A DNA stretch of 64,000 bases from Mycolicibacterium fluoranthenivorans (lineage in GTDB: Bacteria > Actinomycetota > Actinomycetes > Mycobacteriales > Mycobacteriaceae): NCBI RefSeq assembly GCF_011758805.1, contig NZ_JAANOW010000001.1:558001-622000 (forward strand), read 5' to 3'. Below the pieces are notes generated by a model that was not told the origin of the DNA, did not search any database, and saw only the letters and a list, made by a program, of their open reading frames with translations. The number at the start of each line of letters is the position of its first letter. Within the stretch, counting starts at the first letter, position 1. Below are positions 1 through 64,000 of this stretch, piece after piece. A program made the position numbers and the translations under genes.

Positions 1-1
1 C

Positions 2-109
2 ACGACCCTCACGTCGATCTCGCTGGAGCACGCGGAAGAGGTGGGTCTTCCGCAGGAGACCGACGCACGAATTGGTGTCCGACGGATGCGACCGCACTGC
101 CTAAAATGA
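2..109 (+). CDS. 3' end of an unidentified gene (partial)
   Basis: An open frame enters from the left edge and ends in TGA at 107-109, giving 35 codons with no recognised motif. It has mixed composition and no stop, so it could be the tail of a gene lying mostly outside the window, but it is too short to identify. The gene at 132 starts 23 bases further on in the same direction. Chance openness in high-GC DNA is a real alternative. Confidence 0.3.
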   Translation, partial: TTLTSISLEHAEEVGLPQETDARIGVRRMRPHCLK

Positions 110-131
110 ACGCCAGCTGTGAAAGTAGGGG

Positions 132-443
132 GTGAAGTCGGTGGGCGAGCCGTTACGGGTTGATCCAGAAGAGTTGGGTATGACCGCGGGTCAGTTGGAG
201 GGACACGGTGTTACCTTCGCGGCTGATCACGAGGCTGCGCACACTAAGGCTGCCGGAGTAACTCTGGGCGCAGCATCTGGCGTGGCGCTGGCCGGGATGC
301 TGTCGGCATGGGAAGAAGAGCGTGCCCAGTTTGGTGCGGTGTTCACAGGTCACGCCGATGCGCATCGGGAGGCCGCCGATCGATACGTGCAAGGTGATGC
401 CGGAGGGGCCGCAGACATCGACGGCGCTGCGTCGTCGATGTAG
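132..443 (+). CDS. EspC/DUF2580-like type VII secretion substrate
   Basis: The product is 103 residues, small and helical. It begins with the L-x-V-D-P-x-E-L pattern and an alanine-rich helical pair typical of the EspC/DUF2580 family, whose members are exported by ESX systems and often head toxin cassettes. The start is GTG at 132, chosen because a purine-rich AGTAGGGG lies just upstream. The next gene begins 9 bases after the stop and encodes the N-terminal part of a TNT-type toxin, so this protein is probably the co-secreted partner or chaperone-like subunit. There is no signal peptide, as expected for an ESX substrate. The family assignment is by pattern; its role in secreting the neighbouring toxin is inferred from position. 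Confidence 0.75.
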   Translation: MKSVGEPLRVDPEELGMTAGQLEGHGVTFAADHEAAHTKAAGVTLGAASGVALAGMLSAWEEERAQFGAVFTGHADAHREAADRYVQGDAGGAADIDGAASSM

Positions 444-452
444 GCACCTCGA

Positions 453-1211
453 GTGGGAGTAAGTCTGCAGGAGCTGCTGGATTGGCCCACCGAGATCGGA
501 AATCTCGCGTCGGCCACCCACGCGGTGGCTGCGACGCATAACCGTTCGGCGGAGTTCTACCGGTCATTGGCCAGTGCCTCGACGTGGGAGGGCGCTGCCG
601 GTGCAACTGCCCAGCAGGCGATGGTGGCCAGTGCTGGTGACCATGAGGATGCCGCCGACCGAATTGGCAAGGCTGCCAGGGCGATGGACCATGCGGAGCA
701 GGAATCCGAGTCATTGGCTACCGACGTCAAGACCATTCTCAACGACGCTGCGGCGGCACCAGCCGTGGAGGTAAACACAGCCACCAATGAGGTGATTCCG
801 CCCGATACGTCGTATCTGACAGAGGAAGCCGCAGCCGCAGTGGCTGCGAAAGTTGCCAGCTTGCAGACGCGGATCACGGTGGTGCTTGCCCGGGGTGTCG
901 CGGTTGACGCAGAACTGGCGCAGGCGATTTCGTCGGCATCTGGGGTGCCGGCTGCGAAGGCGCCGCAGCCTACGGCGGCCCAGTCTCCGCCCGCACAACC
1001 GGCACCGCCTCAGCCGAATTCACTCGACGAGGCGCTTGGACAGTTGGCCGGTGGTGACGGTCCGTTGCGGCCGCCGAAACCTCGGCCGCCGATGGATCCC
1101 GCGGAAGCTGAACGCGCCAAGGCGGCATTGCGTCAGGTCATGGCTAATGACGGTGTTCCGCCCGATCAGATCGAGGCGCGAGTCAATGAGTTGCGCGAGT
1201 CAATGAGTTGA
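453..1211 (+). CDS. N-terminal WXG100-like part of a TNT-family toxin (gene broken downstream)
   Basis: The product is 252 residues. The first ~100 form a helical WXG100-like domain with W-E-G near residue 45, followed by a threonine/alanine linker (residues ~105-165) and a proline-rich stretch (~170-220). This is the usual amino-terminal architecture of mycobacterial toxins ending in a TNT NAD-glycohydrolase domain. The frame stops at 1209-1211 only because a 17-bp unit is tandemly duplicated at 1176-1209. Removing one copy joins this frame directly to the one starting at 1211, and the rejoined sequence reads smoothly through E-A-R-V-N-E-L into M-A-Q-A-N-Q. So it is a fragment of a longer toxin of roughly 560 residues. 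It might still be secreted as a separate polypeptide, translationally coupled to the next frame through TGATG. Confidence 0.7.
   Translation: MGVSLQELLDWPTEIGNLASATHAVAATHNRSAEFYRSLASASTWEGAAGATAQQAMVASAGDHEDAADRIGKAARAMDHAEQESESLATDVKTILNDAAAAPAVEVNTATNEVIPPDTSYLTEEAAAAVAAKVASLQTRITVVLARGVAVDAELAQAISSASGVPAAKAPQPTAAQSPPAQPAPPQPNSLDEALGQLAGGDGPLRPPKPRPPMDPAEAERAKAALRQVMANDGVPPDQIEARVNELRESMS
1176..1209 (+). repeat. 17-bp perfect tandem duplication inside the toxin gene
   Basis: The unit gcgcgagtcaatgagtt occurs at 1176-1192 and again, identically, at 1193-1209. Seventeen bases is not a multiple of three, so the second copy shifts the frame and brings in the TGA at 1209-1211. Deleting one copy in silico restores one continuous frame from 453 through 1651. 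Confidence 0.95.
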
Positions 1212-1651
1212 TGGCACAGGCCAATCAACCCTTACCGCCCGCGCCTCGGCCGTCAGATGTCAAGGGCCCGGAGCCGGGATTCGGGGATGGCTTCGCTGAC
1301 ACGTGGTTCGGCACCGAACAGCAGATCAGGAATCTCCTAGGGCAGGGTGGCCCGGGTGAACCTGGGGCGAGGGAATCCTGGCGCGACCTCCTGAAGGGCA
1401 CAGCGGAGCAGTTCAGTGGTCCCTTTGGCCCGCTGAATCCTGCGGTGAACGAGATCAAAGACGCCCTGAAGTCGCCGAACCCCGCGTACTACCTGGGACA
1501 GAAATCCGCTGAGGGCGCGATGACGGCACCCACCCTGATGTTTGGTGGTGAGGGTGCTCTGGCGCGCGCGGGGCTCGATTTACCGGACGGTGTGCCGGAC
1601 GAATTGATCAACACACCCCACGTTTCAGATCCGGTGTTCCGCGCGATCTGA
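1211..1651 (+). CDS. Middle section of the TNT-family toxin (frame fragment)
   Basis: The product is 146 residues from ATG at 1211, which shares one base with the preceding stop. It contains a proline-rich linker, a block around G-F-G-D-G-F-A-D-T-W-F-G-T, and N-P-A-Y-Y-L-G-Q-K. I recognise these as the central linker of mycobacterial TNT-domain toxins, not as a free-standing domain. The frame ends at 1649-1651, and the toxin domain resumes from 1660 one base out of register, so a second frame break lies at roughly 1590-1655. It is probably part of a degraded gene, with no independent function proposed. Confidence 0.55.
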   Translation: MAQANQPLPPAPRPSDVKGPEPGFGDGFADTWFGTEQQIRNLLGQGGPGEPGARESWRDLLKGTAEQFSGPFGPLNPAVNEIKDALKSPNPAYYLGQKSAEGAMTAPTLMFGGEGALARAGLDLPDGVPDELINTPHVSDPVFRAI

Positions 1652-1659
1652 CACCTGAT

Positions 1660-2157
1660 GTGAGCAATCCAGTGCACTCGCCGCTGGATGTTCCGCCTCA
1701 GCCGTTGTCGCCGCACTCCCCACTATTCGACGGATATCACCCGGTCGAACCGGGCCCGGCATTCACAGACGCAGATGGCGGCCTGATTTATCCTGACGAC
1801 AGTTTGCCGAGCAAGCCATACGCCATCGAAGGGACGATAATTCCCCACGCTGAGCTTCCCCAGGGCACAACATTAGACCGGTTCGGCTATCCAGGAGGAG
1901 AGTGGTTATCCCCCGAAGGCACCCCGTTTGCCGAAAGAGCGCTACCGCCGGGCAGTGCGGTTAAGCCCTACTTTGAGTACGTGGTGGCGGATCCTGCGAG
2001 GCTGCCTCCAGGTTGGCGTATCGAGCAGTCGAACGTCGCGCCCTGGTTCAACCAACCCGGCGGTGGCGTGCAATATCGGATTATTGCCCCTGATGGAATC
2101 GACCCCTCCGTCACGGAACTTCTCGAGTCGGGCTATCTGAAAGCAAAGGGTGGGTGA
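1660..2157 (+). CDS. TNT-type NAD glycohydrolase toxin domain (C-terminal fragment)
   Basis: The product is 165 residues and covers essentially a whole TNT domain (the family of the M. tuberculosis CpnT C-terminus, which hydrolyses NAD+). Visible landmarks are P-P-Q-P-L-S-P-H-S-P-L-F-D-G-Y (residues 12-26), L-D-R-F-G with R74, the S-P-E-G-T-P-F segment (84-90), P-G-W-R-I-E-Q (118-124) and G-G-V-Q-Y-R with Q138. R74 and Q138 sit where CpnT has its catalytic-site Arg and Gln. The position I align with CpnT Tyr765 is W82 here, which may affect activity. No secretion domain is attached because the gene is frameshifted upstream. The GTG at 1660 lacks a clear Shine-Dalgarno. The stop overlaps the next gene by one base (TGATG), the usual toxin-immunity arrangement. 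Confidence 0.75.
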   Translation: MSNPVHSPLDVPPQPLSPHSPLFDGYHPVEPGPAFTDADGGLIYPDDSLPSKPYAIEGTIIPHAELPQGTTLDRFGYPGGEWLSPEGTPFAERALPPGSAVKPYFEYVVADPARLPPGWRIEQSNVAPWFNQPGGGVQYRIIAPDGIDPSVTELLESGYLKAKGG

Positions 2158-2630
2158 TGGTTGATTTTGCGCTGCTGAGCAAGAACTGGATGACATGGTC
2201 GGCACGGGCAGGAATGCAAGATCCAGTTGTATCGCTTGACTGTGATGATTGCGACGCAGCTTTCGTCACCGCAGATGAGTCCTACCATGTTCGGCAGGAT
2301 GGGGATTGGTGGATTGTCGATCGGGTGAATGACCGTGGGAAGCGTTACAACAACACGGCGCAACTATCCACCTTCCAGCTTCTGGAGAAGTACTTGATCT
2401 GGACATGGGCTTCGTCAGCCCGCCAAGAGCTTGCTTCAGGACGTCTCGGTGCGGACCTTTATGCGCTCGGTTATTCGCCTGATGTCACTGTGCAGCAAGC
2501 GCGCGAAGGTTTCGCGGAAATCAACTCGGAGTCAGGGTCCGCTGTTCTTTCGGTGGTGAAGGCCACGATCTTCAGCCACCTGATGCTTTTGCCGCTCGAT
2601 GAACTCGAGCAGCTGATCGACGGTGGATGA
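2157..2630 (+). CDS. Putative TNT immunity protein (Imm61/IFT-like)
   Basis: The product is 157 residues, acidic and soluble, with no signal peptide. Its start ATG (2157) shares its first base with the toxin stop, so the two are translationally coupled. It has a conserved-looking D-x-Y-x-V segment (residues ~40-58) with W-W-I-V-D-R, and a helical C-terminus ending L-P-L-D-E-L-E-Q-L. The placement directly after a TNT domain matches the antitoxin IFT of the CpnT system, and small proteins of this kind are classed as Imm61-like in mycobacteria. The frame is intact although the toxin upstream is broken, which suggests selection to keep protection against TNT from related strains. The function is inferred mainly from position. 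Confidence 0.65.
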   Translation: MVDFALLSKNWMTWSARAGMQDPVVSLDCDDCDAAFVTADESYHVRQDGDWWIVDRVNDRGKRYNNTAQLSTFQLLEKYLIWTWASSARQELASGRLGADLYALGYSPDVTVQQAREGFAEINSESGSAVLSVVKATIFSHLMLLPLDELEQLIDGG

Positions 2631-2772
2631 TGGTCCCCTGTGCGGGTCGACCGAGCCTTCGAGATCGGAGGATGTGGTGTGGATTTCTCTGGTTCGTCAG
2701 TGGGGTGAAGATGGGGCACACATCGAATCCTGGTCTGCTCGCGAGACCGCAGAGCTCGGTTACAGTCACCCC

Positions 2773-3318
2773 ATGGTGATCCCCAAGGCCGTGGCGGGGG
2801 TGCTGGCGACAGCGGCCCTCGTCGCGGCCTGCGCGCATGAGAACGCCGCGACACCAACAACACCCGGGTCCGCCACGACCACTAAGGCGTCATCGCCGGC
2901 TGTCCTGCCCGGGGTACCCGCGTTCCTTCCGCAGCCGCCGGCCAACCGTGGTCAGCTCGATCTGATCGGCTACCTCACGGCCCCTGGCCCGGACGGCACC
3001 ACCGTGGCCACGGTGTACTTCCGCGCGCCCGCCGTCACGGCGGTCATCCCGCCCGGGATGGCGGGCCCGCCGCCGTGCGATATCGCCGCGCGCGTCACCG
3101 GCGCGGGCACCGACCACGTGACCGTCGACATCGATCTCACCTTCTCGGCGAGCTCGGCGCAGGCCAACCGGATCATGGCCGACTGCTGGACCGGCGAGGC
3201 GCACAACCCGGTCGTGCGCTCCTATGAGGTGGGCCCGGTCCCGGCCACGGCGAGACTGTTCACCGGGAAGCCGGCACCGGACACCCCGCTGCCCAAACTG
3301 ATGGAGCCGCCCCACTAG
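2773..3318 (+). CDS. Small secreted lipoprotein, unknown function
   Basis: The product is 181 residues from ATG 2773. The first 20 residues form a lipoprotein signal peptide with the lipobox L-V-A-A-C, so lipidation at Cys20 is predicted. A Thr/Ser/Ala-rich spacer follows and then a compact domain with a Cys pair (C-D-I near residue ~108 and D-C-W near ~145) that could form a disulfide. An open frame extends upstream to about 2623, but only the 2773 start gives a signal sequence. It lies 142 bases after the immunity gene and ends 20 bases before a bidirectional terminator. I do not recognise the folded domain. Confidence 0.7.
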   Translation: MVIPKAVAGVLATAALVAACAHENAATPTTPGSATTTKASSPAVLPGVPAFLPQPPANRGQLDLIGYLTAPGPDGTTVATVYFRAPAVTAVIPPGMAGPPPCDIAARVTGAGTDHVTVDIDLTFSASSAQANRIMADCWTGEAHNPVVRSYEVGPVPATARLFTGKPAPDTPLPKLMEPPH

Positions 3319-3338
3319 CGGGGCGGGGCGGCCCAACA

Positions 3339-3380
3339 GAAAAGGCCTACGCTCGGAATCACTCCGGCGCAGGCCTTTTC
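3339..3380. terminator. Bidirectional hairpin terminator
   Basis: A perfect 10-bp stem (GAAAAGGCCT at 3339-3348 with AGGCCTTTTC at 3371-3380) ends in T or A runs on both strands. It separates the lipoprotein gene from the convergent aldehyde dehydrogenase gene. Confidence 0.85.
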
Positions 3381-3396
3381 GCGGTTATATCGAGTT

Positions 3397-4866
3397 CTAC
3401 TCTGGCGTGTACCCGAACGGCAGCAGCACGCTCTTGGACTCGCAGTAGCCCGAGATGCCCTCCGGCCCGCACTCGCGGCCGATACCGGAGTTCTTGTACC
3501 CACCGAACGGTGCACCCGCATCGAAGGCGTACATGTTGATCCCGTAGGTGCCGGTGCGGATCTGCTTGGCGATCTCCACGGCCTTGGCGTAGTCGGTGGT
3601 GTACACCGAACCGGCCAGGCCGTAGACCGAGTCGTTGGCGATGCGCACCGCGTCGGCCTCGTCGTCGAACGGGATCACCACGAGAACGGGTCCGAAGATC
3701 TCCTCCTGCGCGATGGTCATCGAGTTGTCCACATCGGCGAACACCGTCGGCTGCACGAACCAGCCGCTGTCCAGGCCCTCGGGGCGGCCGCCGCCGGTGA
3801 CGATGCGCGCACCCTCCTCGAGGCCCTTCTTGATGTAGCCCTCGACGCGCTCGCGCTGCTTCTCGCTGATCAGCGGGCCGATCATGGCGGCCGGGTCATC
3901 GGGGGTGCCGGCGGCCATTCCGGACGCCGCGGCGGCCACCTTCTCGACCACCTCGTCGTAGCGCGATCGCGGGGCCAGGATGCGGGTCTGGCCCACGCAG
4001 GCCTGCCCGGAGTTCATCAGGCCCGAGAAGATCAGCATCGGCAGCGTCGAATCCAGGTCGGCGTCCTCCAGGATGATCGCCGCGGACTTGCCGCCCAGTT
4101 CCAGCGTGCACGGCTTGAGCTTCTCGGCCGCGATCTTGCCGATCTCCTTGCCGACCGCGCTGGACCCGGTGAAGGTGAACTTGTCCAGCGCCGGGTTGTC
4201 GGTCAGCGCGCGGCCGGTCTCGACACCACCGGGCACCACCGAGAGCACGCCCTCGGGCAGGCCGGCCTCGGCGAACACGTCGGCCATCAGGTTGGTGGTC
4301 AGCGGGGTTTCGGCGGCCGGCTTGAGCACGATGGTGCAGCCGGCCAGCAGGGCGGGGCCCAGCTTGTTGGCGGCCAGGAAGAACGGCACGTTCCAGGCCA
4401 CCACGGCGCCGACGACACCGATGGGCTCCTTGAGCACCAGGGTCTGCCCGTAGAGCCCGTCGCGGATGTCCTGCCAGGCGAACTTGTCCGCTGCCGAGGC
4501 GTAGAACTGCAGGGTCGAGACGGCGGCGCCGTACTGCATCATGTCGACGATGGTCTGCGGCTGGCCGGTCTCCAGCATGAGCAGGTGCTTGAACTCCTCG
4601 GCGCGGGCCTCGATCAGCTCGACGGCCTTGGCGAGTACCGCCTCGCGCTCCTTCGGGGACATCCGCGGCCACGGGCCCTCGTCGAATGCCTTGCGGGCTG
4701 CGGCGCACGCGGCGTCCACGTCCGCCTTCGCGGCCAGCGGAACCTGGCCGACCTTCTGTTCGGTCGCGGGGGAGAAAACCTCGATGACCTCCGAGGTCGA
4801 CGGTTCAACCCACTGACCACCGATGAACAGCTTGTCCCATGTCGTCTTGAACGCCGTCTGTGTCAT
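3397..4866 (-). CDS. NAD(P)+-dependent aldehyde dehydrogenase
   Basis: The product is 489 residues, standard for the aldehyde dehydrogenase superfamily, and oxidises an aldehyde to the acid in the cytoplasm. Motifs include P-W-N-V-P (cofactor site, P-x-N-x-P type), F-T-G-S near residue ~230, the general-base region L-E-L-G-G-K with Glu256, and the nucleophile in G-Q-A-C-V-G with Cys290. I chose ATG 4866; an in-frame GTG at 4875 would add three residues. By order and sequence this is the counterpart of M. tuberculosis Rv0223c. The substrate is not evident. The gene is convergent with the lipoprotein gene across a terminator. Confidence 0.92.
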   Translation of the reverse strand: MTQTAFKTTWDKLFIGGQWVEPSTSEVIEVFSPATEQKVGQVPLAAKADVDAACAAARKAFDEGPWPRMSPKEREAVLAKAVELIEARAEEFKHLLMLETGQPQTIVDMMQYGAAVSTLQFYASAADKFAWQDIRDGLYGQTLVLKEPIGVVGAVVAWNVPFFLAANKLGPALLAGCTIVLKPAAETPLTTNLMADVFAEAGLPEGVLSVVPGGVETGRALTDNPALDKFTFTGSSAVGKEIGKIAAEKLKPCTLELGGKSAAIILEDADLDSTLPMLIFSGLMNSGQACVGQTRILAPRSRYDEVVEKVAAAASGMAAGTPDDPAAMIGPLISEKQRERVEGYIKKGLEEGARIVTGGGRPEGLDSGWFVQPTVFADVDNSMTIAQEEIFGPVLVVIPFDDEADAVRIANDSVYGLAGSVYTTDYAKAVEIAKQIRTGTYGINMYAFDAGAPFGGYKNSGIGRECGPEGISGYCESKSVLLPFGYTPE

Positions 4867-4920
4867 GGCCGTCACATTACCCAGTTCTGGGCAAAACGAG
4901 AACCTGTTCCATCGGCGGCC

Positions 4921-5685
4921 TCAGGTGGGCCGCAACACCAGCACCAGATTGCTCACCGCGAATTCCCGAAACCCCGGAACCTTGGTCATCCACCATGCCC
5001 ATCGCGGGTGGTAGCGGGGATATGCGGCGACCAGCGCGCCGGTCGAGCGGGCCCACTGCAATCCGTCCGCCGCGGACACCGCGAACAACGACGAACCGTA
5101 GTCGTTCTTCGGCCGGTGCCCGTGTCTGCGGGTGTACCGCCGCGCCGCGCGGGCCCCACCCAGGTAGTGCGTCAGCCCCATCTCGTGACCACCGAACGGC
5201 CCCAGCCACACCGTGTAGGACAGCACCACCAGCCCGCCGGGCCGGGTCACCCGCAGCATCTCGTTACCCAGCCGCCACGGGTGCCGGACGTGCTCGGCCA
5301 CGTTCGACGACAGGCAGATGTCGACGCTGCCATCGGCGAATGGCAGCGCCAGCCCCGAGGCGCGGACGAACATTCCGCTGCCGGGCTCACTCGCAGGTCC
5401 GGCGTGCATTTCCGTCGGATCCGGTTCCACCCCGAGATAGGTCAGTCCGGCTGCCTCGAATGCCGCGGAGAAGTAGCCGGGGCCACCGCCGACGTCGAGC
5501 ACCGTCCGGCCGGCGACCGGTGACGAGGTGGTACCGGCCCACAGGTCGGCCACCATGGCGGCCGTGTCGGCGGCCAGCGCGCCGTAGAAGCGGGCCGGAT
5601 CGCTCTGCTCGAAGCGGAATGCCCCCAGCAACCCGGCCGACCGGCGCAGTGTCGCTCGCCGGGCGAACGAGTCCAAGGGACGCAC
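4921..5685 (-). CDS. Class I SAM-dependent methyltransferase (Rv0224c type)
   Basis: The product is 254 residues. The SAM-binding motif L-D-V-G-G-G-P-G-Y-F is at residues 63-72, followed by V-E-P-D (motif II acidic residue) and L-P-F-A-D-G-S-V-D-I-C (motif III/IV), which places it in the Methyltransf_11-like class. The N-terminal ~50 residues are basic and helical. It sits beside a divergently transcribed glycosyltransferase in the conserved envelope block, where the M. tuberculosis equivalent is Rv0224c. The acceptor is unknown; a lipid or glycan intermediate is a guess from context. Confidence 0.88.
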   Translation of the reverse strand: MRPLDSFARRATLRRSAGLLGAFRFEQSDPARFYGALAADTAAMVADLWAGTTSSPVAGRTVLDVGGGPGYFSAAFEAAGLTYLGVEPDPTEMHAGPASEPGSGMFVRASGLALPFADGSVDICLSSNVAEHVRHPWRLGNEMLRVTRPGGLVVLSYTVWLGPFGGHEMGLTHYLGGARAARRYTRRHGHRPKNDYGSSLFAVSAADGLQWARSTGALVAAYPRYHPRWAWWMTKVPGFREFAVSNLVLVLRPT

Positions 5686-5718
5686 CCGCTCAACCTACTC
5701 ACCGGTACTCTCGACACG

Positions 5719-6882
5719 ATGTCCGAACGCCGCCCCGTCCGCTCAGTACTGCTGTTGTGCTGGCGTGACACGGGGCATCCGCAGGGTGGCGGCAGTGAGG
5801 CGTACCTGCAGCGCATCGGCACCCGGTTGGCGGCCGACGGGGTCCACGTCACGTTGCGCACCGCGCGCTATCCGGGCGCGCCGCGCCGCGAAGTGCTCGA
5901 CGGGGTGACCGTCAGCCGGGGCGGCGGCGCGTACTCCGTCTACATCTGGGCCGGTGTGGTCATGGTGCTGGCCCGGCTGGGGCTGGGCCCGCTACGCCGG
6001 TCTCGGCCCGACGTCGTCATCGACACCCAGAACGGTATCCCGTTCCTGGCCCGGCTCGCGTACGGCCGACGCTCCCTGGTGCTGGTACATCACTGCCATC
6101 GCGAACAGTGGCCGGTGGCCGGACGTCGCACCGGCAGGTTCGGCTGGTTCGTGGAATCGACGTTGTCGCCGCACCTGCACCGGCGCAATCAGTACGTCAC
6201 CGTCTCGCTGCCCTCCGCCCGGGAACTCGTCGAACTCGGTGTGGGCAAGAACCGGATTGCGGTGGTGCGCAACGGACTTGACGCGGCGCCGGCATGCACC
6301 CTGGAACTGCCGCGCTCGGCGACGCCGCGGGTGGCCGTGTTGTCGAGGCTGGTGCCGCACAAGCAGATCGAGGACGCGCTGGATGCCATCGCGGCATTGC
6401 GGCCGCAGCTGCCGGATCTGCACCTGGATATCGTCGGCGGCGGGTGGTGGGAGGACCGGCTGGTCGCGCACGCTGCCAGGATCGGGATCGCCGACGCGGT
6501 GACCTTTCACGGGCACGTCGGTGACGACATCAAACACCAAGTGATCCAACAAAGTTGGGTACACCTGATGCCCTCCCGCAAGGAAGGCTGGGGGCTGGCC
6601 GTGATCGAGGCCGCCCAGCACGGTGTCCCGACCATCGGCTACCGGTCCTCCGGCGGGCTGACCGATTCGATCGTCGACGGGGTCACCGGCCTGCTGGTCG
6701 ACGGCCCGGGTGAGCTCGCCGACAGCATGGCGCGGTTGTTGACCGATCCGGTGCTGCGCATCGAGCTCGGCGCCAAGGCGCAGGCGCGCAGCACCGAGTT
6801 CTCCTGGCAGCAGAGTGCCGATGCGATGCGGGTGGTGTTGGAGGCGGTACACGCCGGCAGCTACGTCAGCGGCGTGGTGTAG
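5719..6882 (+). CDS. GT4-family glycosyltransferase (Rv0225 type)
   Basis: The product is 387 residues in a GT-B fold. The N-terminal acceptor domain has the glycine-rich H-P-Q-G-G-G-S-E-A-Y loop at residues 20-29. The C-terminal donor domain carries S-R-K-E-G-W-G-L-A-V-I-E, the E-x7-E motif that binds the sugar nucleotide in GT4 enzymes. There is no signal peptide and one hydrophobic patch near residue ~75, so it probably acts on the cytoplasmic face of the membrane. The start is 33 bases from the divergent methyltransferase, and the 3' end overlaps the convergent membrane-protein gene by 22 bases. Orthologues in this order occur across mycobacteria and corynebacteria next to pgfA and tmaT, suggesting a role in cell-envelope glycolipid synthesis. 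Confidence 0.9.
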   Translation: MSERRPVRSVLLLCWRDTGHPQGGGSEAYLQRIGTRLAADGVHVTLRTARYPGAPRREVLDGVTVSRGGGAYSVYIWAGVVMVLARLGLGPLRRSRPDVVIDTQNGIPFLARLAYGRRSLVLVHHCHREQWPVAGRRTGRFGWFVESTLSPHLHRRNQYVTVSLPSARELVELGVGKNRIAVVRNGLDAAPACTLELPRSATPRVAVLSRLVPHKQIEDALDAIAALRPQLPDLHLDIVGGGWWEDRLVAHAARIGIADAVTFHGHVGDDIKHQVIQQSWVHLMPSRKEGWGLAVIEAAQHGVPTIGYRSSGGLTDSIVDGVTGLLVDGPGELADSMARLLTDPVLRIELGAKAQARSTEFSWQQSADAMRVVLEAVHAGSYVSGVV

Positions 6883-8537
6883 CCGGTCCTACTTCGGCGG
6901 CCGGGTAGGCCCCGGCCCAGTGCCAGCAGCCCCGCTGCCACGAGCACGCCCAACCACACCAGATGCGCGGCGATCGCGACCGCCCGCCCCGACGCTCCCG
7001 GGGCCGTACCGCCCACCCGGTACAGCGTGAGATCGCCGTCCCGGTAGGCGACCGGCAGATTCACCGCGGGAGAGCCCGGTTCGGCCACCACCCAGCCCAC
7101 CCCGGCGTCGGCCAAGCGCTGCCGGGGGGCGCCGTCGAGCAACAGCGCCGTGACGTGGCGGCCGCGGGTGCCCTCCCCGGACACCGTCTGTCCGCCGATC
7201 ACCAGGTCGCCGCTGGACAGCACATCGGCAGATACCCAGCGGGGCAACGGATCCAGCACCGGCGCGGTCCCGGCCCAGGCGAACTGCCGCATGCTGTCGG
7301 CGGGCAGTACCGCCACCGGACGGGGATCGGCGTTGATCATCGCCGCCACCGTCGCCCACCCCGCCGGGTAGTGCACCGCGCGCATCTGCCCGCCCACACC
7401 CCACGCCAAGTCGGGCAGTACCGCGATCAGCGCGGCGCCGCTGACGACGGCCACCGCGCGGCCGTACCGGGCCACCCCGGCCGCCGCCAGCACATATCCG
7501 GGCAGCGCGAGTGCCACCCACTTCTGCCCGTCGCGCAGCAGGCCCAGGCCCGGCACCGTGCGCACCACCGTCTCCAACAGCGCCAGACCGGGTCCGGTCG
7601 CCAGCAGCGCCGGCAGCACCACCGCGACGACCGCCAGCACCAGCAACGGCCGTGCCGCGCGTACCCGCAACGCCGCGGGCAGGCCCACCACCACCACGGC
7701 CACCACGACGACCGTCGCGACCACCGCGAAAAGACTTGTCCGCGAACCGGGTACGGCCTGCGCGTTCCAGATCCCGCCGAGGCCGGCCAGGCTGCCCGCC
7801 GTGCCCAGCCCGGGTTCGGCGCGGGCCGCGAAGGCGTGCACACCGGTGCTCGCCACGCCGGACAGCGACCCCGCCAGCACCGACGCGGTCAGCCAAGGCA
7901 GCGCGGCCGCGGCCGCCGCGGTCACCACCACCGCCGCGGCGCGCCGGCTGCGCACGCACACCAGCGCCACGATCGCCGCCAGGATGAGTCCCGTCGGGGT
8001 CAATCCCGCCAGCGCGATCCAGAACACCAGGGCAGGCCAGCCCCGTCCGGTCGCCCTGATACCGAACATGGCCGCAGCCACCCAGGGCAGGCAGCCGTAG
8101 CCGACCAGCAGGCTCCAATGGCCCTGCAACAACCGCTCGGCGACATAGGGATTCCAGATCGCCAGCGTCACCGCCACGCATTGACCCGCCAACCCGGTAT
8201 CCGGCAGCACCGCCGACACCAGCCGCGCGGAACCCCAGCCGGCCAGCCACAGCCCGGCCACGAGCAGGACCTTGGCCACCACCCCGCCGTCCACGACCGT
8301 CGACGTCACGGCCATGAAGAAGTCCTGTGGCAGCGCTCGGGGCGCGGCCTCGGTGAGGCCCAGGGCTGCGTCGGACAGGTAGGACCGCGGCGTGGACACC
8401 GCGTCGCGCAGCAACAGATACCCCGGGCCCAGCAGGGGGCCGGTCACCACAAGCGCCAGCGCCAGCGCGTACGCCGGCGCTATCGCTGAGCTCAGGCGGG
8501 CAGGAGCGCAGCGACCCGGGGAGGGGGTCGAGCTCAG
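6861..8537 (-). CDS. Polytopic membrane protein (Rv0226c type)
   Basis: About 558 residues with roughly a dozen hydrophobic segments and a ~120-residue extracytoplasmic-looking C-terminal region before a last transmembrane helix and a basic tail. This resembles the GT-C-like membrane proteins of the envelope cluster; no catalytic motif was identified. The start is uncertain. The frame is open with no ATG near the expected position; a CTG at 8537-8535 overlaps the stop of the upstream gene and gives the family length, whereas the first GTG (8450) gives 529 residues and cuts into the first transmembrane helix. It is transcribed downstream of, and coupled with, the DUF3068 gene. The M. tuberculosis equivalent is Rv0226c. 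Function unknown. Confidence 0.78.
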   Translation of the reverse strand: MSSTPSPGRCAPARLSSAIAPAYALALALVVTGPLLGPGYLLLRDAVSTPRSYLSDAALGLTEAAPRALPQDFFMAVTSTVVDGGVVAKVLLVAGLWLAGWGSARLVSAVLPDTGLAGQCVAVTLAIWNPYVAERLLQGHWSLLVGYGCLPWVAAAMFGIRATGRGWPALVFWIALAGLTPTGLILAAIVALVCVRSRRAAAVVVTAAAAAALPWLTASVLAGSLSGVASTGVHAFAARAEPGLGTAGSLAGLGGIWNAQAVPGSRTSLFAVVATVVVVAVVVVGLPAALRVRAARPLLVLAVVAVVLPALLATGPGLALLETVVRTVPGLGLLRDGQKWVALALPGYVLAAAGVARYGRAVAVVSGAALIAVLPDLAWGVGGQMRAVHYPAGWATVAAMINADPRPVAVLPADSMRQFAWAGTAPVLDPLPRWVSADVLSSGDLVIGGQTVSGEGTRGRHVTALLLDGAPRQRLADAGVGWVVAEPGSPAVNLPVAYRDGDLTLYRVGGTAPGASGRAVAIAAHLVWLGVLVAAGLLALGRGLPGRRSRTGYTTPLT

Positions 8538-9745
8538 ACCGGTCGGTCCGGTGGGAGATCGGTCGGACGCCGGGTCGGGATCTTCTCGGTCTGCGCCTCG
8601 GCCGCCGGCATCGGACCGGACTCGTCGTCTCGGCGGCTGAAGAACCCGCGATCCGAACCGTCGAGTCCCGGATCGATCAGGGCGGATTCGGCGCGCAGCC
8701 CGAACGAACCCAGCAGCACACCACCGACCAGCGTCACCAGGCCCAGGCCGGCGAACGTGATGGGCAGGATGCGGCTCCACAGGGCCAGGTGGTCGGCCTC
8801 GTCGCGCGCGGCGGACACCTGCGACTCGACGGTCTCCTCGGTGGAGGTGACCGTGAAGTCGGCGAACGTCACCTCGGGCTTGAGGGCGTCGCGGGCGTAG
8901 TAGTGAAAGCCGTGCTGCTTGGCCTTGACGATGGTGCCGCTCACCGGGTCCACCCAGAACGTCCGCTGGGCGGCGTAGTAGCGGGTCATGGTGACGGGGT
9001 CGTACGGATCGGCGGCCTCCACGCCCCACTGCGCGGCGCGGGCGGTCACGGTGCTGTCGATGTCGTTGTCGTACAGCGACGCGTACTTGATCGGCTCGGC
9101 CAGCTTGCCGTCGGCGTCGTAGCCGACGTTCTGGGTGAACCGGTAGGTGGTCAGCCCGTTGATGTCCTCTTCGCCGTCGTAGTTCGCGTCGTACGGCTTC
9201 TGCGCGATCGGATCGAAGAACGGGTAGGTCTTCTTCTCGGTGTCGAACGGGAACCGGTAGGCCAGGCCCTCGTGCGGCAGCGCGATGTTGGTCGGCGGGT
9301 TGTCCTCTTCGATGGTCCGCGGTTTCTGCACGGCGCCGCCGGGGTTGGTGTCACTGGACACCGCCTCCGCGGTCTTGCGGTTCAGCGTCACGGTGTCGAC
9401 CATGGCCAACAGCAGGCCGTTGTCCTGCTGTTTGTCGGTGCGCCGCAACGAGGTGCCGACCTGCAGGGTGACGACATCGGCGTTGGCCGGTGCCTCCACG
9501 CTCTCCTGCTGCTGGAGCGCCACCGGAACGTTCTTGTTGACGACGAAATGGTCCGGCTGAGACAGCGAGGCGGGGTCCAGCGAGGTGCCGGTGCCTTCGC
9601 TGATCAGGTCGGCTTCAAGATCCAGTGGGATCTTGGCGATCTTGCCCTTGGTGTACGTGGACAACAGCAAGGCGGCGATGAGCAGGGCAGCACCGAGCCC
9701 CATCAGTCCGCACGCTGCGATTCGCAGGGCCACTGCGCGGTTCAA
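8534..9745 (-). CDS. pgfA: PgfA-like DUF3068 (PorA-type) envelope protein
   Basis: The product is 403 residues. An N-terminal transmembrane anchor (residues ~5-27) is followed by a large extracytoplasmic DUF3068 domain, a second membrane helix around residues ~315-335 and a charged cytoplasmic tail. I chose TTG at 9745 because GGGAG lies six bases upstream; upstream in-frame codons give a poor N-terminus. The family corresponds to M. tuberculosis Rv0227c and M. smegmatis PgfA, reported to work with the MmpL3 trehalose-monomycolate pathway and polar growth. Position next to the Rv0226c- and Rv0228-like genes supports this. The name is transferred from family knowledge. Confidence 0.82.
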   Translation of the reverse strand: MNRAVALRIAACGLMGLGAALLIAALLLSTYTKGKIAKIPLDLEADLISEGTGTSLDPASLSQPDHFVVNKNVPVALQQQESVEAPANADVVTLQVGTSLRRTDKQQDNGLLLAMVDTVTLNRKTAEAVSSDTNPGGAVQKPRTIEEDNPPTNIALPHEGLAYRFPFDTEKKTYPFFDPIAQKPYDANYDGEEDINGLTTYRFTQNVGYDADGKLAEPIKYASLYDNDIDSTVTARAAQWGVEAADPYDPVTMTRYYAAQRTFWVDPVSGTIVKAKQHGFHYYARDALKPEVTFADFTVTSTEETVESQVSAARDEADHLALWSRILPITFAGLGLVTLVGGVLLGSFGLRAESALIDPGLDGSDRGFFSRRDDESGPMPAAEAQTEKIPTRRPTDLPPDRPV

Positions 9746-9837
9746 CCCGTGCTCCCTTCGGTCGAAAGCTGACCCTAACAGCACACCGTAAGGGCGATGT
9801 TTATGCCAACGCGATAGGTCCCGGCACACTGGTCTGT

Positions 9838-11001
9838 GTGAGCACTTCCCAGACCGGCGGGACGCGGAGTTTCCTGCCCGCCGTCGAGGGGATGCGGGCG
9901 TGTGCGGCGATCGGGGTGGTGCTCACCCACGTCGCGTTCCAGACCGGGCACACCGGCGGTGTCGGCGGGCGCCTGCTCGGCCGGTTCGATCTCGCGGTCG
10001 CGGTGTTCTTCGCGCTGTCGGGTTTCCTGCTGTGGCGGGGTCACGCCGCGGCCGCGCGCGGGCTGCGCCGACGGCCCCCGACCGGGCACTATCTGCGCTC
10101 CCGGCTGGTGCGCATCATGCCGGGTTACCTGGTGGCGGTCATCGTGGTGCTCACGTTGTTACCCGACGCACAGGCGGACTTCACGGTGTGGCTGGCCAAC
10201 CTGACCCTCACCCAGATCTATGTGCCGCTGACGCTGACCGCCGGGCTGACCCAGATGTGGAGCCTCTCGGTGGAGGTCAGCTTCTATCTGGCGCTGCCGT
10301 TGCTGGCACTGCTGGCCCGTCGGCTGCCGGTGCGGGCCCGGATCCCGACGATCGCCGTCATGGCGCTTGCCAGCCTGGCCTGGGGACTGCTGCCACTGCA
10401 CCCGCCCGCCGGGGTCAATCCGCTGAACTGGCCGCCGGCCTTCTTCTCCTGGTTCGCCGCGGGCATGCTGCTCGCCGAACTGACCGTCAGCCCTGTCGGG
10501 CTACCGCACCGGCTGGCCCGCAACCGGCTGCTGATGGCGGCACTGGCGGTGCTGGCCTTCGTGGTGGCCGCCTCCCCCCTGGCCGGCCCCGAAGGGCTGA
10601 CGCCGGGCTCGGTGGGCCAGTTCGTGGTGAAGGTGACGATGGGCGCGGTGGTGGCCGGGGCGCTGCTGGCGCCGCTGGTGCTGGACCGGCCTGACACCTC
10701 CCACCGGCTGCTGGGCAGTCCGGTGATGGTCACCCTGGGCCGCTGGTCCTATGGCCTGTTCGTCTGGCACCTGGCGGCGCTGGCCATGGTGTTCCCCGTC
10801 ATCGGGCAGTTCCCCTTCAACGGGCACATGCCGGTGGTGCTGGCGCTCACCCTGGTGTTCGGGTTCGCGATCGCGGCGGTCAGTTATGCGCTGGTCGAGT
10901 CGCCGTGCCGGAACGCGCTGCGCCGCTGGGAGTACCGGCACAACCCGCCGCCGCTGGACAGCTCGGTCACCGATACCGCCGAGCCCGCCATCGCGCGGTA
11001 G
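9838..11001 (+). CDS. tmaT: Acyltransferase-3 family membrane enzyme, TmaT-like
   Basis: The product is 387 residues with about ten transmembrane helices, typical of the acyltransferase-3 (OafA/YrhL) family. The N-terminus has V-E-G-M-R-A-x-A-A-I-G-V-V-L-T-H (His29 is the usual catalytic histidine) and R-x-R/R-I-M-P-G-Y after helix 2. The start is GTG 9838, divergent from pgfA across 92 bases. The equivalent gene (Rv0228) has been linked to acetylation of trehalose mycolates (TmaT) needed for MmpL-mediated export, which fits the pgfA neighbourhood. The acyl donor and acceptor are inferred from that family. Confidence 0.8.
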   Translation: MSTSQTGGTRSFLPAVEGMRACAAIGVVLTHVAFQTGHTGGVGGRLLGRFDLAVAVFFALSGFLLWRGHAAAARGLRRRPPTGHYLRSRLVRIMPGYLVAVIVVLTLLPDAQADFTVWLANLTLTQIYVPLTLTAGLTQMWSLSVEVSFYLALPLLALLARRLPVRARIPTIAVMALASLAWGLLPLHPPAGVNPLNWPPAFFSWFAAGMLLAELTVSPVGLPHRLARNRLLMAALAVLAFVVAASPLAGPEGLTPGSVGQFVVKVTMGAVVAGALLAPLVLDRPDTSHRLLGSPVMVTLGRWSYGLFVWHLAALAMVFPVIGQFPFNGHMPVVLALTLVFGFAIAAVSYALVESPCRNALRRWEYRHNPPPLDSSVTDTAEPAIAR

Positions 11002-11156
11002 CGCCACCGGGCATGAAGCGACCTCATTGTCGGGGCGCTGCGGCGTTGGCAACCCAGGATTTCGAAGACTGAAACGTCGGTACATCTTCCCGAAACCTGA
11101 ATCTTATCCACTTTTCTTGGACGGCGAAGGTGCGCCGCGACAAGGGAGGGCGTGAG

Positions 11157-12095
11157 ATGACCGAGAAGTATCACTTGCCGAATACCGCGACGATGGAGCA
11201 GATCACGGCGGCGTTGCGTGCGGATGGGTTCGTCATTGTCGACAATCTGGTTCCGCCGGAGTTGATGGATCAGATCGCCGAGGAACTCGACGACTACATC
11301 GACGACACCCCGAATGGTCGGGACGACTTCGTGGGGCGGTTGACCCGTCGGACGGGTGCGCTGATTGCGCGGTCGGAGGCATCGCGGGAGTTGGTGATGC
11401 ATCCGCTGGTGCTCTCGGTGGCCGCCGAGATGCTGAAGAAAGCGACGGCTTTTCAGTTGCATCTGACCCAGATCATCAGTGTGTATCCGGGTGAGACCGC
11501 TCAGCCGCTGCATCGTGATGAGCTCGCGTGGGACTTCTTCCCGTTCCCCGAGGACTATGACGTGCAGTGCAACACGATCTGGGCGATGACGGACTTCACG
11601 GTGGCAAACGGTGCCACCCGCGTGGTTCCCGGTTCGCACAAGGTGTTCGACAAGCAGGGTTCGGACTACACCGAGGCCGACGAGGTTCGTGCGGTCATGC
11701 CCAAGGGGTCGGTGTTCTTCTACACCGGCAAGGTCTACCACTCGGCGGCGCCCAACACCTCCGATATGGTCCGCCAGGGCATCAACATCACCTACGCCGT
11801 GGGCTGGGTCCGCCAGGAGGAAAACCAATACCTCTCCACCCCTTTGGAAATCGCCAAAACCCTGGACGACGACCTCCTCAAGGTCATGGGCTACCAAATG
11901 GGCGGTCTCGCGGTGGGCTACGTCAGCGATTTCCTCGATCCGCTCTCCGCGGTTCGGCCCGAACTCGGTGGGCGACAATACGACTTCGAAGGGCTCACCC
12001 AAACCAGCGGCCACGTCGACCAGGACTACCAGAACTCGTTCCACGCCGACATGGTCAACGCCGAGACCCCCGAACCCGTGACGGAGTCCGTCTGA
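11157..12095 (+). CDS. PhyH-type Fe(II)/2-oxoglutarate dioxygenase
   Basis: The product is 312 residues in a double-stranded beta-helix fold of the phytanoyl-CoA dioxygenase family. Iron ligands are visible as H119-x-D121 (L-H-R-D-E) and H195 (V-Y-H-S), with R206 in the expected 2-oxoglutarate-binding position. The ATG at 11157 has a strong AAGGGAGG about seven bases upstream. Its stop overlaps the start of a RidA-like gene (TGATG), so the two are co-translated. A TetR regulator and an APC permease lie just beyond. The pair may hydroxylate and process an imported amine or amino acid; the substrate is unknown. It has no counterpart at this position in M. tuberculosis, so this is an accessory block. 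Confidence 0.85.
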   Translation: MTEKYHLPNTATMEQITAALRADGFVIVDNLVPPELMDQIAEELDDYIDDTPNGRDDFVGRLTRRTGALIARSEASRELVMHPLVLSVAAEMLKKATAFQLHLTQIISVYPGETAQPLHRDELAWDFFPFPEDYDVQCNTIWAMTDFTVANGATRVVPGSHKVFDKQGSDYTEADEVRAVMPKGSVFFYTGKVYHSAAPNTSDMVRQGINITYAVGWVRQEENQYLSTPLEIAKTLDDDLLKVMGYQMGGLAVGYVSDFLDPLSAVRPELGGRQYDFEGLTQTSGHVDQDYQNSFHADMVNAETPEPVTESV

Positions 12096-12505
12096 TGACC
12101 ATCTCCTACAGCAGTCCAGAGGTCGGTTACCTCGACCAGACTGTCTTCAAGAAGCTGGGCTTCACGCAGAACGTCTGGGCGCACGACACGCTCTACATGT
12201 CCGGTATCGCACCGTTCACCGGCGGCGATCCCGAATTCGTCGTGGTGGGCATCGGCTCGATGAGAGAGCAGACCATCTTCATCCTCGACATCCTCAAGAG
12301 GTTGCTCGAGGCCGAGGGGCTGACCTACGGCAACCTCGTGGCGATCACGATCTACGCCACCAGCTCCACCGAATTCTTCGAAGTCGCCCCAGTCATCGCC
12401 GAAGCCTTCGGTGATGAGGCGCCGACCCAGACCCTCGTCGGCGTCACCGAATTGGCGCACCCCGAGCAGCGCATCGAGATCACCGCCACGGCCGTCAGGT
12501 CCTGA
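12095..12505 (+). CDS. RidA/YjgF-family protein
   Basis: The product is 136 residues, the usual length for trimeric RidA proteins, which clear reactive enamines or imines. The core G-L-T-Y-G-N-L-V-A-I-T-I-Y and the terminal I-E-I-T-A-T-A-V strand are clear. Where E. coli RidA has its essential Arg105 (V-A-R-L), I align V-T-E-L here, so the catalytic Arg may be absent and the protein may belong to a different Rid subgroup. The gene starts inside the stop of the dioxygenase gene, implying that it acts on the same intermediate. A strong hairpin terminator follows 95 bases downstream. Confidence 0.82.
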   Translation: MTISYSSPEVGYLDQTVFKKLGFTQNVWAHDTLYMSGIAPFTGGDPEFVVVGIGSMREQTIFILDILKRLLEAEGLTYGNLVAITIYATSSTEFFEVAPVIAEAFGDEAPTQTLVGVTELAHPEQRIEITATAVRS

Positions 12506-12599
12506 TTGCCGGCAAACCTTCTGCCCCACAGCAGAAACCAGAGGACACGCGGTCGGTGCCGAGACACCGGCCACCATCCCGGTGTGATCGCGATCCCGG

Positions 12600-12642
12600 C
12601 GGCCAACCGTGCCCACCCGTGACGGGTCGGCACGGTTGGCCG
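12600..12642 (+). terminator. Long hairpin terminator after the dioxygenase-RidA operon
   Basis: A perfect 14-bp stem (12600-12613 with 12629-12642) encloses a second short palindrome ACCCGT-g-ACGGGT at 12615-12627. There is no T tract, as is common for mycobacterial terminators. Confidence 0.7.
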
Positions 12643-12740
12643 CTCACGCTGCGCGCGCGGCGGCGATACGGCTAGTATTTCTTGTCGGCGCGGCAAGCAC
12701 GCGAGGCGGCATCGCAAGCCAAAGGGGGCGTCGGAGCACC

Positions 12741-13469
12741 ATGGTCGGAGCTGTCCGTCACCTGGATACCGCGGGCAGCGGACGCGACTCGGCGCTTCCC
12801 AATCGTCCGCGCGCATCGGTACGCCTGCGTGACCTGATGATGCCGATCGCGCAGGACGCCGGCGCCTCCCGCAAGCCGCTCCAGGCCCGCAGCCAGGAGA
12901 AGATGGATCGCGTGCTCGCGGCCACCCACGATCTACTGATCGCCTCGGGCCCCAGCACCATCACCACCACCGCCGTGGCAGCCCGCGCCGGAGTCTCCGT
13001 CGGGTGGATGTACAACTTCTTCGATGATCGGGAGTCCCTTCTGGAGGAGGTCTTGATCCAGGGACTCGTCGATCTCGATGCCCGATGGGACGAAGTGGGG
13101 TTCAGCCTGTCCGGGGCGGACTGGCGGACGACGGCGGCCGCCGGCATCGACGCCCTCATCGACTTTCTTCTCACCGGTACCGGAATAGCGGGATTTCGCG
13201 TGCTGTGGTTCTCGTCCGAGTTCTCCGGCCGGATGGTCCAGGTGAACCGGGCCCACGACGATGCGGTCGCGGCGTACCTGTGCAACGGTGTCAGCGCGTT
13301 GCGCGCGGATGCCCCGGACATCCCCCTCTACCTGATGGCGCAGACATTCATCGGGGTGCTCGACAAGGGATTCGACATCGCGTTCCGTGCCGACGCCAAC
13401 GGTGACGAGGCGGCGCTTGCCGAGTTGCGGCGCGCAGCGCTGGCGTACCTGGAGACGTTCCTCGAGTAG
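12741..13469 (+). CDS. TetR-family transcriptional regulator
   Basis: The product is 242 residues from ATG 12741 with AAAGGGGG upstream. After a ~45-residue N-terminal extension it has the TetR helix-turn-helix, [22 protein letters not shown], ending in the Y-x-F-F-x-x-R-E-S-L signature, then a helical ligand-binding domain. It lies between the PhyH/RidA operon and the convergent APC permease gene, and probably controls one or both in response to their substrate. The effector is unknown. Confidence 0.88.
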   Translation: MVGAVRHLDTAGSGRDSALPNRPRASVRLRDLMMPIAQDAGASRKPLQARSQEKMDRVLAATHDLLIASGPSTITTTAVAARAGVSVGWMYNFFDDRESLLEEVLIQGLVDLDARWDEVGFSLSGADWRTTAAAGIDALIDFLLTGTGIAGFRVLWFSSEFSGRMVQVNRAHDDAVAAYLCNGVSALRADAPDIPLYLMAQTFIGVLDKGFDIAFRADANGDEAALAELRRAALAYLETFLE

Positions 13470-13493
13470 CCGGCGTTGCGCGCCGCCCCGGGC

Positions 13494-15068
13494 TCAGCCG
13501 GCTTCCAGCGCCACGTCCGGTTTCACCGAGGGGGTGCGGGTGTGTGGATGCGCACGCACCAAGTCCTCCGCGACGATGCCGTCCTCTCCGGTGTGGCCGT
13601 GGTCGGAAAGGGCGCTGAGCGCTTCGGGTTTCTTGACCACCAGATACGCCATGATCGCGAACGCCAGCACGTAGACCGCCAGCGAGATCGGCGCGGCCAG
13701 GCTGATCGGCCAACTCAACGGTGCGATGAAGCTGAAGACGGGGATACCTGCGCCGACAAAGAAGCCAGGGACGAGGAAGAGCACACCCAGTACCGGGATG
13801 ATCAGGTGGACAACGACTTTGAACTCACTGCGGCGATACCGCAGGTAGTACACCGGGCAGGACAGGGCGGCCAGCATGTGCACCGGCAGCGCGATGACCG
13901 CGATGATCGTCCCGAAGAGTCCCAGGGAGGGGACAGGTCCCCAGAGCAGACCGCCGACCACCGCGGCGACGGCTCCGATTCCGAACATGAGATAGATGGC
14001 CGACACCGGTGACTTCCACTTGGGATGAGTCTTGGCGAAGACCTTGGGGATGGTGCCGGCGTGGGCCATGGCCCAGATGTGGCGGGTTCCGCCCATCGAC
14101 GCGCCGTTGGCGCAGGCCACCGAGCTGTTGAGCAAGGCCAGCAGCAGGACGATCCACCCTGCACCCCATAGGTTCTTGGCGATCCCGATCCAGCCGTCGC
14201 CTTCGTTGAAGGTCATGAAGTCGAACAGCTTGTCGGCACCGAAGTACGTGGACGCCGCATAGCTGCCGACGATGTAGAAGAGGCCGACGATGACCGCGGA
14301 CCAGACGATGGCGCGGGGGATGTTGCGCTTGGGGTCCTTGGTTTCGGCGGCCAACGGTGCACCGGCCTCGAAGCCGATGAACGCCAGGAAGGCGTAGACG
14401 GAAGCTGCGATCACACCCGAAATGCCGGTGAAGCCTTCGACGTTCGCGTGCTCGGTGGTGAAGACCGACAGGGAGTTGTTGCTGCCCGCGGCCATGATCA
14501 TGTGGATACTCATGCCGAGAAGCACCAAGATCTCCAACGAGCCGAGAATCACGCCGGCCTTGGTGCTGAACGCGGCGCCGAAGTAGTTGAACGCACCCGA
14601 GATCAGGAGACATCCCAGTCCGGCGACGATCCACGTGGCCTTGTAGGCCGCGCCGCCCTGGGGGAAGAGGGCGGCACCGATCAGGTTGCCGAACACCAGC
14701 GCCAGATAGGGCAATGCGGCCAGGTAGAACATCGGAGCGCAGAACGCGATGACAAAGCCGAGGGCGGGGTGAAAGGCGCGACCGACGAATGAGCCGAGAC
14801 CGCCGGCGGTGGAGATGTGCTTGGCCATTTGGGCGATGCCCACCGCCACCAGCACGCAGCCGATGGTCGCACCGACCACGGCCAGCGGCAGTGCGCCGCC
14901 GGAGAACAGCGATCCGGTCATGATCGCGTAAGCCAGACCGGCGCCCGGGGCCATCGTCGCGATCGATACGAAGAGGACGCCGGACAGCGTGATGCTGCCC
15001 TTGGCGAGTCCCTCCTCGCCCTCTCCGACATCGATTGGGGCGTCGACGGTTTCCGGTGAAGTGGTCAT
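13494..15068 (-). CDS. APC-superfamily amino acid/amine permease
   Basis: The product is 524 residues with about 12 transmembrane helices. The first helix carries S-x-x-x-M-A-P-G-A-G-L-A-Y, the substrate-binding kink typical of APC transporters, and helix 6 contains F-I-G-F-E-A-G-A-P-L-A-A-E-T-K-D-P-K-R-N-I-P-R-A, the hallmark cytoplasmic motif. The ATG at 15068 is preceded by CAGGAGAT. It converges on the TetR gene and has a 320-base divergent leader with two strong hairpins. It probably imports an amino acid or amine for the neighbouring dioxygenase pathway; the substrate cannot be read from the sequence. Confidence 0.88.
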   Translation of the reverse strand: MTTSPETVDAPIDVGEGEEGLAKGSITLSGVLFVSIATMAPGAGLAYAIMTGSLFSGGALPLAVVGATIGCVLVAVGIAQMAKHISTAGGLGSFVGRAFHPALGFVIAFCAPMFYLAALPYLALVFGNLIGAALFPQGGAAYKATWIVAGLGCLLISGAFNYFGAAFSTKAGVILGSLEILVLLGMSIHMIMAAGSNNSLSVFTTEHANVEGFTGISGVIAASVYAFLAFIGFEAGAPLAAETKDPKRNIPRAIVWSAVIVGLFYIVGSYAASTYFGADKLFDFMTFNEGDGWIGIAKNLWGAGWIVLLLALLNSSVACANGASMGGTRHIWAMAHAGTIPKVFAKTHPKWKSPVSAIYLMFGIGAVAAVVGGLLWGPVPSLGLFGTIIAVIALPVHMLAALSCPVYYLRYRRSEFKVVVHLIIPVLGVLFLVPGFFVGAGIPVFSFIAPLSWPISLAAPISLAVYVLAFAIMAYLVVKKPEALSALSDHGHTGEDGIVAEDLVRAHPHTRTPSVKPDVALEAG

Positions 15069-15157
15069 AGGTATCTCCTGGGTGTTCGAGACGCGCTGAT
15101 GCAGGGCACCTGCAAAGGCTGATCGGAGCGGCACGCCACACTGCGCGCATCGAGTCG

Positions 15158-15230
15158 GGTCAGTTCCCGTGGGAAGCTGACCAATACGGGGTGTCCGGGC
15201 GAGGACCGGTGCGAGCAACGGCTCGCCACC
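15158..15230 (-). promoter_or_regulatory. Structured 5' leader of the APC permease (riboswitch-like or attenuator candidate)
   Basis: On the minus strand, about 90 bases before the permease start, two stable stems lie in tandem. One is 15158-15182 (GGTCAG-TTCCC pairing with GGGAA-CTGACC, one bulged base). The other is 15208-15230 (GCGAGC pairing with GCTCGC, extended by GGT/ACC). I could not match it to a named riboswitch class. The remaining part of the 15069-15389 gap holds an AT-rich promoter-like stretch near 15235-15255 and an 11-base palindrome CGTGTGACACG at 15292-15302 towards the plus-strand gene. Confidence 0.4.
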
Positions 15231-15389
15231 GAAAGTGAATAAGTTTCATATTTCTCCCGAGGTTCTGCCGCGTAAATAGCTGATTTCATCGCGTGTGACA
15301 CGACGGGAGAGGCGTCGCGCCGGCTGCTGCGCACGGCCTCCCGCGGTTCGGGATCGACTTTATCTAGTACCGCGGGTACCGTTCTGCGG

Positions 15390-16286
15390 ATGGAGCTGTT
15401 GGACACCGACACCCCGGACGGTACGGCGATCGCCCTGCATGCCCGTCCGGTGCAGTTCGATCTGAGCGCCGTTCCCGCGCACTACGTCTACGGGTATCCC
15501 GTGGCCACCCACCTGTACAACGGTCTGAGCCTGCTGTTACCCGCCGGTGAGGAATGGTTCATCACCGTCCTCAAAGAGGCGCTACCCCATATCGAGGACG
15601 AGAAGCTGCGCGAGGACGTCATCGGCTTCATGGGCCAGGAGTCCATGCACGCAAACGCCCACGTCGGCCTCAACGACTACCTCACCCGGCACGGTATCGA
15701 CCCCACCCCGATGATCGAGCGCGCCAACTGGGTGTTCGGCCACCTGCTCGGGCCGCGTCAGACCACCGGCGAGGAGGCGCACAACTACCTCGTCGAACGG
15801 CTCGCCGTGATCGCCGCGCTGGAGCACATCTTCGCGTTCCTCGGCGACTGGGTGCTCAACGCCGACCGTCTCAACGAAACCACGGTCGACCCGGTGGTGC
15901 TGGACCTGCTGCGCTGGCACGGCGCCGAGGAGGTCGAGCACCGGATGGTGTCCCATGACGTGCTGCACTACTTCGACGGCAGTTATGTGCGGCGGGCCCG
16001 CGCTCAGGTGGTGGTCGCGCCGATTCTGCTGTACCTGATCTGGCAGGGCATCCGTTACCTGATGCGGGTCGACCCGAACGTGTCGCTATCCCGTCGGCAG
16101 CGCAAAGTGGTGTGGCGCAAGCTGTTCCGTTCCGCCCGCCACGGGGTGACGCCGCCCATCCGGCATCTGGTCATCCGTGCCCTGCAGTACTACTCGCCGT
16201 GGTACCACCCGGGCGACGTCGGCAACACCGCGCAGGCGGTGGCGTACCTGGCGTCGTCGCCGGCCACCCGGCCCACCGCGCAGTGA
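15390..16286 (+). CDS. PF10118-type 'metal-dependent hydrolase', ferritin-like diiron candidate
   Basis: The product is 298 residues, annotated in databases as a predicted metal-dependent hydrolase, mostly helical with one hydrophobic stretch near residues 208-222. The metal ligands it shows look like a carboxylate-bridged diiron site: Glu54/55, E84-S-M-H87, Glu145-His146 and E181-V-E-H184, that is E...ExxH...E...ExxH across a four-helix bundle. This argues for an oxygenase or oxidase rather than a hydrolase. Its stop overlaps the start of a flavin/[2Fe-2S] reductase gene (GTGA), a natural electron donor. The substrate may be lipid-like given the membrane-like segment, but this is speculative. 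The start is ATG 15390. Confidence 0.8.
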   Translation: MELLDTDTPDGTAIALHARPVQFDLSAVPAHYVYGYPVATHLYNGLSLLLPAGEEWFITVLKEALPHIEDEKLREDVIGFMGQESMHANAHVGLNDYLTRHGIDPTPMIERANWVFGHLLGPRQTTGEEAHNYLVERLAVIAALEHIFAFLGDWVLNADRLNETTVDPVVLDLLRWHGAEEVEHRMVSHDVLHYFDGSYVRRARAQVVVAPILLYLIWQGIRYLMRVDPNVSLSRRQRKVVWRKLFRSARHGVTPPIRHLVIRALQYYSPWYHPGDVGNTAQAVAYLASSPATRPTAQ

Positions 16287-17350
16287 AGCACGTTCCGCCG
16301 GTCGGAGCGCGTATCGACGACCGGACCATCAACGTGGTCGCCACGGTGCTGGACAAGTTCTGGCTCCGCCCGGTGACCCGCAAGGGCTACACCGACCAGC
16401 GCGCCGTGCGCACCCCCGACGATCCGATGACCCTGGTGCTCGTCAAACGTGCCGTGGTCGCCAGCGACAACGACGTGGTGGCACTGACTTTCGCGGATCC
16501 CGGCGGGGCGGCGCTGCCGGCCTGGCAGCCCGGCTGTCACCTCGATCTGCACCTCCCGTCCGGGCGGCGCCGCCAGTACTCGCTGTGCGGCGATCCACAG
16601 GACCGCTCGGGCTACCGCATCGCGGTGCGCAAGATCCCCACCGGTGGCGGCGGGTCACTGGAGATGCACGCCCTGACCGAAGGGGACACCGTCACGGTCC
16701 GGGGGCCGCGCAACGGCTTCCCGTTCATCCCGCACTCCCGGGTGCTCTACCTGGCCGGCGGTATCGGCATCACCCCGATCCTGCCGATGGTGCGCGCCGC
16801 GCAACGGCTGGGCACCGACTGGCATTTCGTGTACTGCGGGCGCAGCATCGACACCATCCCGTTCCTCGACGAGATCTGGCAGTGGGACCCGGCCCGGGTC
16901 ACCATCCGTCTGGATGACGAGCACGGCATCCCCACCGCGGCCGACCTGCTGCGCCACGCTCCCCGTGGCGGTGCGGTCTACGTGTGCGGGCCGCCGCCGA
17001 TGATCGAGACGGTCCGGCGCGGGTTCGCTGAAACCGGTTCCAAGAACCTGTATTTCGAGCGTTTCAGCGCAGCGCCGGTGGTCGACGGAACGGCCTTCGA
17101 GATCGAACTGGCGCGCACAGGCGAGGTGGTGCCGGTCGCGGCCGACGAGACGGTGCTGCAGGCCCTGATCAAGGTGCGTCCCGACACCGCCTACTCGTGC
17201 AAACAGGGGTTCTGCGGTACCTGCAAGGTCGGGGTGCTGGCCGGTACGCCCGAACACCGGGACAACCGGCTCACCGATGACGAACGTCAGTCCTCGATGC
17301 TGGCCTGCGTATCCCGTTCGGCCACACCACGTCTGGTGCTCGACGTATAG
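16283..17350 (+). CDS. PDR/VanB-type flavin reductase with C-terminal [2Fe-2S] ferredoxin domain
   Basis: The product is 355 residues. It contains a flavin-binding barrel (R-R-Q-Y-S-L-C-G near residue ~95), an NAD(P)-binding domain (A-G-G-I-G-I-T-P-I-L near ~155), and a plant-type ferredoxin domain at the C-terminus with C-K-Q-G-F-C-G-T-C-K, that is Cx4Cx2C plus a later Cys. This is the domain order of phthalate dioxygenase reductase and VanB, which pass electrons from NAD(P)H to an oxygenase. GTG 16283 overlaps the diiron-type gene's stop by 4 bases, so the pair is one functional unit. The 3' end overlaps the convergent aftD gene by 64 bases. Confidence 0.9.
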   Translation: MKHVPPVGARIDDRTINVVATVLDKFWLRPVTRKGYTDQRAVRTPDDPMTLVLVKRAVVASDNDVVALTFADPGGAALPAWQPGCHLDLHLPSGRRRQYSLCGDPQDRSGYRIAVRKIPTGGGGSLEMHALTEGDTVTVRGPRNGFPFIPHSRVLYLAGGIGITPILPMVRAAQRLGTDWHFVYCGRSIDTIPFLDEIWQWDPARVTIRLDDEHGIPTAADLLRHAPRGGAVYVCGPPPMIETVRRGFAETGSKNLYFERFSAAPVVDGTAFEIELARTGEVVPVAADETVLQALIKVRPDTAYSCKQGFCGTCKVGVLAGTPEHRDNRLTDDERQSSMLACVSRSATPRLVLDV

Positions 17351-20300
17351 GTGACCGTCGAGGCCGCCAGCATCGCGACCGCGATCAGCGCCACCAGTTG
17401 CACACCGGCCGAATGGCCGACGTACCCGTCCACCGAACGCCACGGATAGCGCGACAGCGCCGCGCCGGCCACGATCAGGCCGGCGGCGCAGGTGCCGACG
17501 GTCACCGTCTCCTGCAGGCGTGCCCGGTGCCGTAACAGATGACGGACGGCCAGCGCCGCGGCGACCACCAGGGCGCCGGCGATTCCGCTGATCACGCCGC
17601 CGGCCGCCACCACGGCGATCCCGGTCGGTACCTGACCGGGTGCCCAGGTGCGCACCGGTTCGCCGGCACGTGGCCGCCGGATCGGCAGCAGCGCAAGCAG
17701 AACCAGGATCGGCAGCAGGGCCAGCCCGCCGAACAGGCCGAGCCGGTAGGCCGCGTTCGACGGGAAAGTCAACATGATGGGGCCCGACGTGCCCGCGGGG
17801 ACCACCCAGCCCTGCTGCCAGCCGTTCACGGTGACCGGACGCAGCTCCGCGCCGCCGGCGGCGTGAGCCACCCAGCCCGGACTGCGGCTCTCGGGCACCA
17901 CCAGGATCCGGTCCCGCCCGGCGGCCTCGAGATCGACCTCGCGGCGATCGGCGCCCCACTGCCCGCGCTGCACGGGAGTCGTTGCCGCGCTGGGTACTCG
18001 ACCCGCCGCGGGGGTGGCCAGCTGGATACCGTCGACGAAGAAGGATGGTCCCGGGCTGATCAACAGTTCCTGCTGCCCGGCGGGCAAGGTGATCGGCCGG
18101 TCCTGGCAGGGGCGCGCGGCGACGGGTTCACCGTCGAGCAGCGCGCCGACGGTGGTGGTCACCGAGGTCTGCACGAACTGCCCGGCCACACCGATGATCG
18201 GTCCCTGGCCGCAGGCCAGGGTGATGGTCCGCTGCCGGTTCGCGGCGCCGTCGGCGGCGGCGATCGGCCGGTGCGCCCGGTCCAGTGCGGTCACCTCGGC
18301 CAGACCGGGCGGCTTGAGCTGATCGAACCCCAAGGCGTTTCGGTCGATCACATCTCGCCAGTCCAGGATCGACACGGTGATGGTGTTCGTCACCCTGGGT
18401 TTGAGGTCGACGGTCTGGGTCTTGGTGCCCGTCAACGGCCGCACCTGCGGACCGTCACCCAGATCGATGGCCACCATGGTCGGATGGGCGGGCAGTTCCG
18501 AGGAACTCGGCGCCAGCATCAGCGCCGCCACCTCCGCGGGTTCGGGCAGGGTGACGGTGATGGTGGGCGCGGTCTTGTACTGCGCCACGTTCTGCGGGGC
18601 GGTCCAGGCGGTCCGCGGATCGCCGTCGGCGGCGGCGTAGGCCGAGCCCAGCACGTCGATCGGGTCGGCGTCGCCGGTGGCCCGCGCGGCGCCGGGCTCG
18701 GCGATCAGGTCGGCCAGGCGCGGACCCTGCCGGGCCCGCACCCAGACGGTGGCGGTGACGGAGGTCTGCGCGGGCACGGTCAGCGTGCGGCTCAGGTTCA
18801 CCGGCTCCTCGGGGGCCAGCGCCATCGCCGCCGCGCACCGCACCCCCTCGGGCGCCGGCGCACAGCCGGGTTGGCCCTGCAGTTCCGAGCCCAGATCCCA
18901 CAGCGCGACCGCCGCACCCGCCGGCGGCCCGGGTACGTCGACGGTGTGGCGCAGATTGACCGGGTGCGCGAAACCCGAGGCGTCGTACTGGGTGACGGAG
19001 AAGTCGGTGATCCCGAACTGCACGCCGGGGGAACCGTCATCGGTACCCACCGCGGTGATCCGCATCCAGGGCGTCTCGCCGTAGGGCAGCGCCACCGACA
19101 GCGGCTTGCCCGGCTGGTCGAAACGCAGCGTGGTGGTGCCGGTCGCGGTGGACACCTCGATCCGGCGCACCTGAGCGCCGACGGCGGTGGCACTGGGGGT
19201 GATGGTCAATGACGCATTGGTGATCGGATGGTCGAAGTCGACCTGCAGCCACTGGCCGACCGCCGTCTGCAGGGCGTTGGACACCCAGCTGGTCGACGAG
19301 TCCCCGTCGATCGCCGCGGCCGGCCCCGTCGACGGCGAAACATTGGGCAGGGCAGTCGAATCCGACGCAGAACTGGACGCGGTGAGCCGCCCGCCCGACC
19401 ACGTGCCGTACACCGGTTCGGTGCCCGCCGGGTAGTCCATCACCCGGTTGAAGGTGTGCCGCGGATCGTCGGGGGTGCGCACGGCCGAGGAATGGTTGTC
19501 CACCCGGCCGTAGTCGGTCTCCCGGGCCAGCGGGGTGTCGGTCACGGTGACCAGCGGGGTGGGCAGCCCGGCGCGCTGGGCATCGGCGGTCAGCAACATC
19601 GGCCCCAGCGGTTGCCTGCCCAACAGCCGGCGCCGTTCGTCCAGGCGTACCAACGCTTCCGGGCCGCCGTCCACCCGTGCCATCGTGTCGGTGTCCACCA
19701 GGTACGGTCCGGTGACCGGATTGCCCACCCGGTAGATCTCCACCGCCGGGTACCGGGGCCGCAGTCCGCTGTCGGCGACGAATCCCTCCAGCAGACCGGG
19801 CCCGACCGGATCGCCGAAGGTGGCGACCTTCGTCAGTCCGGGCGAGTTGTCCACGGATCGGTGCACCAGCAGCGGCCGCGCCGACCGGGACGTCTCGGGG
19901 TCCAGGTCGTTGCGCACCACCAGATAGGAAATCCCTTGCTGGGCAAGGGTGTCGGCGAGGCCCGCGGAGGGGCGCCCGGCGGCGAACAGGCGCTGCACCG
20001 AGTCGAGCGCGCGGATGGTCTCCGGTGGGGTCAGCGGGATGGAGTCCCGCACCCCCCACGGGAAGGCGGCGAGCACCTGCAGCGGTTCGTCGTGGGTGTT
20101 GCCCCACACCTGGGTGGCGAACGGCGCGCCCGGCGCCACCAGGACACGGCCCCGGTCGGTGTTGTGCTCGTCCAGCCAGCGGGCGGTGTCATGCCAGTAC
20201 TGCGGTATCGCGGTGAAACTGCCCGGCGGGGTGAGCCGACCGGTCCAGGCCAGCGAGGTGCCCGCGGCCAGCGCCGCCAGCACCACGATCGCCACCGCCA

Positions 20301-21585
20301 CCCGTCGGTCCTTCTCCGGGTGCGTCCACGCGGGCAGCCAGACCTGCCGGGGCGCGCTGCCGGGCATCGGGACGCGGCCCAGCAGGTGCGCGAGCCCCAG
20401 CGTCAGCGGGAGCCGGATCAGGGGTTCGAGCTTGTGCACATTGCGCAGCGGCGTGCCCGAGGCATCCAGGAACAGTTGCACCTGGTGTGCGATCGGCGAC
20501 CCCAGCCCGCCGGAGTAGCCGGCGGCCAGCGCGACGATCCCAAGCAGCAGGATGGTGATCAGCCGCCCGCGGGCCGGCATGGTGCGCATCGCCAGCCCGG
20601 CCAGGCCGGCCGCGGCGATAAGGGTGGTGGCCAGCACCGCCACCGTTCCGGTGACCAGAGACGAACCGGCGGTCGCGGTGGTCGCGACGTACGGGGTCCA
20701 GCTGTCGGTGCCGCGCAGCACCTCGGTCAGCGACAGCCAGCTGGTGGTGACGCCCGAGGACTCGATGTAGTCGAGGAAGGGCGGGCTGATCCGGCCCAGC
20801 AGGACCAGGGCCACGGCCCACCACGTGATGGCCAATGCCGTGCACAGGGCCCACCACGCCGTGAAACGCCACCACTGCTTGTTCGGGCGGTGCGCGGCCC
20901 ACCAGATCACCGCGGCCAGACAGCCGGTCAGGGTGGCGACGGCGTTCACCGCCCCCATCAGGGCGACGGCCACCGCCGAACGGGCGGCCAGCGTCCGGAT
21001 CCGCGGGTCGCCGCGCATCACCAGGATGACGGGCAGCAGCACCCAGGGGGCCAGCATCATCGGCAGCGTCTCCGACGAGATCGCGCCGAGGGTGGTCAGC
21101 ACGCGCGGCGACAGCGCGAACGCCGTCGCCGCGATCACCCGGGAGGTGGGGTTGCCGATGCCGAGGAGTTCGGCGACCCGCAGCAGACCCCAGAAGCCGA
21201 CGGTCAGCAGCAACGCCCACCACAACCGCTGGGTGACCCAGCCCGGCAACCCGACGATATCGCCGAGCAGGAAGAAGGTGCCGTGCGGAAAGAGATAGCC
21301 GTAGGCCTGGTTCTGCGCCTGGCCGAACGGCAGGTCGCTGCTCCACAGGTTGGCGGCGCGGGCCAGGAAGCGCAGCGGGTTGGCGGTGAGGTCGAGTTTG
21401 GTGTCGGGCGAGATGCGGCCGGGGGACTGCGCGAAACACAGAGCCAGCGAGACGATGCCGACCAGCCACAGCCAACGGCGGGAAAGGGGCGGAGCGACGG
21501 GAAACGGGCCCTGTGCGGCGGTTGCCCCGGTGCTAGGCCCGGTCGCCGTATTCAACGCGGTTGAGCACGGATGACGCCGGGTCAC
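17287..21585 (-). CDS. aftD: Arabinofuranosyltransferase AftD
   Basis: The product is 1432 residues, matching the very long AftD (Rv0236c). The N-terminal ~430 residues hold a GT-C membrane domain with about 11 helices and the acidic D-T-K-L-D motif in the first periplasmic loop. Two discoidin-like carbohydrate-binding modules follow: A-I-D-G-D-S-S-T-S-W near residue ~755 and A-A-D-G-D-P-R-T-A-W near ~987. Further beta-rich segments and a membrane-embedded C-terminus (~1275-1400) complete it. It adds arabinofuranose from decaprenyl-phosphoarabinose to arabinogalactan and lipoarabinomannan outside the membrane. The start could be GTG 21585 or TTG 21555. Its 5' end overlaps the DUF2613 gene and its 3' end overlaps a convergent reductase gene. 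Confidence 0.95.
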   Translation of the reverse strand: MTRRHPCSTALNTATGPSTGATAAQGPFPVAPPLSRRWLWLVGIVSLALCFAQSPGRISPDTKLDLTANPLRFLARAANLWSSDLPFGQAQNQAYGYLFPHGTFFLLGDIVGLPGWVTQRLWWALLLTVGFWGLLRVAELLGIGNPTSRVIAATAFALSPRVLTTLGAISSETLPMMLAPWVLLPVILVMRGDPRIRTLAARSAVAVALMGAVNAVATLTGCLAAVIWWAAHRPNKQWWRFTAWWALCTALAITWWAVALVLLGRISPPFLDYIESSGVTTSWLSLTEVLRGTDSWTPYVATTATAGSSLVTGTVAVLATTLIAAAGLAGLAMRTMPARGRLITILLLGIVALAAGYSGGLGSPIAHQVQLFLDASGTPLRNVHKLEPLIRLPLTLGLAHLLGRVPMPGSAPRQVWLPAWTHPEKDRRVAVAIVVLAALAAGTSLAWTGRLTPPGSFTAIPQYWHDTARWLDEHNTDRGRVLVAPGAPFATQVWGNTHDEPLQVLAAFPWGVRDSIPLTPPETIRALDSVQRLFAAGRPSAGLADTLAQQGISYLVVRNDLDPETSRSARPLLVHRSVDNSPGLTKVATFGDPVGPGLLEGFVADSGLRPRYPAVEIYRVGNPVTGPYLVDTDTMARVDGGPEALVRLDERRRLLGRQPLGPMLLTADAQRAGLPTPLVTVTDTPLARETDYGRVDNHSSAVRTPDDPRHTFNRVMDYPAGTEPVYGTWSGGRLTASSSASDSTALPNVSPSTGPAAAIDGDSSTSWVSNALQTAVGQWLQVDFDHPITNASLTITPSATAVGAQVRRIEVSTATGTTTLRFDQPGKPLSVALPYGETPWMRITAVGTDDGSPGVQFGITDFSVTQYDASGFAHPVNLRHTVDVPGPPAGAAVALWDLGSELQGQPGCAPAPEGVRCAAAMALAPEEPVNLSRTLTVPAQTSVTATVWVRARQGPRLADLIAEPGAARATGDADPIDVLGSAYAAADGDPRTAWTAPQNVAQYKTAPTITVTLPEPAEVAALMLAPSSSELPAHPTMVAIDLGDGPQVRPLTGTKTQTVDLKPRVTNTITVSILDWRDVIDRNALGFDQLKPPGLAEVTALDRAHRPIAAADGAANRQRTITLACGQGPIIGVAGQFVQTSVTTTVGALLDGEPVAARPCQDRPITLPAGQQELLISPGPSFFVDGIQLATPAAGRVPSAATTPVQRGQWGADRREVDLEAAGRDRILVVPESRSPGWVAHAAGGAELRPVTVNGWQQGWVVPAGTSGPIMLTFPSNAAYRLGLFGGLALLPILVLLALLPIRRPRAGEPVRTWAPGQVPTGIAVVAAGGVISGIAGALVVAAALAVRHLLRHRARLQETVTVGTCAAGLIVAGAALSRYPWRSVDGYVGHSAGVQLVALIAVAMLAASTVTYTSSTRRGVAERDTQASIED

Positions 21586-21706
21586 CCGACTGCACCGGCG
21601 GCTTGGTGTCCTGCTGGATCATCAGCGTCACACCGAAGATCGCGGCCGCGCCCAGCAACAGGCCGACGACGATGCTGGCCGCAGCAGGCACGACGAACCG
21701 ATCCAT
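21533..21706 (-). CDS. Small membrane/secreted DUF2613 peptide (Rv0236A type)
   Basis: The product is 57 residues from ATG 21706 to TAG 21533-21535, with one N-terminal hydrophobic helix (M-D-R-F-V-V-P-A-A-A-S...), then Q-Q-D-T-K-P-P-V-Q and a short tail. Its last 53 bases overlap the beginning of aftD in another frame, so the two are co-transcribed. A gene of this size sits directly upstream of aftD in M. tuberculosis (Rv0236A). Function unknown; possible association with AftD is inferred only from the overlap. Confidence 0.85.
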   Translation of the reverse strand: MDRFVVPAAASIVVGLLLGAAAIFGVTLMIQQDTKPPVQSGDPASSVLNRVEYGDRA

Positions 21707-21876
21707 GCGGCCAACCTAGCACGGGACAATATGAGGACGGCGCACCTCGACGGTGCACACAGCTCGTCGACACCGCGGAAACGACGATCTCAGCGCACCG
21801 TCGCGCACCACCCCCGGCCGGATCGTCACGTCCTGGCCGTCGGACGTATGCGAGACGGCGACTAAGGTTCGTGGAC

Positions 21877-23025
21877 ATGCCGATGTCCCGCACCCTGGGT
21901 GCCTTGACAGCGCTGTCCGGACTACTGCTGGGGTGTTCGCACTCCGCACCCGAACCGGCGGCGTCGCCGGCGACCAGCAGCGTGACTCCCGCGTCGACGA
22001 GTATGCCGCTGGCCCCCGCGCCGTCTCCCGCGCTTCCGCTCTGCGGTGACGTCACCAGCCTCCCGATCCGGGAGAAGCTGGCCCAGCTGCTGATGGTGGG
22101 GGTGACCGACGCCGCGGACGCCAAGGCCGTGGTGACGAACTATCACGTCGGGGGCATCTTCATCGGCAGCTGGACCGACAAATCCATCTTCGGTGCGCCG
22201 TTGGCCGATATCGCCGGTGCGGCGTCCGCCCTGCCGCTGGCGGTCAGCGTCGACGAGGAAGGCGGCCGGGTATCGCGGCTCGCCGACCTGATCGGGGCCC
22301 AGCCCTCGCCGCGGGTGCTGGCCGCGACCAAGACCCCCGACGAGGTGTATCAGATCGCGCTGCAGCGTGGTCAGGCGTTACGCAACCTCGGCATCACCGT
22401 CGATTTCGCTCCCGTCGTCGACGTCACCGAGGAGGCCGACGACGAGGTGATCGGGGACCGGTCGTTCGGTTCGGATCCGGCCAAGGTCACCGAGTACGCC
22501 GGGGCCTACGCCCGCGGCCTGCACGACGGTGGTGTCATGCCGGTGCTCAAGCACTTCCCCGGTCACGGCCACGGGTCCGGCGACTCGCACACCGGTGGGG
22601 TCACCACGCCGCCGCTGGACGCGTTGAAGACGGATGACCTGGTGCCGTATCAGACCCTGACCACGTTGCCCGGCGTCGCGGTCATGGTCGGGCACCTGCA
22701 GGTGCCCGGGCTGACCGGCACCGACCCGGCCAGCCTCAGCGGGCCGGCGTACGCGTTGCTGCGCTCGGGCGGTTACGGCGGTCCGGGTTTCAACGGCGTC
22801 GTGTTCACCGACGACCTGTCCAGCATGGCGGCCATCAACGCCCGGTACGGCGTGGCCGAGGCGGTCCTGCGCGCGCTGCAGGCCGGGGCGGATATCGCGC
22901 TGTGGGTGACCACCGGCGAGGTGCCGGCCGTCCTCGATCATCTGGAGAAGTCGGTCAACGCGGGCCAGCTCGCGGTGCCGGCGGTGGACGCGTCGTTGCG
23001 GCGTCTCGCCGCGATGAAGTGCTGA
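21877..23025 (+). CDS. lpqI: LpqI, lipoprotein GH3 beta-N-acetylhexosaminidase
   Basis: The product is 382 residues from ATG 21877 (alternatives GTG 21871 and ATG 21883). A lipoprotein signal with L-L-L-G-C (Cys near residue 20) precedes a Pro/Ala/Ser spacer. The GH3 NagZ-type domain contains V-D-E-E-G-G-R-V, G-D-R-S-F-G and K-H-F-P-G-H-G-H-G-S-G-D-S-H, the loop carrying the catalytic His/Asp dyad. LpqI releases GlcNAc during cell-wall (muropeptide) recycling at the outer face of the membrane. It lies divergent from the aftD cluster, as in M. tuberculosis (Rv0237). Confidence 0.92.
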   Translation: MPMSRTLGALTALSGLLLGCSHSAPEPAASPATSSVTPASTSMPLAPAPSPALPLCGDVTSLPIREKLAQLLMVGVTDAADAKAVVTNYHVGGIFIGSWTDKSIFGAPLADIAGAASALPLAVSVDEEGGRVSRLADLIGAQPSPRVLAATKTPDEVYQIALQRGQALRNLGITVDFAPVVDVTEEADDEVIGDRSFGSDPAKVTEYAGAYARGLHDGGVMPVLKHFPGHGHGSGDSHTGGVTTPPLDALKTDDLVPYQTLTTLPGVAVMVGHLQVPGLTGTDPASLSGPAYALLRSGGYGGPGFNGVVFTDDLSSMAAINARYGVAEAVLRALQAGADIALWVTTGEVPAVLDHLEKSVNAGQLAVPAVDASLRRLAAMKC

Positions 23026-23083
23026 CCTGACCACCTTGCCGGTTTCGCTGGCGCGGCGCGCGACATCGTCGCAGGATTCACCT

Positions 23084-24097
23084 ATGACCACACATCGCGC
23101 CGTCCACGTCGCCGCGGCCCAGGGGCCACTCGAGCTCGTCGAGGTGGCGACGTCCTCGCCGCCGCCGGGGCATGTGCGCATCGCCGTGCAGGCGTGCGGA
23201 GTGTGCGGGACCGACCGCGAGTTCGTCGCGGGTCATTTCCCGGGAATGTCGTGGCCGTTGACCCCAGGGCACGAGATCGCCGGCACCATCGCCGAAATCG
23301 GTTCGGGTGTCGAAGGTTTCGCTGTGGGTGAGCGCGTCGCGGTGGGCTGGTTCGGTGGTAACTGCAATCACTGTGGGCAGTGCCGCAAGGGACAGTTCAT
23401 CCACTGCGAGAACGGTCAGGTGCCCAGCTGGCAGTACCCGGGCGGATATGCCCAGTCGGTGACGGCGCCGGCGACTGCGCTGGCCCGGATTCCGGAGGCG
23501 TTGTCCTTCGTCGACGCGGCGCCGATGAGCTGCGCCGGAGTCACCGTCTATCACGCGCTGCGGTCGACGCATGCGGTGGCCGGGGACCGGGTCGCGGTGC
23601 TTGGGGTGGGCGGGCTCGGACACCTCGGCATCCAGTTCGCGCGGGCCATGGGCTTCGAGACCATCGCCGTCGCGCGTGGCCAGGACAAGGCCGACGACGC
23701 CCGTCGGTTCGGCGCGCACCACTATGTCGACTCGACGGCCGGCGATGTCAGCGAGTCGCTGCGCGCGCTCGGCGGTGTCGCGGTGGTGCTGGCCACCGCG
23801 GCCAACGCCGCCGCCATCGGCCAGACGGTCGGCGGCCTGAATCCGCGCGGCGAGCTGATCGTCATCGGGGTGTCCGCGGACCCCCTGCCGATCAGCCCGC
23901 TGGACCTCATCACCCCGGCGCTGACCGTGGCCGGGCACCCGTCCGGGACCGCGGCCGATGTCGAGGACACCATGAACTTCGCTGTGCTGCACGGTGTCCG
24001 GGCCCAGATTCAGCAGTACCCGCTGGAGCAGGCGGCCGACGCCTACGCCGCCATGGAACAGGGCCACGCCCGGTACCGCGGGGTCATCACGATCTGA
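23084..24097 (+). CDS. Zinc-dependent alcohol dehydrogenase (MDR family)
   Basis: The product is 337 residues from ATG 23084. Catalytic zinc ligands lie in C-G-V-C-G-T-D (Cys38) and G-H-E (near residue 61). The structural-zinc loop C-N-H-C-G-Q-C-R-K-G-Q-F-I-H-C is complete. The Rossmann motif G-V-G-G-L-G-H-L-G is near residue ~170. It resembles NAD(P)-dependent alcohol dehydrogenases of the AdhP/AdhT type. It converges on the minus-strand amine operon and may reduce or oxidise an aldehyde or alcohol from that pathway, but there is no operon link. Confidence 0.88.
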   Translation: MTTHRAVHVAAAQGPLELVEVATSSPPPGHVRIAVQACGVCGTDREFVAGHFPGMSWPLTPGHEIAGTIAEIGSGVEGFAVGERVAVGWFGGNCNHCGQCRKGQFIHCENGQVPSWQYPGGYAQSVTAPATALARIPEALSFVDAAPMSCAGVTVYHALRSTHAVAGDRVAVLGVGGLGHLGIQFARAMGFETIAVARGQDKADDARRFGAHHYVDSTAGDVSESLRALGGVAVVLATAANAAAIGQTVGGLNPRGELIVIGVSADPLPISPLDLITPALTVAGHPSGTAADVEDTMNFAVLHGVRAQIQQYPLEQAADAYAAMEQGHARYRGVITI

Positions 24098-24103
24098 GCC
24101 GGC

Positions 24104-25552
24104 TCAGCGCACCACTTTGACGTGGTCGAGCATCGGGTCTGACGCGCTGATCGGGGTGCCCGACGCCCGCAGCGCGCGCAGTAAGGCCACCGCGTCGCCG
24201 GTCAGCCGCTCGCCCGGCATCACCAGCGGGATCCCGGGCGGGTACGGGGTGATCGCCTCGGCCGCCACCCGGCCGGTCGCGTCGGCCAGCGCAACGGTCG
24301 CGTCGGCGGCGAAGAACGCCTCGCGGGGGGTGAGCACCGGTTCGGCGCGCAGCGCCAGCAGATCGCCGACCAGTCCGGCGTCGCTGCCGCCGGCGCGGGT
24401 GCCGGCATGTGTGCAGACCTCGGCGAAACCGTCGACCAGCCGGTCCATATCGCGATCGGTGTTGCCGATGGTGGTGATGCACAGAATGTGCCCGGGCCCG
24501 CTCAGTTCCGGCTGTACACCGTGCACCCGGTTGAGCCGTGCCATCACCTCACGGGCGTCGGCAGCCAACCCGCCGGTGCCGATGAGCAGTTTGGTCTCGT
24601 CGAGATGGCAGAACCCGGTGCCCGGGCCGGTGGCGTCGGAGCCGCGGAGGACCTGCAGTCCGGGTATCGCGGCCAGCCGCTGGGCCGTCCGCCGCGCCCG
24701 CTGCAACGTCTCGGTGAGCAGATCGCGTCCATGACAAGCCATCTGGCTGCGGGCCAGATCGATGGAGGCCATGATGGCGAAATGTGGGCTGGTGGTCTGT
24801 ACCAGCTGAAGTGCCCGCCGCACCGTTGCCGGGTCCAGTCGTTCGGGATCGATGTGCAACACCGCGGCCTGGCTCAACCCCGAGAGGATCTTGTGTACCG
24901 ACTGCACCGTGGCCGCGGCACCGGATCGTTCGGCGGCCGGTGGGAGATCGTCGTGGAACGCGAAGTGCGGTGAGTGCGCGCCGTCCACCAGCAGCGTGGC
25001 CCCGAACCGCCGGCACAACGCGTCCAGGGCGGTGATATCGGCGGTCGTGCCGTAGTAGGTGGGGTGCAACAGCCACAGGGCCTTCGCGCCGCTGTCGGTC
25101 AGGCCCCGTTCCACCACCTCGGCGTCCAAGCCGTGTGCCACACCGAATCGGCTGTCCCACTGCGGTTCCAGCCACACCGGCCGGGCACCGGACTGGACCA
25201 GCCCGGCCAGCACCGACTTGTGGGCGTTCCGCTGCACCAGCACCGGTTCGTCGGGACGCAGCGCCGACAGGGCTACCGCGATGTTCCCGCCGGTGGACCC
25301 TTGCACCATGATGAAGCTCTGGCCCACCCCCCACGCGTCGGCGATCAGGCGTTCGGCGTCGGCGATCGGCCCCTCCGGGCAGTGCAGGGTGTCCAGGTCG
25401 GGCAGGTTGTTCAGGTCGATCGCCGCGATGTTCGCACGGAACCACGGGTCCATGGTGCGTCCGCCCTTGTGCCCCGGGCTGTAGAACGGTGCCTGATCGC
25501 GTTCGACGAATCGGCGCAGTTCGTCGAAAAGCGGTGCCCCGGAATGATTCAA
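24104..25552 (-). CDS. PLP-dependent Orn/Lys/Arg-type decarboxylase
   Basis: The product is 482 residues. This is the fold-type I 'class III' decarboxylase family (SpeA/CadA-like short form). The N-terminal signature Y-S-P-G-H-K-G-G lies at residues 24-31. The PLP site has D190-G-A-H, and the Schiff-base lysine is K221 in S-V-H-K. The C-terminal small domain ends with P-Y-P-P-G-I-P-L-V-M-P-G-E, a hallmark of this family. It should convert a basic amino acid to a diamine or agmatine in the cytoplasm. ATG 25552 overlaps the amidohydrolase stop by 4 bases, and it is the last gene of a five-gene minus-strand operon. Substrate specificity is not evident. Confidence 0.88.
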   Translation of the reverse strand: MNHSGAPLFDELRRFVERDQAPFYSPGHKGGRTMDPWFRANIAAIDLNNLPDLDTLHCPEGPIADAERLIADAWGVGQSFIMVQGSTGGNIAVALSALRPDEPVLVQRNAHKSVLAGLVQSGARPVWLEPQWDSRFGVAHGLDAEVVERGLTDSGAKALWLLHPTYYGTTADITALDALCRRFGATLLVDGAHSPHFAFHDDLPPAAERSGAAATVQSVHKILSGLSQAAVLHIDPERLDPATVRRALQLVQTTSPHFAIMASIDLARSQMACHGRDLLTETLQRARRTAQRLAAIPGLQVLRGSDATGPGTGFCHLDETKLLIGTGGLAADAREVMARLNRVHGVQPELSGPGHILCITTIGNTDRDMDRLVDGFAEVCTHAGTRAGGSDAGLVGDLLALRAEPVLTPREAFFAADATVALADATGRVAAEAITPYPPGIPLVMPGERLTGDAVALLRALRASGTPISASDPMLDHVKVVR

Positions 25553-26715
25553 AGCCCGTAGACCCGACGGGCGTTGTGGACACCGATCATGTCCACGATC
25601 CGGATCGCGTCCTCGACCGAGCAGTCACCGCGGTGGATCCAGCCGCCCAGTTCCAGACCCATCGCGCGGCGCCACAGCACCGATCCCAGCAGGTGCAGCT
25701 CGGGTGGTCCGAAAGCGTCGGAGGAGTACAGCTGCTTCGCGAACGGTGCCGTCTCCATGGCCTCGGCCACCAGTGCGGTCGAGCGCACGCCGAGGTAGTT
25801 GATACCAAGGCCCACATCGAAATTCACGTGGTCGAAGGCCTGGGCCAGATAGCCGGCCTGGCGGTGGAACGGGTAACAGTGCAGCAGTAGCACCGGGACG
25901 GGGACCATGGTGCGCAGCAACGGCAGCAACAGCAGCGGATCGGTGCGCTGCAGATCCAGGTCGCGGTCGCCGAACCCCACGTGCACCTGGATCGGCAGCT
26001 GCCGTTCGGCGGCCTCGTGTACCCCGAAGGCGATCAGCACGGGGCTGTCCACCCGTGTGGACGGCCGGGCGGCCAGCGCGCGGGCATGCTCGACGACCTG
26101 TGTATCCGACGGACGTGACCAGTCGATATCGAATCCGGTGCGGTAGGCGGCGATCGTCTTGGTGCCCACGATCTCCGGATTGGCCGCCGCCGCGGTCAGT
26201 GCCGCGCGGAACGCCTCCGGGAACGCCTCGGCTGCGGTACCCGCCTCCAGCAGATCCTCGGCGAGGCGTTCCAGGCGCAGGATCTCCGAGCACGGGGCGC
26301 CGCTCAACTCGGTGAGGCGTTGTGGGGTCGAGATGAGATCGCCCTTGAATCCGGTGTCCACCACCCAGCGGGCGACCCGCGCCGGCGGCAGGAAGACGTC
26401 CGCGAGCTCACCGGGGGTGAGTTCGGTGCGTCGCTTCCAGTAGGTGTCGGCATCGGCGAAGGCATCCAGGCCCAGCAGTGGCGCACACCAGCGCCGCAGG
26501 GAAAGGCCCAGCGGAGAATCGAATTGGGTCATGAACCCGGGGATGGGGTCGGTCGAGCCCTCATTGATGGACTCTTCGAATCCGGCCCGGTCGACGGGTT
26601 CGTTGAACACCCCGTGCACGTGGTGGTCGACCAGCTCGACGGTGCGGAGATGGTCGGCCAGTTTCTCGGGCACCTGCACGCGATCGAACACGTCGATGAC
26701 GTCACCAGCCGGCAT
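25549..26715 (-). CDS. Amidohydrolase resembling the FluG N-terminal domain
   Basis: The product is 388 residues from ATG 26715, which has a strong GAGGAGG upstream. It is a TIM-barrel metal-dependent amidohydrolase: H32-V-H34 on the first strand, later Q-V-H-V-G-F-G-D, L-L-H-C-Y-P-F-H and a terminal acid in Y-S-S-D-A-F-G-P. In fungal FluG and some bacterial fusions this domain is joined to a glutamine-synthetase-like domain; here such a synthetase is encoded separately four genes upstream in the same operon, supporting action on the same gamma-glutamyl metabolite. The first 14 bases overlap the aminotransferase 3' end. The exact reaction is unknown. Confidence 0.82.
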   Translation of the reverse strand: MPAGDVIDVFDRVQVPEKLADHLRTVELVDHHVHGVFNEPVDRAGFEESINEGSTDPIPGFMTQFDSPLGLSLRRWCAPLLGLDAFADADTYWKRRTELTPGELADVFLPPARVARWVVDTGFKGDLISTPQRLTELSGAPCSEILRLERLAEDLLEAGTAAEAFPEAFRAALTAAAANPEIVGTKTIAAYRTGFDIDWSRPSDTQVVEHARALAARPSTRVDSPVLIAFGVHEAAERQLPIQVHVGFGDRDLDLQRTDPLLLLPLLRTMVPVPVLLLHCYPFHRQAGYLAQAFDHVNFDVGLGINYLGVRSTALVAEAMETAPFAKQLYSSDAFGPPELHLLGSVLWRRAMGLELGGWIHRGDCSVEDAIRIVDMIGVHNARRVYGL

Positions 26716-27988
26716 AACGGGCCACCTCCTCGGCGTCGACGGTACCCGTCGCGGCATCGGCGATGGCCGCTCCGATGATCTCGGCGCCCCGCAGGGCCTC
26801 GTCCTCGGTGAGCACCAGCGGCGGCGTCACCTCCAGGACATTGCCGCCGACGTAGTAGACCACCGCACCCAGTTCCCACGCCCGGTACACCACCTGGGCG
26901 GCCAGCCGCGCATCGCGGTCCCCGGTCGCCGGGTCCACCAGTTCCACCCCGATGGCCAGCCCCCGCCCGCGGACGTCGCCGATCCGGTCGGTGTCCAGTG
27001 CGCGCAGCGCATCCGTAAGCACCGCGCCGACTTTCGCGGCGCGCTCGGCGAGCTGCTCCTCGACGATGGTGGCCAGCACGGCGCGCCCGGCGACCGTGCA
27101 GACCGGATTGCCCGCGGTGGTCAGCAGTGCCGCGGCGGGCGGGTGGTCCAGCAGATCGGCCGGACCGACCGCGGCCGAGAGCGGGAGGCCCCCGCCGAGC
27201 ACCTTGCCGAACGTGACGATATCGGGCACCACCCCGTCGTGCTCGAAGGCGTGCAGGGTGCCGGGCCTACCCAGCCCCATCTTCACCTCGTCACAGATCA
27301 TCGGGACACCGAACCGCCGGCACAACTGGTGCAGCCGGGCCAGGAAACCGTCCGGCGGCACCACCAGCCCGCCGTCGGACAGGATCGGTTCGACGATCAG
27401 GCAGGCGATCTGCCCCTGGGACAAGTGCCGCTCGGCCAGCACCAGGCAGGTTCCCACGTCATCGGGGCCGTGCGGCCGGAAAGGGTTGGGGTAGGGCAGA
27501 AAGACCGCATCCGGGTCGGGTGCCACGCCGGCGTCGACGTGCACGCCGGAGACACCCATGGCCACCCCCACCCCGCCGTGGTAGCTGTGCTCGAAGGCCA
27601 GCACGGTGCGTCTGCCGGTGCCGTGCCGGCACGCCCGCAGGGCGACGTCGTTGGCGTCGGATCCGGCGTGCCCGAGGTAGACGCGGCGCTCACCGGTGCC
27701 GGGCACGAGCGCCAGCAGATCCTCCGCCAGCCCGACCGAATCCGGGTGTACCGCCGACAATCCACCGGAACCGGGTGCGGTGCGCACCGCCCTGCTGACT
27801 GCCTCGGCGACCGCCGGATGCCCGTGGCCGAGCCCGGAGGCGGTCCAGGTGGCCGACAGGTCCAGCAGTTCCCGGCCGTCCGGGGTGACCAGCGTGCTGC
27901 CGTGCCCGGACACCACCTCCAGTGGGAAGAACCGCAGCTTCTCGATTCCGGCAATGGCGGCCTCGTCGCGTTGGTACAGCGTCGTCAC
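26702..27988 (-). CDS. Class III PLP aminotransferase
   Basis: The product is 428 residues. Motifs include D-E-V near residues 233-235 (D233 contacts the PLP ring nitrogen) and T-F-G-K-V-L-G-G-G-L-P with K262 as the Schiff-base lysine, characteristic of omega-aminotransferases acting on GABA, beta-alanine or diamines. It is translationally coupled to the upstream permease (4-base overlap) and to the downstream amidohydrolase (14-base overlap). In a polyamine or gamma-glutamyl-polyamine route it would deaminate the terminal amine. Specificity is inferred from neighbours only. Confidence 0.9.
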   Translation of the reverse strand: MTTLYQRDEAAIAGIEKLRFFPLEVVSGHGSTLVTPDGRELLDLSATWTASGLGHGHPAVAEAVSRAVRTAPGSGGLSAVHPDSVGLAEDLLALVPGTGERRVYLGHAGSDANDVALRACRHGTGRRTVLAFEHSYHGGVGVAMGVSGVHVDAGVAPDPDAVFLPYPNPFRPHGPDDVGTCLVLAERHLSQGQIACLIVEPILSDGGLVVPPDGFLARLHQLCRRFGVPMICDEVKMGLGRPGTLHAFEHDGVVPDIVTFGKVLGGGLPLSAAVGPADLLDHPPAAALLTTAGNPVCTVAGRAVLATIVEEQLAERAAKVGAVLTDALRALDTDRIGDVRGRGLAIGVELVDPATGDRDARLAAQVVYRAWELGAVVYYVGGNVLEVTPPLVLTEDEALRGAEIIGAAIADAATGTVDAEEVARYAGW

Positions 27989-29469
27989 TGCGCACCCGGC
28001 AATTGCAGTTCGGCGGTCAGCGACTCACCGACCCGTTTGGCGATACCGGAGGCGGCCAGCGCGATGATCAGTCCGACCAGGCACCAGTACAGGCCGAGCA
28101 GCGGTGCCGCCGTCCAGGTTTCGGCGTCCTTGACGTTGAACCACAACACCACCGCGATCACCACCGCGCCCAGTAGCGGCAGTGTCAGGCCGGCCACCTT
28201 GCCGTGCCCGCCGTGCACCGAGAGGAACTTGGGGGCGCCGACGAACCATGCCGCGGCGATCTCGACCAGCAGGTAGCACACCATCAGGCACACCGAACCC
28301 GCGACCGCGAACAGGAAGTACGTGTCGATGGCCGGGTTCCCGGTGCCCATATCGGGCCAGCCGACGGCCCCGCAGATCACGTCGACCACCAGCGCCAGGC
28401 CCACCACCAGCCAGGTGGCCCGGCGCGGGCCGCCGGTGGCCGGATGGATGTGGGCCAGGGCGCGCGGGCCGAATCCGTCGCGGCCGAACGCGTAGAGCAT
28501 GCGGCCGGAGGTGGCGGCGGTGGCCATGTGGCAGCCGAATGCGGCGACGGTGGCGGTGAAGATGATGAGCAGGCTGAACCACTGGCCGATATAGGTGCTG
28601 CCCAGATCGCCGAGGGTGTTGCCGGACCCCTGGAAGGCGGCCAGACCGGCCTGGTCCGTACCGAATCCGATGACCTGGGCGAACATCACGACGACGAACA
28701 GCACTCCGGTCAGGATCAGGGTGCCGCCGAGTGCGCGCGGGATGTTGCGGCCGGGGTTGTCGGTCTCCTCACCCATCGAGGCGCACGCCTCGAACCCGGC
28801 CCAGGACAGGAAGGCCGCCACCACACCGGAGATCACCGCGGACGCGGAGACACCGCTGCCGGAGAACGAGAACACGCTGAAGTCCACCCCGGTGGACGGG
28901 GCCCCACCGCGGGCGAAGATGACGACGACGAGGACGACCATCGCCAGGATGCCGACCCCCTCGATGGCCAGCAGGATCTTGGCCAGCAGGGCGACGTCGC
29001 GGCCGGCCAGCAGCACCGAGATCACGGCACCGATCACCACGGGCACCAGCCAGGGCAGCTGGTAGGGGTGCTCACTGCCGGCCTGGAGCTGGGCGATGAA
29101 GGCGTTGGTGAAGGCCGCGGTCAGGGCCAGTGTGCCGATGCAGAAGCCCACGTAGGCACCCAGCATCGCGAACCCGGAGAAGAAGCCGGCCCGTGGCCCC
29201 ACGGTGCCGCCGACCAGGGCGTAGGCGGAGCCGGCGTGGTTGAGGTGGCGGGTCAGCCGGACGAAGCTGTAGCCGACCAGGGACACGCCGATCAGGCCGA
29301 TGACGAAGACCAGCGGCAGGGCCTTGCCGACGGTGGCGATCAGGCCCTGACCGTTACCGGACATGGCCAGCGTCGGCCCGACGGTGGCGACGGACAGGGC
29401 CAGTGCCACCCAGAACGGCAGCCGCCGTCGCGGCAGTTGGTCTGTCTCGGTGGGTGTTTCGGTGCTCAT
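27985..29469 (-). CDS. APC-superfamily amine/amino acid permease
   Basis: The product is 494 residues with 12 predicted transmembrane helices. The first-helix segment S-V-A-T-V-G-P-T-L-A-M-S-G-N and the helix-6 motif S-W-A-G-F-E-A-C-A-S-M-G-E-E-T-D-N-P-G-R-N-I-P-R-A are typical of APC transporters such as PuuP. ATG 29469 is preceded by CTGGAGGAATC. It lies between the glutamine-synthetase-like gene and the aminotransferase gene, so it is the likely importer for the compound handled by this operon. Confidence 0.9.
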   Translation of the reverse strand: MSTETPTETDQLPRRRLPFWVALALSVATVGPTLAMSGNGQGLIATVGKALPLVFVIGLIGVSLVGYSFVRLTRHLNHAGSAYALVGGTVGPRAGFFSGFAMLGAYVGFCIGTLALTAAFTNAFIAQLQAGSEHPYQLPWLVPVVIGAVISVLLAGRDVALLAKILLAIEGVGILAMVVLVVVIFARGGAPSTGVDFSVFSFSGSGVSASAVISGVVAAFLSWAGFEACASMGEETDNPGRNIPRALGGTLILTGVLFVVVMFAQVIGFGTDQAGLAAFQGSGNTLGDLGSTYIGQWFSLLIIFTATVAAFGCHMATAATSGRMLYAFGRDGFGPRALAHIHPATGGPRRATWLVVGLALVVDVICGAVGWPDMGTGNPAIDTYFLFAVAGSVCLMVCYLLVEIAAAWFVGAPKFLSVHGGHGKVAGLTLPLLGAVVIAVVLWFNVKDAETWTAAPLLGLYWCLVGLIIALAASGIAKRVGESLTAELQLPGAQ

Positions 29470-29504
29470 ATGCGATTCCTCCAGGAATTCGGCGGTGGTT
29501 GGGG

Positions 29505-30824
29505 TCAGCAGCTCCAGGCCAGTCGCAGCGCTGCGATGGCATCGGTCAGCGGCCGGCTGCCGAAGGTGCGCTGTTCGTAGCGGCGAACGGCGACCAGGGC
29601 GTCGATGACAGCCGGGGTGAGTAATTCGGCTGCGACCGTTGATCTTTCGAAGATGTCCAGCACGGTGTCCTGATCGGCGGGCAGTGCCTCGACGGTGCCC
29701 GCGGGATCCTCGGCGACTTCGTCGGGCAGTGGCAGTTTCCGGTCGATCCCGCGCAGGGCGCTGCCGAGGAAGGCGAGCATGGCGAGATACGGGTTGGCAC
29801 TGGGATCGATGATCTTCAGTTCGACGTTGGCGCCGTGCGGGTTTCCCGGGGTGGCGGCGACGAAGCGGACGGCCGCTTCGCGGTTCTCCAGACCCCAGCA
29901 GCGTGCCGCACCCGCCCAGTTGCCCGGCTGCAGGCGGGTGCCCGACAGGACCGAACCGGCGTACACGCCCAGCAGATCGGGCAGCGTGTCCAGCACACCG
30001 GCGATGGCGGATTCACCTGCGGGCCGGATCCCGTGCGGTCCGTGGCCGCCGGAGAACAGCGGACCCTGCTCGTCCGCCAGGGACAGGTGCAGGTGTGCGC
30101 CGTTGCCGGCCTCTCCGAAGAACGGGACGGGTGAGAAGGAGATCTTCATCCCGTGCCGGGCCGCGGTGCGCCCGATCACGATGCGGGCCAGGATGACCGC
30201 GTCGGCGGCCGCCACCGGCGCGGCGGGTGGCAGCGACATCTCCAGCTGATCGTGGCCGTACTCGGTGTGCAGTTGTTCGAAGGCCAGCCCGGCCCGGTCG
30301 GCGTCGGCGGCCAGATCGGTCAGGAATGCGGCGTGGTGCAGTGAGGTGCGGATGCCGTAGGGGGACCAGGGTTCGGCCGTGACATGGCCGCCGTCCTCGG
30401 TGAGCATGGTGCATTCCAGTTCGGCGCCGACCAGCGCCGTCAGGCCGTGTCCGGCCAGGGCGGACTCGGCGGCGCCGAGCAGCGAGCGCGCGCACAGGGG
30501 CGCGGCGTCGCCGTTCTGATCGCCGAGGCGGGCCGGCGCCCAGGCGATGCCGTCGCCGATCAGATGCAGGTCGGCGGGGTCGATCCGCAGCCGCTGATCA
30601 CCGACGACGCCGATATCCGGGGTGAAGGCGATACCGCTGTCGACGCAGAACACGCTCCACGACGGGGAGACCCCCATGCCGGAACGGACGAAGGCGCCCA
30701 GCCGGTGTACGGGGACGTACTTGGCCCGGGTGACGCCTGCCAGGTCGGTCATCGAACCGGCCACCAGGGCGACGTTGTCGGCGCGCAGCCGATCCACGAG
30801 TTCCCGCTCGGTGTCTGCTGTCAT
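29505..30824 (-). CDS. Glutamine-synthetase-like gamma-glutamyl ligase (GlnA3/PuuA/FluG type)
   Basis: The product is 439 residues. It has an N-terminal beta-grasp domain, then the catalytic barrel with G-A-E-L-E (E135/E137), H-T-E-Y-G-H-D-Q-L-E-M-S (E188 and E195 as metal ligands) and N-G-A-H-L-H (241-246). Later G-N-W-A-G-A and N-R-E-A-A-V-R-F match the substrate loops of paralogues that glutamylate amines, not the N-R-S-A-x-x-R-I-P of true glutamine synthetase. It should use ATP to form gamma-glutamyl amide bonds. It heads the operon; ATG 30824 has GAGGGAGG upstream. A palindromic operator candidate lies between it and the divergent glutaminase gene. Confidence 0.88.
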   Translation of the reverse strand: MTADTERELVDRLRADNVALVAGSMTDLAGVTRAKYVPVHRLGAFVRSGMGVSPSWSVFCVDSGIAFTPDIGVVGDQRLRIDPADLHLIGDGIAWAPARLGDQNGDAAPLCARSLLGAAESALAGHGLTALVGAELECTMLTEDGGHVTAEPWSPYGIRTSLHHAAFLTDLAADADRAGLAFEQLHTEYGHDQLEMSLPPAAPVAAADAVILARIVIGRTAARHGMKISFSPVPFFGEAGNGAHLHLSLADEQGPLFSGGHGPHGIRPAGESAIAGVLDTLPDLLGVYAGSVLSGTRLQPGNWAGAARCWGLENREAAVRFVAATPGNPHGANVELKIIDPSANPYLAMLAFLGSALRGIDRKLPLPDEVAEDPAGTVEALPADQDTVLDIFERSTVAAELLTPAVIDALVAVRRYEQRTFGSRPLTDAIAALRLAWSC

Positions 30825-30853
30825 CGACGACCTCCCTCGGTAGTGGTTCGGCG

Positions 30854-30877
30854 GAAACGTTATGTCATAAATGTTTC
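30854..30877. promoter_or_regulatory. Inverted-repeat operator candidate in the divergent promoter
   Basis: Outer arms GAAAC (30854-30858) and GTTTC (30873-30877) frame a perfect inner palindrome TTATG-T-CATAA. It sits in the 116-base AT-rich gap between the ligase operon and the glutaminase-rpiR operon, a natural site for the RpiR regulator encoded at 31738. Confidence 0.5.
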
Positions 30878-30940
30878 AGAATCTTTAAGATGCACGTATC
30901 GAAGAAATATTCATAAAATAATCTCGGATAGGGGGAAGTC

Positions 30941-31732
30941 ATGTGTCGCTTGCTGGGTGTGGTCTGCGCTGAGCCGATCTCGATCGAGAAGGCGGTGGGT
31001 GCGCACGTCCTGAAGGACTTCGTGGCGCTCACCCAGGTGCACGGCGACGGCTGGGGTATCGCCGCCGCCGGCGAAGGAGGGCCGCGCGTGCACGTCAGTG
31101 CCCAGAGTGCGGTGCGCGATCAGGCTTTCCCCGCGTATATGCAGGACTGGCGCTCGACCGGCAGCATCGTGCATCTGCGTTGGGCGACAAGCGGTCTGGC
31201 GGTACGGCCGGAGAATTCGCACCCCTTCGTGGCCGACGGTCTGGCGATGGCGCACAACGGTTCGATCAAGCCGGGTGAAGCCCTGGACGCCCTGCTCGAA
31301 CCGGGTATCGCCGCATCGCTGCACGGCACCACCGACAGCGAGAAGTACTTCGGCATCATCCGCGCGCACCGGCGCCGGACCCCGGACCTCATCGAGGCGG
31401 TGCGCGCCGCAGTGGCCGATGTCCGTGCCCACTATCCGGACGCCAGCCTCAACGCCCTGCTGCTCGGTGAGGGACAACTCATCGCCGTGCACGCCAACGC
31501 CCGCAGCATTCTGTCTGCTGAGGACGTCGCCGAGATCAGCGTCACCGATCTGCCCGCCGAGCACCTGGAGGACTACTTCGGACTGCGCTGGGCCCGCTCG
31601 GCGACCGGCGCACTGATCGTCGGCTCCACCGGGTTCGGCGATCTGGACTGGCAACCACTGCCGCCGGAGAGCGTCAATGCCATCTCCCTGCATGACCAGG
31701 TGATCACGACGGTGCCGGTCATGGCAGATTGA
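30941..31732 (+). CDS. Class II glutamine amidotransferase-like gamma-glutamyl hydrolase (EgtC family)
   Basis: The product is 263 residues. An Ntn-hydrolase with its nucleophile at the second residue (M-C-R-L-L-G-V), followed by H-G-D-G-W-G-I, H-L-R-W-A-T-S-G, A-H-N-G-S-I and G-T-T-D-S-E, all landmarks of class II glutaminases such as EgtC. EgtC removes glutamate from a gamma-glutamyl compound, so this enzyme could cleave the gamma-glutamyl bond formed by the divergent ligase. ATG 30941 has AGGGGGAAG upstream. The RpiR gene begins 5 bases after its stop, so the two form an operon. Confidence 0.87.
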   Translation: MCRLLGVVCAEPISIEKAVGAHVLKDFVALTQVHGDGWGIAAAGEGGPRVHVSAQSAVRDQAFPAYMQDWRSTGSIVHLRWATSGLAVRPENSHPFVADGLAMAHNGSIKPGEALDALLEPGIAASLHGTTDSEKYFGIIRAHRRRTPDLIEAVRAAVADVRAHYPDASLNALLLGEGQLIAVHANARSILSAEDVAEISVTDLPAEHLEDYFGLRWARSATGALIVGSTGFGDLDWQPLPPESVNAISLHDQVITTVPVMAD

Positions 31733-31737
31733 CAGGC

Positions 31738-32607
31738 GTGACCGCCGACCCGCAGCCTCCACAGTCCGTGGCGACACGGACCAGCGCGGCGCTGCCGATG
31801 CTCAGCAAGGCCGAGCGCAGGGTCGGTCGCGCCCTGCTGGCCGACTACCCGAGCGCGGGGCTGGCCAGTGCGGCCAGGCTGGCGCAGCGGGCCGAGGTCA
31901 GCCCGCCCACGGTGCTGCGGTTCGCGCAGTCACTGGGCTACGACGGGTTCGCCGACCTGCAGGTGGCGTTGCGCGCCGAACTGTCGGCCCAGTCCAGTGG
32001 GCCCATCAGCCGGGTGTCCGACGCCCCACCGGCGGGCAGTCTGCTGGACCGGTTGCTGCACCACGGCCGGGCCCAGAGCGATCGGGCCGTCGAGACGCTG
32101 ACGCAGTTGCCCGCCGCGGCAGTGGAGGCGGCCGTCCGGCTGCTCGCCGATACCGACCGCACGGTGTACTTCCACGGCGGCCGGTTCTCGCATTTGCTGG
32201 CAGCCCATCTGGCGGCGCATCTGGAGCAGCTGCGGCCGGGTATCCGCGTGCTCGGCGATCCCACCGGCCGCGACCTGGGGGCACTGCTGGAACTGGACCG
32301 CTCCGACGTGCTCGTGCTGTTCGACTTCCACCGCTATCAGCGCAGCGCCGCTGAACTGGCCGCCCGTGTCCACCGGGCCGGTGCCACCGTGCTGCTCATC
32401 ACCGATGACCTGGCCTGCCCGGTGGCCCCGGACGCCGAGGTGGTGCTGGCCGCCTCGAGCTCGGTCGGCACCACCTACCAGAGCATGGCGGCCGGGTTTT
32501 TGCTGACCGAGTTGCTGGTGCCGCTGGTGATGGACGCCGTCGGCGAGCCCGCCAGGACCAGGATGGCGCTCTGGGAGGAGCAGCGGCGAGGCGAATTACT
32601 GTCCTGA
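31738..32607 (+). CDS. MurR/RpiR-family transcriptional regulator
   Basis: The product is 289 residues from GTG 31738. The N-terminal HTH_6 domain includes L-A-Q-R-A-E-V-S-P-P-T-V-L-R-F-A-Q-S-L-G-Y (residues ~40-62). The C-terminal SIS domain (~130-265) normally binds a phosphorylated sugar or small ligand, with V-L-V-L-F-D-F-H-R-Y on a central strand. It directly follows the glutaminase gene and probably controls both that operon and the divergent ligase operon. The ligand is unknown. Confidence 0.88.
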   Translation: MTADPQPPQSVATRTSAALPMLSKAERRVGRALLADYPSAGLASAARLAQRAEVSPPTVLRFAQSLGYDGFADLQVALRAELSAQSSGPISRVSDAPPAGSLLDRLLHHGRAQSDRAVETLTQLPAAAVEAAVRLLADTDRTVYFHGGRFSHLLAAHLAAHLEQLRPGIRVLGDPTGRDLGALLELDRSDVLVLFDFHRYQRSAAELAARVHRAGATVLLITDDLACPVAPDAEVVLAASSSVGTTYQSMAAGFLLTELLVPLVMDAVGEPARTRMALWEEQRRGELLS

Positions 32608-32632
32608 CCGCACCATTGCCTACGCTGGTCCG

Positions 32633-33250
32633 ATGGCAGGTGGAACGAAGCGATTGCCGCGCGCCGTGCGTGAGCAGCAGATGCTCGACGCCGCTGTGCA
32701 GATGTTCTCGGTGAACGGCTATCACGAGACGTCGATGGACGCCATCGCCGGCCAGGCCCAGATCTCCAAGCCGATGCTCTACCTGTACTACGGCTCGAAA
32801 GAGGAACTGTTCGGCGCCTGTCTGGACCGGGAGCTCAACCGGTTCGTCGAGGTGGTCCGCGGTGACATCGATTTCACGCTGAGCCCAAAAGACATGCTGC
32901 GCAACGCTGTCGGCGCCTTCCTCGGCTACATCGACAAGAATCGGTCGTCCTGGATCGTGCTCTACAGTCAGGCCACCAGTTCGCAGGCGTTCGCCCACAC
33001 GGTGCGTGAGGGCCGCGAGCGGATCATCGACCTGGTCGGTCGGCTGCTGCAGTCGGGCACCCGAAACCCGGAGCCGAACGCGGATTTCAACATGATGGCC
33101 GTCGCGCTGGTGGGCGCCGGTGAGGCCATCGCCGACCGCGTCAGCACCGGGGACGCCGATGTGCAGGACGCCACCGAGCTGATGATCAACCTGTTCTGGC
33201 GCGGCCTGAAGGGTCGGCCGTCCGCGGACAAGGCTGTCGACACCGCGTAA
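32633..33250 (+). CDS. TetR-family regulator (Rv0238 type)
   Basis: The product is 205 residues. The HTH is S-M-D-A-I-A-G-Q-A-Q-I-S-K-P-M-L-Y-L-Y-Y-G-S-K-E-E-L-F, the canonical TetR signature, at residues ~36-61. The ligand domain is all-helical. It lies 25 bases after the rpiR gene but matches the backbone gene that follows lpqI in M. tuberculosis (Rv0238), so the amine cluster appears inserted between lpqI and this gene. Target unknown; candidates include the palindromes upstream of fabG4/fadA2 and fadE5. Confidence 0.88.
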   Translation: MAGGTKRLPRAVREQQMLDAAVQMFSVNGYHETSMDAIAGQAQISKPMLYLYYGSKEELFGACLDRELNRFVEVVRGDIDFTLSPKDMLRNAVGAFLGYIDKNRSSWIVLYSQATSSQAFAHTVREGRERIIDLVGRLLQSGTRNPEPNADFNMMAVALVGAGEAIADRVSTGDADVQDATELMINLFWRGLKGRPSADKAVDTA

Positions 33251-33354
33251 CACTGTGCCGTAGATCACCGTTCGGTTTCGGTTTCGATCTCCGACTACAC
33301 CTTGCATGACTTGCCCTCATCGGAGGGCGGGCTGGTGACATGGGGGGATGTCTC

Positions 33355-34041
33355 ATGGCCAACAAGCGTGGGCTGGACGGGTTTCTGTCCCGTCCCGGCG
33401 ACGCCTTCGAAACCGGCGTCTTCCTGCCTGCCCGGCAGGTCATGTCGTTTCCCGAGGTACTGGCGGACTACAGGAACAGTGAAGCGCTGCAGCGCTTGCT
33501 ACCCGAGGTGTCGCCGTCGCACTACCACGCGGACGAGGATCGCCATCTGCTCGACGCGGAGGCCGGTCGGCTGGACGACGAGCGGATGGTGGCGGAGATC
33601 GCGCGGTACCACGCCGCACGTCGGGAGTCGTCGATGCTGGCGATGATCAACACCGCGCTGCCGCTCGGGCGTAGCGCGAACCTCTCCGGTGGGCAGGAGT
33701 ATCTCCTGCGCGTGGCCCGGGACGAACGGGACAGGCTGGGCCAGCCGGTCATGGCCGACCTCTCCCGTGCCGGCGCGGCGATGCGGAAGCTGATCTGCGA
33801 GAAACTCGACGCGCTGAACTCGAACTCGGTGACGGTGGCCGCAGACGGCGACACTTTGATCGATGGCACCGGTGCGCCCGCCGCGGTACTCGGGCAGATG
33901 TGTCCCACCTGCTGGTATGCGACGCGCGCCGCACTGGCGCAGCGCGCCATCGACGATGAGCCGAACCCGGTGTTGGGACAGGGACTGCTCGACCCGTCGT
34001 CGGTGGCGATTCTCTACGTCCTGGTGTTGGTCACCTTCTGA
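33355..34041 (+). CDS. Unrecognised protein
   Basis: The product is 228 residues from ATG 33355 with GGGGGG about ten bases upstream (an ATG at 33340 is also in frame). It is largely helical and charged, with a central R-x-x-R-D-E-R-D-R region, an isolated C-P-T-C-W motif near residue ~183 that could bind a metal or form a disulfide, and a hydrophobic last 12 residues. I do not recognise a family. It occupies the slot where M. tuberculosis has vapBC24, between the Rv0238-like gene and htdX, and converges on htdX. Confidence 0.6.
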   Translation: MANKRGLDGFLSRPGDAFETGVFLPARQVMSFPEVLADYRNSEALQRLLPEVSPSHYHADEDRHLLDAEAGRLDDERMVAEIARYHAARRESSMLAMINTALPLGRSANLSGGQEYLLRVARDERDRLGQPVMADLSRAGAAMRKLICEKLDALNSNSVTVAADGDTLIDGTGAPAAVLGQMCPTCWYATRAALAQRAIDDEPNPVLGQGLLDPSSVAILYVLVLVTF

Positions 34042-34057
34042 ACGCGTGGCCTGCGAA

Positions 34058-34903
34058 CTAGAGCGGCCTTACCGTCGCCGTCAGGTGCGGGTAGCCCTTC
34101 TTCAGGTGGCGCAGCGCCAGGTTCCAGCCGTCCGCGTCGTGGTCCACCCACAACCCGGCCTTGGCCGGCAGCAGCACCGGCTTGCCGAACTTCACGGTGT
34201 AGCTAACCGCGTCGGGCAACTGACCCTCGATATTGGCCAGCACCGCCGCGGCGCTGTACATGCCGTGTGCGATCACGGTCGGGAAGCCGAACAATTTGGC
34301 GCCCAACGAGTTCGTGTGAATCGGGTTGTGGTCGCCGCCGATCGAGGCGTAGGAGCGGATCTGCCCCGGCGTGATCGACAGCACCGCGTTCGGCGGCGGC
34401 AGCTTGGGCTGCTTGGCGGGTTCGGGACGCGGCTCACCGGACAGGCTGGTGCGCTGCTGGTGCAGGAACGTGGTCACCTGGTGCCACGCCACATCGTTGC
34501 CGATCTTGATCTCGGTGACGATGTCGACGAGCAGGCCCTTGCGGTGCTCGCGCAAGTTCTCCGCATGCACCGCCACGTCCAGGGTGTCGCTGACCGCGAT
34601 GGGCCGGTACTGGGTGATGCGGTTCTCGACATGCACCGAACCCATTGCGGGGAAGGGGAAATCGAAACCGGTGACCAGTGACATCACGGTCGGGAAGGTC
34701 AACGCGAAGGGATAGGTCAGCGGCACGGTGTCGCCGAACTTCAGACCCGTCACCCCCGCGTACGCCGCGACATTGGCCGCGTCGATCCGCACATCGGACA
34801 CGTGCACCGTCCGGTCCGGCAATCCGCCGGTACGCGGCACGAACGGCAGCGCGCCGGCCACCGCGCGCGCCATGTTCAGCAGGCCGTTGGGCTGCTCGCT
34901 CAT
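34058..34903 (-). CDS. htdX: HtdX, MaoC-type (R)-3-hydroxyacyl dehydratase
   Basis: The product is 281 residues from ATG 34903 (GGAGG six bases upstream), equal to the family length (Rv0241c, 280). It has a double hot-dog fold with the hydratase signature S-Y-A-S-I-G-G-D-H-N-P-I-H-T-N (residues ~190-204), which carries the catalytic Asp and His, followed by G-M-Y. It dehydrates 3-hydroxyacyl thioesters in fatty-acid elongation. It is co-transcribed downstream of fabG4, separated only by a duplicated ribosome-binding segment. Confidence 0.93.
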   Translation of the reverse strand: MSEQPNGLLNMARAVAGALPFVPRTGGLPDRTVHVSDVRIDAANVAAYAGVTGLKFGDTVPLTYPFALTFPTVMSLVTGFDFPFPAMGSVHVENRITQYRPIAVSDTLDVAVHAENLREHRKGLLVDIVTEIKIGNDVAWHQVTTFLHQQRTSLSGEPRPEPAKQPKLPPPNAVLSITPGQIRSYASIGGDHNPIHTNSLGAKLFGFPTVIAHGMYSAAAVLANIEGQLPDAVSYTVKFGKPVLLPAKAGLWVDHDADGWNLALRHLKKGYPHLTATVRPL

Positions 34904-34905
34904 CA

Positions 34906-34968
34906 GTGCCTCCGGTTCTTCGCGCAAGCGCTCATCGGTGCCTCCGGTTCTTCGCGCAAGCGCTCATC
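34906..34968 (-). repeat. Two-copy tandem repeat carrying the htdX ribosome-binding site
   Basis: A 31-base sequence occurs at 34906-34936 and again, identically, at 34938-34968, giving a 32-base period. Each copy contains GGAGGCAC and an ATGAGCG, so the spacer between fabG4 and htdX has two Shine-Dalgarno/start-like units. Only the proximal one opens the htdX frame; the distal ATG (34968) overlaps the fabG4 stop and ends after 11 codons. Confidence 0.9.
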
Positions 34969-36319
34969 ACGCCCCCAGCAGGGCTTGCCCGCAGACCCGG
35001 ATCGTGTTGCCGGTCACCGCATTCGACGCCGGGCTGGCGAAGTAGGCGATCAGCTCGGCGACGTCGACGGGCTGGCCGCCCTGGAACAGCGAGTTCAGCC
35101 GCCGGCCCACCTCGCGGGTGGCCAGCGGGATCGCCTCGGTCATCTTGGTCTCGATGAATCCGGGCGCCACCGCGTTGATGGTGATGCCCTTCTCGGCCAG
35201 CGACGGCGCCAGTGCGTCCACGATGCCGATCATGCCGGCCTTGGTGGTGGCGTAGTTGGTCTGACCGCGGTTCCCGGCGATACCGGCCATCGACGACAGA
35301 CCGATCACCCGGCCACCCTCGCCGAGCGCACCCGCGGCGACCAGTCCTTCGGTGAGGTTCAGCGGCGCAAGGAGATTCACGGCGATGACGGCGTCCCAAC
35401 GAGCCTCGTCCATATTGGCCAGCAGCTTGTCGCGGGTGATGCCGGCGTTGTTCACCAGGACGTCCACCTTGCCGGCGTGATGTTCGGTGACATGCGCGAT
35501 GATGGCGTCGACTGCTCCCGCCGAGGTGACATCCAGCGCCAGCGCGGTGCCGCCGACCTTCTTCGCGGTCTGCGTCAGCGCCTCCTCGGCCTGCGGCACG
35601 TCGACCGCCACCACGGCGGCGCCGTCACGGGCGAACACCTCGGCGATGGTCGCACCGATACCGCGGGCCGCGCCGGTCACCACGGCGACCTTGCCGGCCA
35701 GCGGCTTGTCCCAGTCGGCGGGCGGCACCGAGTCGTCCGCGCCGACCCGGAACACCTGGCCGTCGACGTAGGCGGACTTGCCGCTCAGGATGAAGCGCAG
35801 GGTGGACTCCAGGCCCGTCGCGCCGGCCTTGGCGTCGGCGGCCAGGTAGACCAGCGACACCGTCGCGCCGTGGCGCACCTCTTTGCCCAGCGAGCGGGTG
35901 AAGCCTTCCAGGGCCCGCTGCACGATGTGCTCGTGCGCGGTTGGCGACTCGGACGGGGTGGTGCCGATGACCACCACGCGGCCGGAATGCCCCAGGTTGC
36001 GCAACACCGGGGTGAAGAACTCGTAGAGCGCCTTCAGGCCGGCGGGTTCGGTGATGCCGGTGGCGTCGAACACCAGCCCGCCGAACGAATCGGCCCAGCG
36101 GCCGCCGATGTTGTTGGACACGACGTCGTAGTCGCCGGCGAGGGCGGTGCGCAACGGTTCCACGACGCGGCCCTCACCGCCGATCAGCAGTGAGCCGGCG
36201 AGCGGCGGTTCGCCGGCTCGGTAACGACGCAGGGTTTCGGGCTGGGGTACGCCCAGTTGCTTGGCCAGGAACGATCCGGGCCCGGAGTTGACCACTTGGG
36301 TGAACAAATCGGAAGCCAT
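34967..36319 (-). CDS. fabG4: FabG4, high-molecular-weight 3-oxoacyl-thioester reductase
   Basis: The product is 450 residues from ATG 36319. It has an N-terminal flavodoxin-like domain (~1-195), then a classical short-chain dehydrogenase domain with T-G-A-A-R-G-I-G (215-222), N-N-A-G and the catalytic Y-A-T-T-K. This two-domain architecture is specific to FabG4 (Rv0242c), an NADH-dependent ketoacyl reductase. It pairs with htdX downstream and the divergent fadA2, making a beta-oxidation or elongation module. A palindrome lies just upstream. Confidence 0.95.
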
Positions 36320-36328
36320 GGGATCTAA

Positions 36329-36344
36329 CTTACTCCAGAGTAAG
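36329..36344. promoter_or_regulatory. Palindromic operator candidate between fabG4 and fadA2
   Basis: CTTACTC-CA-GAGTAAG is a perfect 7-bp inverted repeat in the 46-base divergent gap. The central TTACTCCAGAGTAA resembles the element at 47541-47554 upstream of fadE5 (10 of 14 positions equal), suggesting one repressor controls both. Confidence 0.65.
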
Positions 36345-36365
36345 AACGCCGGGTAACATTGGGAT

Positions 36366-37664
36366 ATGGCTAACACGAATTCTCGCCGCGTCGCGATCCT
36401 CGGCGGTAACCGGATCCCCTTCGCCCGCTCGGACGGCGCTTACGCCAACGCCTCCAACCAGGACATGTTCATCGCCGCGCTGGACGGTCTGATCGACCGC
36501 TTCAGGCTCCAGGGTGAACGCATCGGCATGGTGGTCGGTGGTGCGGTGCTCAAGCACAGCCACGACTTCAACCTGGTCCGCGAGAGCGTGCTGGGCAGCG
36601 CCCTGTCGCCGTATACCCCGGCCTATGACCTGCAGCAGGCCTGCGGCACCGGCCTGCAGTCGGCCATCTCGGTGGCCAATGGAATCGCCTTGGGCCAGTA
36701 CGACTCCGCCATCGCCGGTGGCGTCGACACCACCTCGGATGCCCCCATCGCCTTCGGTGACAACCTGCGGCACGTGCTGCTGAGCCTGCGTCGCAGCAAG
36801 TCCAACCTGGACCGGCTCAAGCTGGTGGGCAAGCTGCCCGCCGCGGTCGGGGTGGACATCCCCACCAACGGTGAGCCACGCACCGGCCTGTCGATGGGCG
36901 AGCATGCCGCCATCACCGCCAAGCAGTTCGGCGTCAAGCGCGTCGACCAGGACGAGCTCGCCGCGGCCAGCCACCGCAACATGGCCGCCGCCTATGACCG
37001 CGGCTTCTTCGATGACCTGGTCACCGGCTTCCTCGGGCTGTACCGGGACAACAACCTGCGGCCCGAGTCGTCGCCGGAGAAGCTGGCCAAGCTCAAGCCC
37101 GTCTTCGGCGTGCGGGGCGGTGACGCCACCATGACCGCCGGTAACTCCACCCCGCTCACCGACGGCGCGTCGGTCGCCCTGCTGTCCACCGAGGAGTGGG
37201 CCGCCGAGCGCAACCTGCCGGTGCTGGCCTACTTCGTCGACGGCGAGACCGCGGCGGTCGACTACATCAACGGCCCCGACGGCCTGCTGATGGCGCCCAC
37301 CTACGCAGTGCCGCGACTGCTGGCCCGCAACGGGCTGACCCTGCAGGACTTCGACTTCTACGAGATCCACGAGGCCTTCGCGTCGGTGGTGCTGGCGACC
37401 CTGGCCGCCTGGGAATCCGACGAGTACTGCAAGGAGCGCCTCGGCTTGGATCAGGCACTGGGCTCCATCGATAGAACCAAACTCAACGTCAACGGCTCGT
37501 CGCTGGCTGCAGGGCATCCGTTCGCCGCCACGGGTGGCCGCATCGTCGCCCAGTTGGCCAAGCAGCTCGCCGAGAAGAAGAAAGAGACCGGTAAGCCGGT
37601 GCGCGGCCTCATCTCGATCTGCGCGGCCGGTGGCCAGGGCGTGACAGCAATCCTGGAAGCCTGA
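36366..37664 (+). CDS. fadA2: FadA2, acetyl-CoA acetyltransferase (thiolase)
   Basis: The product is 432 residues. The nucleophilic Cys93 is in [10 protein letters not shown], and the C-terminal thiolase signatures [17 protein letters not shown] and I-C-A-A-G-G-Q-G are intact. It catalyses thiolytic cleavage or condensation of acyl-CoA in the cytoplasm. It is divergent from fabG4, as in M. tuberculosis (Rv0243). Confidence 0.95.
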
Positions 37665-37743
37665 CCAGTCCCGACAGAATCTCGAAAAAAGTTTCCGGAT
37701 ACCTGTAACGCTGCGCGGAAGTGCGTCGATACACCGGATAGCT

Positions 37744-37788
37744 CCGTGTTGCCGTCTGACCCCCCGACCCGACGGCAACACGGGGCAT
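37744..37788. terminator. Hairpin terminator between fadA2 and the TDT transporter gene
   Basis: A perfect 13-bp stem (CCGTGTTGCCGTC at 37744-37756 with its complement at 37771-37783) is followed by GGCATTTTCATTT. It serves two convergent genes. Confidence 0.85.
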
Positions 37789-37790
37789 TT

Positions 37791-38912
37791 TCATTTCCCG
37801 CTGGTCTTGGGCTCCTTCGAAGCCCTGATCGGCCCCGGCGCGGCCGGCGCGAACAGGCTGCCCGCCAGGCTCCCGCGGGCCGTCCGCACCGCCACCAGGC
37901 CCCAGGTGCAGAGCAAGCCGACGTAGGCCGCCACGGCCGCCACCTCGAACGCCGGCAGCCCGGTGTGCACGGCCAGCTGCGTGGTGCCGGTGACGAAGGT
38001 GCCGACCGGAAAGGTCAGGCTCCACCAGGTCAGGGCGAACGGCATCCCGCGGCGCAGGGTGCGCACGGTCAGCGCGGTGGCCAGCGAGATCCACAACACC
38101 GCGAAGCCCCACACCGGAACGCCGAACAGGATCGCGAACACGCTCATCCCGGCCGCCACGTCGGCGGGGGCGGCCAGCACGGCGTTGGTGCCCAGCAGCC
38201 CGGCCGCGGTGATGCCCTGACCGAGCGGCCCCAACACGATCCACAAGGTGGGCACCCGCGCCGTCCCGGACGTGCCGTAGTGCATCAGTCGGCTCCAGAT
38301 CAGGCTGATGATGATCAGCGCGGCGATCAGCGACAGCCCGAACATCGCGTAACAGCCGTAGAGCATGGTGGTGCGACCGGTGCCCGGCACCATGTGCGGA
38401 ATCAGCAGGGCACCCGCGGCGGCCGACACCATCGGCGGCACCACCGGCATCAGCCAGCCGCCGAAGGCCGCGTCGGGACCCACATCGATCTGGGTGAACA
38501 TGATGAAGGGGATGGTCATGGCGGTGAACAGCCCACCCACGGTGCCCGCCGTCCACAGCACCCAGTCGATGTCGACGGCCAGCCGCTCACCGATCAGGTC
38601 ACGGCCGACCAGGATGGCACCGGTGCCGACGGTGAGCAGCGCCATCGGGGCGGCGCCGTAGAAATGGGCCATCTGCGGGTTGCGCGCGTGGCTGCGCGCC
38701 ACGGTGGGGTGGCGCACCCATTGCACCGTCACCGCCACCAGCAGTACCACCAGCAGTGCCGCGGCCACCACCCACACCACTTCGGCGAAGCCGCGCAGTC
38801 CGGGTAGATGAATCGGTAATGTCGCGCCCGCGGTCGCAACGATGCCCGTCCCCATCACCGATGCGAACCAGTTCGGCCCGAAATTTCCCAGCCGTGGCTG
38901 CTGCGTGGTCAT
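37791..38912 (-). CDS. TDT-family transporter (TehA/SLAC1-like)
   Basis: The product is 373 residues with ten hydrophobic helices. It starts with N-W-F-A-S-V-M-G-T-G-I-V-A, the first-helix signature of the tellurite-resistance/dicarboxylate transporter family. The later F-P-V-G-T-F and G-Y/F-like gating segments are consistent with an anion channel or sulfite/C4-dicarboxylate exporter. The cytoplasmic C-terminus is basic. Ion specificity cannot be told. Confidence 0.85.
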   Translation of the reverse strand: MTTQQPRLGNFGPNWFASVMGTGIVATAGATLPIHLPGLRGFAEVVWVVAAALLVVLLVAVTVQWVRHPTVARSHARNPQMAHFYGAAPMALLTVGTGAILVGRDLIGERLAVDIDWVLWTAGTVGGLFTAMTIPFIMFTQIDVGPDAAFGGWLMPVVPPMVSAAAGALLIPHMVPGTGRTTMLYGCYAMFGLSLIAALIIISLIWSRLMHYGTSGTARVPTLWIVLGPLGQGITAAGLLGTNAVLAAPADVAAGMSVFAILFGVPVWGFAVLWISLATALTVRTLRRGMPFALTWWSLTFPVGTFVTGTTQLAVHTGLPAFEVAAVAAYVGLLCTWGLVAVRTARGSLAGSLFAPAAPGPIRASKEPKTSGK

Positions 38913-38938
38913 GGTGCGACATTCAACAGGAGCGCGGC

Positions 38939-39847
38939 ATGCAGGTAAGTCTGTTCGGGTCGTTGAGTGGCGGCGGTTCGCCGGTGGACGCCACCGTGGA
39001 ATACCTCGCCCGGGCCCGCGATGAGGGGTTCCGGCGGGTCTGGATGACCCAGATGCCTTACGAGCCTGACCTTCTCACCGTGCTGGCCGTCGCCTTTCGG
39101 GAGGTCGACGGGATCGAGGTCGGCACCGGGGTGGTGCCCATCCAGAATCAGCACCCGATGCAGATGGCGCAGCGCGCGTTGACCCTGAACCTGATTGCCG
39201 GCGGGCGGTTCATCCTGGGACTGGGCATGACCCACGCCGCCGTCACCGAGGGCATGTGGGGCATCCCGTGGGACAAGCCGGTGCGTCGGCTCAATGAGTA
39301 TCTCGACGGGTTGCTGCCGCTGCTGGCCGGCGAGCCCGCGGATGCGCCGGGGGAGACTGTGACCACCCGTGGCGCCCTGCAGATCGCCGGTGCCCCGCGC
39401 CCGGACGTCTACCTCGCCGCGCTGGGCCCACAACTGCTGAAGATCGCCGGGCGCCGCACCGAGGGCACCATCACCTGGATGACGGGTCCCAAGACCCTCG
39501 GTGGTCATGTCGGTCCGGCGTTGCGGGCCGCGGCCGGGGAGCGTCCGGTGCGCGTGGTGGCCGGATTGCCGGTGGCCGTCACCGATGACGTCGACGGTGC
39601 CCGCGCCCGGGCCGCCGAGCAGTTCGCGATGTACGGGCACCTGCCGTCGTACCGGGCGATGCTGGACCGCGAGGGTTATGCGGGTCCCGCCGACGCGGCC
39701 CTGATCGGGGACGAGGCGACCGTGACGGCCCGGGTCGAGGAGCTCAAGGCGGCCGGTGTCGACGAGTACGTGGGTGTGCTTTTCGATGCATCGCCGGAGG
39801 TCAGGGCCCGTACCCGGGCGCTGCTCCGGTCGCTGGATTCGGACTGA
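38939..39847 (+). CDS. LLM-class F420-dependent oxidoreductase
   Basis: The product is 302 residues from ATG 38939 with CAGGAG upstream. It has a luciferase-like TIM barrel: A-R-D-E-G-F-R-R-V-W (strand 2), G-I-E-V-G-T-G-V-V-P-I (substrate/F420 pocket), R-F-I-L-G-L-G (residues ~95-101) and a C-terminal V-E-E-L-K-A-A-G-V-D-E-Y. This matches the mycobacterial F420-using subgroup rather than FMN enzymes. It is divergent from the TDT gene by 26 bases. The substrate is unknown. Confidence 0.88.
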   Translation: MQVSLFGSLSGGGSPVDATVEYLARARDEGFRRVWMTQMPYEPDLLTVLAVAFREVDGIEVGTGVVPIQNQHPMQMAQRALTLNLIAGGRFILGLGMTHAAVTEGMWGIPWDKPVRRLNEYLDGLLPLLAGEPADAPGETVTTRGALQIAGAPRPDVYLAALGPQLLKIAGRRTEGTITWMTGPKTLGGHVGPALRAAAGERPVRVVAGLPVAVTDDVDGARARAAEQFAMYGHLPSYRAMLDREGYAGPADAALIGDEATVTARVEELKAAGVDEYVGVLFDASPEVRARTRALLRSLDSD

Positions 39848-39859
39848 AATTACCTCTGG

Positions 39860-39875
39860 TGTGATCTTGATCACG
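39860..39875. promoter_or_regulatory. CRP/GlxR-like binding site candidate
   Basis: TGTGA-TCTTGA-TCACG fits the CRP half-site pattern TGTGA-N6-TCACA with one mismatch and includes a perfect GTGATC/GATCAC palindrome. It lies about 190 bases upstream of the ClgR-like gene and 13 bases after the F420-type oxidoreductase gene. Confidence 0.45.
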
Positions 39876-40067
39876 GGCGTACATTCGTCTGCACGACGGG
39901 TTCGGGAAGTGACAGATCCAAAGAGCCGGAACAAGAGGTGAAGATCCGGCCGCGTGCCATACCGAAAGGTAGTGAAGACGCCCCTCAAGTGTCCTTCCCG
40001 AACCCGCCCATTTGTGCTCATGGCGAACAGGCAGGCGCCCGGCCCTCCCGGCGGCGAAGATACGGGG

Positions 40068-40391
40068 ATGGGCGAGGTCATCCGTATCCATCCCGGTATC
40101 CACCCCCAGCGCGAGGCGCCGGAACCGCTGTGGCGTGAGGTCCTCGGCCGTCGGCTCCGCGAAACCCGCCATGAACAGGGGCAGCGTCTGGTCGATGTCG
40201 CCGCGCGGGCCGGCGTGTCACCGCAGTACCTCTCCGAGATCGAACGTGGCCGCAAGGAGCCGTCCAGCGAGATGATCGCCGCGGTGTGCGGGGCGTTGCG
40301 CACGGACCTGGTCCGGCTACTCGGTGGCATCTCGGCAGATCTCAGTCGCCCCACCCGGCCTGTGCGCGGCCCGATGTTGATGGCGGCCTAG
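40068..40391 (+). CDS. ClgR-like XRE-family regulator
   Basis: The product is 107 residues from ATG 40068 (an ATG at 40020 would add 16). The helix-turn-helix [30 protein letters not shown] lies at residues ~42-71 and is almost the same as the ClgR recognition region. ClgR activates Clp protease genes in actinobacteria, and this gene converges on two clpP paralogues, its stop sharing the bases CTAG with the clpP stop on the other strand. It is likely a dedicated regulator of the adjacent pair. Confidence 0.82.
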
Positions 40392-40981
40392 GGGTTTCGC
40401 TGGTCCAGGACGCGGTCGGCCAGGCCGTAGGCGACGGCTGCGTGGGCGTCGAACACCCGATCGCGATCGGTGTCGTGCCGTAGCTGTTCGGTGCTGCGCC
40501 CGGTGTGCCGCGCCAGGATGGCTTCCAGCTGGCCGCGCACCCGCGCCACCTCGTCGGCTTGCAGGATGAGATCGGGAATGGTGCCGCGGCCCTGCGCGGC
40601 GGGCTGGTGCAGCACCACTCTGGTGTGTGGCAGTACCGCCCGGCGGCCCGGTGCACCGGCGGCCAGCAGTACCGCCCCGGCGGCGACGGCCTGACCGATA
40701 CACGTCGTCGCCACCGGTGCCTTGATGAACCGCATGGTGTCGTATACCGCCAGCATCGCCGACAGGTCGCCGCCTTCGGAATTGATGTAGAGCGCGATCT
40801 CCTGCTCGGGGTTGTCGGCCTCCAGGTGCAGCAGCTGCGCGATGAGCGCGTTCGCGACGCCCGGGTCGATCGCGGTGCCGAGGTAGACGATGCGCTCGCT
40901 GAGCAGGTGTGAGTAGACGTCCATGATGCGCTCGCCACCGCTGGTACGGGCGACCACGTTGGGGATGGTGTAGGTGCTCAT
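40388..40981 (-). CDS. ClpP paralogue with catalytic Ser replaced by Ala
   Basis: The product is 197 residues from ATG 40981. The ClpP fold is clear: I-N-S-E-G-G-D (oxyanion region), then [16 protein letters not shown], where the usual G-Q-A-A-S-M-G has Ala100 in place of the nucleophilic serine. His125 and Asp174 remain, and the spacing (25 and 49 residues) matches E. coli Ser97, His122 and Asp171 exactly. The Ala codon is GCC, two changes away from a common Ser codon. It probably forms mixed rings with the active paralogue encoded 28 bases upstream, as ClpR does in cyanobacteria and plastids. Proteolysis by this subunit alone is not expected. Confidence 0.88.
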
Positions 40982-41009
40982 ATCTGTCGATTCCCTCGGC
41001 AAGCCTCGC

Positions 41010-41609
41010 TCATGCGTGAATTCCCAACTGCTGCCTCTGATTCGGCGCTATCTGGGTGAAGTCGCCGACGATGTGGTCGATGAATCCGTACTCCCGCGCC
41101 TGCTCGGCGGTGAACCAGCGGTCGTGCAGCGAGTCGGTGAAGATCCGGTCGATCTCCTGACCGGTGTCCGCGGCGATGAGGCCGAGCACGGTGTCGCGGG
41201 TATATCGCAGATCGTCGGCCTGGACTTCCACCTCGACCGCCGACCCGGCGATCCCCGCTGATCCCTGGTGCATCAGGATGCGCGCGTGCGGCAACGCGAA
41301 GCGTTTCCCCGGCGTGCCCGCGGACAACAGGAATTGCCCGGCGCTGCACGCCAATCCGAGAGCAAGCGTGCCCACATCCGCGGGGACCAGCCGCATCACG
41401 TCGCGGATGGCCAGCATGGCCGGCACCGATCCGCCGGGGGAGTGGATCCACAACCAGATATCGTCGCCGGAGTCGGCGGCCAGCGTCAGGAACTGGGTGA
41501 CCAGCACGGTCCCGTTGTCATCGTCGAGTGCGCCGTCGAGTACGAGAACTCTCTTGCGGTACAGGTCTTCGCGTAGTTGTCTGCTGAACAGCGGTGGCTT
41601 CTCTGTCAT
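41010..41609 (-). CDS. ClpP protease subunit, intact triad (accessory paralogue)
   Basis: The product is 199 residues. The complete catalytic triad is Ser89 (A-C-S-A-G), His114 (L-M-H-Q) and Asp163 (L-H-D-R), spaced as in E. coli ClpP. The N-terminal axial loop is longer than in the partner. It is first in a two-gene operon with the Ser-to-Ala paralogue. Mycobacteria carry their main essential clpP1-clpP2 elsewhere, so this is an additional pair, comparable to clpP3-clpP4 of Streptomyces in being a second pair with its own regulator. The ATPase partner is not visible here. Confidence 0.9.
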
Positions 41610-41681
41610 TCCTCGACAATGCAGCCTGCCGACCCGATCTCGCCGCCGGCGCTGCTGTGAGCAGAACGGCGACCGGTTCGC

Positions 41682-42353
41682 TCAGATCAATACCGATGCC
41701 AGTTCGCTGCGGGAGATCGACACCCGCTGCGGGCCCGCGACCTCCGGCAGCCACATGCCTTGGCCGATGTAGAAGATCACCGCGTCGTCGGTGAGCGCGA
41801 AGTCCTGATACACCCTGGCGCCCAGGGTGTTGTGCGGTGCCGGGTCCAGGTAGCCGACCCAACGCCTCTCCATCTCGCGTTGCACGATCGGGTCGAGCGC
41901 GCCGACGGCGCCTGGTGTGAATGCGGTGCCGAACGTGATCGGTGCGTGCGTGCCGAGGTCGTAGTTGAACGCGTGGAACGACGTCACCGGGTGGGCGCCG
42001 GTGTCGCCGTACACCTCGAGCACGACGCTCGCCGTCGAGCGCGATGCGTACGAATGCGGGGTGATGCCGCGGTCGTACGTGCGGTCCCGCCGCGGGATGG
42101 ACCCGACGAAAGCAATGAAATCGTCCTTATTCGTGGTGATGTAGTCGGTCAGCGACTGCTGGTCGGGGTAGTCCAGCGAATAGCTGATATCGATTGCGTA
42201 CGTGTCGCTTTCGGCCTTGATGCGGCAGATTCGAGCGGCCTCGACGGACCCGCCCAGGTCTGCGCAACTGCGTATCGGCTGCGCCGAGGCGGGGGCACCG
42301 AAGGTGATGGCGCCGATAAGAAGCGCGGCCCATGCCGTGATGAGCCGGGTCAC
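41682..42353 (-). CDS. MPT64-like secreted protein (DUF3298 / RsiV-type)
   Basis: The product is 223 residues from GTG 42353. A Sec signal peptide ends near A-S-A (residue ~24). The mature part closely follows MPT64: Y-S-L-D-Y-P-D-Q-Q-S-L-x-D-Y-I, V-L-E-V-Y, F-A-L-T-D-D-A-V-I-F-Y-I and L-P-E-V-A-G-P. MPT64 is a secreted mycobacterial antigen; enzymatic activity is not evident. The start overlaps the preceding lipoprotein stop by 4 bases, making it the last gene of a four-gene operon of exported proteins. Confidence 0.85.
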   Translation of the reverse strand: MTRLITAWAALLIGAITFGAPASAQPIRSCADLGGSVEAARICRIKAESDTYAIDISYSLDYPDQQSLTDYITTNKDDFIAFVGSIPRRDRTYDRGITPHSYASRSTASVVLEVYGDTGAHPVTSFHAFNYDLGTHAPITFGTAFTPGAVGALDPIVQREMERRWVGYLDPAPHNTLGARVYQDFALTDDAVIFYIGQGMWLPEVAGPQRVSISRSELASVLI

Positions 42354-43633
42354 GGCGTGACCGGGTAAAGGCGGACGTCTTCCACGCCGCCGCCGTTGAT
42401 CGGCGCGCCGAGGAGTACGTCCGACGTGTTGGTGGCGGGGTCGTAGGACACCAGCGAATTGCCGCCACCACAACCGACTTGGCCCACCACCATCAGTTTG
42501 TCAGCGCTGACGCCGGCCAGTCCGACACTGGCACTGACACCTGGGATATGAATGCGCTCGGTGTGCCCATCTGCGGTCAGCTTGGAGACGAAGCTGGTGC
42601 CGCATGCGCCCGAGGTGGGCAGGAAGGTGCCGTTGGCGGTCTTGAAGGCGGTCCAGTTGCCGTAGTTGCCCTCGAACCCCGGTTGGTCGTCGTGCGTGTT
42701 GACCGCTGTGAGCGCGGTGGGCTTTCGGCCGTCCAGGGGCACGGTCCACAACTGCTCACCACCGCCGCGCTGAATTTCGCAATGGGCAAGCAGCACCTTG
42801 TCGGTCCACCACTTCACCGGTGCGCAGGTGGCGTTCGACATCGGTACCGGCAGGGTTCGGTCGATCGACCCGTCGTTGCCGACGATCACCAAGCTGTTAT
42901 CCGACCTGGGCACGACCTCGTTGCCGAGGTTGGCGGTGGAGAGCACCAACTGTGTTCCGTCGGGGAACGCGAGGTAGTCGCCGCTGAACTGCCCGGCACC
43001 ACCCAGATCCTCTGTCGGATAGGACATCTGCACATTACCGCTGGCGTCGATACGTGTCAGCGTCCCCGGCTCGGCACCGTTGTAGCTGGTCGACACCAGG
43101 AATGCCCTGCCGTTGGGTTGCGTGTACCGCGCCGTTCCGGTGACGGGGAAGGACGTGCGCTCACCGGTACGCAGATCAAGGGAGATCGCTTGTCCGTCTT
43201 GACCGTAACCCGGGGTCAGCAGTACATGGCTGCCGTCGCCGGACCAGTCGGACACGTGGGTGGCAATCTCGGCGGGACCGAACTCGGCCATCGGGTAGCG
43301 CTCCCCGGCGGGGGAGACAAGGTAGAGGACCTGGGTGGCGGTCTCCGGGGTGGGCTCGCCGGGGACGGGCGGCGTGCCGGGGTGATGCGGAGTGACGGGG
43401 CTCCACATGGCCACCACCCAGCCCGGCCCGACCTGATCCCACGGTGCGTCGGCGGCAGTGCGCTCAGACCCCTTCGCGGCGACAGGCGCTGATGCCGGTG
43501 CGGTCGCCTGCACGGGCGACGCAGGACGATTACTGGTTTGGCCCGCAACCGAAGTCGGCTCCGACGTGCAGCCGGCAAGCATGATCGAGGCGAGCGCTGC
43601 GACGCACACGGTGTGAGTGGTGAAGTGGTTCAT
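42350..43633 (-). CDS. Lipoprotein with beta-propeller-like domain
   Basis: The product is 427 residues. The signal peptide has lipobox L-A-G-C (Cys near 22) and an Ala/Pro/Thr spacer to ~60. The rest is repeats with W-S-G-D-G-S, G-D-Y-L-A-F-P-D-G and similar turns, suggesting a six- or seven-bladed TolB/YVTN-type propeller. Such domains usually bind proteins or sugars at the cell surface. It is followed with a GTGA overlap by the MPT64-like gene and preceded by two small secreted proteins, probably one surface system. Confidence 0.75.
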   Translation of the reverse strand: MNHFTTHTVCVAALASIMLAGCTSEPTSVAGQTSNRPASPVQATAPASAPVAAKGSERTAADAPWDQVGPGWVVAMWSPVTPHHPGTPPVPGEPTPETATQVLYLVSPAGERYPMAEFGPAEIATHVSDWSGDGSHVLLTPGYGQDGQAISLDLRTGERTSFPVTGTARYTQPNGRAFLVSTSYNGAEPGTLTRIDASGNVQMSYPTEDLGGAGQFSGDYLAFPDGTQLVLSTANLGNEVVPRSDNSLVIVGNDGSIDRTLPVPMSNATCAPVKWWTDKVLLAHCEIQRGGGEQLWTVPLDGRKPTALTAVNTHDDQPGFEGNYGNWTAFKTANGTFLPTSGACGTSFVSKLTADGHTERIHIPGVSASVGLAGVSADKLMVVGQVGCGGGNSLVSYDPATNTSDVLLGAPINGGGVEDVRLYPVTP

Positions 43634-43642
43634 GACGGGCTC

Positions 43643-44038
43643 TCAGGAGAATCGGTCGATCGCGATACGCGCGAATCGGGTTACGGTGTCGCAGGATTGG
43701 TAGGTTGCGGTGGCGCGGTAGATACGGTTGTCGTTCAGCCGCGCGATCACTGTCGTGGACGGCGGTGTGGTCATCGGTTCGGTGATACAGACCGGCTCGG
43801 CGGCGGCGGGCATTGCCTCCGGTGCCAGCACTTCGGAGCTGATGCCCAGACCGGGTTGTTCGCCGGATATCGCGTACCAGCAGCCGGCTTGTCGCGGTGT
43901 TGCGGCGACCGGTTGTCCGAGGATGTCCGTTGCTTCTCGGACGCTCACCCAGTCGCATGGTGTCGACGCGTCGGCAGTCGCGGTCGGGGCGAGCGTCACC
44001 GCCGAACCGGCCAGCAACAACGCCGCAAGGAGCTTCAT
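43643..44038 (-). CDS. Small secreted protein, DUF3558-like pattern
   Basis: The product is 131 residues from ATG 44038, overlapping the upstream stop (ATGA). It has a signal peptide cleaved near T-A-D-A (~23) and four Cys in the mature part (C-D-W, G-C-W-Y, V-C-I, S-C-D) that could pair. The order C-D-W...A-T-D-I-L-G...G-C-W resembles DUF3558 lipoprotein domains but without a lipobox. Function unknown. Confidence 0.65.
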   Translation of the reverse strand: MKLLAALLLAGSAVTLAPTATADASTPCDWVSVREATDILGQPVAATPRQAGCWYAISGEQPGLGISSEVLAPEAMPAAAEPVCITEPMTTPPSTTVIARLNDNRIYRATATYQSCDTVTRFARIAIDRFS

Positions 44039-44493
44039 GACCGCGGCCGGTAGCACTTGCCGGCGGGCCAGTTCCACAGCGCACGGATGTTCTCGGGGAT
44101 CGGGCACGGTGCCTGCCCGGCTGGTATCGGTCCGAAGCCGATCGCGGTCGGGATCCAGGTGGCGCCGGGGATACCCGGCTGCATGAACGACATGTAGCTG
44201 TTCTGGTCTTGGAGCTGGATCGCTGCCTCGGGATGGGTACCGTCGGTGTGCAAGGCGGCAGCGGCCCAGCGGATTCCGGTCTCCGGGTCCACGGCATAGT
44301 AGGACTGGCCTTCGCGCAGGCCGGTGAATTCCGACGCCGGCCGCCCGGTCAGCACTGCGCCGGCCTGTATCAGCTCGGCGCGCACATCCGGTGTCAGCGG
44401 TAGGTTCACCGCGTCGTCGGCGTGCGCGACCGGTGACAGCACAGTGGCGACGGCGAATGCCGCGATGGCGGTGGTGATGAGTGTGCGTGGCAC
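44035..44493 (-). CDS. Small secreted protein, unknown
   Basis: The product is 152 residues. The Sec signal is M-P-R-T-L-I-T-T-A-I-A-A-F...V-A-H-A (cleavage near residue 25). The mature domain contains Y-Y-A-V-D-P-E-T-G-I-R-W-A-A-A-A-L, a Q-D-Q-N-S-Y core and C-P-I-P/K-C-Y that could form a disulfide. It heads the four-gene exported-protein operon, which runs by overlap into the next gene. No family recognised. Confidence 0.65.
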   Translation of the reverse strand: MPRTLITTAIAAFAVATVLSPVAHADDAVNLPLTPDVRAELIQAGAVLTGRPASEFTGLREGQSYYAVDPETGIRWAAAALHTDGTHPEAAIQLQDQNSYMSFMQPGIPGATWIPTAIGFGPIPAGQAPCPIPENIRALWNWPAGKCYRPRS

Positions 44494-44572
44494 GGCAGCT
44501 CCCTTTCAGTCACCCGAAATGCTGCGACCGCCGTCTTGGCACATTCTTGGGGGCACATTCTTGGCTCGTGCA

Positions 44573-45211
44573 TCAGTCCGAGTCGAGGCCGTCCAGCGCC
44601 CAGATCGTGAGGTAGGCCAGGCCGAAGAACACAGCGACCGCCACTGCCACGCCCGTCGATTGCACGTACGCCAGCGGTGAGCGCACCCATTCCAGCGTCC
44701 CTGCCACCACCGCGTCCGGCCGCGTGACCAGATCCCACGAGTTCCACCGCTGGAACCGCCCGATCACCACGCCGACAGCGCACAACCCCACCGACACGAT
44801 GACCAGAAACCACCCGGCGGCCGCGCCGAACTGCCTCTCGACGCGATTGTGCACCAGCCGCATCGATACCACACCGAGGACGATGCCCGTCCACGCCGCG
44901 AATCCGTACTGCAGGATGTGCCGCCACAGCTCGACATCATCACCCAGGTGCACCAGATCGGTCACCAGATAGGGCGAGTTCGGCAGGAATGCCAGCCACA
45001 GCACGCCCAGCGGCAGCAGCCAGATCCCGCGCCGCACACTGGCGAAGGCGACCGCGGCCACCATCGGGATCCACGCCAGGAACAGATTCCAGATCAGGAA
45101 CCGCGAGGGATAGGACAGCGGCGCCTCGGGATCCGTCACACCCAGCACCACGGTCAGCGCGGTGGTGGCGGCCAGGGAGACGAGCAGGATGGCGCGTCGG
45201 GCATGCAGCAT
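44573..45211 (-). CDS. DUF1361 membrane protein
   Basis: The product is 212 residues from ATG 45211. It has six or seven transmembrane helices with the DUF1361 signature F-L-P-N-S-P-Y-L-V-T-D-L-V-H-L (residues ~85-99) and W-N-S-W-D-L in a periplasmic loop. Function unknown. It is a single gene 79 bases upstream of, and in the same direction as, the secreted-protein operon. Confidence 0.82.
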   Translation of the reverse strand: MLHARRAILLVSLAATTALTVVLGVTDPEAPLSYPSRFLIWNLFLAWIPMVAAVAFASVRRGIWLLPLGVLWLAFLPNSPYLVTDLVHLGDDVELWRHILQYGFAAWTGIVLGVVSMRLVHNRVERQFGAAAGWFLVIVSVGLCAVGVVIGRFQRWNSWDLVTRPDAVVAGTLEWVRSPLAYVQSTGVAVAVAVFFGLAYLTIWALDGLDSD

Positions 45212-45365
45212 GACGTCAATCCTGCCGATACGCGCCGTGCCGTTCCCCCGATCGGGGGACAACCACTTCACCCGGTGCATCCACCGGTCACCCGACAGAT
45301 CCTGAGCGCCGTGCGGCGCATTGTTATCGCAACGGAGAAAACAACCCACACAAAGGATTACCGAA

Positions 45366-45650
45366 ATGATCAAGCACCTGGGCCTCAGCATCGTCACCGC
45401 GGGCATCATCGGCGCAGGCGCTCTCGGCCTGGCCGGCACCGCCGCCGCGGCCACCACCGCGCAGGCCCCGAGCGGCCCCGGCTACTCCTACAGCCCCGAG
45501 GTCAAGGCCCACCCGGCCCCGACCATGGCGCCCGGCTGGCACGCCCACCACGGCGCCGCCCGCATCGCTGTCCTGCAGAACCGCCGACACACCGAAGCAT
45601 GCCCCAAACGACAAGTGCCCCCGGGATCGCCGGGGGCACTTGGTCTATGA
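45366..45650 (+). CDS. Small secreted peptide, 3' end uncertain
   Basis: The product is 94 residues from ATG 45366. A clear signal peptide (I-K-H-L-G-L-S-I-V-T-A-G...) is cleaved near A-A-A-A (~29). The mature part has P-S-G-P-G-Y-S-Y-S-P-E-V-K-A and H-A-H-H-G-A-A-R-I-A. The last ~13 codons run through a strong hairpin, so the true protein may end sooner and a frameshift near 45575 is possible. Function unknown. Confidence 0.6.
   Translation: MIKHLGLSIVTAGIIGAGALGLAGTAAAATTAQAPSGPGYSYSPEVKAHPAPTMAPGWHAHHGAARIAVLQNRRHTEACPKRQVPPGSPGALGL
45613..45641. terminator. Hairpin terminator before the fadE5 3' end
   Basis: A 12-bp perfect stem (AAGTGCCCCCGG at 45613-45624 with its complement at 45630-45641, 5-base loop) lies between the small secreted peptide gene and the convergent fadE5. 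Confidence 0.8.
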
Positions 45651-45654
45651 GAGA

Positions 45655-47490
45655 TCAGAAGGAGGCTTCGGACAGCTCCATGACCTCGTTGTCGATACCG
45701 TCGAGGACGGTGCGGGTGCTGGTCAGCAGCGGCAGGAAGTTCTTCGCGAAGAACGACGCGGCCGCGACCTTGCCGTCGAGGAAGGCCTTCTCCTCGCCGG
45801 TGGCACCGGCGTCGAGGCGCTCGATGGCGACGGCGGCCTCACGCTGCAGCAGCCAGCCGACCATCAGATCGCCGACCGAGAGCAGGAAGCGCACCGAACC
45901 CAGGCCCACCTTGTAGATGCTCGCGGCATCTTCCTGCGCGGCCATCAGGTAGCCGGTCAGGGTGGCGGCCATGCCCTGCACGTCCTCCAGGGCGGTGGCC
46001 AGCAGCGCACGCTCGGCCTTCAGGCGACCGTTGCCCGACTCGTTCTTGATGAACGTGTCGATCTGGCCGGCCACGTAGGACAGCGCCTGGCCCTTGTCGC
46101 GGATGATCTTGCGGAAGAAGAAGTCCTGCGCCTGGATGGCGGTGGTGCCTTCGTAGAGCGAGTCGATCTTGGCGTCGCGGATGTACTGCTCGATCGGGTA
46201 GTCCTGCAGGAAGCCGGAACCACCGAAGGTCTGCAGCGACTCGGTGAGCTTGGCGTAGGCCTGCTCGGAGCCGTAACCCTTGACGATCGGGAGCAGCAGG
46301 TCGTTGACCCGCAGTGCCAGGTCCGCGTCCACACCGTGCAGCGCCTGGGCCACCTCGTCGTCCTGGAAGGTGGCGGTGTACAGGTACAGCGCGCGCATGC
46401 CCTCGGCGTAGGACTTCTGGGTCATCAGCGAACGACGCACGTCCGGGTGGTGCGTGATGGTCACGCGCGGCGCGGTCTTGTCGGTCATCTGGGTCAGATC
46501 GGCACCCTGCACGCGCTCCTTGGCGTACTCCAGAGCGTTGAGGTAACCGGTCGACAGGGTGGCGATGGCCTTGGTGCCGACCATCATGCGGGCTTGTTCG
46601 ATGACGTCGAACATCTGCGCGATGCCGTTGTGCACCTCGCCGACGAGCCAGCCGACGGCGGGCTTGTCGTGCTGGCCGAAGGTCAGCTCACAGGTGGCCG
46701 AAACCTTCAGGCCCATCTTGTGCTCGACGTTGGTCACGTAGACGCCGTTGCGCTCGCCCAGCTCGCCGGTCTCGAAGTCGAAGTGGTACTTCGGCACGAA
46801 GAACAGCGACAGACCCTTGGTGCCGGGGCCGGCGCCCTCGGGGCGGGCCAGGACCAGGTGGAAGATGTTCTCGAACATGTCATCGGCCTCGGCGGAGGTG
46901 ATGAAGCGCTTCACACCGTCGATGTGCCAGGAGCCGTCCTCCTGCTTGACGGCCTTGGTGCGTCCGGCGCCGACGTCGGAGCCCGCGTCGGGCTCGGTCA
47001 GCACCATGGTGGCGCCCCAGTCGCGCTCAGCGGCGATGACGGCCCACTTCTTCTGCTCTTCGGTGCCGTTGTGCGCGAAGATCTGCGCGAACGCCGAACC
47101 GCCGGCGTACATCCACACGGCCGGGTTGGCGCCCAGGATGTGCTCGTTGAGTGCCCACAGCAGCGCCTTGGGGGCGGGCACGCCGCCGAGTTCCTCGTCG
47201 AGGCTGACCTTGTTCCAGCCGCCCTCGATGGTCACCTTGACCGACTTCTTGAAGGACTCGGGCAGCTTGACGGTGTGAGTCTTGGGGTCGAACACCGGCG
47301 GGTTGCGATCGCCGTCGGCGAACGATTCGGCGACCGGGCCCTCGGCCAGGCGCGCCATCTCGGAGATCATCTCCTTGGCGGTGTCGGCGTCCAGATCGCT
47401 GAACGAACCGGCACCGAGCGCCTTGTCGAGACCGAGTACGTCGAACAGGGTAAAGACCTGGTCACGGACGTTGCTCTTGTAGTGGCCCAC
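45655..47490 (-). CDS. fadE5: FadE5, acyl-CoA dehydrogenase
   Basis: The product is 611 residues, the long FadE5 type (Rv0244c). FAD-binding segments T-E-P-D-A-G-S-D and F-I-T-S-A-E precede the catalytic base region [12 protein letters not shown] (Glu near ~447), with an extra C-terminal domain of ~150 residues characteristic of this subgroup. It introduces a double bond into acyl-CoA of broad chain length. GTG 47490 is preceded by GAGGAGA. In M. smegmatis this gene marks the end of the GPL locus; that locus is not present at this site here. Confidence 0.95.
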
Positions 47491-47539
47491 GGTTTCTCCT
47501 CAATGAGATGGAAGCTGTCGGTTGGGTACTCAGGGCTAA

Positions 47540-47555
47540 GTTACCCACCAGTAAC
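47540..47555. promoter_or_regulatory. Palindromic operator candidate upstream of fadE5
   Basis: GTTAC-CCACCA-GTAAC is an inverted repeat 50 bases before the fadE5 start. Its TTACCCACCAGTAA core agrees at 10 of 14 positions with the element between fabG4 and fadA2. A further GGTAACC lies at 47576. Confidence 0.55.
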
Positions 47556-47739
47556 TGGCCTGAACTATACCGCCCGGTAACCCCATCGCAAAGGGGCTCT
47601 GAGCAAATTGTCGCCAGCGAACCAACCGCCTGGTTGATTGGGCGGCTCTCGACGCTCATTTTTGCCGTTTGACCTGCAATGACATTCAATCTGTGATGCT
47701 CGCCACGGAGGCGCTCAACAAACCTCTAAGGTGAGGCGC

Positions 47740-48819
47740 ATGAGGCGTGTGGTGGTATGGGGAACGGGCAATATGGGCTCGACGGCGATCCGCTCGACGG
47801 TCGCCTTCCCGGGTCTTGAGCTGGCCGGCGTCATCACCTCGTCCGCCGACAAGGCCGGCCGCGACGCCGCCTCGTTTGCCGGACTTCCGGACTCCACCGG
47901 CGTGCTGGCCACCACCGATGTCGACGACGCCCTGACCGGGGCCGACGCGGTGGCCTATATGGCCTCCGGCGATATCCGGCCCGAGGAGGCGATCGCCGAT
48001 ATCGAGCGCGCGCTCAAGGCCGGCGCGCATGTAGTGACGCCGTCGCTTTACTCGCTCTACGACCCGCGCTCGGCGCCACCGGAGTGGGTGGCCCGGCTCA
48101 CCTCGGCAGCCGAAGCGGGCGGGGTGTCCCTTCTGGTCAGTGGCGTCGACCCGGGCTGGGGCAACGACGCGCTCGCGGTGCTCGCGGCGGGTTTGTGTAC
48201 CCGCATCAAGACCATCCGTTGCCAGGAGATCTTCGACTACTCCACCTACAACCAGCCGCATTCGGTGAAGGTGCTCTGCGGTTTCGGCGGGCCGATGGAC
48301 GAGACACCGATGATGCTGTTGCCGTCCATCCCGACCATGGTGTGGGGCGGTAACGTCCGCCTGATCGGGCGAGGGCTCGGCCTGGAGATCGACGAGATCA
48401 CCGAGGACGTCCAGCGTCTGGCGCTCACCGAGGATGTCGACACCGTGATGGGCACCTTCGAGAAGGGCACCCAGGGAGCGTTTCGGCTCAAGGTGATCGG
48501 CTGGGCCGGCGGACAGCAGCGGGTGGTCATCGAACACATCACCCGGATCCATCCGTCCGTCGCACCGGAGTGGCCGGCTCCCGATCAGGGCGCCGGCGAT
48601 CACCGGGTGATCATCGACGGCGATCCGGAGTTGACCATCGTCGTGCGGGCCGACGTACCGGGTGGCACCCGGGCCGACGGCGGCAACACCACGGCGGCCA
48701 ACCGTCTGCTGGGGGCCATCGAATGGCTGGCCACCCAGCCCGCCGGGATCTACGACGGGCTGGATGTGCCGATCCATCCTTCGCTGCCACTCGAGGTGGA
48801 AGCGACGCGCTGGGCCTAG
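47740..48819 (+). CDS. DapB-like NAD(P)-dependent dehydrogenase, conserved by fadE5
   Basis: The product is 359 residues from ATG 47740, chosen because GGTGAGG precedes it (GTG 47731 is also in frame). The Rossmann motif is G-T-G-N-M-G-S near residues 8-14; next come a dihydrodipicolinate-reductase-like N-terminal domain and a substrate domain with V-D-P-G-W-G-N-D. Proteins of this family sit beside fadE5 in other mycobacteria; the reaction is unknown. It is divergent from fadE5 and its stop shares the bases CTAG with the stop of the truncated pks on the opposite strand. Confidence 0.82.
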   Translation: MRRVVVWGTGNMGSTAIRSTVAFPGLELAGVITSSADKAGRDAASFAGLPDSTGVLATTDVDDALTGADAVAYMASGDIRPEEAIADIERALKAGAHVVTPSLYSLYDPRSAPPEWVARLTSAAEAGGVSLLVSGVDPGWGNDALAVLAAGLCTRIKTIRCQEIFDYSTYNQPHSVKVLCGFGGPMDETPMMLLPSIPTMVWGGNVRLIGRGLGLEIDEITEDVQRLALTEDVDTVMGTFEKGTQGAFRLKVIGWAGGQQRVVIEHITRIHPSVAPEWPAPDQGAGDHRVIIDGDPELTIVVRADVPGGTRADGGNTTAANRLLGAIEWLATQPAGIYDGLDVPIHPSLPLEVEATRWA

Positions 48820-50668
48820 TCCGCGGCGGCCGGGGCCGGCTCCTCGGCAGGCGCCTCCGGCGTGACCGGGGCCGCTGGGGCATCCGAATCAGGCAGCTGC
48901 GAGACCAGGTGCTCGGCCAACTCTCCGATGGTCGGGTAGTCGAACACCGCCGTCGGGCTGATGTCGAACTTGCCACCGAACTGACCGAACAGCCGGTTGC
49001 GCAGCTCGACGGCCATCAGCGAGTCGGTGCCCAGATCCAGGAACCTGCTGGACGCCGCCGGCGGCTGCGCCAGCCGCAGGAAGCCCTGCACCTCGCGCTG
49101 CAGGAATTCGGTGATGAACCCGCCGCGCGCTGCCACCGGCAGCTCCTGCAGTTGCCGCAGCAACTCGCTGTCGCCCTGCACCGATCCGTCACCGCTGGGC
49201 AGCACCTGATCCAGCAGCGGCGGGCGGATGCCGCCCAGCATCTTCGCTGTGCGTTGCCAGTTCGCCTTCAGCACAGTGACCTGCGCCGCGCCGTGCCGGA
49301 TCGCCTCGCCGAGGGCGGCCAGCGCCGCCGACGGCTCCAGCGGCATCATGCCCTGCGCACTGAGGTTGGCGACGGCGGCCTGCGAGCTGGCCATACCGCC
49401 ATGACCCCACGGCCCGAAGTTGACGGCGGTGGCCGGCAGCCCCTGCGCCCGCCGCTGTGCCACAAGCCCGTCGAGCAGCGCGTTGGCGGTGGCGTAGTTG
49501 GCCTGCGACGGCGAACCGAGCACCGCGGACGCAGACGAGTACACGATGAAGAACTCGAGGTCATCGTCCTTGGTCAACCGGTGCAGGTGGTGCGCACCAT
49601 AGGCTTTCGGGCCCAACGTCGTCCGGAAGTGCTCCAGATCCTGCTGCGGGAGCAGCGCATCGTCGAGCACACCGGCCAGGTGTGCGATACCGGCCAGCGG
49701 CGGCAGTTCGGCGCGGATCTTGTCCAACAGCGCCGCCACCGAAACCTCGTCCCCGACGTCGGCCGAGAACACGTGGATCCGGCAGTGGAACCGCTCGGTG
49801 ATGGCGTCGATGGCCTGCTGGGTCTCCGCGTCGGGGGTACGCCGGCTGGTCAGCACGATGTCCCCGGCGCCGAGCTGAGCCAGATAGGACGCCGTGTGCA
49901 AGCCGAGCGCACCCAGCCCACCGGTGAGCAGGTAGCTCCGATCGCCATGCGGCTGAAGCGGTTTCGGCATCTGCACGACGATCTTGCCGATGTGCCGAGC
50001 CTGCTGCATCCGGCGGAACGCGGTCCTGGCCTCGGTCAGCGGGTAGACCTCGGCGGGCACCGGGGTCCACACACCGGTGGCCAACCCCTCGGACACCTCC
50101 GCCATCAGCTTCTGGATGTGATCGGGGTCGGACATCATCGTCACGTCCAGCGCCACGATCTCGTAGTTGATATCGGGCCGCACCTCGGCCATCCGCTCGA
50201 CGGGCCAGATATCGCGCTTGGCGATCTCGGCGAACCGACCGCCGTGGGCCGTGGCCCGCAACGTCGCTTCGATGAAGCCCTCACTGGTCAAGGAGTTGAG
50301 CACCACGTCCACACCCGCGCCGTCGGTATCCGCGAGGATCTGATCCGCGAAATCCGTTGTCCGCGAGTCGTAGACGTACTCCACACCCATCTCCCGCAGC
50401 GTGGCGCGCTTGTACTTGCTCGCGGTGGCGAACACGATCGCGCCGTGCTGGCGGGCCATCTGGACCGCGGCCAGACCCACGCCGCCGCTGGCGGCGTGGA
50501 TGAGCACCTTGTCGCCGGGCTTGAGCTGCGCCCAGTCGAAGGCCAACCGGACCGTCAGTGCCGCAGCGGAGATGGTCGCCGCATCCACCGAGCTGACGCC
50601 GTCGGGTACCACTGCCAGCAGCGGTGCCGGGACGTTGAGCCGGCTGGAGAACGCGCCCGAGCAGTACT
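48816..50668 (-). pseudogene. pks: C-terminal remnant of the TPP type I polyketide synthase (ER-KR-ACP)
   Basis: About 610 residues of normal PKS sequence remain. They cover most of an enoyl-reductase domain (from G-A-F-S-S-R-L-N-V-P-A, with A-A-S-G-G-V-G-L-A-A-V-Q), a ketoreductase domain (L-T-G-G-L-G-A-L-G, Y-x-S-A-S-A and A-N-Y-A-T-A-N), and an acyl carrier protein with L-G-T-D-S-L-M-A-V-E-L. The KS, AT and DH domains (probably over 1500 residues) are missing, and the sequence turns into unrelated pieces at ~50645-50670. Its position between the fadE5-side gene and papA3/mmpL10 identifies it as the trehalose polyphleate PKS. It cannot work as a synthase; the surviving frame being open suggests a recent loss. 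Confidence 0.88.
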
Positions 50669-50709
50669 GGGACGTCCTGCACCAGGGGCGCGACGCGGTC
50701 TCGGAGATC
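50641..50709 (+). pseudogene. Inverted fragment of a ketosynthase N-terminus
   Basis: On the plus strand, opposite in direction to the rest of the pks, codons read R-L-E-N-A-P-E-Q-Y-W-D-V-L-H-Q-G-R-D-A-V-S-E-I-P. This is the pattern found near the start of KS domains (x-P-E-x-Y-W-D-L-L-x-x-G-R-D-A-V-x-E-V-P). It is cut at both ends and belongs to no complete gene. It is a leftover from the rearrangement that truncated pks and papA3. Confidence 0.65.
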
Positions 50710-50711
50710 CC

Positions 50712-50784
50712 ACCAGCGACGAGCTGCACGCCGTGTCGACGGTGACCGCCGGGCCGCACGAGGTCTCCAGCAGCAGCCGATGCG
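50712..50784 (-). pseudogene. Fragment of a ketosynthase active site
   Basis: On the minus strand, codons read H-R-L-L-L-E-T-S directly joined to G-P-A-V-T-V-D-T-A-C-S-S-S-L-V. The first motif normally lies about 90 residues before the second; the second is the KS active-site cysteine motif. So the block itself carries an internal deletion. It is out of frame with the ER remnant and abuts the papA3 remnant. Confidence 0.75.
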
Positions 50785-51423
50785 GTCGGCGAGATGTTGC
50801 TCGACGCAGATCAGACGGCACGATTCGAAGCGGCGTGCACCGCGGCGGGTACGCGTTTCGTCGGCGGCCTGTACGCGTGCACCGCCATGGTCGAACACGA
50901 GCTGACCGGTGCGGCGACCTACTACGGGCTCACCCCGCGGGACACCCGCCGCACATCGGACAACTTCATGACCCAGGGCTGGTTCACTGGCCTGGTCCCG
51001 ATCACCGTCCCGATCGCCGCGACGACTTTCGCCGAAGCCGCGTGGGCGGCGCAGACTTCGTTCGATTCCGGGCTCAATCTGGCGAGGGTTCCGTATTACC
51101 GCGTACTGGAATTGGCGCCGTGGTTGGAGAACCCGCATCCGAACTTTCCCGTTTCGAACTTCCTGCACGGTGGCGCAGCTCCGCTGAACGCGGTGATCGC
51201 TGCAGCTGAGATGGGTTATTCGAACAATATCGGAATTTACTCCGACGGCAGATTCTCCTATCAGTTGACGATCTACGTATTCCGGTACGAGGCCGGTACG
51301 GCAATGGCGGTGATGTTTCCGGACAACCCGGTCGCCCAGAAGTCGGTCGCCCGCTACATCGCCACGATGAAGTCCGTGGTCGAGCAGGTGGCTGACAGCG
51401 GCGATTGGGGCCGTTTTGGGTAG
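50785..51423 (+). pseudogene. papA3: C-terminal remnant of papA3 (acyltransferase)
   Basis: About 210 residues remain of a ~470-residue polyketide-associated acyltransferase. The C-terminal half matches PapA1-type enzymes: L-D-A-D-Q-T-A-R-F, Y-Y-G-L-T-P-R-D-T-R-R-T, F-D-S-G-L-N-L-A-R-V-P, L-E-L-A-P-W-L and M-F-P-D-N-P-V-A-Q-K-S-V. The N-terminal half with the H-x-x-x-D catalytic motif is absent, so it is inactive. ATG 50794 is only a chance start. It lies head-to-head with the pks remnant, as expected if one event removed the divergent 5' halves of both. mmpL10 follows 94 bases downstream. Confidence 0.85.
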
Positions 51424-51517
51424 GTTGCCGTGCAGGGCCGGACAGCACGACGCGGCTTGAGCTTGTGACAGTGATTTTCGGGGGCCAGAGAATACGAGGA
51501 CCACAGGTGGGGGCAAC

Positions 51518-54496
51518 GTGCGCCGACTAGCTGATTTTGTCGTGCGAATGCCCTGGGCGGTGGTCGGCCTGTGGGTTGCCTTGGCGGTGGTGCTGCCGCT
51601 GACGTTCCCGAGCCTGAACGAGATGGCTCAGAAACACCCGCTGGCCATGCTGCCGGCCGATGCGCCGTCCAGCGTCGCCGCCAAGCAGATGACCGAGGCG
51701 TTCCACGAGCCCGGCGGCGATGACCTTCTGTTGGTGGTCCTGACCGATGAGCGTGGGCTCGGTCCGGCCCATGAGGCCACCTACCGCAAATTGGTCGACG
51801 CGCTGCGCGATGACCAGCAAGACGTGGTGATGCTGCAGGATTTCGTCGGGACGCCCGCCCTGCGGTCGTTCCTGACGAGTAAGGACGGCAAGTCCTGGGT
51901 CCTGCCGGTGGGTCTTGCGGGTGCGTTGGGCACCCCGCAGTCCTATGCCGCCTTCACCCGGGTGGCCGAGATCGTCAAACAGAACACCGCGGGAAGCCCG
52001 CTGGAGGTCCACCTCACCGGCCCGGCGGCCACCGTCGCCGACCTGACTGTCGCGGGGCAGCGCGACCGTCTGCCGATCGAGATCGCGATCGCCGTCCTGG
52101 TGCTCCTGGTGCTGCTGGTGGTGTACCGCAATCCGGTCACCATGCTGCTGCCGTTGACCGGTATCGGGATCTCTCTCGTGATCGCGCAGTCCCTGGTGGC
52201 CGGCTTGTCGCAGCTGACCGGCCTGGGGGTGTCCAACCAGGCCATCATTCTGCTCAGCGCGATCATCGCGGGTGCCGGCACGGACTACGCGGTCTTCCTG
52301 ATCAGTCGCTACCACGACTACGTGCGAATGGGCGAGAGCTCCGAGGACGCGGTCCGGCATGCCCTGGGTTCGGTGGGGAAGGTGATCACGGCGTCGGCGG
52401 CGACCATCGGACTCACCTTCGTCGGGATCAGTTTCGCCCGGATGGGAGTGTTCTCCACGGTCGGTGTGTCCTCCGCGATCGGGATCGGGGTGGCCTTCCT
52501 GGCCGCCCTGACACTGCTGCCGGCCATCCTCGCCATCGTCGGGCCACGGGGCTGGGTCACGCCGCGGCGCGAGCTGACCACGCGGATGTGGCGCCGGTCC
52601 GGGATTCGCATCGTGCGCCGCCCGCGACTGCACCTGGTGGCCAGTCTGCTGGTGCTGATGCTGCTGGCCAGCTGTGTCGGTCTGGCGAAGTACAACTACG
52701 ACGACCGCAAAGCGGTACAGGCGTCGGACCCGAGTTCGGTCGGGTATGCAGCGCTGGAACGCCATTTCGACCTCAACCAGTCGGTTCCGTCCTATGTCTT
52801 GGTCCGGTCGCCGCACGATCTGCGTACCCCGCAGTCCCTCGCGGACCTGGAGCAGATGGCCGAACGCATCACCCAGGTGCCCGATATCTCGATGGTCAGC
52901 GGTATCACCCGGCCGCTCGGCGTGGTGCCGCAGGAGTTCCGGGCCACCTACCAAGCCGGACTGGTCGGTGATCGACTGGGTACCGGCGCCGACATGATCA
53001 CCCAGAACATGACCGACCTCAATCGGCTGTCGAAGGGGGCGGGCACCCTGGCGACCGGCCTCGGCGATGTCCGCGGTCAGGTCAACCAGATCGCCGGGAC
53101 CATCCAGCAGATGGTCAACGCCTTCTCGTCGATGCGCGACCAGAACGGCGGCGACAAGCTGGTCCGCAACGTCGAAGTCGGCGCCAAGCTGGTCGACAGC
53201 ATCAACCAGCTCGGCAGTTCGATGGGCATCAGCGTCACGGCTGCCAAGGACATGTTCGCCTGGGTGGGGCCGGTGCTGACGGCACTGCAGGGCAATGTGA
53301 CCTGCGATCTGGACGCCTCGTGCAGTGAGACCCGTGCGCACTTCTCCCGGCTGGCCCAGGCACGCCAGGACGGCACCCTGGATGAGATCAATAAGCTTGC
53401 GGGACAACTACAGTCGATGCAAGACAGGCAATCGCTGAATACCTCGCTGAATCAGCTGGGCACCGCCTTCACCAACCTCACCAAGCTGATGAAGACGTTG
53501 GGTCTGGACTCGCCCGCCGGGGCGCAGGCGACTTTGGGCAAGCTTCGGCAACAGGCCGACCGTTCGGCGACCGGCAGCCGTGAGGTGGCGACCGGGGTGA
53601 ACGAGGTGGTCGACCAGATCCAGCTCATGCGCAGCGGTCTGGACCAGGCGTCGGCGTTCCTGCTGTCGATGAAGCAGAACGCGGCGGGCCCCGCGATGGC
53701 GGGATTCAACATCCCGCCCGAGGTGCTGCAGCTGCCGGACTTCAAGGCCGCCGCCAAGATGTTCATCTCGCCGGACGGGCACTCGGTGCGCTACCTGGTG
53801 CTCACCAAACTCGATCCGTTCAGTGTCGCGGCGATGGATCAGGTCAACGCGATCAGTGACGCGGCCAAGGGCGCTCAGCCGAACACCAGCCTGGCCGACG
53901 CGTCGATCTCGATGGGCGGATACCCGGCCGCGCTGAGCGACACCCGCGACTACTACCAAATGGACATCCGGTTCATCATCGCCGTCACCATCATCGTGGT
54001 GCTGCTGACGTTGATGCTGCTGCTCCGTTCGGTCATCGCACCGCTGTATCTGGTGGGGTCCGTGGTGATTTCGTTCTTCGCGGCGCTCGGTATCGGTGTG
54101 CTGGTGTTCCAGTACGGCTTCGGTCAGCAGTTGCACTGGACCGTGCCACCGTTGGCCTTCGTGGTGTTGGTCGCGGTGGGGGCGGACTACAACCTGCTCT
54201 TCGCGTCCCGACTGCGCGACGAGTCTCCGCACGGCACGCGGTACGGCATCATCCGGACGCTGTCATCGACGGGCGGTGTGATCACGGCGGCGGGCCTGAT
54301 CTTCGCGGCCTCGATGTGGGGTCTGCTGTTCTCCAGCATCGGTACCGTGGTGCAAGGCGGGTTCGTCATCGGTGCCGGAATCCTGCTGGACACATTCCTG
54401 GTCCGGACCATCACCGTGCCGGCCATCGCTACGCTGGTCGGCAAGGCGAACTGGTGGCCATCTCGACCGAAATCGCAGGGGAGCAGTCAGGCATGA
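51518..54496 (+). CDS. mmpL10: MmpL-family RND transporter (MmpL10 type)
   Basis: The product is 992 residues with two repeats of a transmembrane helix followed by a large periplasmic domain and five helices. The proton-relay Asp-Tyr pairs are visible as [10 protein letters not shown] (TM4 equivalent) and [10 protein letters not shown] (TM10 equivalent). The long second periplasmic domain contains a coiled-coil-like stretch (residues ~500-730). In the TPP locus MmpL10 moves a diacyltrehalose precursor across the membrane. GTG 51518 follows AGGTGGGGG. The gene is intact although the biosynthetic genes beside it are truncated. Confidence 0.9.
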
Positions 54497-55626
54497 GGAA
54501 ACTTCTCGCCGCGGTGACGGTGCTGGTGACGGTCAGTGCCACGGGCGCCTCAGGTATCGCCGGAGCCGACGAGCCGGCGCCCGTACCCGCCCCGGGAGCG
54601 GGATCTGCTGCCCCGGAACCTCAGCGTGGCACCCCTGGCAACGCGTACGCGCTCGGTGGTGCCCATGTCCTCGGTATTCCCTATGACGAGTACATCCGCC
54701 GCACGGGCGCCGACTGGTTCCCCGGCTTGAATCGCATGAACATCCAATATCCGGCAGGTCAGGTTCAGGGGCACACCCTGGAGCGACTGTTCCCCGGCAT
54801 CGGAAAGTTGGATGACGGTTTCCCGGGGCTGGGACTTGACGGCCCGAGCATCGGCGAGTCGGTCGACGTGGGTGAGGGCAACCTCATCCATGCCATCCAG
54901 ACAGGTGGTAGCGGCACCGCCATGGGGTTGTCCGAGGGCGCCATGGTGCTCAACGCGGTGAAGAACCGGCTCGCCACCGATCCGGCCGCGCCTCCGCCGG
55001 ATCAGTTGTCCTTCGCGACCTTCGGTGATCCTCTGACGACGAACCCGTTCGGCCAGAGCTTCCTGAGGCAGAACTTCCCGGTCGGCAGCGTCGTCCCGTC
55101 GCTGGACTTCACCATGCCGCCGGAGGTGGACAGCCAGTACGACACCTACCAATTCATCTCCCCGTACGACAGCATCGCCGACTGGCCGCAACGCCAGGAC
55201 AACATCATCTCCGTCACCAACGCGATCGTCGGCCTGGCCACCGGTCACACCGCGGTGGCCTTCACCAATCCGTCGAATGTGCCGCCCCAGAATGTCGCGG
55301 TCACGTACAACTCGCGGGGCGCGAAGACGACGACGTACATGATTCCCGAGCAGCACCTCCCGCTGGTTCTCCCGTTCAAGTACATCGGGGTGGACGAGGG
55401 CACGCTGAACAAGCTCGACGGGGTGCTCAAACCCTATGTGGATGCCGGATATACGCGTAACGACAATCCGTTGACCGCTCCCATCACCGTGGATCCTGTT
55501 CGCGGCTACGACCCCGCGGTGGTCACGGCGGGGGCGAGTGAGGCCGCCTTTGGCAGTGGAGGCGTCGATCCGCTGTCTCAGCTGATGGCCGGGTTCCAGT
55601 ACGTGTTGGATCACAACGTGCACTGA
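54493..55626 (+). CDS. PE-PPE domain serine hydrolase/transacylase of the TPP locus
   Basis: The product is 377 residues from ATG 54493, overlapping the mmpL10 stop (ATGA). It has a signal peptide (cleavage near A-G-A, residue ~25) and a PE-PPE (PF08237) alpha/beta-hydrolase domain with G-L-S-E-G (Ser147), then a catalytic Asp/His set expected near the C-terminus. In other mycobacteria the equivalent PE protein transfers acyl groups between diacyltrehaloses to form TPP outside the membrane. Without a TPP PKS it has no local substrate. Confidence 0.85.
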
Positions 55627-55729
55627 GCAACCCCGACGTGGCAACGAAAGTGGTTCTGAGCCGCTTACATTGTCGTACAGGGATGTTGGACTCGCTGCCG
55701 GTTGATTGCCCGGATGCCCAGGTCCGGGA

Positions 55730-56215
55730 TCAACTCAGAGTGAAGTGGCAAAGGTCGTCATACTTGGCGCAGAAGTTCACGCAATTGTCGTACTGTTTCT
55801 TGCTCTCATAGCACCAGCTCTGATCCTTGTTGAGGTGAGCGGCCTTCTTCTCGATGCCTTTTCGGTTTCGACCTTCTGGGGACCCTGCGGAGGCGCCAGG
55901 TGATCCCGAGTCAGCCAACAGCATGTTGCAGTTCAGGTTCAACAGATAGGACGACGGGCCGCTGGGCTTTCCGCTGCCATCGAGAGGTTTAGTCTTACGC
56001 CAACTAGCCACGGTGCACTTGTCGCGATCTTGGACATCGCCAACTATTGATGCAACCACCAACGTGCCATGCCAATTGGAGATCAGTCCTTGCGCCTCGG
56101 AATACGTCTTGCCGATAAGAGGATCGCCCTTCGCTTCGGCTGGAGCGGCAAAAGTCATGACAGAAGCTGAAATCGCGGTGAGAATGATCGCGTTTGGCAA
56201 GACCTTTGAAAGCAT
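55730..56215 (-). CDS. Small secreted PASTA-like protein
   Basis: The product is 161 residues from ATG 56215. A Sec signal ends near A-E-A-K (~27). The segment I-G-K-T-Y-S-E-A-Q-G-L-I-S-N-W-H-G is a PASTA-like alpha/beta motif common in small exported mycobacterial proteins. The C-terminal half has six Cys (for example W-C-Y, N-C-V-N-F-C, L-C-H), suggesting disulfides. Base composition is visibly less GC-rich than the TPP genes. Function unknown. Confidence 0.7.
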   Translation of the reverse strand: MLSKVLPNAIILTAISASVMTFAAPAEAKGDPLIGKTYSEAQGLISNWHGTLVVASIVGDVQDRDKCTVASWRKTKPLDGSGKPSGPSSYLLNLNCNMLLADSGSPGASAGSPEGRNRKGIEKKAAHLNKDQSWCYESKKQYDNCVNFCAKYDDLCHFTLS

Positions 56216-56718
56216 GGCAACCCTCCGCGTGGTCAGCTGTTGCTAGTGCAGGCGTTGAATACTTCTGACCATCGCTGGGCAGTGGGATTGCAGGCTACCA
56301 CGCAGATCGGGCTCTTAAATGAGGAGTTTCGAGCCCGTGACTACAGGTCACGGGCGCTTTCCATCATGGTTCTTTGCTCTGAAAGATGGGCGGCTGAGGT
56401 TTGCCGCGTAACTAGATTTGTCAGACGTTTGCGCCATTCAGTGAACAAGCAGGTTCTTGTCAGGTTTGGAAGGATTGCTGCCCTGCACTTCCTCGGCGGG
56501 GAGTAAGCGACCGCGCGTTTGCCGTTCTGATAAGACATTTCCTGTAATTCGGTATCGCAGAACTCGTTGAACCGAAGAATGCAATCTGCGGCTCACCTGT
56601 GCGGAGCTCTGGCGTCATCGATCGCTCGGGTTGCCTCGTAAACAGACGAGGCGTCTTCACCAGTCAGCGGGGCAATCTAGACATTACGCCTTCGGAATCG
56701 ACTACCAACCGGCCGCTC
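56216..56718. other. 503-base non-coding gap with two hairpins
   Basis: No convincing gene is seen. There are two terminator-like stems: GCCCGTGAC/GTCACGGGC at 56333-56355 and GCCTCGT/ACGAGGC at 56633-56652, the latter facing the fadD23 3' end. GC content is lower than in the flanking genes. Short frames have no ribosome-binding site or recognised motif. Confidence 0.6.
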
Positions 56719-58431
56719 CTATACGTCCAGTCGCACGAACTGCCCTTGACGGTGCTGCTCGATGCAGGCGGCGCGGCGGATCTTGCCGCTGGTGGTGGTC
56801 GGGATCGAGCCGGGCGCCACCAGTACGATATCGGCGACATGGAGTCCGTGTGCGCGTGAAATCGCCGCGGTCACATCGTTTTTCACCACGGCCAGGTCGT
56901 CGGAACCGTCGAGTTTCTTCAGCTCGATCACGGTGACCAACTTCTCGGTCTGCTCGTCGGGCACCGCGATGGCCGCCACCCGGCCGCGGGTGATCTGCTG
57001 AACGGTGGCCTCGATGTCTTCGGGGTAGTAGTTGCGGCCCCGCACGATCAGCATGTCCTTGATGCGTCCGACGATGAACAGATCGCCTTCCGAGATAAAG
57101 CCCCGATCGCCGGTACGCAGCCACCCCGTCTCGGGGGTACCCGCCGGCGCATCCGCCAGCGTCGCGCCGAAGGCGGACCCGGTCTGTTCGGGCTTGCACC
57201 AGTACCCGGCGGAGACGTTCTCGCCGTGGGTCCAGATCTCGCCGATGGTGCCGTCCGGACATGGTCGGCAAGTGTCGGCGTCGACGATCCGTACCAGCGG
57301 CGAGACCGGCATGCCGTACCTCATCAGGGGTGACCCACCCGGGCTGCGGGTCGCGACGCCCTCGACCAGATCCTCGGCGGCGAACTCGACGGCTTCGGGC
57401 ACCCGGCCGCTGTTGCCGCTGGCCACGAAGACAGTTGCCTCGGCAAGTCCGTACGAGGGCACCATCATCTCGGGCCGGAAGCCCACGGCGCTGAACCGCT
57501 CGTTGAACTTCACCAGGGTGGGCGGATGGATCCTCTCGGCCCCGTTGATGATGCCGAGGATCCCGCTGAGGTCGAGATCGGACAGGTCGGCCTCGCTGGC
57601 GCGCCGTGCCGCGAAATCGAACGCGAAGTTAGGGGCGGCCGACCACGCGTACCTGGGCCGAGACAACGCCTGCACCCAGCGCATCGGATTGCCCAGGAAC
57701 GCCAGCGGGCTCATCAGGTCCGCCGCGTGACCGGCGAAGATGGGCCCCGCGATCCCGAGCATCAAGCCCATATCGTGGTAAAACGGCAGCCACGAGACCA
57801 GTTTGGTGCCGTCGGGGAGCACGCCTCCGTGCTGGGCGAAGTAGTCGGCCATCAACTGCTCGTAGTTCGCCTGCAGATTGCGGTGGCTGATCATCACGCC
57901 GGCCGGCAACCGAGTCGACCCCGAGGTGTACTGCAGATAGGCGGTATCCGGGCCCTTTGCCGGCGCGGAGCTCGTGGGGGCGGGCCTGTCGAGATCCAGG
58001 TTGTCCACGGACACCACCGCGATCATCGCGGCACCGTCGTCGACGTACTGCGTGGCGAGGTGGGCGACCGCCGAGGTGGTCAACACGACCGCTGGCGAGG
58101 TGTCGGCGACCACGGCGCTGACCCGCTCATCATGCGAGCCGGGCACCGGCACCGACAGGGGCACAGCGATGAAACCGGCCTGCATGGCGCCCAGGAACGC
58201 CACGATGTAGTCCAGGCCCTGCGGAGCGATGATCAGCGCCCGGTCGCCGGGGGACCCGTACTGCTCGAACTCCAGCGCCGCGTTGAGCGTGCGGCGGTGC
58301 ACCTGCGCCCAGGTCAGCGTCTCAGCCACACCGGCAGGGTCGACGTCATAGTCGGTGAAGGTGAAGGCTTCGGCGTCGGGAGTCGCGATGGCGCGTTCCT
58401 GGAGCAGGGTCAGGAGGGACGCGTTTGGCAT
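56719..58431 (-). CDS. fadD23: FadD23-type fatty-acyl-AMP ligase
   Basis: The product is 570 residues from ATG 58431. The adenylate-forming motifs are Y-T-S-G-S-T-R-L-P-A-G-V-M-I (P-loop), S-Y-G-L-A-E-A-T-V (A5), G-W-L-R-T-G-D (A7) and S-G-K-I-R-R-A (the A10 lysine). The length and S-W-L-P-F-Y-H-D-M-G-L motif fit fatty-acyl-AMP ligases, which load acyl-adenylates onto PKS carrier domains. In TPP synthesis FadD23 loads the starter acid onto the PKS, whose loading domains are missing here. The gene is intact and lies across a gap from the PE-PPE gene. Confidence 0.88.
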   Translation of the reverse strand: MPNASLLTLLQERAIATPDAEAFTFTDYDVDPAGVAETLTWAQVHRRTLNAALEFEQYGSPGDRALIIAPQGLDYIVAFLGAMQAGFIAVPLSVPVPGSHDERVSAVVADTSPAVVLTTSAVAHLATQYVDDGAAMIAVVSVDNLDLDRPAPTSSAPAKGPDTAYLQYTSGSTRLPAGVMISHRNLQANYEQLMADYFAQHGGVLPDGTKLVSWLPFYHDMGLMLGIAGPIFAGHAADLMSPLAFLGNPMRWVQALSRPRYAWSAAPNFAFDFAARRASEADLSDLDLSGILGIINGAERIHPPTLVKFNERFSAVGFRPEMMVPSYGLAEATVFVASGNSGRVPEAVEFAAEDLVEGVATRSPGGSPLMRYGMPVSPLVRIVDADTCRPCPDGTIGEIWTHGENVSAGYWCKPEQTGSAFGATLADAPAGTPETGWLRTGDRGFISEGDLFIVGRIKDMLIVRGRNYYPEDIEATVQQITRGRVAAIAVPDEQTEKLVTVIELKKLDGSDDLAVVKNDVTAAISRAHGLHVADIVLVAPGSIPTTTSGKIRRAACIEQHRQGQFVRLDV

Positions 58432-58544
58432 GGTGGTCAGGCTACTCAACGGCTTGCCTGTGAGATGAACGGGACGATGACTGCGGGCGCGGCCACCTGC
58501 TCCTGAAACGCCGCGCAGCTGAGGTCCGTGAGCGGCCTGGATCT

Positions 58545-59768
58545 TCAATCCCCGAAATGACTAAGGGCATCAACCAGTTCTGGCCGTTGACCAGACGTTG
58601 TTGAAAGGGGTGTTTCCCCGTCTGTCGATGGGTACGAGGGTTGAGAGAAGCCGGTGTTGTCGAAGACCCCGAACCTCTTGTCGTCCGTAGTTCCTTGATC
58701 TGCCAGCGCCCACACGAAGGATCCGAGAATATCGACGCGGTTGTGCAGACGCTGTGCTGACTCATACCGCGCGATCCGAGCATGTGCAGGGATGTCCTGA
58801 CCACCACCGTATTCGCCGATGAGCACCGGGAGTTTGGTGCGTTGAATCAAGGAGTCGATCTGAGTGGGGTCAACGCCTTCCAGGTAGATGTGCACGTCGA
58901 CAAAATCAGCGCCGTCAGGGTGGACCCACAACTGATACGACAGAGATTCGGTGTCCTGCCAGAACGCTTCTGCCGTCGGGTAGCTACCGCTTGAGTCCGA
59001 GGTTGTGAGAGGTACGTTGGGAGCGACGCGTCGAATCGCAGCGTAAAGGGCGAGAACGTCATCAACTGTCAGGCCGTCAGAATGGCTCCCGCCACCCTCT
59101 TGAAAGATATCGAAGCCGATTACGTTGGGATATTTTGCCAAGGCCGCCGCCGATGCCGTAATCACCGATGTCACGGCCGGATCCCGAAAATTCCATGGAG
59201 GGACACCGCCGAGGCCGCCGAACTGGGTGTACATGTACGCCCATTTCTCGGTCAGGCTCGGGTACAGGCGCAATCCGTTTTCCTGGCAGTAGGTCGCGAG
59301 TTGTTCCCAGCGTGCGATGTACGTGGCCAGCGGGATGGCGGGCAGATCAGGATTGATACGCGCGAGCACGACCTGTGGAGCACCGATTATGCGGATTGCG
59401 TTGAGGCCAAGCGCCATTGCGCGGTCGACCTGCGGCTTGATCCAGTTCGTCCAGTCCCACTCAGCCCAGAGTCCGGGAGGCCCTGCCAATGGCTTTGGAA
59501 CGATGTTGCCGCCCTTGATCTTCGGGGCTGCAATAGACGCACTGGCCAAGCGCGTATGCGATGACAGGGACTGATTGGTGCGACCGCTGAGCCGCTGCTC
59601 GTTGCTGCCAGGTACCTGAGTGAAATCAGGCGAAGTCTCGTGGTGGCCCGCGAAGCCTGAAAGTGCAGCGTTGGCAGCTTCTAGAGTGCCGGTTGCGAGA
59701 GTGGTCGCCGGATGAAAGACGCAGACCATTAATAACGCCGCCAGCATCGCTAGCAATCGTCGCAGCAC
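58545..59768 (-). CDS. Secreted GH5/cellulase-like glycoside hydrolase
   Basis: The product is 407 residues. A signal peptide ends near residue 26, then a ~60-residue linker and a TIM-barrel: L-G-L-N-A-I-R-I-I-G, Y-P-N-V-I-G-F-D-I-F-Q-E-G-G-G (general-acid Glu; the usual N-E-P is Q-E-G) and V-L-I-G-E-Y-G-G (nucleophile Glu). This resembles secreted endoglucanase/beta-mannanase-type proteins next to exopolysaccharide clusters. The Q-E-G replacement leaves the general acid but alters its neighbour, so activity is uncertain. GC is lower than in the backbone genes. Confidence 0.72.
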   Translation of the reverse strand: MLRRLLAMLAALLMVCVFHPATTLATGTLEAANAALSGFAGHHETSPDFTQVPGSNEQRLSGRTNQSLSSHTRLASASIAAPKIKGGNIVPKPLAGPPGLWAEWDWTNWIKPQVDRAMALGLNAIRIIGAPQVVLARINPDLPAIPLATYIARWEQLATYCQENGLRLYPSLTEKWAYMYTQFGGLGGVPPWNFRDPAVTSVITASAAALAKYPNVIGFDIFQEGGGSHSDGLTVDDVLALYAAIRRVAPNVPLTTSDSSGSYPTAEAFWQDTESLSYQLWVHPDGADFVDVHIYLEGVDPTQIDSLIQRTKLPVLIGEYGGGQDIPAHARIARYESAQRLHNRVDILGSFVWALADQGTTDDKRFGVFDNTGFSQPSYPSTDGETPLSTTSGQRPELVDALSHFGD

Positions 59769-60317
59769 GGGTCGAGTCTATCTGAGCAGCATGTCCGGTG
59801 CCCTGTGGTGAGCTCGGAGCCCCGTCTATTGGATGTCATTCATGTTTCAGCCCTGATCCAAGACTGCCGGTCAGCATCAGTTTGGGTGCACGGAGCTGGT
59901 GGCAACAAGTGACACTCCGATCCTTTGCTATGGAATTCGACGGGTTCGAGAGTCTCCTGGGTTTTGGGCGCGAGCCGTATCCATAGGATTCCGTCGAAAC
60001 GGCCATGTAGTGGTGAAACCAGATAGCCGGTCGCGCACTAGTTCAGCGCTGGCAGAGCGCATGTAGTCAAGAGCATGTGAGAAAAGCCCGAGCGTGCCGC
60101 CCATCCGATTCGCCGCGATCGATTCAGCAAACTCTTCTCGCAGGAGGGCCAGTGCCAGACATTGCGTGGCGGTCCTACAACTTTGGACAACTGGCGTTGG
60201 AGGTGTGAGACCGATCCCTGGACCCGAAACGTGCCAGCTCGTACTATGACGATTAGTGGGGGACAATGCATATTGTGACCGCGAATGCTCCACAGACCTC
60301 GAATCAATAGGCTAGGT
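59769..60317. other. 549-base gap, no gene supported
   Basis: Divergent spacer between the GH5-like gene and the methyltransferase gene, with a low-GC stretch near 60150-60320. A minus-strand frame of about 120 codons (60293-59928) has no ribosome-binding site or familiar motif. No repeats or tRNA are seen. It probably holds both promoters, possibly with decayed coding DNA. Confidence 0.45.
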
Positions 60318-61181
60318 ATGAACTTAACGAGCACAACCGGTCGGCTTCGGCAATCAGCAAAGCTATGGGGCAGGCGTCTCAAGGTTCCACCTGGTCACTA
60401 CTATTCACCTCTCACAGGTACCGCCGACGCCGACAGAGCTCGCGCTCAGCGTGGCCGCATGGAAGAGGCGAACTCGTATGAGTTGAACGAGGCCAAGCAA
60501 ATTGAACTCGCCACCTCGATCGGGCCGCTATGGGCAGACTTCTCAAAGTCTTGGAACCGCTACAGCTCGAGGAACAGTTTTTATTGCCTCAGTGACGGAG
60601 CGGTGTACTACTCGATGCTGAGGGCCTTCCAACCGAAGCGCATCATAGAAGTTGGTTCCGGCTTCTCGTCAGCCGTCGCACTCGATGCACGTGACAAGGG
60701 GCTGCACGACGCGGAGTTAACCTTCATCGAGCCGTATCCACAACGCCTGCTTGGACTACTGGAGGAGAAGGATCACGCAAGGACAACCTTGCACAAAAAA
60801 CCCCTTCAAGACGTGCCGCTGGAAGAATTCGACGTTCTCGGCGAGGGGGACTTCCTCTTCGTGGACAGCACGCACGTGAGCAAGGCTGGAAGTGATGTCA
60901 ACTGGCTGTTCTTCCAGGTATTTCCGCGGCTGAAGCCTGGCGTGATTATTCACATCCATGACATTCATTTCCCCTTTGAGTACATCGACTCGTGGCTCAA
61001 TGAGGGTCGCAGCTGGAATGAACTGTACATGTTGCGCGCGTTCTTGAGCTTCAATAATTCTTTCGAGATTCTCTTTTTCAACTCGTGGATGTGGGAGAAG
61101 CACCCCGAGATTGTCAGACAGTTCCTTCCTGAAGCGAGTAGCGACCGGCCAGGAAGCATCTGGTTGCGACGAACAGCGTGA
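60318..61181 (+). CDS. SAM-dependent methyltransferase (Methyltransf_24 type)
   Basis: The product is 287 residues from ATG 60318. The SAM motif I-I-E-V-G-S-G-F-S-S-A-V lies near residues ~99-110, followed by F-I-E-P-Y and the later acidic F-L-F-V-D-S-T-H-V. The C-terminal part has P-G-V-I-I-H-I-H-D-I, with the metal/SAM-linked H-x-H-D seen in this family. It stands between a glycoside hydrolase and a sugar epimerase in a polysaccharide-type region, so a sugar or lipid acceptor is likely. Lower GC than the backbone. Confidence 0.8.
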   Translation: MNLTSTTGRLRQSAKLWGRRLKVPPGHYYSPLTGTADADRARAQRGRMEEANSYELNEAKQIELATSIGPLWADFSKSWNRYSSRNSFYCLSDGAVYYSMLRAFQPKRIIEVGSGFSSAVALDARDKGLHDAELTFIEPYPQRLLGLLEEKDHARTTLHKKPLQDVPLEEFDVLGEGDFLFVDSTHVSKAGSDVNWLFFQVFPRLKPGVIIHIHDIHFPFEYIDSWLNEGRSWNELYMLRAFLSFNNSFEILFFNSWMWEKHPEIVRQFLPEASSDRPGSIWLRRTA

Positions 61182-61387
61182 ATCGAAAGTCAACTAGCCT
61201 GTTCGTGAACGCCGTGCATCGTTCTCGGGCCTGATCTTTTGGCGAGATTCTGCGGTTTACTCAGGTGAAGTCGAGGTCTGCGCGGTGATGGCTTATCTTT
61301 GTGCGGAGGCTACCGCGCGGAGCCACAAGTGGTATATCTCGCCTGAGAATTTGTGGCATTCAACTCTAGTAGAGGCAGGGGCGGTTC

Positions 61388-62398
61388 GTGAGCACGATCT
61401 TGGTCACTGGAGCGGCTGGATTCATCGGCGCATTTCTCTGCGAGCGTCTACTAGTACACACAGGTCACGATGTCGTTGGTTTGGATAATCTAAACCATTA
61501 TTACGACGTCGCGATCAAGCACGAGCGATTACAGATGGTCACGAGTGCCGACGTAACGTCGAATAGATTCCATTTTCAAGAAGCTGATCTCGCAGACGCC
61601 GAAGCGTTGAATGCGATTTTCGAACAGTATCGACCTGAGGTGGTAATTAATCTCGGAGCGCAGGCCGGCGTTCGATACTCAGTCGATAGCCCCCGCTCAT
61701 ATATCGACTCGAACATCGTCGGATTTTTCAATGTGCTCGAATCGTGTCGCCATTACCCGGTGCGTCACCTTATCTACGCGTCCTCTTCTTCAGTGTACGG
61801 CAGAAGTGGCACTGTTCCGTACTCGCTCGATCACCGGACAGACTCGCCGGTATCTTTGTACGCCGCAACAAAAAAAGCCAATGAGGTGATGGCGCATGCG
61901 TATTCAGACTTGTATGGAATTCCTTCTACCGGGCTGCGCTTCTTTACAGTCTACGGTCCGATGGGCCGTCCGGACATGGCTTACTTCAAGTTTACCGAAA
62001 AGATGGTCAAGCGGGAGCCGATAGATATCTATAATATGGGAGATCTACGTCGCGACTTTACGTATATCGCCGACGTGGTTTCTTCGATCGCCAGTATTAT
62101 CGAAGGTGGTCCTGGAACCCAAGATTCAGGAGTCAGCGCCCGAATTTACAACATTGGAAATAGCGACCCTGTCTCGCTTCTTGAGTTTGTGAGCACGCTC
62201 GAAAGAGTGCTCTTCGAGGAGGGCGTCATTGAACATGCGGCGGAGCGCCGCCTGCTTCCAATGCAGATTGGCGATGTCTATGAAACGTACGCCGATGTGA
62301 CGGAGTTGGAGCGTGACTATCATTTCAGACCGTCAACTCGCCTCGAGGACGGACTTCGAAGATTTGCGCAGTGGTACAAGATGTACCGTCGCCTTTAG
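61388..62398 (+). CDS. UDP-glucuronate 4-epimerase / NAD-dependent sugar epimerase (CapI-like)
   Basis: The product is 336 residues from GTG 61388. It is an extended SDR with T-G-A-A-G-F-I-G at residues 7-14, G-L-D-N-L-N-x-Y-Y-D (a CapI/WbpP-type signature), catalytic S-S-S-S-V-Y-G and Y-A-A-T-K, and R-F-F-T-V-Y-G-P-M-G-R-P-D-M-A, as in UDP-glucuronate 4-epimerases. It would interconvert UDP-glucuronate and UDP-galacturonate for a surface polysaccharide. GC near 50% by eye. Confidence 0.85.
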   Translation: MSTILVTGAAGFIGAFLCERLLVHTGHDVVGLDNLNHYYDVAIKHERLQMVTSADVTSNRFHFQEADLADAEALNAIFEQYRPEVVINLGAQAGVRYSVDSPRSYIDSNIVGFFNVLESCRHYPVRHLIYASSSSVYGRSGTVPYSLDHRTDSPVSLYAATKKANEVMAHAYSDLYGIPSTGLRFFTVYGPMGRPDMAYFKFTEKMVKREPIDIYNMGDLRRDFTYIADVVSSIASIIEGGPGTQDSGVSARIYNIGNSDPVSLLEFVSTLERVLFEEGVIEHAAERRLLPMQIGDVYETYADVTELERDYHFRPSTRLEDGLRRFAQWYKMYRRL

Positions 62399-62430
62399 TG
62401 GAGATAATCGACTTACTGTTGCTGTGACGG

Positions 62431-63810
62431 CTAGTATGGCGTGACTTTTGACTGATTGCGTTCTAGCGACGAATTGTGGGAGTAAATCAACCCTCCGCCG
62501 AAACTTCCAGTCGAGTATTCGGCCTTACCTGCGTCGCATGAATCTAGCCACATCTTTGGTGCCGCCCCCGCGTTATCTATGCTGCCACACTGCCAATTGG
62601 CGTACCCCGGACCAGCGCCGAAGGCCGAGCATCCAAGATTCCAGGATTCGGTACCTTCGCCGTCCGTGCCGTTGATATCGGCAACATTCGCCGCGCCAGC
62701 GTCGCGGTACGTGCCACCCACGCGGATTACTCTCGCCCCATCATGAGCTGTCGAATTCTGGTCGGTTCTGCTGCGATTGCAATCAGTGACAACACAATCT
62801 ATCTCGATGACATTGGGAACCTTGCCGTTATACGCGTGATAGTTGTGGCCGTCGCCACCCGAGCGAGTTGTTCGACAACTCGCGAGAACCGCGTCGACGC
62901 CTCGTGCTGAAATATTGTTCCCTCCACCCGCTTCCGACATGCCTGTCTCCACGTTGACCAGCACCAGCGTCCCGCCAGACGGTGTCGATCCGCTGGCATT
63001 GACGCAGTCGATACCCCCGTACAGAACGAGGTTCTCCAGATAGCTGGTGTGATCACCGACGCTCTTGAAATTCGGGACGTTGAGCAATGCCCAGATCCGA
63101 GATGCGCCGTTAGAAGAGAGGTTACGACTGTTGATGGCGTGCACGAACAGGGCTGTGCCCGATTGGTACCAGGACCCCGGTGAGGCCTCGCACGCTTCCA
63201 AACTGGTTGTCTTTGTCATCCGGGTACCGGGCGCCCCGCCGGCCATGTCCATGCACTCAGTGACACTCGGACGCGTGGTCTGGTAGACATTGGCTTTGCC
63301 GGGGCATGGTGCGAAGGTGAGAACATCGTGTGTGGTCACATAAGGAAGCAGCGGACCGTATCCGATGATGTTTATCGGCCGACTCTGAGTCCTGTTGTTA
63401 AAACCCCGTCCCCGGTAGTAGGGCTTATCGATGCCGTAGCCCTTGACACGAACGGTACCGGCATCAGGCTTATCGCAGGCTGCCGCGATGGACTGCAAAG
63501 CGCTGTCCTCGCTTGTGCCGGCGTTGTTGTCACTTCCTCGCTCTACGTCAACGTAGTAGGTAGCGCCGCCCACGAACTTTCTCGTTGTAGCGTCGAATGT
63601 GGTTGAGAAAACGCTGTTCTGACTGACAAAGACCTTCCCGACCAGTGGATGATCGGTCCACGAAAAGCCCGCTGGCGTGGCAACGGCGACCTTCGCGGGT
63701 GCCTCACGCCCACATCCACCGATCGTAGCCGGGAGGGCGACTCCGCTAGCTAACGCACAGGTGCCGCCAGCCACCCGCTTGAGAAAGTCCCTCCGGTGCA
63801 TCTTCTCCAC
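62431..63810 (-). CDS. Tat-exported beta-helix lipoprotein
   Basis: The product is 459 residues. The N-terminus H-R-R-D-F-L-K-R-V is a twin-arginine signal, and its hydrophobic stretch ends in T-I-G-G-C, a lipobox, so it is probably a lipoprotein exported folded by Tat. The body has repeated N-x-S/G turns and short beta strands typical of right-handed parallel beta-helix proteins (pectate lyase or glycan-processing type), including Y-Y-V-D-x-x-x-G-S-D-x-N-A-G-T at the start of the coil, a common opening for such domains. It may bind, cleave or epimerise a surface polysaccharide. It lies next to a hexapeptide acyltransferase. Confidence 0.75.
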   Translation of the reverse strand: MEKMHRRDFLKRVAGGTCALASGVALPATIGGCGREAPAKVAVATPAGFSWTDHPLVGKVFVSQNSVFSTTFDATTRKFVGGATYYVDVERGSDNNAGTSEDSALQSIAAACDKPDAGTVRVKGYGIDKPYYRGRGFNNRTQSRPINIIGYGPLLPYVTTHDVLTFAPCPGKANVYQTTRPSVTECMDMAGGAPGTRMTKTTSLEACEASPGSWYQSGTALFVHAINSRNLSSNGASRIWALLNVPNFKSVGDHTSYLENLVLYGGIDCVNASGSTPSGGTLVLVNVETGMSEAGGGNNISARGVDAVLASCRTTRSGGDGHNYHAYNGKVPNVIEIDCVVTDCNRSRTDQNSTAHDGARVIRVGGTYRDAGAANVADINGTDGEGTESWNLGCSAFGAGPGYANWQCGSIDNAGAAPKMWLDSCDAGKAEYSTGSFGGGLIYSHNSSLERNQSKVTPY

Positions 63811-63813
63811 TCT

Positions 63814-64000
63814 CTAGGCCTCGGTCTTCTTTGCCACGAGCGCGCGAGCCGGGATTCCGACGAGAGTGGAACCTGGAGTCAAGCAACTCTTTGTTACGAG
63901 GGTCAACGCACCCACGGTGACGCCATCTGCTAACTCGATCTCGCCGAGTATCTGCGAGCCGGCGAAAATCACCACCCTGCTTCCAAGGGTTGGGTATCCA
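63814..64000 (-). CDS. Hexapeptide-repeat acyltransferase, serine-acetyltransferase-like (5' end outside window)
   Basis: The last 61 codons of a gene that continues past the right edge, ending in TAG at 63814-63816. The translation has G-Y-P-T-L-G-S-R-V-V-I-F-A-G, G-E-I-E-L-A-D-G-V-T-V-G-A and S-T-L-V-G-I-P-A-R, the left-handed beta-helix repeats and terminal G-x-P-A-R of LbH acetyltransferases (CysE/WcaB-like). Together with the epimerase and beta-helix protein it points to polysaccharide O-acetylation. Confidence 0.8.
   Translation of the reverse strand, partial: GYPTLGSRVVIFAGSQILGEIELADGVTVGALTLVTKSCLTPGSTLVGIPARALVAKKTEA

What the first reader, a model, noticed from the sequence alone, without database searches (positions are those of the whole stretch)
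48816..51423. Natural loss of trehalose polyphleate synthesis by deletion of the divergent 5' halves of pks and papA3
pks keeps only ER-KR-ACP and papA3 only its C-terminal half; they face away from each other, so one deletion centred on their shared promoter explains both truncations. mmpL10, the PE-PPE gene and fadD23 remain intact. Predicted: no TPP, hence altered surface and probable resistance to phages that need TPP.
Basis: partly seen in the sequence, partly recalled or inferred. Interest (0 to 1): 0.82.

Follow-up and report, generated by a model that had tools for sequence, protein, structure and literature searches.

The report
Scarred deletion removing a lipid pathway
This mycobacterium appears to have lost, quite recently, the enzymes that build a large surface glycolipid which some phages need, through a 10-kilobase deletion whose join is patched with three tiny scraps of the deleted gene, one of them flipped; the loss is of a known sort, the patchwork join is the unusual part.

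Summary
The truncations are real in the assembly and larger and stranger than described. Measured on relative G004, the window has lost about 10.28 kb: pks codons 1-3066 of 3,689, the 298-bp gap between the divergent genes, and papA3 codons 1-260. The join is not a clean deletion. Positions 50659-50783 are made wholly of three scraps of the deleted first ketosynthase (about 55, 47 and 27 bp, the first inverted), with overlaps of 2, 2, 0 and 0 bp. No other copy of the lost parts was found in the 6.41-Mb genome. Of 395 genomes of the genus, 279 carry the TPP acyltransferase PE over its cut-off; only this one of them lacks the tested part of the first pks module. The remnants show no relaxed constraint, so the loss looks recent. 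Likely mechanism: break repair with templated filler; Ku and a LigD-type gene are present. Loss of TPP, and insensitivity to TPP-needing phages, follow from published work on other species and were not tested. Natural pks deletions are already published for M. abscessus. Misassembly is unlikely but only reads can exclude it.

The parts
48816..50658 (-). segment A: 3' remnant of pks (zinc-binding half of ER, KR, ACP), collinear with relatives up to 50658 = pks codon 3067 of G004
   Evidence: the match ends at 50658 in five of five relatives
50657..50711 (+). segment B: scrap of the deleted first ketosynthase (G004 codons 47-63), inverted relative to the pks remnant
50710..50756 (-). segment C: scrap of the deleted first ketosynthase around the active-site motif DTACSSS (G004 codons 192-208), original orientation
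   Evidence: 96% to G004 over 46 bp; the only other place found in the own genome is 38 bp at 87%
50757..50783 (-). segment D: scrap of the deleted first ketosynthase (G004 codons about 117-127), original orientation but out of order
   Evidence: found in four of the five relatives, not in G018; gapped score 19-21 at this place versus 7-9 if segment C merely ran on
50784..51423 (+). segment E: papA3 3' remnant from about codon 261, HVHGD motif lost; open frame 50794-51423
51518..54496 (+). mmpL10, frame intact, upstream promoter region deleted
54490..55626 (+). PE acyltransferase of the TPP locus, frame intact
   Evidence: NCBIfam NF041570 634.8 bits, cut-off 580
56719..58548 (-). fadD23-type fatty-acid--AMP ligase, frame intact, opposite strand
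   Evidence: NF004509 864.8 bits, cut-off 775

Best explanation
A recent, single complex event destroyed TPP synthesis. A break or a collapsed fork in the divergent pks/papA3 region led to loss of about 10.28 kb. The ends were joined through three short pieces of the lost first-ketosynthase region, captured as fragments or copied by template switching, one of them inverted. Shown: the segments, their source, orientation and order, the absence of any other copy in the assembly, and the lack of decay in the remnants. Inferred: that repair was by Ku/LigD end joining or by a template switch, that no TPP is made (no ketosynthase or acyltransferase domain, no papA3 motif, no promoter region), and that phages which need TPP bind poorly.
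For: Every base of the joint is accounted for, overlaps 2, 2, 0, 0, and shuffles do not reach the scores. The segment D place is better than a run-on of C. Flanks of five relatives are collinear with the two remnants; four of the five have open pks frames of 3,690-3,719 codons. Closest sequence L019 (90.4% DNA) runs straight through breakpoint A. No other copy of the pks front or papA3 front. PE present but the module-1 linker absent in 1 of 279 PE-positive genomes, the window's own. pks remnant dN/dS 0.067-0.138 in 8 pairs with this genome versus 0.077-0.148 in the 28 other pairs. Ku beside a 757-codon LigD-type frame. No N run in 20 fetched pieces and long shared contig ends. The M. smegmatis pks deletion mutant makes no TPP (PMC10465359, passage).
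Against: No reads were available, so misassembly is not excluded. No lipid or phage data. One genome per species could be searched, so strain-level distribution is unknown. Assembly type is inferred. The LigD-type frame matches the model in two pieces, both under its cut-off, one annotated with a TAG inside. The fifth relative, G009, has pks sequence throughout but an interrupted frame. Segment D is weak in G018: score 12, equal to the shuffle maximum.
Confidence: 0.82

Rival explanations
1. Assembly artefact: a chimeric read or wrongly filled gap bridged the repetitive two-module pks, and about 10 kb was dropped.
For: pks has two similar modules, a usual place for collapse; a mosaic join is what a chimeric read can look like; no read evidence is at hand.
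Against: The lost sequence, including the papA3 front, was not found in the six contigs. The outer breakpoints share no repeat beyond chance: within 200 bp on either side the best match is 17 bp at 88%, E 0.019, away from the breakpoints, so module collapse does not explain them. No N run in the 20 pieces looked at, 391 kb. Joints are exact to the base.
Confidence: 0.09
2. Loss during laboratory passage of the sequenced stock, not in nature. This concerns where the event happened and is compatible with the mechanism above.
For: The remnants show no decay, as a very young lesion would. TPP is called non-essential and is tied to clumping in the titles of PMC10148836 and PMC5524727 (search listing), so passage could favour loss.
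Against: Nothing in the sequence separates this from a young natural event.
Confidence: 0.25
3. Old loss, with the remnants kept for another function, for example a free-standing KR-ACP protein.
For: Both remnants are open frames with low dN/dS.
Against: The start region of the 647-aa frame is made of scrap sequence; all ketosynthase and acyltransferase domains, most of the ER lobe, the papA3 motif and the promoter region are gone. Low dN/dS equals that of the other pairs, as expected for a recent loss.
Confidence: 0.04
4. Two or more separate events: first a local rearrangement inside the first ketosynthase, then a plain deletion.
For: All three scraps come from one 483-bp stretch, so a shuffled ketosynthase could have existed first.
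Against: The scraps lie exactly between the outer breakpoints with nothing else between them, and in the relatives their source places are in normal order. L019 does not reach that region and says nothing on it.
Confidence: 0.1

Closest known systems
Natural pks lesions of M. abscessus clinical isolates GD262/GD273 (3,645-bp deletion) and GD155/GD286 (30.2-kb insertion), PMC10465359 section 12
   Same: Spontaneous large lesion of the TPP pks in an isolate, with phage profiles consistent with TPP loss for GD273 and GD286
   Different: Here the loss is about 10.28 kb, also takes the papA3 front and the shared promoter region, is in another species, and has a templated mosaic join; I did not see the base-level joins of the published ones
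Engineered M. smegmatis pks, papA3, mmpL10, fadD23 and PE mutants (PMC10465359 section 14, passages)
   Same: Same genes lost; the pks, mmpL10 and PE mutants make no TPP and TPP mutants resist BPs and Muddy
   Different: Laboratory single-gene mutants, not natural and not both genes
Templated insertions or filler DNA at break-repair joints in eukaryotes (for example PMC5120786, PMC8654963; search listing and abstract starts only)
   Same: Recalled: short nearby sequence copied or captured at a deletion joint, sometimes inverted, with little microhomology
   Different: Those mechanisms are described for eukaryotes; this is a bacterium with Ku and a LigD-type gene, mechanism untested

Membership tests
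TPP biosynthetic locus (pks, papA3, mmpL10, PE, fadD23) | PE acyltransferase equivalog NF041570 | tested here: met
   634.8 bits against a 580 cut-off
TPP biosynthetic locus (pks, papA3, mmpL10, PE, fadD23) | two-module pks of about 3,700 residues, divergent from papA3 | tested here: not met
   only 3' remnants remain; relatives keep it. The locus is a broken member, not an active one
TPP biosynthetic locus (pks, papA3, mmpL10, PE, fadD23) | mmpL10 and a fadD23-type ligase with open frames beside PE | tested here: met
Natural TPP-loss lesion | pks grossly disrupted where relatives keep it | tested here: met
   1 of 279 PE-positive genomes lacks the module-1 linker; relatives
Natural TPP-loss lesion | TPP absent from lipids and TPP-dependent phages fail | not testable with these tools
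   needs TLC or MS and plaque tests
Templated-insertion repair joint | filler made wholly of nearby sequence, little or no microhomology, no homologous repeat at the ends | tested here: met
Templated-insertion repair joint | a defined repair pathway (Ku/LigD end joining or template switch) | tested here: inconclusive
   Ku and a LigD-type frame under the model's cut-off exist; the pathway itself was not tested

The most novel reading that the evidence does not exclude
The joint is a real record of template-switching or fragment-capture break repair in a wild mycobacterium: three micro-pieces from one 483-bp stretch of the lost gene, one flipped, stitched with 0-2 bp of overlap, in an event that removed a phage co-receptor pathway in one step.
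Probability: 0.6. Interest if true: 0.58.

Novelty: new member of a known kind. Interest (0 to 1): 0.42.

Why it matters
It adds a two-gene TPP-null genotype outside M. abscessus, useful for asking what TPP does and which phages depend on it. The base-exact mosaic joint is a readable trace of how mycobacteria repair breaks with filler, and can be tested in laboratory strains lacking Ku or LigD.

Tried and rejected
Second copy of pks or papA3 elsewhere in the genome: rejected. The other large pks (2,093 aa, C1 near 3.03 Mb, NF041183 3514 bits against 2400, beside a papA-like gene 49% like PapA3) is a one-module synthase of another type and I do not expect it to stand in. Deletion between direct repeats: rejected, nothing above chance between the outer breakpoints. 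Contig C6 as carrier of the missing half: rejected, its 1,845-aa synthase frame (Pks13 by my guess, not tested) is 47% like the missing part over 436 residues. Joint shared with other species: rejected, full-length match in 1 of 396 genomes, the own one; the other listed matches are 39-99 bp stretches (capped list). Segment D as a mere run-on of C: rejected, scores 7-9 against 19-21, although BLAST did align C through to about 50791 with gaps in G034 and a few others.

The pks part was read in a wrong frame by mistake and is not used; one search replaces it. The census of 80 loci found 69 full-length pks frames, 7 cut by contig ends and 4 short (L019, L023, L051 with Ns, L066); these four were only compared by tblastn. 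Literature searches for templated filler in mycobacterial end joining showed nothing specific in their listings.

Full report
What is there. The window is G000:C1:558001-622000 of a 6.41-Mb, six-contig genome. At 48816-50759(-) lies a 647-aa frame with the zinc-binding half of an enoylreductase, a ketoreductase and an acyl-carrier domain; at 50794-51423(+) a 209-aa piece of a condensation-type acyltransferase; then an MmpL transporter, a PE-PPE-domain acyltransferase and, on the other strand, a fatty-acid--AMP ligase. The PE protein passes the cut-off of NCBIfam's 'acyltransferase PE' equivalog, 634.8 against 580 bits. With pks, papA3, mmpL10 and fadD23 this is the gene set reported for TPP synthesis (PMC10465359, passages).

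Comparison with relatives. A search of 61 genomes (the own one included) found the pks remnant and the papA3 remnant in relatives. I fetched the locus of five: G004, G034, G024, G009 and G018, where the pks remnant is 82-86% identical in DNA and the two remnants lie about 10.3 kb apart. In G004 the pks frame is 3,689 codons and papA3 469 codons, divergent from a 298-bp gap. Its domains, put together from Pfam best stretches and motif positions, are KS-AT-KR-ACP-KS-AT-DH-ER-KR-ACP. The published M. abscessus Pks has 3,697 residues (PMC10465359, passage). Four of the five have open pks frames: 3,702, 3,719, 3,690 and 3,695 codons stop to stop for G004, G034, G024 and G018. G009 has pks sequence throughout, but its frame is interrupted (runs of 1,029, 1,132 and 1,450 codons in the pieces seen); I cannot tell sequencing error from a real break there. 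papA3 is complete in all five. The window keeps pks from codon 3067 and papA3 from about codon 261. ADH_N of the ER (residues 3007-3078 in G004) and the HVHGD motif of papA3 (residue 171) are thus mostly or wholly lost; that the latter is the catalytic site is recalled from knowledge of Pap enzymes.

The joint. Base-by-base extension against the relatives gives five segments: A up to 50658; B 50657-50711; C 50710-50756; D 50757-50783; E from 50784. Five relatives were used for A, B, C and E, four for D. B is an inverted piece of pks codons 47-63, C of codons 192-208 (ketosynthase motif DTACSSS at 199), D of codons about 117-127. Overlaps are 2, 2, 0 and 0 bp and no base is left over. These edges take the best relative each time and may be off by a few bases, since this species' own lost sequence is unknown. 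Best ungapped scores of B, C and D against the deleted interval of G004 are 27, 38 and 19; none of 200 shuffles each reached them (maxima 15, 14, 12). D is the weakest: 15, 16 and 16 in G034, G024 and G009, and 12 in G018, no better than the shuffle maximum. A rival reading of D, that C simply runs on with gaps, scores 7-9 in five relatives against 19-21 for the D place in four.

Is it real. The lost pks front and papA3 front were not found elsewhere in the genome; the other hits are other synthases, the remnant itself and a 49% PapA paralogue. A ketosynthase search gave 17 places, six of them near-complete domains; none is a TPP-type pks by the comparison. Twenty fetched pieces (391 kb) hold no run of N. 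Contig ends share stretches of 596 to 3,000 bp at 99.9-100% identity, and two different contig ends each hold a full 16S and most of a 23S gene (7 of the 12 end pieces were scanned for RNA). I read this as an assembly from long reads, which is inference. The full joint occurs in 1 of 396 genomes of the genus, the own one. Within 200 bp of the two outer breakpoints in G004 there is no shared repeat beyond chance (best 17 bp at 88%, E 0.019, away from the breakpoints).

How rare. In 395 genomes of the genus taken at 95% completeness or more, 279 have PE over its cut-off. The pks stretch between the first acyltransferase and ketoreductase was then sought in 395 genomes under the same settings. 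Read by hand, 101 have no match stronger than 4.7e-31 (the others reach 3.7e-70 or better), and among the 101 only G000 has a strong PE hit, 6.5e-191, the next being 5.7e-113. So 1 of 279 has PE without that pks stretch. This counts gross loss only. Of the 150 match rows printed, a capped list, 10 have an open frame under 3,400 codons; these may be contig ends, sequencing errors or further broken genes and were not resolved. In one search, of 80 loci 69 were full length, 7 cut by contig ends and 4 short. So smaller pks breaks may not be rare.

How old. The pks remnant has dN/dS of 0.067-0.138 in 8 pairs with this genome and 0.077-0.148 in the 28 pairs without it, over 499 codons. The papA3 remnant has 0.027-0.092 in 5 pairs and 0.042-0.103 in the 10 others, over 207 codons. 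Neither remnant carries a stop in its frame. The closest sequence found, L019 (a metagenome-assembled contig titled Mycobacterium sp. nzgw94), is 90.4% identical in DNA over 1,770 bp and runs uninterrupted through breakpoint A. The loss is therefore young relative to the split from L019; passage in the laboratory cannot be excluded.

How it works. Most likely a break or fork collapse in the divergent region was mended by joining the far ends through short pieces of the lost sequence. Ku is encoded at C5:193564, beside a 757-codon frame matching the LigD model in two pieces, both under the curated cut-off and one flagged with a TAG inside the match; I recall that mycobacterial LigD has another domain order than the model. 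Capture of fragments by end joining and template switching by a polymerase both fit; the data do not separate them. Consequence: without ketosynthase and acyltransferase domains, without the PapA3 motif and without the promoter region the pathway should be dead, although the mmpL10, PE and fadD23-type frames are open. M. smegmatis pks, mmpL10 and PE mutants make no TPP, and BPs and Muddy need TPP in M. abscessus and M. smegmatis (PMC10465359, abstract and passages). Whether such phages infect this species at all is unknown, and ZoeJ does not depend on TPP.

What is known. Natural TPP-gene loss is published: among 143 M. abscessus clinical isolates, two carry identical 3,645-bp pks deletions and two carry 30.2-kb insertions (PMC10465359, section 12 read whole). 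TPPs also matter for M. abscessus virulence in a zebrafish model (PMC11633156, passages). So the loss is a new member of a known kind. For the joint, the listings returned templated insertions in eukaryotes for the most part and nothing specific to mycobacteria; only the top rows of each search were seen and this library lacks most subscription papers, so absence here is weak evidence. After checking, confidence in the main reading was lowered from 0.83 to 0.82 and the artefact rival raised from 0.08 to 0.09, because one of five relatives turned out to have an interrupted pks frame and the contig-end evidence is less sharp than first written.

Noticed in passing
window 55630-56720: A low-GC stretch (0.55) with a 161-aa frame of no Pfam or PHROG match lies between PE and the fadD23-type gene; relative G034 has about 670 bp there, the window about 1,116.
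   Followed up: partly
window 47731-48819: A dihydrodipicolinate-reductase-like gene sits between the acyl-CoA dehydrogenase and pks; the stretch is matched in relative G034 but G004 has only about 200 bp there.
   Followed up: no
relative G009, L127 and L128: Its pks is present throughout but the frame is interrupted at two or more places in a one-contig genome: sequencing error or a further natural break.
   Followed up: partly
genomes G072, G083, G147, G240, G243, G271, G289, G349, G394: At least these nine keep the pks module-1 stretch but have PE far below its cut-off or none, the mirror image of the window's state.
   Followed up: no
genomes G017, G075, G082, G189, G225, G273, G296, G309, G351, G411, G423, G456, G457, G462: At least these have two strong matches to the TPP-type pks stretch, in frames of about 3,700-3,870 codons, suggesting a second TPP-like synthase.
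   Followed up: no
rows such as G258:C3:2353323-2354363: 10 of 150 listed pks frames are under 3,400 codons; some may be further natural pks breaks.
   Followed up: partly
G000:C1:3029529-3037336 (L144): A Pks2-type synthase (NF041183, 3514 bits) with a papA-like gene beside it: a separate lipid cluster in the same genome.
   Followed up: partly
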